Source: a virus
Virus record (IMG/VR): IMGVR_UViG_3300039412_000084
Location: 1-21,436 of that record
Reading direction: 5' to 3' (one strand)
DNA: 21,436 nucleotides
Shown here: in pieces, positions 1-21,436 of the stretch
Layout: the number at the start of each line of letters is the position of its first letter
How positions within the stretch are numbered: position 1 is the first letter of the stretch
Translations under genes and position numbers: made by a program
Notes under the pieces: generated by a model
The model's database searches: none
Seen by the model: only the letters and a program-made list of their open reading frames with translations
What the model was told of the DNA's origin: nothing

Positions 1-430
1 CTTGGTCAACAATCAAAACACCCACGTTCTTGTTACCAAGAATTGCCGTGTAACCAAGAGTCAAGTTGTAGGCAGGGTTTGTTGAAGGAGAAATCGAAAT
101 CGTTCCAGTGTATGTGCTAGGAACTGAAATCTTGTCTTGAGCAATATTGATAGCAGGAATGCTTGTAACACCCTGATTCAAACTGACCAACTTATACTTC
201 ATAACTTGAGTTTCGTCTGACACTGGTTCAAAGACAGGAGTATTTCTAATAGCAATGTCGTAAAACGCACTTCCGTTTGGATGGTTTGGTTGGTAAAGGG
301 TATAATCAATTTCGTCATCGGCCAGTGCGAAGCTGGTGATGTTAAGATTGCCGTTTTGCGCAAGAAGTTGTCTTCCTTTTGTGGTTAAAATTGCGTCCAC
401 AGTTATAGTCGAATTGTCGCAGTAGCTCAT
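1..430 (-). CDS. Phage virion protein, N-terminal part (runs off the window)
   Basis: This open frame begins at ATG 430-428 and continues without a stop to the edge of the window, giving about 143 residues. It opens MSYCDNSTITVDAILTTKGR and contains a segment reading FALADDEIDYTLY, a pattern I associate with tail or baseplate proteins of marine T4-like phages; I cannot assign a precise role. The rest is beta-rich and Ser/Thr/Asn-rich like its neighbours. The start is supported by an AGGA sequence seven bases upstream, which lies in the last codons of the preceding GIY-YIG gene, whose stop is one base away. The tight spacing implies co-transcription and probably coupled translation. The C-terminus is not seen, so length and domain content are unknown. 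Confidence 0.75.
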   Translation of the reverse strand, partial: MSYCDNSTITVDAILTTKGRQLLAQNGNLNITSFALADDEIDYTLYQPNHPNGSAFYDIAIRNTPVFEPVSDETQVMKYKLVSLNQGVTSIPAINIAQDKISVPSTYTGTISISPSTNPAYNLTLGYTAILGNKNVGVLIVDQ

Positions 431-431
431 A

Positions 432-1253
432 TTATATTCCTATTCTTTTTAATAATTTTCCCATAGAACTAGGATTTACTCCGTATTTAAATGCTAGTTT
501 TCTTTTATTCATTGTATTAGATACATATAAAGATTTAATAGTTTCATATTCACTTAATGGAATTTTATTTTTATGATACCGACCTTCTTGTATCGCCTTT
601 TGAACTCCATTACTTATATTATTTCTCTCCTCTTTTGTAAAAATCTTTTTATTTTTTAATTTTCCTAAACTTACACTTTTACATCTTTCTATAGACCACT
701 TTTGTTTTTTTGATGCGTCGGAAATTTTCTCTTTTGTTTCATTTGTATGTGTTCTTAACTTAAATTTTTCTATTGTTTCTTGAGAATGCTTTATTCCTTT
801 TCTATTAATAGACATTTGTTTTTTCTGTTCATCTGTCCACTTAGGTTTTCCTTTTTGTGTTAATGATATTTTTCTTTTAACCTCATTGCTTCTAGGAATT
901 CCTCTCATAGAAACATCTGCTGATGGACTTAAATTGTAACAATATTCCTTGCCAACGTGAACATTCAATTCTTTTTGTTCTTCTGTTATTAATATATCTT
1001 TTTCACAATTTTTAAAAATTACAAATTCAAAGTTATTTTCTCCATGTTTATTCCACGCCCTTTGGAGATAAAGATTATCATGAATATTTCTATTTAATTG
1101 ACTTTTATGATTATAGAATCTATCTCTTATGTTAACAGAAGACCCAATATAGAACTTTCCATTAACTTTGTTCACTATTTTGTATAAACCTGAAATATTG
1201 TCCATACTAATAAGTATATAATTATATAAGTTTTTCGATATTTTATTTGCCAT
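432..1253 (-). CDS. Free-standing GIY-YIG homing endonuclease with NUMOD3-like repeats
   Basis: This is a site-specific DNA endonuclease of the mobile GIY-YIG class. The catalytic domain starts about 17 residues into this reading, with GLYKIVN and, a few residues on, FYIGSS, the two strands that name the family. R and N residues (IRDRFYNHK) and a Glu in the HGENNFEF region follow, as expected. After it come several NUMOD3-like DNA-binding repeats (RSNEVKRKISLTQKGKPKW, KGIKHSQETIEKF) and a C-terminal helix-turn-helix-like segment (MNKRKLAFKYGVNPSSMGKL). The ATG at 1253 is chosen. A GTG at 1283 would add 10 residues, and an ATG at 1205 would begin right at the domain (MDNISGLYKI); none has a strong ribosome binding site. 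The gene lies between two virion genes that are not visibly interrupted, so it is intergenic rather than intron-borne. Confidence 0.88.
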   Translation of the reverse strand: MANKISKNLYNYILISMDNISGLYKIVNKVNGKFYIGSSVNIRDRFYNHKSQLNRNIHDNLYLQRAWNKHGENNFEFVIFKNCEKDILITEEQKELNVHVGKEYCYNLSPSADVSMRGIPRSNEVKRKISLTQKGKPKWTDEQKKQMSINRKGIKHSQETIEKFKLRTHTNETKEKISDASKKQKWSIERCKSVSLGKLKNKKIFTKEERNNISNGVQKAIQEGRYHKNKIPLSEYETIKSLYVSNTMNKRKLAFKYGVNPSSMGKLLKRIGI

Positions 1254-1301
1254 ATCATAATGAATATGAAAAATGAACAACACCTACAAGATTTTAATAA
1301 A

Positions 1302-4300
1302 TTACCTAAACATTTTATGGGATTTTGGAGTAACCTTCCCTGTTTTTACATTTGGAACATTTTGAATGACGTTGGTTGTATTTACTACATTGACATTACT
1401 GGTGTTAGATGATTCAATAGGATGTGTGCCATCATTAATACCAGTTGGATTGATGGTCGTCGAAACTGTCTGTCTTCCTTTTATAAATATTCCTTGATTG
1501 GCCGTTCTATACTTCGTTTTAGAAAATTGCTGTAATTTGTGAGTATAATGGTTTCTTGGATATCCACTAGCCAACTCAAAATACTGTGAAACAGGATTCA
1601 AATTAAGATTGAAAGTGGTCTTCAAAGATGGAGTCAAACTGTTCGGTGTAGCATAAATATTACTAACCTTTTGGTCAGGAGTATTCAAAAATGAATTTGC
1701 TTTGTGGAGATATGAATTCGTTCCACCATCATATGTGTATGATAAACTTGAAGAATTATAAACTCCAAGATACACATTGTCGGTAAAATATATCAATGTT
1801 CTCATGTAACGTTCATCCACAACAATATACTTGTAAAGGTAGATTGATGCAGAATCATACGTATTATCCAATGGATTTGTCGTATGTTCATAATTGCCCG
1901 TCTTTGTGTAATAGTAGTATCTATCCCACACTTTAAGCATATAATAAATCTGTTGGTGATTTCCACCGTTTGAACCGGAAAAGAATTGTTTTGTATCATA
2001 GACCCCTTCATCAGGGCCAATAATCAACCTTCCATCGTCGCCAGGACTGTTTGTTACAGAACCTTTGATTGGTTTTGTGTAACTTGAAGGCAATGGGTCT
2101 GATGAAGACGTTTCCCATAATCTAGGAAGTCTTTCAAAATTAGGATAAAATCCTAATTGAATATTATCAGGCATATCATTATAATAACCATTATCAAAAT
2201 TACATTCCCAACTACGAACTGGGTCGCCAACATACTTCAAATCAAAAGTTGTTTGATAATTTGGTGGCATAGAATTAGACATCGAAATCTGTTGCATTGT
2301 CTGTTGTGCTATTGGGAGTCTATTATTTCCCGTAGAATAGTATATGTCAGGCACCACATCTTTATTAGGCGGATTTTGATAATATTTTAAATAATTATCA
2401 TATGAAAGAAAGATTGATGCCGTAGGCAATGAACCAGTGTTTACTAATGAGAAATCGGTATTAAATGTTGACCATACTGCACCAACATCCAACTTGTAAA
2501 TGTTGTCAATTGTTCCCAATTGTGTTTGTTTATACGAAATTTGGGCACTTGAAGTCAATGGACGATTTTGATATTTTGGACGTTCAAGTAATGTAGGTTC
2601 TACCACTACACCCATGTAAGCATTCGCTCTAGCAGGAATAATGTTCTTAATTGCCGAAAATATTGATTTGTCAAAATAGAACTTGTAAACTGTCAACAAT
2701 TCATTGAAGTAAGTTCTCTTATTACCATTCATGTTGTATTGGTAATTTTTATTTATCAAATTGTAGTATCTATCTTGGTATAAATTTCCAGGGTCGCCGA
2801 TGAAATCCATGATACCACTCTTACCGACGTATCTCAAGATGTCTTTATTCTTTGAATCTTGTGGGTCTATAAAGAATCCCAACTGATTAGTTTCTCCTGA
2901 AATAGACATATCAGGTTCACTTGTTGACCTGTTAAATTTGTCAAGTCTTGCATCAAGAGTATAGGACAGTTTTTTGATTTTTTTGTTTTGATATTTATTT
3001 GGGCCATACTTCGACGCATCAATATCTTGTTGATAAGTTAATTCTTCAAAGTGGTATGGATATACCGATTGAGAAACCCAAGCACAAGTAGGAAGTCCTA
3101 TAAACGACGCAGAAAAGGCACTACCGATTGCTGCTGGAAAATTATAAGCAATAATATCAACCGAGCCAGTTGGGTAATATGTTTCCCACTTATTTTCAAT
3201 GATATCCAATGATGCTGAATATAAAGTAGGATTTACTGTTGTGAATGTTCCATCGGTATAGTAATTTGGAATGGTATAATATGCAGAAGCATTGTCAATC
3301 CACATCTTACCGCTACTAGAATACATATTCTGTGGATAATCCCAACTAAGTTTTACCCATAAATTTTGGTCAGCTACAGAACCACTATAACTGTATGAAT
3401 TCAAATCATTAACGTGTTCTTCAAAATCTCCGTCGTCCAATGAAACATCCCAGATTGATAATTTATCAAGAGTTCCTTTGAAATTTCCGTTTGTAAGTCT
3501 AAACCTTCCCCATTGAGAAAATGTCTTATTATCAGACTCATACATGATGATGCTTCCGGTGGAATAGAAAATTCTATTACCGTTTTCATTTCTTTGAACT
3601 GTCAAATCATATTCAAGAGGAACTTCATTTATGTCGGTTGGTGGTTCAAATAAACCATATGGTTGATTTCTTCTAACCATAACACTGAAAATATCTCCGT
3701 TGAAAATTGGCAACACACTACTCGTAATGAATGCTCCTGACGAACCAGACCCCATTTGGAATATGACTTTTCCGGTCATATCTCCTGGAACTCTGTAAAA
3801 TCCTACCATCCAGTTGAAGTTAGCCGAGCTTGTATATGGGTATGGAATACTTGTAAATAATGGAACAAAGTTCAAATCTTTGTAAGAACCGGCGGTCAAT
3901 GTATCAATTGAGAATTTGAATTCAACTGTATCGGTTGAATATGGAATAGGCCCTTCAACGTAATCGCCGATGCCTGAGAACTGTAACATATACGTCTTTT
4001 CATCCAATTCATATGTTGGTGTTGTATCCGTTGCGTAATCAGTTCCGCCGTATTCACGGACAGTAATTAACGATGATGGCAAACCATAACACGCCATCAA
4101 ATAATTTACACATTCCAAAGTTCCTTTGGTCTTGTATAATCCAGGCAAACTCACAAGGATACGATTCCAGATTGTCTGCAATCTTTCTTGTCCTGATAAA
4201 GCATTGTATGAAGCCGAATCCATACTGTTAAGATACACTTCATCAATATCCATAGTTCCGATGATATCGTCAACATTCCAGCCGAACGAATACAACATTT

Positions 4301-6227
4301 CTTTCAAAGTATTTGTTGGTATGCTAGAAGATATTTCATTTCTTACCTGTCTTTCGATAGGCATTGCTGAAATGTAGGTGTAGATATTGTCAAAATGATG
4401 ACCGGCCATGTTTAAGAATGTCAAATAATCGGAGTTATTTGAATCGTTCTTAATAAATTCAGGAGTGTTAGTGTATAAACTGTCACGATTTGACAAGTCA
4501 TATTGCGTAGCTCTTACATCTTCATCCATGATGTAACTGGAACTATAAAATGAACTAGAAGCTAAATTATACTGATATTTTCCACCGTTAAATAGATAAG
4601 AATCAAATCCATCAAATGAATTGATGATTTGAGTTGTTTGAAGTGTCAAATCGGATTGTTCGGAGAAATAGTATGGATATGGAGTTCCAGACGCCAATGA
4701 ACTACTGTATCTTCTATTCAATTCCGCAAGAGACGAACTTAACATCGTCCAAGCAATTATCTTGTTCTTAAAAATGTCAACTCTATTTTTAGCCGAAGAA
4801 AAGACAATGAAATTTGAATAATCACTATAATCGGTATTCAATTCGGCAATTTGTTTATTGACTTGAATATTATCAGATGTCGTTGGAGCATCGGCCAAAT
4901 CATCGGAAGAATATAATTGATTCGTATTCTCCTTATTTATCAAGTTCTGTGGAGAACCAAAATTAGGTGGAGAAATCTTAATAGTTTGATATTTTACCGG
5001 ATTCTGGATTATGGCTGTAAAAATATATGGAGCCATGCCAAAATTTGAAACCCAGCAAGTATCTTTAATGTTGATGTCAAATGGCAACGCAGATGACAAC
5101 TTTACAATCAACGTTAGTGGGTCTGATGGTGATGTTCTTTCATCAAGATATCCCTGATTTAATAATGAAAAGTATTTGTTATTTCCAAAATTCAATACGT
5201 TTTTGAATTCTCCGAAATATTTTGTTTCATAACTCTGTTTCAATGGCGTGATTGAAACGTCATAGAAATATTTCAAGAAATAGTCATAACAAAATTGACG
5301 CATATCTGCGTAATTTTGGTCTTGGGATTTCAAAAATTGATTGAAAATTTCATCCAATCTCAAATTGACGAAGGAAATGTATCTACTACGAATATCATCA
5401 AAATCGGCAATCTGTTCATAATTTTGTAGTAAGAAGTTGTTATAATACGTCTTTATACCTTGAATTCTGATTACAGTGGCCGCAGATGTTTGAACGTTGG
5501 CAACCACAGGAGCCGAATATTTGATGAAATCTTCATACAAATTTCTTAAAAAATTAATAACCGAACCATCATCCATCAAGAAGAACGCAAATTTTAAGAA
5601 TGAAATTCCCGATTGGTATTCATCCAAGGAACTCATTGTCTTATAAATTGAGTCGTATGGTAAATTCTTTGATATAGACAACAATACAGGAGCCACATCT
5701 TTAATAGGAAACTTTTCTACACAGAATGAGTTGTATTGAATGTCGGCTTGATTCGATGGAATCAATTTAATTTCAGTTCTTGATGGTGAAATATCCTTGA
5801 TGGTCAGTGATGAAGATATACTTCCTGCCATGTCTCTTACGAAGTTATAACCAACAGTATAATTTCCTTCTGTTATTCCCAACTGACTCAAATCCGTTGC
5901 TGGTTGAATCAAAATCTTACTATTTTTGTAAAATATGAATGGATTTACAAGTTCATTGTATGAATACGTTGTAGGAGTATTCAAACTATCGAGATAGGTC
6001 AACGTGATAGTTTGAAATGTTTTATCTTGGTCTAAGAGTCCCCACGCTTCTTGAGTTTGGTCATCTGTAGAGTAAGCACTAACCTCAACTACGTCATTTG
6101 AAGACAATCCAAACCAAATATCAGAACTTTGGGAGACACAGAATAACGACGTGTCATTACTATTCAAGTATGACCCGGATTGAATGCTCGCCGTATAATT
6201 TCCTAATACTGGATATGGTAGTGACAT
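1302..6227 (-). CDS. Giant tail/baseplate structural protein (1641 aa) with KTKG segment and LamG-like domain
   Basis: This very large virion protein is the biggest gene in the window. No single known family accounts for all of it. Residues about 1-690 are Ser/Asn/Tyr-rich with many short beta segments. Residues about 690-725 carry LPGLYKTKGTLECVNYLMAC followed by YGLPSSLITVREYGG. That resembles the conserved helix-and-loop of baseplate proteins of the tail protein I type (P2 gpI-like), where a (Y/K)xTKGT motif precedes a YG-P turn. Residues about 765-945 look like a concanavalin/LamG-type jelly roll, ending in LDKLSIWDVSLDD. Near residue 1555 is a YPRNHYTHK motif. It lies downstream of gp25 and gp6, where wedge and peripheral baseplate proteins are encoded. 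I infer a structural wedge or fibre-attachment role, possibly with sugar binding. The ATG at 6227 follows the preceding stop by four bases; its ribosome binding site is weak. Confidence 0.8.
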   Translation of the reverse strand: MSLPYPVLGNYTASIQSGSYLNSNDTSLFCVSQSSDIWFGLSSNDVVEVSAYSTDDQTQEAWGLLDQDKTFQTITLTYLDSLNTPTTYSYNELVNPFIFYKNSKILIQPATDLSQLGITEGNYTVGYNFVRDMAGSISSSLTIKDISPSRTEIKLIPSNQADIQYNSFCVEKFPIKDVAPVLLSISKNLPYDSIYKTMSSLDEYQSGISFLKFAFFLMDDGSVINFLRNLYEDFIKYSAPVVANVQTSAATVIRIQGIKTYYNNFLLQNYEQIADFDDIRSRYISFVNLRLDEIFNQFLKSQDQNYADMRQFCYDYFLKYFYDVSITPLKQSYETKYFGEFKNVLNFGNNKYFSLLNQGYLDERTSPSDPLTLIVKLSSALPFDINIKDTCWVSNFGMAPYIFTAIIQNPVKYQTIKISPPNFGSPQNLINKENTNQLYSSDDLADAPTTSDNIQVNKQIAELNTDYSDYSNFIVFSSAKNRVDIFKNKIIAWTMLSSSLAELNRRYSSSLASGTPYPYYFSEQSDLTLQTTQIINSFDGFDSYLFNGGKYQYNLASSSFYSSSYIMDEDVRATQYDLSNRDSLYTNTPEFIKNDSNNSDYLTFLNMAGHHFDNIYTYISAMPIERQVRNEISSSIPTNTLKEMLYSFGWNVDDIIGTMDIDEVYLNSMDSASYNALSGQERLQTIWNRILVSLPGLYKTKGTLECVNYLMACYGLPSSLITVREYGGTDYATDTTPTYELDEKTYMLQFSGIGDYVEGPIPYSTDTVEFKFSIDTLTAGSYKDLNFVPLFTSIPYPYTSSANFNWMVGFYRVPGDMTGKVIFQMGSGSSGAFITSSVLPIFNGDIFSVMVRRNQPYGLFEPPTDINEVPLEYDLTVQRNENGNRIFYSTGSIIMYESDNKTFSQWGRFRLTNGNFKGTLDKLSIWDVSLDDGDFEEHVNDLNSYSYSGSVADQNLWVKLSWDYPQNMYSSSGKMWIDNASAYYTIPNYYTDGTFTTVNPTLYSASLDIIENKWETYYPTGSVDIIAYNFPAAIGSAFSASFIGLPTCAWVSQSVYPYHFEELTYQQDIDASKYGPNKYQNKKIKKLSYTLDARLDKFNRSTSEPDMSISGETNQLGFFIDPQDSKNKDILRYVGKSGIMDFIGDPGNLYQDRYYNLINKNYQYNMNGNKRTYFNELLTVYKFYFDKSIFSAIKNIIPARANAYMGVVVEPTLLERPKYQNRPLTSSAQISYKQTQLGTIDNIYKLDVGAVWSTFNTDFSLVNTGSLPTASIFLSYDNYLKYYQNPPNKDVVPDIYYSTGNNRLPIAQQTMQQISMSNSMPPNYQTTFDLKYVGDPVRSWECNFDNGYYNDMPDNIQLGFYPNFERLPRLWETSSSDPLPSSYTKPIKGSVTNSPGDDGRLIIGPDEGVYDTKQFFSGSNGGNHQQIYYMLKVWDRYYYYTKTGNYEHTTNPLDNTYDSASIYLYKYIVVDERYMRTLIYFTDNVYLGVYNSSSLSYTYDGGTNSYLHKANSFLNTPDQKVSNIYATPNSLTPSLKTTFNLNLNPVSQYFELASGYPRNHYTHKLQQFSKTKYRTANQGIFIKGRQTVSTTINPTGINDGTHPIESSNTSNVNVVNTTNVIQNVPNVKTGKVTPKSHKMFR

Positions 6228-6231
6228 CGTA

Positions 6232-6981
6232 TTAACTTTCTAAAATATTTTTAAATTCTTTATTTGTAGAATCATATCTCCAGAACTTCTTTGGTTTAAG
6301 AATTTCAATGATTTTTTGTTGTCTTACCAAATCTTTTTCTTTCTGTTGTCTTCTATAATGATATTTGGTGTCATATTCCAGCACAACGTTCTTTTCTTTA
6401 TCATAACCGTCTATGTAAAATAAATCTTGGTCGGTTTTAACTTGAAAGTTTGGTTGAAAATTAAAACCTAAACTATTCCATTTATTTATTAATTCGAGTT
6501 GGCCTTTATCCGTTCTTACTTTAAGATACTTTGTTTTTGATAAAGCATCATAATATTTCTTCTTAATTTTAGGATTTTTCCAAGCATTTTTTATTCCATT
6601 TGATAGATTTTCTCTATATCTATCAGAATGATTGACCATTATATAGTTTTTACCTTCCAGTCTATTCTTGCGTTTAATTAAATCTTTCCAAGTTTGTTTA
6701 ATTATATTGGACATTTTCTTTTTTTCTTCTAAATTAGAGTATCTTTTTATTCCTTTATCCGAAAGAATTTTTATCGTTTCTTGAGAATGATTTTTTCCTT
6801 TACTAATATTGGTATGACATATATGACACATTCTTTTTTTAGTAATACGGTCGGCTACTATCCATTTCTCTTTATTATCGCAAGAAATTACACAATTACA
6901 TTTAGGACAATTTCTACACCATTGACCATTTTCATTTAACCACATTTGTTTATTATCTATATATTTCTTAACAGTTGTCAT
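6232..6981 (-). CDS. Mobile endonuclease: zinc ribbon, NUMOD3-like, Vsr/EDxHD-like nuclease (copy B)
   Basis: This is a probable free-standing homing endonuclease of 249 residues. Residues about 21-60 hold a zinc-ribbon pattern (WCRNCPKCN, later CHICH). Residues about 60-150 contain NUMOD3-like Lys/Ser-rich repeats (KGKNHSQETIKILSDKG). The C-terminal part from about residue 165 is a PD-(D/E)xK-type nuclease resembling the very-short-patch-repair and I-Bth0305I (EDxHD) group: IDGYDKEKNVVLEYD, then a His (KYH), then KDLVRQ, giving the D, E-x-D, H and D-x-x-R residues expected. The start has one of the better ribosome binding sites in the window (AGGAT, about 7 bases upstream), which overlaps the stop of the 162-aa gene. 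The segment 6271-6468 is nearly identical to the gene at 14453-15127. Function is inferred from domains; the target site is unknown. Confidence 0.8.
   Translation of the reverse strand: MTTVKKYIDNKQMWLNENGQWCRNCPKCNCVISCDNKEKWIVADRITKKRMCHICHTNISKGKNHSQETIKILSDKGIKRYSNLEEKKKMSNIIKQTWKDLIKRKNRLEGKNYIMVNHSDRYRENLSNGIKNAWKNPKIKKKYYDALSKTKYLKVRTDKGQLELINKWNSLGFNFQPNFQVKTDQDLFYIDGYDKEKNVVLEYDTKYHYRRQQKEKDLVRQQKIIEILKPKKFWRYDSTNKEFKNILES
6271..6468. repeat. Copy 1 of a ~198-bp block shared by two endonuclease genes
   Basis: This block aligns without gaps to 14501-14698 (constant offset 8230). By hand count there are about 14 mismatches in 198 bases, roughly 93% identity. Similarity drops abruptly at both edges. 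It encodes the nuclease core, from the NFQPNFQVKT segment to KKFWRYD. Confidence 0.85.
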
Positions 6982-6984
6982 ATT

Positions 6985-7473
6985 TTATCCTAATGTTGGA
7001 TTCTGTGATTCTAATGGGATTGGAAGATACGGATAGGTATTTTCAAAATCCAAGGCACTAGAACCTTGACCCAACTGAATTCTTAAAGCAATAATTGTAT
7101 TTTGAATTGATTGTGCATCAGCAGAACCACTATCCATAGTGCTTGTAGCAATCAAACTCTGTAATTGATTTTGTAATTGAGCATTCTGATACGTCATCGC
7201 ATTAATTTGGTCAATAGCATCTTGTGGGAATGCTGACAACGACGATGAAACTGAACTCGTTGGAACGGTTGGAATAAATTCTGTAAATGTTGAATCATAA
7301 AATGCCGAAATTCTTGAATCATTATAAACGTAATTTCCAAGTGGTATTGAAAAATAAACCTGTTCAAATACAGATGAGGATGGATTTACAATTTCGTTGC
7401 CTACACTATCGAAAAGGTAATCATACACTCCATTATTTGTAAAATCTGCTATTTCTTGACTAAAATCTGTCAT
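6985..7473 (-). CDS. Small virion-associated protein of unknown function (162 aa)
   Basis: I do not recognise a named family. From ATG 7473 the protein begins MTDFSQEIADFTNNGVYDYL. Residues about 25-75 are beta-rich and aromatic. About residues 85-115 are a Gln/Asn/Ala-rich helix that could form a short coiled coil (QINAMTYQNAQLQNQLQSLI). It ends in a Pro-rich tail. Composition and position between tail genes indicate a baseplate or tail structural component. A TTG at 7491 would add six residues and overlap the preceding endonuclease stop, but the ATG is the more credible start even though no ribosome binding site precedes it. It is flanked on both sides by mobile endonuclease genes, so it is isolated from its structural neighbours by two insertions. 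Confidence 0.65.
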   Translation of the reverse strand: MTDFSQEIADFTNNGVYDYLFDSVGNEIVNPSSSVFEQVYFSIPLGNYVYNDSRISAFYDSTFTEFIPTVPTSSVSSSLSAFPQDAIDQINAMTYQNAQLQNQLQSLIATSTMDSGSADAQSIQNTIIALRIQLGQGSSALDFENTYPYLPIPLESQNPTLG

Positions 7474-7487
7474 ATAATGTATAAGTA

Positions 7488-8324
7488 TCAAATAGATAGT
7501 ATATTTTGATTGGTTTTTATGTCATATAACTTGTTATTTTCTTCATCGAACCGAACAAACATATTTGGTTTAATAATTTCTAATAATCTCCGTTGTCTCA
7601 CAAGGTCTTTTTGTTTTTTATTAAGTTTATTATGATGTGGTTCATCATATTCAAATATGATGTTTCTTTCTTTATCATAACCATCCACCAAATATCCATA
7701 TAATTCAATTTCTCCGCCGTTTTCTGCGTGTTGGAGATTCCAACCTTTTTCTTTGTTAAGTTTATCAATAAATTCACAGGCTCGTGGATTGTGGTTTATA
7801 GACTTTCCTATTATTCCCTTTTTAAATAAATCGTTTACTGTGGCAAGTCTATTTTTGTATTTAGTTTCTTCTGTTCTCTTCTTCCCTGTGTTTGATTTTG
7901 AAAGATTTAATTTATGATTATCTGAAAATTTTCGTCCTTTAAAAGATTTAGACATTTTTTCTCTCGTCTCTTTGGTGATTGGATAGTTTATTTTTCTTTT
8001 TATCCACGCATTAGACATTTTCTTTTTTGCTTCTTCCGTGAGTTTCTTACCCACATTAGAACTTGATATTTTTTGTTTGGAAATTTCCGTGTGCTTTTTT
8101 CCTAATCTTCCGTTAGGCATACCTTTTTTAGAACACGACTTACATCTGGAATTAATTTTATTTGCTCTCCACCATAAATCATAGGATGAGTATGATAGTT
8201 CTGTGTTACACTTAGGACAGTTTCTTTTCCATTCTTTCTTTGTAGTATCTATTGAGATTTCTTCGTTTGATTCTATCCTTGTGTCTTTGATAGTATCTAC
8301 GCATTCTAAGTTTGGATTGTTCAT
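7488..8324 (-). CDS. Mobile endonuclease: zinc ribbon, NUMOD3-like, Vsr/EDxHD-like nuclease (copy C)
   Basis: This is a probable homing endonuclease of 278 residues from ATG 8324. After about 32 residues without recognisable features comes a zinc ribbon (KRNCPKCNTELSY, then CKSCSKK). NUMOD3-like repeats follow (GKKHTEISKQKISSSNVGKK, FKGRKFSDNHKLNLSKSNTG). The C-terminal nuclease carries NPRACEFID, NLQHAENGGE, VDGYDKERNIIFEYDEPHH and KDLVRQRR, the D, E-x-D, H and D-x-x-R residues of the Vsr-like/EDxHD group. It belongs to the same subgroup as the genes at 11346 and 19272 (NP-AC and QHA-NGGE motifs). The acidic first 32 residues overlap a basic open frame at 8212-8364 and may be partly a by-product of that overlap. 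A GAAGAG sequence upstream could serve the ATG. Confidence 0.75.
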   Translation of the reverse strand: MNNPNLECVDTIKDTRIESNEEISIDTTKKEWKRNCPKCNTELSYSSYDLWWRANKINSRCKSCSKKGMPNGRLGKKHTEISKQKISSSNVGKKLTEEAKKKMSNAWIKRKINYPITKETREKMSKSFKGRKFSDNHKLNLSKSNTGKKRTEETKYKNRLATVNDLFKKGIIGKSINHNPRACEFIDKLNKEKGWNLQHAENGGEIELYGYLVDGYDKERNIIFEYDEPHHNKLNKKQKDLVRQRRLLEIIKPNMFVRFDEENNKLYDIKTNQNILSI

Positions 8325-8364
8325 TTATCTCTTCTTTCGTTCTATTTAATTTTCTTCTTCCCAT
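8212..8364 (-). CDS. Small Arg/Lys-rich protein (50 aa), out of frame over the start of the endonuclease gene
   Basis: An open frame from ATG 8364 to TAA 8214-8212 encodes 50 residues, beginning MGRRKLNRTKEEINEQSKLR and continuing with RRYYQRHKDRI and NRYYKER. It is strongly basic, and the RYYxxHKDRIK pattern resembles short helical segments seen beside or inside phage mobile endonucleases. It overlaps the first 113 bases of the gene starting at 8324, which is in the +1 frame relative to it. The protein-like, organised composition here contrasts with the featureless acidic reading of the other frame, so I think this frame is or was the coding one. It could be a stand-alone DNA-binding accessory protein, or the original N-terminal domain of the endonuclease separated by a one-base frameshift near 8226-8238. 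Confidence 0.5.
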   Translation of the reverse strand: MGRRKLNRTKEEINEQSKLRMRRYYQRHKDRIKRRNLNRYYKERMEKKLS

Positions 8365-8414
8365 ATATTAATAAATATAACGTAAGAATATAAAACGTAA
8401 GAAAATATTAACAA
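8365..8414 (-). promoter_or_regulatory. Only notable intergenic gap; AT-rich with a 10-base direct repeat
   Basis: This is the only gap of more than about 30 bases in the window. It holds two copies of AACGTAAGAA on the plus strand (8379-8388 and 8394-8403; TTCTTACGTT when read in the gene direction), starting 15 bases apart in otherwise pure A/T sequence. It lies directly ahead of the small basic frame and its endonuclease gene, so it may hold their promoter or operator. No consensus promoter can be assigned. Confidence 0.25.
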
Positions 8415-8849
8415 TTATTTTTCTTTTAACCATTCCGGTTTAAATTTGTCAACATTATCAACGGTTGAATGGTCTTCTGGATTCCAGTGTGGAACTCTTT
8501 TAAATCCACTTCCTGTAAAAATCAATACCGGAACTTTGTCAATTCCTAATTTTTTGGCAACGGTTGCCCTATGTCTCCCTTCGTGTCCTACAATTTTACG
8601 TTTTTCCATATCAACGGATAATACTAAAAAATCTAATGGTAGATTATTTTTCATTCTATGTTCTATGTTTGCCGATGATTCTGGTCTTGTATCCCAGTCG
8701 GGAATTGGATGAACTAATTTTAAAAATTGGTCAGGAGACATCCATATCAATTTGCCTTTCCAACCTTCCATTCCTTCGTATGAATGGAGGTCTTTTTTAC
8801 CGGCCAATGGATATTCAATCTCTTTAATTAATGACTTTAATTTAATCAT
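8415..8849 (-). CDS. ParB/sulfiredoxin-fold-like small phage protein (144 aa)
   Basis: This small protein begins with a leader, MIKLKSLIKEIE, nearly the same as that of the gene at 10932-11330. Downstream, about residues 35-112, it resembles the ParB N-terminal/sulfiredoxin-like fold: a WMSPDQFLKLVHPIPD segment, a region that could supply the first helix, then IVGHEGRHRATVAKKLG followed by VPVLIF. The GHEGRHRA stretch corresponds to the GxxRxxA nucleotide-binding motif of that fold. No DNA-binding C-terminal domain follows, so a partitioning role is unlikely. Nucleotide or phosphate handling, or a nuclease-like activity, is possible. It ends in a Lys/Asp-rich tail. It lies between the fibre-like gene and a mobile endonuclease gene, with six bases separating it from the former. 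No ribosome binding site is visible at ATG 8849. Confidence 0.65.
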   Translation of the reverse strand: MIKLKSLIKEIEYPLAGKKDLHSYEGMEGWKGKLIWMSPDQFLKLVHPIPDWDTRPESSANIEHRMKNNLPLDFLVLSVDMEKRKIVGHEGRHRATVAKKLGIDKVPVLIFTGSGFKRVPHWNPEDHSTVDNVDKFKPEWLKEK

Positions 8850-8855
8850 AAAAGA

Positions 8856-10928
8856 TTATCGTATTATTTTAAATATATTTCCTTTATCAAAAGTGTAAGA
8901 TGTAATATTATCAGAAACTTTTATTAATATCCTGAAATATCTTTCCTGTGGGAAACTTGTAGTATCTAACAAAAAGTAATTCCCGGAAGAATCACATGAA
9001 ATTTTTGTATATTGGTCAAAATTTAAAATAACTTCCTCGGTTTGATTATCTTTTATAGAATAATAAGACATTCCCTCCGGCAAGTATTGTGGGGTTAAAA
9101 ATTGCGTAAATTGCGTTTGACGATTGAAGTTCTTAATTGGGAACTGTTGTCTAGCAAACACATTTATTCTAACTAAATCTCCAGCCTTAATGGTTGAAGG
9201 AATGTTCTGAATGACGGCTGTGAACGGTTGTTTAGTATTCACCGGCGACAAACTTGATGACGTAATGTTAACGCTACTTGTATAAAAATAACTTGAACTC
9301 AAGATACTTCCACTAAAAGGAGCGTGTATTTGATTTCCGATTATTGGGCCGGATGTAAATACTCCATCAAAAATACCATAATCCAAAACTCCATAACTTG
9401 ATGAAAGACTTGATATAGCACCAAAGGCTTGACCATTGACATACTTTCCTATGAAATTTACAAAGATAGCATTTGGATACAAAGGAACAAATGGGTAACT
9501 AGCACTAATATACGTTCCATCAATCATCGCTTCCGTCCAACTACCGACCAAATTTCCATATCCAAGAATATATCCGTTAATTAAACTTGATGTAAATGTA
9601 GCACCGGCAAACGTTCCATCAATCAAAGTCCCCATCAATACAGATGCTGTAACATCATATGGGCCACAGCTTGAACCGGAAAATCCTGGGCCAAATTCTT
9701 GTTGATAAACATGGTCGCTTGTCCAATCATATTGATTAAATTCATTGAATGCGTCTCCCCATCCGTATATGTCGTGTCCTTCATATTGTGTTTGGTCTTG
9801 TCCGCCTGGGTAGTTAAATCCAGCGTCAAATTGTGGAACACAAGCTTGACAAGTATTAGTTATAGTAACGATTGAACTACTGATTGAGCCTGAAAAATTA
9901 CCAACGATTGACATACTCAAAATCAATCCATTGACTCCGGTTACGCTCATCAAACCATTAGCATTTTCATAAAAGAACGATGATGTTATGCCTGAACCTG
10001 TGTCATAACTGTATGATACACTTGATGAAGCGTGGATATTGGCTACTCCTGTAAATCCACCATAAAGAGAACCACTTATGGAGGCACTATCAGATATTTG
10101 ACCGAGTATTCCAGCAGCAATTGATGAAATATTAGCACTAGAAGTGGTTACACTTCCAGTTGTAAATGTATAATCATCAGCCCAACCTACATCCAAGATT
10201 GGTTCATAAATTGTGTTAGTATCTTTGCTGAAGAAATACAAACCAAATCCTGAACCGGTTGGAGCAAATTCATCGCTACTGATAAGAACTATACCATTAT
10301 TAGGAACGGTTCCATTAATCCAAGCATTTACGATTGGAGTAATGTCCATATTGATATCACCAACTTGATAATTGAATGATTGTGTAGCAGAAAGAGATTG
10401 AATGTAAGATGACCCGGTTGTTGCCCATGCTATACCATTTTGTTTATCTCTATAAACCCAACTAGCACCGTTCGGAGAACCGTTGTCAGAAACATATCCA
10501 TCGCCCATTACCCAACTTTGGGAGACAGGAAAGGCATAAATGTTATACTGAATTGGTAATTCCAATTCTCTGGCGACGTTTACTTTTAACTTAAATTGTG
10601 GGGTTGTTATGTCACCCGCGGCGATTGATTTAGAAATTGATGTGATATCAAATTGAATTAATGCTCTTTGACTATACGTTGAGGTAATAGTCATTTCTTG
10701 ATAACTACCAGTAGGATTTTGACCCCAAGGTGTTTGCCACATATCCCAAGAGGCGGACGGACAATAAATATCTTCCCAATTTACACCAATTTCACTTGGC
10801 ACCAAAACCTTTACGGTTGCTGGTGAAGTTCCGACACGCAGAATTTCATCTATACCAAAGTTTAAGGTGTCAAACCCTGCTACATTGGTAATAAACGTGT
10901 CTTGTGATGGATAAATGAAATGATGCAT
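8856..10928 (-). CDS. Fibre-like virion protein with N-terminal DNRLRE-type domain (690 aa)
   Basis: This is a probable peripheral baseplate or tail-fibre protein. Residues about 5-250 fit a DNRLRE-type beta domain known from surface proteins: YPSQDTFI, NFGIDEILRVG, RALIQFDITSI, then a Trp-rich stretch with SWVMGDG and ASWVYRD, and VNAWINGTVPNNGIVL. Residues about 250-360 are Ser/Gly-rich. About 356-425 is a segment with CQAC, Tyr/Trp/Asp-rich (GYNYPGG-like and YGWGDAF motifs) and a second Cys pair region (SSCGPYD). About 429-560 contains repeating GTLIDGTFAGATF / EAMIDGTYISA units suggestive of a beta-solenoid. The C-terminus (from about 565) is Ig-like and ends FDKGNIFKIIR. I infer host-surface or glycan binding. 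The junction with the preceding gene is TAA-TTT-ATG without a ribosome binding site. Confidence 0.75.
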   Translation of the reverse strand: MHHFIYPSQDTFITNVAGFDTLNFGIDEILRVGTSPATVKVLVPSEIGVNWEDIYCPSASWDMWQTPWGQNPTGSYQEMTITSTYSQRALIQFDITSISKSIAAGDITTPQFKLKVNVARELELPIQYNIYAFPVSQSWVMGDGYVSDNGSPNGASWVYRDKQNGIAWATTGSSYIQSLSATQSFNYQVGDINMDITPIVNAWINGTVPNNGIVLISSDEFAPTGSGFGLYFFSKDTNTIYEPILDVGWADDYTFTTGSVTTSSANISSIAAGILGQISDSASISGSLYGGFTGVANIHASSSVSYSYDTGSGITSSFFYENANGLMSVTGVNGLILSMSIVGNFSGSISSSIVTITNTCQACVPQFDAGFNYPGGQDQTQYEGHDIYGWGDAFNEFNQYDWTSDHVYQQEFGPGFSGSSCGPYDVTASVLMGTLIDGTFAGATFTSSLINGYILGYGNLVGSWTEAMIDGTYISASYPFVPLYPNAIFVNFIGKYVNGQAFGAISSLSSSYGVLDYGIFDGVFTSGPIIGNQIHAPFSGSILSSSYFYTSSVNITSSSLSPVNTKQPFTAVIQNIPSTIKAGDLVRINVFARQQFPIKNFNRQTQFTQFLTPQYLPEGMSYYSIKDNQTEEVILNFDQYTKISCDSSGNYFLLDTTSFPQERYFRILIKVSDNITSYTFDKGNIFKIIR

Positions 10929-10931
10929 AAA

Positions 10932-11330
10932 TTATGTTAAACTTCCCCACTTTGGAAGATTTTGTGGTTGTTGATGTTCTGGAACTTTTGGGTCAACTTC
11001 TTTTGCGTGAATTTTCCATTCTTGTCCCCAGGCTCTAATATTTTCAATATTATCACGAACCCGTTCTAACGCACACTCACTTCCACCAATAATATTGTCA
11101 TCTAAAAAATATTCTACCTCCCAAAGAATGTCGTGTAATTTTTCAATATCATTTATATCGTTTAATTTTTTATAACCACGCATGATATTTGCCAGTTTTT
11201 TAGCCTCTCCCTGTATAGCATTAATTAATGAACAAGTATTTGCGGGCTGTTTGCGAATACCATATAAATCTTCCGATGCCTCATCAATTTCGGTTTCAAT
11301 ATTCTCTATTAATGATTTTAATTTAATCAT
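10932..11330 (-). CDS. Small helical phage protein with MIKLKSLI leader (132 aa)
   Basis: Family not recognised. The protein starts MIKLKSLIENIETEIDEASE, sharing its first residues, and about 30 of the first 36 bases, with the gene at 8415-8849. The remainder looks almost entirely helical, with NTCSLINAIQGEAKKL, a central DINDIEKLHDILWEVEYFLD segment, and ECALERVRDNIENIRAWGQEW, then a Pro/Gln-rich tail. The acidic leader contains I-D-E followed by A (residues 15-18), which matches the T4 prohead-protease consensus (L/I-x-E then A/G/S); this is suggestive only. It lies between a mobile endonuclease gene and the fibre-like gene. No membrane segment or catalytic motif is seen. The ATG at 11330 lacks a clear ribosome binding site. 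Confidence 0.65.
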   Translation of the reverse strand: MIKLKSLIENIETEIDEASEDLYGIRKQPANTCSLINAIQGEAKKLANIMRGYKKLNDINDIEKLHDILWEVEYFLDDNIIGGSECALERVRDNIENIRAWGQEWKIHAKEVDPKVPEHQQPQNLPKWGSLT

Positions 11331-11345
11331 ATTAGGTATAAATAC

Positions 11346-12254
11346 TTAGGATTTGATGAAAGGAAGTCTTATAAACTTACATTTAAGTTCATTTTCTATC
11401 TCTTTTTGACGTTTAACATCTTTCTCTTTAAGATTTCCATCAAAATCGAAGTGTTGTTTTTCATCTATTTCAATAACCACGTTCTTTTCTTTATCATAAC
11501 CATCAACCATATATCCAGCACAAGAAATTTCTCCACCATTCAAAGCGTGTTGAAAATTATAACCATTAGTTTTACCATAGTCATCTATTATTTCACAGGC
11601 TTTTGGATTGAAACTACGAGAATGAATCCCATACTTTTTAACTCTTCTAACTATTGCCTCTCTCATTTTTCTACGAGATTCTTCTGATTGTGTTTTACCT
11701 TTATGTATTTTTGATATTTTTTCTTTAAACTCTTTTGATTGATGACTTTTATAAAATTTTTCTTTAACATCGTCCGATTGTATTGCAAGTTTAGTATTAT
11801 CAGACATTTTCTTTTTGGATTCTTCCGTATGGATTTTTCCATACATAGAATTATTTTGTCCTCCATTTTGAATTTTAAACTTTTCTTTATATTTTGGAGT
11901 ATTAAATTTTTCTATAAGAGTATTTGATATTTTCTTCTTCACTTCATCTGGTATTTTTCTTCCAGTTAATTTTTTTGATATTTCAATATTAGAACAATCT
12001 TCACAGTTTAATAGTTTATTGTGGCAATTTATTGAAATATTTTTTGCATATTTTCCGATATATTCTATTTCTTTTTTACAAGATGGACAATTTCTATACC
12101 ATAGTTCATTTTTTTCCCATACACCATTTGGAGATGCCTTCGATTTGGCACATTTTTTACAATTACCATTTGTTTTAATTGCGTATTTAAAAGACCTTTC
12201 GTTTTTATGAAAAATATCGCCTCCACAAGTTTTACATTTTCTTACGAAATTCAT
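11346..12254 (-). CDS. Mobile endonuclease with two zinc ribbons, NUMOD3-like repeats and Vsr/EDxHD-like nuclease (copy D)
   Basis: This is a probable free-standing homing endonuclease of 302 residues, the longest of the group here. The N-terminus has two zinc-ribbon units: C7-C10 paired with C33-C36 (CKTCGGD, CKKCAKS), then RNCPSCKKEIEY paired with CEDCSN near residue 85. NUMOD3-like repeats follow (SMYGKIHTEESKKKMSDNTK, IHKGKTQSEESRRKMREAI). The nuclease domain has NPKACEIID, NFQHALNGGE, VDGYDKEKNVVIEIDEKQH and KDVKRQ, retaining the D, E-x-D, H and D-x-x-R residues. It is the copy that departs most from the others after the His (FDFDGNLKEKD), and it lacks the (F/W)-R-(F/Y)-D ending. It begins four bases after the gp6 stop (TAA-ATTT-ATG). 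Confidence 0.8.
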   Translation of the reverse strand: MNFVRKCKTCGGDIFHKNERSFKYAIKTNGNCKKCAKSKASPNGVWEKNELWYRNCPSCKKEIEYIGKYAKNISINCHNKLLNCEDCSNIEISKKLTGRKIPDEVKKKISNTLIEKFNTPKYKEKFKIQNGGQNNSMYGKIHTEESKKKMSDNTKLAIQSDDVKEKFYKSHQSKEFKEKISKIHKGKTQSEESRRKMREAIVRRVKKYGIHSRSFNPKACEIIDDYGKTNGYNFQHALNGGEISCAGYMVDGYDKEKNVVIEIDEKQHFDFDGNLKEKDVKRQKEIENELKCKFIRLPFIKS

Positions 12255-12258
12255 AAAT

Positions 12259-14247
12259 TTATAAAACGTTGCCTACGATATCACTGTTTGGATATTTACA
12301 TTCAAAAATAGCGGGGTCCAAACTGTTGAATACCATGTCGTTCTGTGTTGCCGCCTGTATATCATATTCTACAGGAGAATAATTTCCACCATTGGTTGTC
12401 AATGGAGTATTGTTGATTATATCCAAAGATACAACCGTTTGAACTCCATCAACTTTGGCAATTTCCAATTTTAAAGCACTAAGATTAATTGCTTGAGAAA
12501 ATTCCCATTTATCTATGGCAAAAAAGTTTTGAACTGCGGTAATACAATTTGACAATACATCCTTTTTATTGTAACCCTTGAATGCTGTTATAACAAATTC
12601 CACGCCGATGTTGATGATGTATCCGTCAATTACATTGATACCATCAGTAAGCATTCTATAACGTCTCAAATATGTCAATAGATTTGTTACCAATGCTTCG
12701 TTGGCTTGTGTCAAATTTCCATTTTCATCAAATGACAACATATACAAATTGACAGAGAACGGATTACTTCTGTCGAAAGCAATCTTTCTAAAATAGTTTT
12801 GGGTATTGGCATTGTCAACCGTGGCTACATTGTTGGTATCAACTGTTCCTGTTAGGATTTGGTTTTGATTGACATCCAAACTGTTATAGGTAATAATCTG
12901 AGCTTTGGCGATAGAACCGTATTTTGCTGGTAAAGCATAAACTCTTGCCAAATAATCATCTTGGGTGACTATACGATTCTGAGCGGCAAATGCTGCAATA
13001 GCATTCTGACGAATCATATCATTACTCTCCGGCCCTGCGCCTCCAACGGTTGCCACAGAGTTATTTACCTTCAAAGAGGTCTTTACAGTGTTTAACAACG
13101 CCGATTGTTCCGGCGTCAATCCATCAAGAGTATTGTTAATCGTTGAAGAATCAATGTTAATTATAGAATTTGATGGTGAATTAGACTCAAAACCACCACC
13201 AACCGTGTAAGTTACAGTCAAAGTCGTATTCGATGGAGCCAATCCATACGTATCATTCTTTAAGAAATTAGATGGGTCTAAGGACAGATTTAAGTTGTTG
13301 AGGTTGGACAAACCAACACCAACTTGTTGTGAACTCAAATTAATGATTTCATCAGCAAATCCATCTGTTCCAGCTCCAAATTCCAAAAACGTTCTATTAT
13401 TTTCATCAACATTGACTGTAAAACGTCTTGATGTTTTGAGATAATCCAAAATGTAAGGGACGGTTCCTTGATATAATGAAAGAATTCCTTGATTTGAATC
13501 GGTGTTAGGAATATCTGTTAGAACCATTTCTTGTGACAAGAAATCAACTTGGTGCCAAACGTTATTGTCGGCATCGGTTACATTAATAATTTCCAATACA
13601 TTGTCCTCGTCAAGATACAAATCCAAATAAGATTGCATATCTCCAACTGTAAATGTCTTGGTCACAAGTCTTCCGGCTCTGATATTGACGTTCTTTTGAA
13701 GTAAGAAAAATGTAGGAACTCCGGTAGAATCTCTTTGATATACAGAAGATGTCAGTGGTGACAAAGCTGTATTTACAGAAAAATCCAACGATGTAGAAGT
13801 CAAGAAAGAAGACCCAACGTTATTGGATACCTGCATATTTTCTTGAAGACTTAAAGCATAGTTGTTATCAGGAACATAATTTCCATTGCTATCTGTTGTA
13901 GAAGGACAAATTTGATAAACGTCGATGGTTCCTGTGGCTCCTTTGGCTGGAGACGTTGTATAACCCAAATATTTAGCCAAAGCAATGATGTTCTTTCTTT
14001 CCGTTGTATTGTAAAGAAGACCTTCTTTGAAAGTGTAGTCGGTGTAGTATGATAGAACGTCACCAACATATGAAGCCATATCAATGAACATCATGCCTGG
14101 AGCGGCATCATTGAAATCTGCGTAGGTGTTTGGATAGTAATATTTGGCGAAATTGATTAAATTCTCACGAAAAGATGAAAAATCTTTGTTAAGATATCTT
14201 ACGTCCTTACTTCCTGGCTGAAATGATTTATTAGTAGTATTTGCCAT
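12259..14247 (-). CDS. 6: Baseplate wedge protein, gp6-like
   Basis: This is a T4 gp6-type wedge subunit of the Baseplate_J group, which in T4 dimerises to form the inner ring joining neighbouring wedges. The 662-residue length is close to T4 gp6 (660). The N-terminus has the typical YLNKDFSSFRENLINFAKYY segment, then DFNDAAPGMMFIDMASYVGD, TDYTFKEGLLYNTTERKNII and LAKYLGYTTSPAKGATG. The middle has YTVGGGFESNSPSNSI followed by GGAGPESNDMIRQNAIAAFA, QNRIVTQDDYLARVYALP and YGSIAKAQI, the J-like core. A C-terminal wedge-contact domain follows. The gene is uninterrupted. It follows a small zinc-ribbon gene by eight A/T bases with no ribosome binding site. In related phages gp25 and gp6 are commonly adjacent; here a mobile pair separates them. 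Confidence 0.93.
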   Translation of the reverse strand: MANTTNKSFQPGSKDVRYLNKDFSSFRENLINFAKYYYPNTYADFNDAAPGMMFIDMASYVGDVLSYYTDYTFKEGLLYNTTERKNIIALAKYLGYTTSPAKGATGTIDVYQICPSTTDSNGNYVPDNNYALSLQENMQVSNNVGSSFLTSTSLDFSVNTALSPLTSSVYQRDSTGVPTFFLLQKNVNIRAGRLVTKTFTVGDMQSYLDLYLDEDNVLEIINVTDADNNVWHQVDFLSQEMVLTDIPNTDSNQGILSLYQGTVPYILDYLKTSRRFTVNVDENNRTFLEFGAGTDGFADEIINLSSQQVGVGLSNLNNLNLSLDPSNFLKNDTYGLAPSNTTLTVTYTVGGGFESNSPSNSIINIDSSTINNTLDGLTPEQSALLNTVKTSLKVNNSVATVGGAGPESNDMIRQNAIAAFAAQNRIVTQDDYLARVYALPAKYGSIAKAQIITYNSLDVNQNQILTGTVDTNNVATVDNANTQNYFRKIAFDRSNPFSVNLYMLSFDENGNLTQANEALVTNLLTYLRRYRMLTDGINVIDGYIINIGVEFVITAFKGYNKKDVLSNCITAVQNFFAIDKWEFSQAINLSALKLEIAKVDGVQTVVSLDIINNTPLTTNGGNYSPVEYDIQAATQNDMVFNSLDPAIFECKYPNSDIVGNVL

Positions 14248-14255
14248 TTTATTAT

Positions 14256-14456
14256 TTAATCAAAATTGTTATTTACTTCACGTATTAGAGCATTTACTTC
14301 ATCTTCACGATTTTTACAGCATCTATGACAAGCTCTACCGATAATTGGTTCAAATGTATATGGGTCAAAACTCGAAAATGAAAATAATTCCGATTTAATA
14401 CATTTTAATTTTTTACATATGTCACATAATGCATACTTGGATTCGATATCATTCAT
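14256..14456 (-). CDS. Small cysteine-rich zinc-ribbon-like protein (66 aa)
   Basis: This 66-residue protein has six Cys in two clusters: CDICKKLKC near residues 11-19 and ACHRCC near residues 43-48. This suggests one zinc site of the C2C2 type. No other domain fits in this length. It starts inside the stop of the preceding endonuclease gene (ATGA overlap, 14453-14456) and has a good AGGAG about 11 bases upstream, so its translation is coupled to that gene. Its position between the endonuclease and gp6 suggests it travels with the endonuclease, although it could be an older phage gene. Function unknown. Confidence 0.65.
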   Translation of the reverse strand: MNDIESKYALCDICKKLKCIKSELFSFSSFDPYTFEPIIGRACHRCCKNREDEVNALIREVNNNFD

Positions 14457-15127
14457 AACTTATTTTCTCCTATAACCTCTGTAAAACTCTTGGTCACGCC
14501 ATCATATCTCCAAAACTTCTTCGGTTTAAGGATTTCAATGATTTTTTGTTGTCTTACCAAATCTTTTTCTTTCTGTTGTCTTCTATTATGATATTTACTA
14601 TCATATTCTAATACTACGTTCTTTTCTTTATCATAACCGTCAATGTAAAATAAATCTTGGTTGGTTTTAACTTGAAAGTTTGGTTGAAAATTAAATCCAA
14701 TGGAATTTAAATTTTCAATCAGTTCCAACTGTCCTTCATCTGTTTTTACCTTTAACCATTGAGAATTATGTAAAGCATCCAAATGTTTCTTTCGTATTTT
14801 CGGGTCACGCATCGCCGTTTTCGTAAATATGGATGTATTCTTCTTTTGTTCTTCATTAGAATATCGTTTAATTTGAGATTTTGATAATTTATCTCTTTCT
14901 CGTTTATCTGAATATCTATTTATTCTATCTATACTACAAGATTTACTAATCTTATTTTTTCTTTCATCTGAAAAATGTGTATTAAAATTTGGGTTGTTGG
15001 TAAACATTTTAGAACATGATTTACATATTCTATTTCCTTTTATAGATTGATTCAGTATATGCTTTGTAGTGTGGTAAATTTCTTTACCACATTTAGGACA
15101 ATTTCTCATATATAAATCATTTTTCAT
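14453..15127 (-). CDS. Mobile endonuclease: zinc ribbon, NUMOD3-like, Vsr/EDxHD-like nuclease (copy E)
   Basis: This probable homing endonuclease of 224 residues is the shortest of the five Vsr-like copies. It opens almost directly with the zinc ribbon (MRNCPKCGKEI, then CKSCSK). A Lys/Arg/Ser-rich middle with degenerate NUMOD3-like repeats follows (FSDERKNKISKSCSIDRINR, YSNEEQKKN). From about residue 135 comes the nuclease: QLELIENLNSIGFNFQPNFQ, IDGYDKEKNVVLEYDSKYH, KDLVRQQKIIEILKPKKFWR. The D, E-x-D, H and D-x-x-R residues are all present. The core is nearly identical to that of the gene at 6232-6981, while the N-terminal halves differ clearly. It starts one base after the gp25 stop and overlaps the following zinc-ribbon gene by ATGA. 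Confidence 0.8.
   Translation of the reverse strand: MKNDLYMRNCPKCGKEIYHTTKHILNQSIKGNRICKSCSKMFTNNPNFNTHFSDERKNKISKSCSIDRINRYSDKRERDKLSKSQIKRYSNEEQKKNTSIFTKTAMRDPKIRKKHLDALHNSQWLKVKTDEGQLELIENLNSIGFNFQPNFQVKTNQDLFYIDGYDKEKNVVLEYDSKYHNRRQQKEKDLVRQQKIIEILKPKKFWRYDGVTKSFTEVIGENKL
14501..14698. repeat. Copy 2 of the ~198-bp block shared by two endonuclease genes
   Basis: This is the partner of 6271-6468, colinear and ungapped, with about 14 mismatches by hand count. Flanking sequence inside the same genes is much less similar (encoded protein roughly 60-65% alike upstream), so the edges are sharp. Confidence 0.85.
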
Positions 15128-15128
15128 A

Positions 15129-15575
15129 TTACATCGTCGTGTTTTTAATCGTTACAACCACGGTATCTGTTTGTTTTGTCAGATTCACCGTGAATGTTAC
15201 CGCAATCTGTAACATATAAATATCAGCATTACTAGCTATTTGGGTATTTGTTAGTAGATTTGCCGTGATATCATTTACAGTGACATTTGGTATCCACGAT
15301 GAAATGTCTTCACTAACAATGTTTACAGCTTGTTCTTTGAGGGTATCTTGATTTTGTTCAAACACCAAATTCCACAATCTTGTTCCGAAAGTAGGTTGGA
15401 ACCGTCTTTCGCCCTGACGTGTGTTAAGTAAATTGATTATGTTATTCTTTACTTGTGTCAGGGTATCATAAGACTGGTCAAAAAACCCACTATTACCATT
15501 TTGTATAGGCAACGTTATACCGATTGGCTTTGCGGCCAGAGTCTTTGACTGTATTGTTGTTGGTATTCTTCCCAT
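15129..15575 (-). CDS. 25: Baseplate wedge protein, gp25-like (GPW_gp25 family)
   Basis: This is a small conserved wedge protein of contractile tails, found in phages, pyocins and type VI systems, which helps nucleate sheath assembly at the baseplate. The 148-residue length is close to T4 gp25 (132). The family core is clear: NNIINLLNTRQGERRFQPTF, then GTRLWNLVFEQNQDTLKEQA and IVSEDISSWIPNVTVNDI, with the RxGER(R/F)-P-(F)G-L segment that marks the family. The C-terminus is a beta strand pair ending VVVTIKNTTM. It starts at ATG 15575 after a TAA-TTT-ATG junction with the preceding gene. The gene is intact, and a mobile endonuclease gene begins one base after its stop. Confidence 0.94.
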   Translation of the reverse strand: MGRIPTTIQSKTLAAKPIGITLPIQNGNSGFFDQSYDTLTQVKNNIINLLNTRQGERRFQPTFGTRLWNLVFEQNQDTLKEQAVNIVSEDISSWIPNVTVNDITANLLTNTQIASNADIYMLQIAVTFTVNLTKQTDTVVVTIKNTTM

Positions 15576-15578
15576 AAA

Positions 15579-16166
15579 TTATCCGGCTAATACCCTACTT
15601 GGGTCAATGAATCCTCCACCACCGTTCTTTTTAGTTTCATCAATTTTCTTCATTACCGCTCTGAAATCCTTCTTAAAGACTCCTTTGAGAACGTCTGGCA
15701 CCGCACCAGAGTCTAATACCGACCTCTGTTGTGGAATCATAGGAGAATCACCTACCATTTGTTTTAGGAAATCCATATTCTTTGATGCTTTATCAAATGT
15801 AGGAACCGGACGTTGTGGTTGTGCTGGTTCTTCGTAAGAAGCGTCTTCTGTCTGACCAACTTTGTCAAATCCACCATCCATCAATTTGGCCAAATTAGCA
15901 GTCAAATCGGTTCGTGGAAGTGGACGAGAATATCTTGCCGTCTCGGCCAATACAGAATTGAGTCTTGGGTTCTTTGTATGAATTACCTCTTCTAAAGGTT
16001 CTTCAACCGCTTCGGCAATTTGTCTTGGTTTATCATTGGTCTTTATTTCTTTAACCATTTCAACCAATACTTTGCCCATAGCCTTACTTACTTCCTCGGC
16101 CACGGCCTTCTTTACTTCTTCTTTTACGAGATTCCTTATTGCTTTTTTTAGTTCATCTATTTTCAT
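15579..16166 (-). CDS. Helical phage structural-region protein (195 aa)
   Basis: This is an unnamed protein of a type I recall between hub and gp25 genes in marine T4-like phages. Residues 1-45 form a long, charged, probably coiled-coil helix (MKIDELKKAIRNLVKEEVKK and AVAEEVSKAMGKVLVEMVKE). The middle is polar and Pro-rich with conserved-looking short motifs (NSVLAETARYSRPL, NLAKLMDGGFD, PVPTFDKASKNMDFLKQM). The end has a second helix (VFKKDFRAVMKKIDETKK) followed by GGGGFIDPSRVLAG. The ATG at 16166 is chosen because it opens the helix; an earlier ATG at 16229 would overlap the upstream gene by 47 bases. Probably a scaffold- or hub-associated virion or assembly protein; function not established. 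Confidence 0.7.
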   Translation of the reverse strand: MKIDELKKAIRNLVKEEVKKAVAEEVSKAMGKVLVEMVKEIKTNDKPRQIAEAVEEPLEEVIHTKNPRLNSVLAETARYSRPLPRTDLTANLAKLMDGGFDKVGQTEDASYEEPAQPQRPVPTFDKASKNMDFLKQMVGDSPMIPQQRSVLDSGAVPDVLKGVFKKDFRAVMKKIDETKKNGGGGFIDPSRVLAG

Positions 16167-16182
16167 AGTATTAATATATACA

Positions 16183-17142
16183 TTATTTAGGAGATACTCC
16201 TGCAGTTTTTTCCCACCCAACAATTTCATCTGTCTGGTCTGGTTTTACATTATGATATGTTACTCCTGAATAAGGAGAAGTATAATCTATACCTTTACCA
16301 GATAATGCCAATTGAGAATTTTGTTCTTGTAATCTATTTTGAACTGATTGTGGATTTGAAGATAAATCCGTAATCCCAGTATCTTGATTTACACTTACTC
16401 CTGTTGTGCTTGCATTCTGACCATTTGGTAAAGTTGCCACAGGAGGAACATATGTTGTTGATGGAATTGATGTTGTTGGTATAGAAGGCGTTGATGGAAC
16501 AGAAACTCCTACTGACGCATCGGATGGCGACGGCGGTGCAGACGGAGAAGATGAAACCGATGGAGTTGGTAGTCCTGAAATCGGAGATATACTCGGTATT
16601 GTTGTCGGTGTGGGTATAGATGGTAATGCAGCCTGTGTTGATGGTATGCTTGGTATTCCCATAGCAGAAAAGTTTGGTATTGTTGGTAACGTCGGTGGAG
16701 ATGGAATTGATATTATTTTTGAAAAGTCTGGTATTGATGCAGCTACTTTTAATTTAGTTAAATTTGCTGTTGCCATATTACCTAGAATTTTTAGGCTTCC
16801 CAATGAAATGTTGGATGTACCGGATGCTAAAGCGGATATTAATCCAATTGCGGTACTAGATATAGAATTTGCTGTGGAAGTTAATTTAGTAATTTGACTA
16901 GATGGGGATTTTATACTTCCTATATCAAGTCCTCCAGGAACTCCTGCTCCTGTGGTTAAATTGATTTTTGTTGGCGAGTCAGATGTAGATTGTAGTTGTT
17001 GTAATTGATTTTGAGTATCTATCCACTCCTGGGCATCAACATCTGAAAAATTTTTAACAGACCCATCGCTAAATGTATATGAGTAAGTTGGAACACCATC
17101 TACATAATAAACTAATTTTCCTTTTGATACAATACTTAACAT
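16183..17142 (-). CDS. Pro/Ser/Thr-rich virion-region protein (319 aa)
   Basis: No family recognised. Residues 1-45 look folded (GKLVYYVDGVPTYSYTFSDG, then DAQEWIDTQNQLQQLQ). Residues about 75-140 are an Ala/Ser/Leu-rich stretch with amphipathic character (LISALASGTSNISLGSLKIL). Residues about 140-245 are a low-complexity Pro/Ser/Thr/Ile region with repeating PSIP, PTIP and PSTP units. The C-terminal 70 residues regain a mixed composition and end YHNVKPDQTDEIVGWEKTAG. It lies immediately after the gp5-like hub gene (three bases between), a place where T4 encodes a small spike-tip protein (gp5.4, PAAR); no PAAR motif is seen here. An extended linker or spike-associated role is possible. Start at ATG 17142 without a ribosome binding site. 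Confidence 0.65.
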   Translation of the reverse strand: MLSIVSKGKLVYYVDGVPTYSYTFSDGSVKNFSDVDAQEWIDTQNQLQQLQSTSDSPTKINLTTGAGVPGGLDIGSIKSPSSQITKLTSTANSISSTAIGLISALASGTSNISLGSLKILGNMATANLTKLKVAASIPDFSKIISIPSPPTLPTIPNFSAMGIPSIPSTQAALPSIPTPTTIPSISPISGLPTPSVSSSPSAPPSPSDASVGVSVPSTPSIPTTSIPSTTYVPPVATLPNGQNASTTGVSVNQDTGITDLSSNPQSVQNRLQEQNSQLALSGKGIDYTSPYSGVTYHNVKPDQTDEIVGWEKTAGVSPK

Positions 17143-17145
17143 ATT

Positions 17146-18681
17146 TTATTTTTTTAAATTTCCTCCATCTTGTCCAGGAGAATAACCGCCGCCAGTGACA
17201 AATACTCTCCTACTCATAATATATTGTAAATTGTCTCTTAATAACTGTAATTGCATTGCTTCTACTGATGTTTGTGTTGTTGATGGATTTGATTGGCCCA
17301 CGTTCGGATGTGTATGTTTATACCAATGCGTATGCGTTAACATCCAATTACACATAGCATACAACCAATTCACAGTTGTCTGACCCAGCAAAACCGGCTC
17401 AGATGATTGATTATACTCTCCTAAATAAATAGCCGGAGAATTTATAACCATTTTATTATTTGTTGTTATAACTATCTGATTTTGAGCATCAACTGTATAT
17501 TCCGAATCCGTAACAAATGACATCCTTTTCTTAGAATATTGAAACATTTCGTTCTTTTTAGCTGAAATGATAACTCTATCACTGTTTAATACCATCTGGT
17601 CGCCTATAAGTTTTGGATATACAAATGATGTGGCGTTTGGTGGAAGAAATGCTGGCTGTTCTTCTCCAACACCCCACATTTTCTTCAAACAAGTAGGTTG
17701 AAATTGACTTAAAGTTGCCCCCGATGTAAGATGAATCGATGAACCATCATTATTTATATCTTCTAATAAATATCCACCAACGTTCTTTTCATCGGGATTA
17801 GTCTTATCCAAAGGTCTTTGTCGATTTCTTATAAGAACCATTGGATTTCCTCCGCCAGCTTCGGTTTTAGAAAATGGATTTATTATACCATTTCCTTTAT
17901 AGTCAGTATAACCACTAGGAAAATCTGAACTGTAGCCTTTATCGTTGTTTCGGTTATCATCATAAGAAGCAAATCTTATAGATTGACCAAAACGACTTTC
18001 AAATATCAAATCTCCTTCTCTGCGTTTTAAAGAACGTATTCTTGGATTGTAAAAGAAATATCTCCCTAAAGCTCCAACATATCCCACACTACCAAGAATA
18101 TTTAATTTTGATTGTGGGCCTTTATATGGAACCGCTGGGTCATTTGTATTAAGAATCAATTCACGGTTGCCTTGGACGATTTGGTTAGGACTGCTTCTAA
18201 AACCACCGGAGTTAATTTCAGAATTGAAATCCACATCAGCATTTACAGTATTAAAAGTGTTTATCTTTCTTGTGTAATAATACTGACCAAGGTAGAATAC
18301 AACACCAACGGTTTCATTCAACACAGGGTATTCTGAAATATTTGATTCGAGAGGCATTGCCCAAATCAAATTTTCCTTTTCTACGTTTGCTTGACTGTAA
18401 ATTAATCTGACCAATGCTCTACCAACCCAAGTGTAATCCCGGTCTGTATTGAGTGGTTTCTTTCCATTAACATCGACAGGCCATTGGTCGGGATTTAATT
18501 TGAAACTATTGCTGGTAAAATACGAATGATTTTTATCAAGAATGATATCCAGAACGATTGCCGGCTCTATTTCATAGAACTCGTCGGTAATAGAAGACCT
18601 ACCGCCTCCGTGTCTTGTGGACAAGGCTGTGGTATCCAATGAAGGAGAAGAAGTGCTGGTTTTTCTATTCCAATATGACAT
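17146..18681 (-). CDS. 5: Baseplate hub / central spike protein, gp5-like
   Basis: This is a gp5-type hub protein, 511 residues; T4 gp5 has 575. The N-terminal half carries an OB-like domain and EYPVLNETVGVVFYLGQYYY. Then comes the region typical of marine T4-like hubs, GREGDLIFESRFGQSIRF-like (here KRREGDLIFESRFGQSIRFA near residue 215-235), NPMVLIRNRQ, then LEDINNDGSSIHLTSGATLS, and a beta-helix-like stretch with QMVLNSDRVIISAKKNEM and NNKMVINSPAIYLG before VLLGQTTVNWL. The C-terminus has HTHWYKHTHP near residue 447-456, a His cluster that could bind metal at a spike tip. I see no T4-type lysozyme domain. It follows the 126-aa gene by two bases (TAA-TT-ATG), and no ribosome binding site is visible. 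Confidence 0.82.
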   Translation of the reverse strand: MSYWNRKTSTSSPSLDTTALSTRHGGGRSSITDEFYEIEPAIVLDIILDKNHSYFTSNSFKLNPDQWPVDVNGKKPLNTDRDYTWVGRALVRLIYSQANVEKENLIWAMPLESNISEYPVLNETVGVVFYLGQYYYTRKINTFNTVNADVDFNSEINSGGFRSSPNQIVQGNRELILNTNDPAVPYKGPQSKLNILGSVGYVGALGRYFFYNPRIRSLKRREGDLIFESRFGQSIRFASYDDNRNNDKGYSSDFPSGYTDYKGNGIINPFSKTEAGGGNPMVLIRNRQRPLDKTNPDEKNVGGYLLEDINNDGSSIHLTSGATLSQFQPTCLKKMWGVGEEQPAFLPPNATSFVYPKLIGDQMVLNSDRVIISAKKNEMFQYSKKRMSFVTDSEYTVDAQNQIVITTNNKMVINSPAIYLGEYNQSSEPVLLGQTTVNWLYAMCNWMLTHTHWYKHTHPNVGQSNPSTTQTSVEAMQLQLLRDNLQYIMSRRVFVTGGGYSPGQDGGNLKK

Positions 18682-18683
18682 AA

Positions 18684-19064
18684 TTAATTGTCTTTTGGTG
18701 ATACTTTGGTGACTTGAACTGGTGCAGCATTTGCTATATCATTGATAGATTGCATGAGGTCTTTCTTTTCTTCTTCGGTTAAACCGAGTGAGCCGCCGCC
18801 TGCTTCTGAATTGGCTTGAGCGGAAAGAATTCTTTGACAGATTTGTGCCAATTTAACAAGATGTTCGTCATTTGAAATGCCGGCATCAATATATTGTTTG
18901 ATAAGTGGAACGACTTGAATTGCGTCGTTGAGCGTTTTAATCATCGGACGCAAATCAGAAATCATGATTTCAATCTGTTCCTTGCGGTTTGATTGATTAG
19001 TTACGATATCTTTACACAAGTCTTTGAACGACTTGCCTTCATATAAATCGAGGTCGATGTCCAT
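18684..19064 (-). CDS. Conserved phage protein upstream of the hub gene, unknown function (126 aa)
   Basis: From ATG 19064 the protein reads MDIDLDLYEGKSFKDLCKDI. It continues with two or three helices (SNRKEQIEIMISDLRPMIKT, then AIQVVPLIKQYIDAGISNDE and LVKLAQICQRILSAQ) and a Gly/Glu-rich hinge before a final helix (LTEEEKKDLMQSINDIANA). The pattern of a helical protein directly before the hub gene recurs in marine T4-like phages as far as I recall, without an assigned role; an assembly or hub-associated function is plausible. A TTG at 19103 would add 13 residues and overlap the preceding zinc-ribbon gene by eight bases. I prefer the ATG, but a small hairpin just upstream of it makes the start uncertain. 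Confidence 0.7.
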   Translation of the reverse strand: MDIDLDLYEGKSFKDLCKDIVTNQSNRKEQIEIMISDLRPMIKTLNDAIQVVPLIKQYIDAGISNDEHLVKLAQICQRILSAQANSEAGGGSLGLTEEEKKDLMQSINDIANAAPVQVTKVSPKDN

Positions 19065-19095
19065 ATAACCATAAGTATATGGTAGAAATACTAAT

Positions 19096-19275
19096 TTAGA
19101 CAACTTCGTAGTTATATTTTTTTCTTCTTTTTGGAAATGAACAATGTTGACATTTCCAACATTCTACCATTGCCGATTCCATTCCTTTCACTAACATCCA
19201 ATTTATGTCATATACATCTTGAAAAATTGCATAATTTTCGGCACCACACTCTTTACATATAACCTTTTCTTTCAT
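19096..19275 (-). CDS. Small zinc-ribbon-like protein (59 aa)
   Basis: An open frame from ATG 19275 to TAA 19098-19096 encodes 59 residues. It has CKECGAENY near residues 7-15 and CWKCQHC near residues 39-45, a probable four-Cys zinc site, and ends with a basic KRRKKYNYEVV tail. The ATG overlaps the stop of the preceding endonuclease gene by four bases (ATGA), so translation is coupled, as at 14456. I do not know its function. A nucleic-acid-binding accessory of the endonuclease, or an independent small phage protein, are both possible. No ribosome binding site is evident apart from the coupling. Confidence 0.6.
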   Translation of the reverse strand: MKEKVICKECGAENYAIFQDVYDINWMLVKGMESAMVECWKCQHCSFPKRRKKYNYEVV

Positions 19276-20075
19276 ATATCTAAATTAGTTAAAGCATCAT
19301 ATAATCTATTGTTTTTTTCATCAAATCGAATAAACATTTTTGGTTGTATTTTTTTTATAATACATTTCTCTTTGTATTTATCTTTTTCTTTTCGTTTAGT
19401 ATTATAATGATGTGGTTCATCATATTCAAATACAACGTTCTTTTCTTTGTCATATCCATCAACTGGAAATCCAGATAAACAAACTTCGCCGCCATTTAAC
19501 GCATGTTGAAAATTATACCCATTTTTCTTTCCAAATTCTTCGATAAATTTACATGCGGTTGGATTAAATGCTACCATTATTCCCTGTTTTTGAATTCTAT
19601 TTAATGCAGCAATTCTCATTTTTTCTCTATGTTCTTCGGTTGGGGTTTTGCCAAACATAGGATTATTTTTACCTAGTTTTTGTTCTGAACATTTTTGTTT
19701 TGTTGTGGATGATAATTTTTTTCCAATTCTGACATTAGACATTTTTTCTTTCGTTTCTTTCGACATCGATTTTCCATACCAAAACGCTTTGTCTCCTATT
19801 TGGGAACACGTTTTACATAAAGATTTTTTATGATATCGTATAATACAAATTTGTCTCGATTTATAAGGTAGTTCAGAATCGCACTTCGGGCATTTTCTAC
19901 ACCATAAATTATTAGAATTTTTATAAATACCAACAAATTTTTCACGTCGGCAACAAATTTTACATACAGAGTTTTTTTCTTCTTGAAAATCTGCACTTCT
20001 TTTATATTTGTATTTTAATTCTATTCCGCAATCAGAACATATTCGAACCCACATTTTACCATCATATTTAATCAT
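19272..20075 (-). CDS. Mobile endonuclease with two zinc ribbons, NUMOD3-like repeats and Vsr/EDxHD-like nuclease (copy F)
   Basis: This is a probable free-standing homing endonuclease of 267 residues. Two zinc ribbons lie at the N-terminus: ICSDCGIEL paired with CKICCRRE, then CRKCPKCDSELPY paired with CKTCSQIG. NUMOD3-like repeats follow (YGKSMSKETKEKMSNVRIGK, MFGKTPTEEHREKMRIAAL). The nuclease has NPTACKFIEE, NFQHALNGGE, VDGYDKEKNVVFEYDEPHH and then KRKEKDKYKEK, where the usual D-x-x-R Arg is replaced by Lys, a possible weakness. It ends MFIRFDEKNNRLYD like the copy at 7488. It begins inside the end of the sigma-factor gene (eight-base overlap, 20068-20075) and ends in an ATGA overlap with a zinc-ribbon gene. 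Confidence 0.8.
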   Translation of the reverse strand: MIKYDGKMWVRICSDCGIELKYKYKRSADFQEEKNSVCKICCRREKFVGIYKNSNNLWCRKCPKCDSELPYKSRQICIIRYHKKSLCKTCSQIGDKAFWYGKSMSKETKEKMSNVRIGKKLSSTTKQKCSEQKLGKNNPMFGKTPTEEHREKMRIAALNRIQKQGIMVAFNPTACKFIEEFGKKNGYNFQHALNGGEVCLSGFPVDGYDKEKNVVFEYDEPHHYNTKRKEKDKYKEKCIIKKIQPKMFIRFDEKNNRLYDALTNLDI

Positions 20076-21033
20076 ACATTTGTTTTTTAATTGTAGGAAT
20101 GTAGTTATTTACATTTATATTCCCACAATCTCTATATGATACATATATGTTACTTTGATATTGTTTCATTTTATTTATAACTTTCGTAATTTGTTGAGTG
20201 CGGCAATTAGAAATTTCTCGAATATATAAATAAAGAGCTTTCTTATTGAAGGCGTCAATCCTATCAGTTGCCCGGAATAGTTCAATTACTGCATTGGCAA
20301 TGTCCAAATCACGTTGTTTGGTGAATATTTTACCCACATTATTCTCCCAAAAACGAATCATTAACTTGATAAATTCACGCATTTCTTCATCTTTGTGATG
20401 TGTATCTTCGGTTTGAAGTTGAACGGTGTGTTCATCGTGTTCTTCACCGATTTCAACGTGTTGATTACGTCTCTTATAGGTGGAGTTATTCAAGGCAATC
20501 AAATAATGTTTAGCAATGATTGAGAAATATGAAAAGGCTTTACCCTTTCCAGCCTCAAATTTGTGCATATTTGAAACCAAATGTGATACAGTTTCTTTTT
20601 GAACATCCAATGGGCCGGTTTCAAAATAACTGAACTTGAAAGTATTGAAGATATTTTCTACCAATTTTTCGAATGGATATTTGATTTTGGTATTATAAAT
20701 GACTTCACGTTCTTGAAGATTTTCGGTGGCATTATACTTGATGATAAAATCCTCCGTCTCTTGAGTAAAATACATCTTGTCCGAAGTGGCACCGTTCTTA
20801 CTCTTTCTACCACGTTTCTTTGGAACGACTATGGTAGATTCTACAGCGGTTGGAGTTGTGATTGACAATCCTACGGCAGTAGGAGTTGGTGGAGATACAA
20901 CTGGAGCCTTCTTAACTCTTTTCTTGTATCGTTTTTTTACAATCTTCTTTTTGTGTTTGATTGTAACTTTCTTTTGCTTTTTAGCAATAGATTTATGGAC
21001 ACGATGAGCCTTTAGGGCTTTCTTTTTCTTCAT
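20068..21033 (-). CDS. 55: Late-transcription sigma factor, gp55-like, with basic N-terminal tail
   Basis: This is a probable phage sigma factor that would redirect host RNA polymerase to late promoters. Residues about 88-215 resemble gp55 and sigma region 2: QETEDFIIKYNATENLQERE, KIKYPFEKLVENIFNTFKF, and especially KGKAFSYFSIIAKHYLIALN. Residues about 265-290 (LYLYIREISNCRTQQITKVI) look like a helix-turn-helix in the position of region 4, which T4 gp55 lacks. At 321 residues it is far longer than T4 gp55 (185). Residues 1-43 are extremely Lys/Arg-rich, 44-70 hold two TPTAV units, and PKKRGRKSKNG (71-81) resembles an AT-hook. A GAGGA lies about 12 bases before ATG 21033, inside the end of the preceding gene. 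An internal ATG at residue 87 would drop the tail. Family assignment is by motif only. Confidence 0.72.
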   Translation of the reverse strand: MKKKKALKAHRVHKSIAKKQKKVTIKHKKKIVKKRYKKRVKKAPVVSPPTPTAVGLSITTPTAVESTIVVPKKRGRKSKNGATSDKMYFTQETEDFIIKYNATENLQEREVIYNTKIKYPFEKLVENIFNTFKFSYFETGPLDVQKETVSHLVSNMHKFEAGKGKAFSYFSIIAKHYLIALNNSTYKRRNQHVEIGEEHDEHTVQLQTEDTHHKDEEMREFIKLMIRFWENNVGKIFTKQRDLDIANAVIELFRATDRIDAFNKKALYLYIREISNCRTQQITKVINKMKQYQSNIYVSYRDCGNINVNNYIPTIKKQMYD

Positions 21034-21041
21034 ATAGAAAC

Positions 21042-21338
21042 TTATTCCTCTTCAATCTCGGCAGTCGTTTCTTCTGTTCTATCGTTTAGACTCTGGATAA
21101 GAATCTTCATGTCTTGAAACACAACACCAACATCATCATCTTTTTCGAACATTTGCTTGTCATCAAGCAATTTCATGTGAGCCCAAACCTTAAAGACTTG
21201 TTCTCGCCAGTCGGATATCCAGTTGGCATAAATTTCATTTATGGCTAACTGACGTTCTCCGGCTCTCCAAAGAAGGACATTGGCAACGACAGATGCCGTT
21301 AACAACACCGATAATAGTATTACTAAAAAAATTAGCAT
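21042..21338 (-). CDS. Small membrane-anchored phage protein (98 aa)
   Basis: Residues 2-24 form one hydrophobic membrane segment (MLIFLVILLSVLLTASVVAN), followed by a charged, helical soluble part containing YANWISDWREQVFKVWAHMK, LLDDKQMFEKDDDVGVVFQD and LIQSLNDR, and a Glu-rich tail. The KQMFEKDDDVGVVFxDM stretch recurs, as I recall, in a small conserved protein of T4-like marine phages that has no assigned function. The stop lies eight bases before the sigma-factor start. The start at ATG 21338 overlaps no other gene and follows the preceding stop by five bases, so the two are co-transcribed. Inner-membrane location is inferred. Confidence 0.7.
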   Translation of the reverse strand: MLIFLVILLSVLLTASVVANVLLWRAGERQLAINEIYANWISDWREQVFKVWAHMKLLDDKQMFEKDDDVGVVFQDMKILIQSLNDRTEETTAEIEEE

Positions 21339-21343
21339 AATGC

Positions 21344-21436
21344 TTATTCTTCTTCATATTGAGGTTCGTCTTGGAAATCTTGAAGATATTCAAGAGCCTC
21401 CGTGACAGAATCCCAATCGCTTCTTTTTATCGCTTT
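21344..21436 (-). CDS. C-terminal end of an unidentified gene
   Basis: An open frame entering from the right edge ends at TAA 21346-21344. The visible 30 residues read KAIKRSDWDSVTEALEYLQD and an acidic end, FQDEPQYEEE. This is too short to identify. Its orientation and five-base spacing to the following membrane-protein gene fit the same transcript. Confidence 0.6.
   Translation of the reverse strand, partial: KAIKRSDWDSVTEALEYLQDFQDEPQYEEE

Follow-up and report, generated by a model that had tools for sequence, protein, structure and literature searches.

The virus record analysed here, a 21.4-kb IMG/VR entry (21,436 nucleotides; hereafter the window), carries a 50-codon frame over the start of a homing-endonuclease-type gene, and this hidden frame is, on comparative sequence evidence, a real gene. 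Its product is probably a cassette-encoded, sequence-specific DNA-binding autoregulator, which would read tandem boxes upstream of its own start and most likely represses its own expression. The initial annotation had noticed a basic frame at this place and had offered three readings of it: an ancestral fusion now split, a programmed +1 shift, or a true overlapping accessory gene. The last of these gained strong support; a programmed shift is disfavoured, and an ancestral fusion was not borne out. The frame is present at 8212-8364 on the minus strand and overlaps the endonuclease open reading frame at 7488-8324 on the same strand, the latter lying in the +1 frame; as had also been pointed out, a one-base step near the end of the peptide joins it to the WKRNCPKC motif of the endonuclease. 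The features of the locus are as follows.

8395-8402, minus strand: candidate operator box 1, TCTTACGT, an exact direct repeat of box 2 (15 bp start to start) that fits the S17/M21 peptide class.
8380-8387, minus strand: candidate operator box 2, TCTTACGT, the partner of box 1 in the repeat and fitting the same class, directly upstream of the promoter-like core.
8371-8379, minus strand: promoter-like core TATATTTAT, ending 6 nt before the peptide ATG; the same element stands before most cassettes.
8212-8364, minus strand: gene of the 50-aa peptide, MGRRKLNRTKEEINEQSKLRMRRYYQRHKDRIKRRNLNRYYKERMEKKLS, supported by family homologues, a structural model and the residue-box association; a basic arm (residues 1-9) is followed by one long predicted helix (10-49), with proposed specificity residues 17 and 21 and near-invariant R20, R23, Y24, Y25 and Y40.
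8212-8324, minus strand: dual-coding stretch, containing the C-terminal three quarters of the peptide and the N-terminus of the endonuclease, with family-wide selection on both frames.
7488-8324, minus strand: homing-endonuclease-type gene of 278 aa, read in the +1 frame from an ATG of its own at 8324 (NUMOD3, 8.6e-11; PHROG homing endonuclease, 4e-9; alignment A5).
8133-8219, minus strand: zinc ribbon of the endonuclease (C36, C39, C61 and C64; cysteines conserved in alignment A5, weak Pfam zinc-ribbon matches); read in the other frame, KRNCPK of this ribbon gives the peptide tail EKKLS.
7491-7793, minus strand: putative C-terminal nuclease domain (residues 178-278), PD-(D/E)XK restriction-endonuclease-like in the AF2 model.

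The peptide has at least 167 non-redundant relatives, nearly all of them from viral contigs and nearly all stand-alone open reading frames of 45-60 aa. An initial search returned one near-identical contig and a contig of a different phage (L002), which contains three peptides, each positioned over the start of a different endonuclease (HNH type, zinc-ribbon type and GIY-YIG type). A DNA pattern derived from M1-G2-R3, R20 and R23-Y24-Y25 recovered at least 120 stretches of viral contigs; the pattern matches combined with an HMM pass yielded at least 118 non-redundant cassettes, and two more patterns added 49 further ones that are mostly more divergent. We define the MGRK peptide family by M1, G2, R3, R20, R23, Y24-Y25 and Y40 in a stand-alone open reading frame of 45-60 aa that precedes a homing endonuclease, and the window peptide carries every one of these features. 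Ahead of TATATTTAT and the first ATG, its cassette also has a pair of 8-bp direct repeats spaced 15 bp, an arrangement that is typical of the family rather than universal. The presence of relatives in unrelated viral contigs, at the same position relative to homing endonucleases, rules out a chance open reading frame. Tail motifs such as NLQDNKQS and EKKLS were considered as peptide features and discarded, as they arise when the codons for GIYKIVN and KNCPK, at the start of the nuclease domain, are read in the other frame.

Searches of the peptide against Pfam and PHROGs gave no significant match, and a comparison with PDB sequences gave none up to an E value of 1. Among named phages, tblastn found no convincing relative, although the BLAST low-complexity filter may hide some; in one such run Mycobacterium phages appeared at E values of 2 or worse, which are chance matches. 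We call the peptides an apparently undescribed protein family, one that would carry out a known kind of regulation. The dual-frame cassette has probably gone undescribed because gene finders normally drop one of the two frames. A search of genome collections returned a single contig from a metagenome-assembled genome (MAG), JAPLWP010000089.1 (L141; 4626 bp), which is assigned to a Candidatus Magasanikbacteria MAG and carries a peptide-endonuclease cassette; it is possibly a phage contig binned with that MAG. A second, more divergent peptide branch with K20 and a KYxTEEE start (L156, L153, L146, L162, L145, L219, L191, L200 and L241) was also observed; several of its members have near-exact repeats 14 bp apart that end in ACTT, not ACG, and a clear repeat was not found in the remaining members of this branch.

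Downstream of the peptides lie endonuclease genes of several kinds. Pfam searches of 104 of them identified GIY-YIG domains in 55 and NUMOD3 in 49, with rarer types comprising a few HNH genes, one LAGLIDADG match, and DUF723/treble-clef and zinc-ribbon genes. In the window, the overlapped gene has the NUMOD3 domain of a free-standing homing endonuclease. Its predicted structure begins just before the zinc ribbon, after 27 disordered residues (pLDDT <50), in keeping with the earlier suggestion that the acidic N-terminus is a shadow frame, and this N-terminus contains no conserved domain. D214, E225, D227 and H231 are conserved in alignment A5. By VIA-align the modelled fold is of middling similarity to known nucleases (Z 7-8 overall; 7.2 to I-Bth0305I and 7.1 to Vsr), and Foldseek alone returned no match with an E value below 0.001. 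As modelled, the endonuclease itself is ordinary, consisting of a zinc ribbon, NUMOD3 and a restriction-endonuclease-like C-terminal domain.

The window seems to derive from the baseplate/tail region of a T4-like phage. The protein encoded by a 662-aa neighbour (12259-14247) is 42% identical to a protein of Microcystis phage Mel-JY01 and 34% identical to a baseplate wedge protein of Flavobacterium phage vB_FspM_immuto. The window also contains, scattered among its other genes, one GIY-YIG gene and several additional zinc-ribbon/NUMOD3 endonuclease genes. The GIY-YIG homing endonuclease gene (432-1283, minus strand) has no MGRK peptide; TATACTTATTAGT stands directly before an ATG at 1205, which is residue 27 of the listed open reading frame, and because of this position the gene probably starts at 1205 and not at the GTG at 1283. 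Two further minus-strand genes of the window (8415-8849 and 10932-11330) share the N-terminus MIKLKSLI and are otherwise dissimilar, and small open reading frames with a comparable start occur in related loci (e.g. L106:3186).

The initial annotation had proposed searching for homologues, stand-alone or fused, and examining both frames for coding selection. The relatives, as described above, are conserved and nearly all stand-alone. In the 118 cassettes the endonuclease frame is +1 relative to the peptide in 106, +2 in four (three of which have ATGA-type overlaps), fused in two, and not within reach in six. To evaluate selection on the overlapped frame, expected stop codons were obtained by resampling synonymous codons with each locus's own usage. 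Beneath peptide codons 1-42 there are 50 stops in the +1 frame, as compared to 213 expected (sd 9.4), and after thinning to at most 70% nucleotide identity (n=56) codons 11-42 still cover only 19, as compared to 87 (sd 6.1). The deficit is slight in the +2 frame. The peptide frame is itself the most conserved: its column entropy is 1.65 bits, versus 2.32 and 2.36 for the other frames, and its least conserved columns are third codon positions. Of the 106 cassettes with a +1 relation, 56 have an endonuclease start upstream of the peptide; in 37 the start falls within the peptide gene at +28 to +43, in 12 it falls within it further on, and in one it follows the peptide. As judged from these codon statistics, both frames are constrained and each has its own ATG, an arrangement of overlapping genes with two starts.

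To compare the upstream regions, cassettes were aligned on the first ATG of the pair, be it that of the peptide or that of the endonuclease. In 72 of the 93 alignable cassettes the core [A/C]TA[T/C]TTAT (or one of a few variants) ends 4-7 nt before this ATG. The same core is located 4-7 nt before ordinary phage genes in 54 non-cassette cases (open reading frames of at least 100 aa; e.g. L021:677, L122:870 and L132:2457), which rules out TATATTTAT as a cassette-only element and makes it probably a general phage promoter element. We infer its promoter role from position only; should transcription begin at the expected site, the late mRNAs of these phages may be near-leaderless. At L070:1734-1907 (plus strand) a different small open reading frame of 57 aa has the same ACTATTTATTAGT core and a T-rich repeat upstream, and lies directly before a DUF723-type endonuclease. 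It resembles a ribbon-helix-helix protein by eye only, Pfam giving no support, and is perhaps another type of regulator in the same slot.

Immediately upstream of the core, cassettes typically contain a pair of 8-bp boxes, separated by TTTTAT and in most cases 15 bp apart. The pair in the window, at 8380-8402, is identical at eight of eight positions; these boxes, the main point of the present analysis, lie outside the coordinates covered by the initial annotation. Direct repeats matching at six or more of eight positions occur in 54% of cassettes as compared to 9% of shuffled controls, so that with this core definition only about half of the cassettes have a clear repeat, and the spacing is 15 in 47 of 60. 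Seven non-cassette promoters also reached six of eight, but four of these are really cassettes (with the IWEEK/WDEK shadow reading) that had been omitted as duplicates. At box positions 2-4 the two copies agree with frequencies of.73,.86 and.89, versus.34,.51 and.36 for permuted pairing, values that are somewhat inflated because the repeat finder maximised within-locus identity, an effect that the shuffle control addresses.

The sequence of the boxes varies between cassettes, and within a cassette both copies co-vary. Peptides with Q17/A21 are paired with TGACG boxes (TATGACGT is the box sequence of this class), S17/S21 with TCACG, K17/D21 with CGTCG or AGTCG, N17 with TAACG or TAATG, and R17/Q21 with CTACG; the S17/M21 class, to which the window belongs, has CTTACG in all three of its cassettes (the window, L002 and L113). 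Mutual information with box positions 3-5 is concentrated in residue 17 (mean z 9.7) and residue 21 (mean z 8.5), with all others at or below 3.3. These two residues still rank highest when the peptides are thinned to 70% and to 65% identity (10 of 10 random subsets), and the signal is lost at 60% or less, where 12-16 sequences are left. Partial Mantel correlations are likewise highest for residues 17 and 21 (r of.387 and.325, respectively;.178 for the next residue). For peptide pairs that are 55-65% identical elsewhere, box identity is.73 when both residues are alike and.41 when both are different; for pairs 65-75% identical elsewhere the corresponding values are.82 and.40. Common descent by itself would not pick out two residues spaced four apart. 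Nor is the association built in, as the box finder picked the best direct repeat without using the peptide.

The nuclease type does not account for the box sequence. Cassettes with the same residue pair and a different endonuclease class have a box identity of.816 (n=102), as compared to.394 (n=1000) when both residues and the endonuclease class are different. The association also holds in L028 and L062, where the endonuclease frame starts downstream of codons 17 and 21, and in the fusions L024 and L037. By these comparisons the box sequence follows peptide residues 17 and 21, not the endonuclease class. Residue 20 may contribute as well, as R or K at this site is associated with G or T after the box AC (40:13 vs 1:9; Fisher p=1.6e-4, uncorrected for relatedness). 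Residues 17, 20, 21 and 24 lie on one face of the uninterrupted helix predicted for residues 10-49 (model pLDDT 89). In a held-out prediction on a newly fetched divergent branch the match was.48 versus.37 +/-.08, with only 7 usable cassettes.

These patterns strongly suggest that the peptide binds DNA, and we propose the following mechanism. Before its homing endonuclease, each cassette would carry a small dedicated transcription regulator in an overlapping frame, whose helix residues 17, 20 and 21 would read the variable bases of two tandem direct repeats immediately upstream of the phage promoter-like element TATATTTAT, with the basic arm probably placed on flanking T/A-rich DNA. Bound to its own repeats beside the putative promoter, the peptide would most likely keep the transcription of both its own gene and the endonuclease gene in check (autorepression). 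Homing endonucleases with several unrelated nuclease folds would share this travelling module, in which the match between peptide and operator would be specific to each cassette. Promoter activity, repression and the arm placement are presumed from the sequence layout, and the direction of regulation, repression, is a guess. Repression is likelier than activation because box 2 directly adjoins the promoter-like core, and a protein bound there would obstruct polymerase more readily.

An unlikely alternative has the peptide acting at the same boxes as an activator of the cassette promoter, or first as activator and then as repressor, which would delay the endonuclease until the peptide has accumulated. 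The layout resembles that of controller proteins of restriction-modification systems, in that a -10-like element is preceded by two sites in tandem and the nuclease gene is preceded directly by a regulator gene that overlaps it, and both these proteins and phage middle-promoter activators would be models for it. The use of a box-less core by other phage genes can be taken in favor of activation, but it also means that the core seems to work elsewhere without boxes. It is more doubtful still that the peptide is a DNA-targeting subunit or domain of the nuclease, with boxes that are copies of, or similar to, the homing site. The in-frame fusions would fit such a role, as would I-TevI, whose homing site and operator are both bound by a single DNA-binding domain (PMC2988022). 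However, the boxes keep a fixed distance from the promoter-like element and the first ATG at many different genomic places, as expected of parts of the cassette and not of the target, and the endonucleases have NUMOD3 or zinc-ribbon modules of their own.

The remaining readings concern translation. That programmed +1 frameshifting fuses the peptide to the endonuclease is very improbable, even though the +1 relation is nearly constant (106 of 118) and two natural fusions exist. In a gene expressed in this way the downstream frame would lack its own start and would not need to be open upstream of the shift; here the tabulated +1 endonucleases have their own ATG and a frame selected to be open beneath the peptide, far upstream of any shift site, so that a frameshift is not needed and was rejected as the reason for the overlap. 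In addition, the endonuclease starts upstream of the peptide in 56 of the 106, and in four cassettes it is in the +2 frame. The idea of an ancestral fusion now split is not borne out by this set, in which in-frame fusions number only two of 118: L024, a 351-aa protein of treble-clef/DUF723 type, and L037, a 114-aa protein with a zinc ribbon and a remnant. Finally, the peptide could be a mere leader of irrelevant amino acid sequence that tunes endonuclease translation by coupling, which the ATGA overlaps and internal starts do suggest for some cassettes. We give this reading hardly any credence, as it conflicts with the strong amino acid conservation, the residue-to-box association, and the position of the endonuclease start, which comes first in half the cassettes.

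With autorepression as the preferred reading, we consider it reasonably likely that the peptides form a large family, hitherto undescribed, of sequence-specific DNA-binding proteins that use a single helix, have a recognition code readable from residues 17 and 21, with 20 in addition, and are encoded over the start of homing endonuclease genes of many unrelated kinds. Every mobile cassette would then own a repressor and a matching operator, possibly conferring immunity specific to that cassette, or repression of one copy by another within the same phage. Should binding be confirmed, these proteins of ~50 residues would constitute a natural DNA-binding family of widely varying specificity, legible from two or three positions, for which dozens of protein-site pairs have already been matched. 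The family would also illustrate how one plug-in control module serves selfish homing endonucleases whose folds are unrelated, and its more than 100 instances would make a clear case of long dual-coding overlap in phages.

The known systems closest in concept each resemble part of this arrangement. Controller (C) proteins are small DNA-binding regulators encoded upstream of a nuclease gene that act, as helix-turn-helix dimers, at sites in a common promoter. Those of type II restriction-modification systems (PMC3874152, PMC6237814) share with the cassette the small upstream regulator and the sites at a common promoter, whereas the AF2 model of the peptide is an arm and one helix (pLDDT 89), not a helix-turn-helix, and the peptide is dual-coded with the start of the nuclease. 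The likely binding geometry, with one helix in the major groove and contacts at i, i+3, i+4 and i+7, is that of bZIP basic regions. The peptide nevertheless has no Pfam bZIP match and no leucine zipper by eye, and it is encoded by prokaryotic viruses next to direct repeats, whereas bZIP sites are palindromic. RptR, a repressor of type I restriction-modification islands (PMC12255303), is also small and acts on short direct repeats at the -10 region, two of which are needed for full repression; it differs in its fold, its palindromic 6-bp site and its location in a host defence island, as opposed to a selfish phage cassette. Moraphages, according to the available excerpts of PMC12619734, pair CcdA/HicB-like antitoxin genes with Pac-I-like homing endonucleases, and these modules similarly unite a small putative transcription regulator with a homing endonuclease in aquatic phages; the protein families are different, and those excerpts mention neither an operator/specificity relation nor an overlapping-frame arrangement. 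A further parallel may be drawn with I-TevI of phage T4, for which transcriptional autorepression has been described (Edgell et al. 2004, reviewed in PMC2988022). In both cases the promoter of a homing endonuclease would be controlled by a product of the cassette at an operator that overlaps or adjoins a late promoter. In I-TevI the nuclease is itself the repressor and the operator resembles the homing site, whereas in the cassettes described here the boxes are associated with the peptide and not with the nuclease class, and a separate overlapping gene of another family appears to act, with tandem repeats and interchangeable nucleases.
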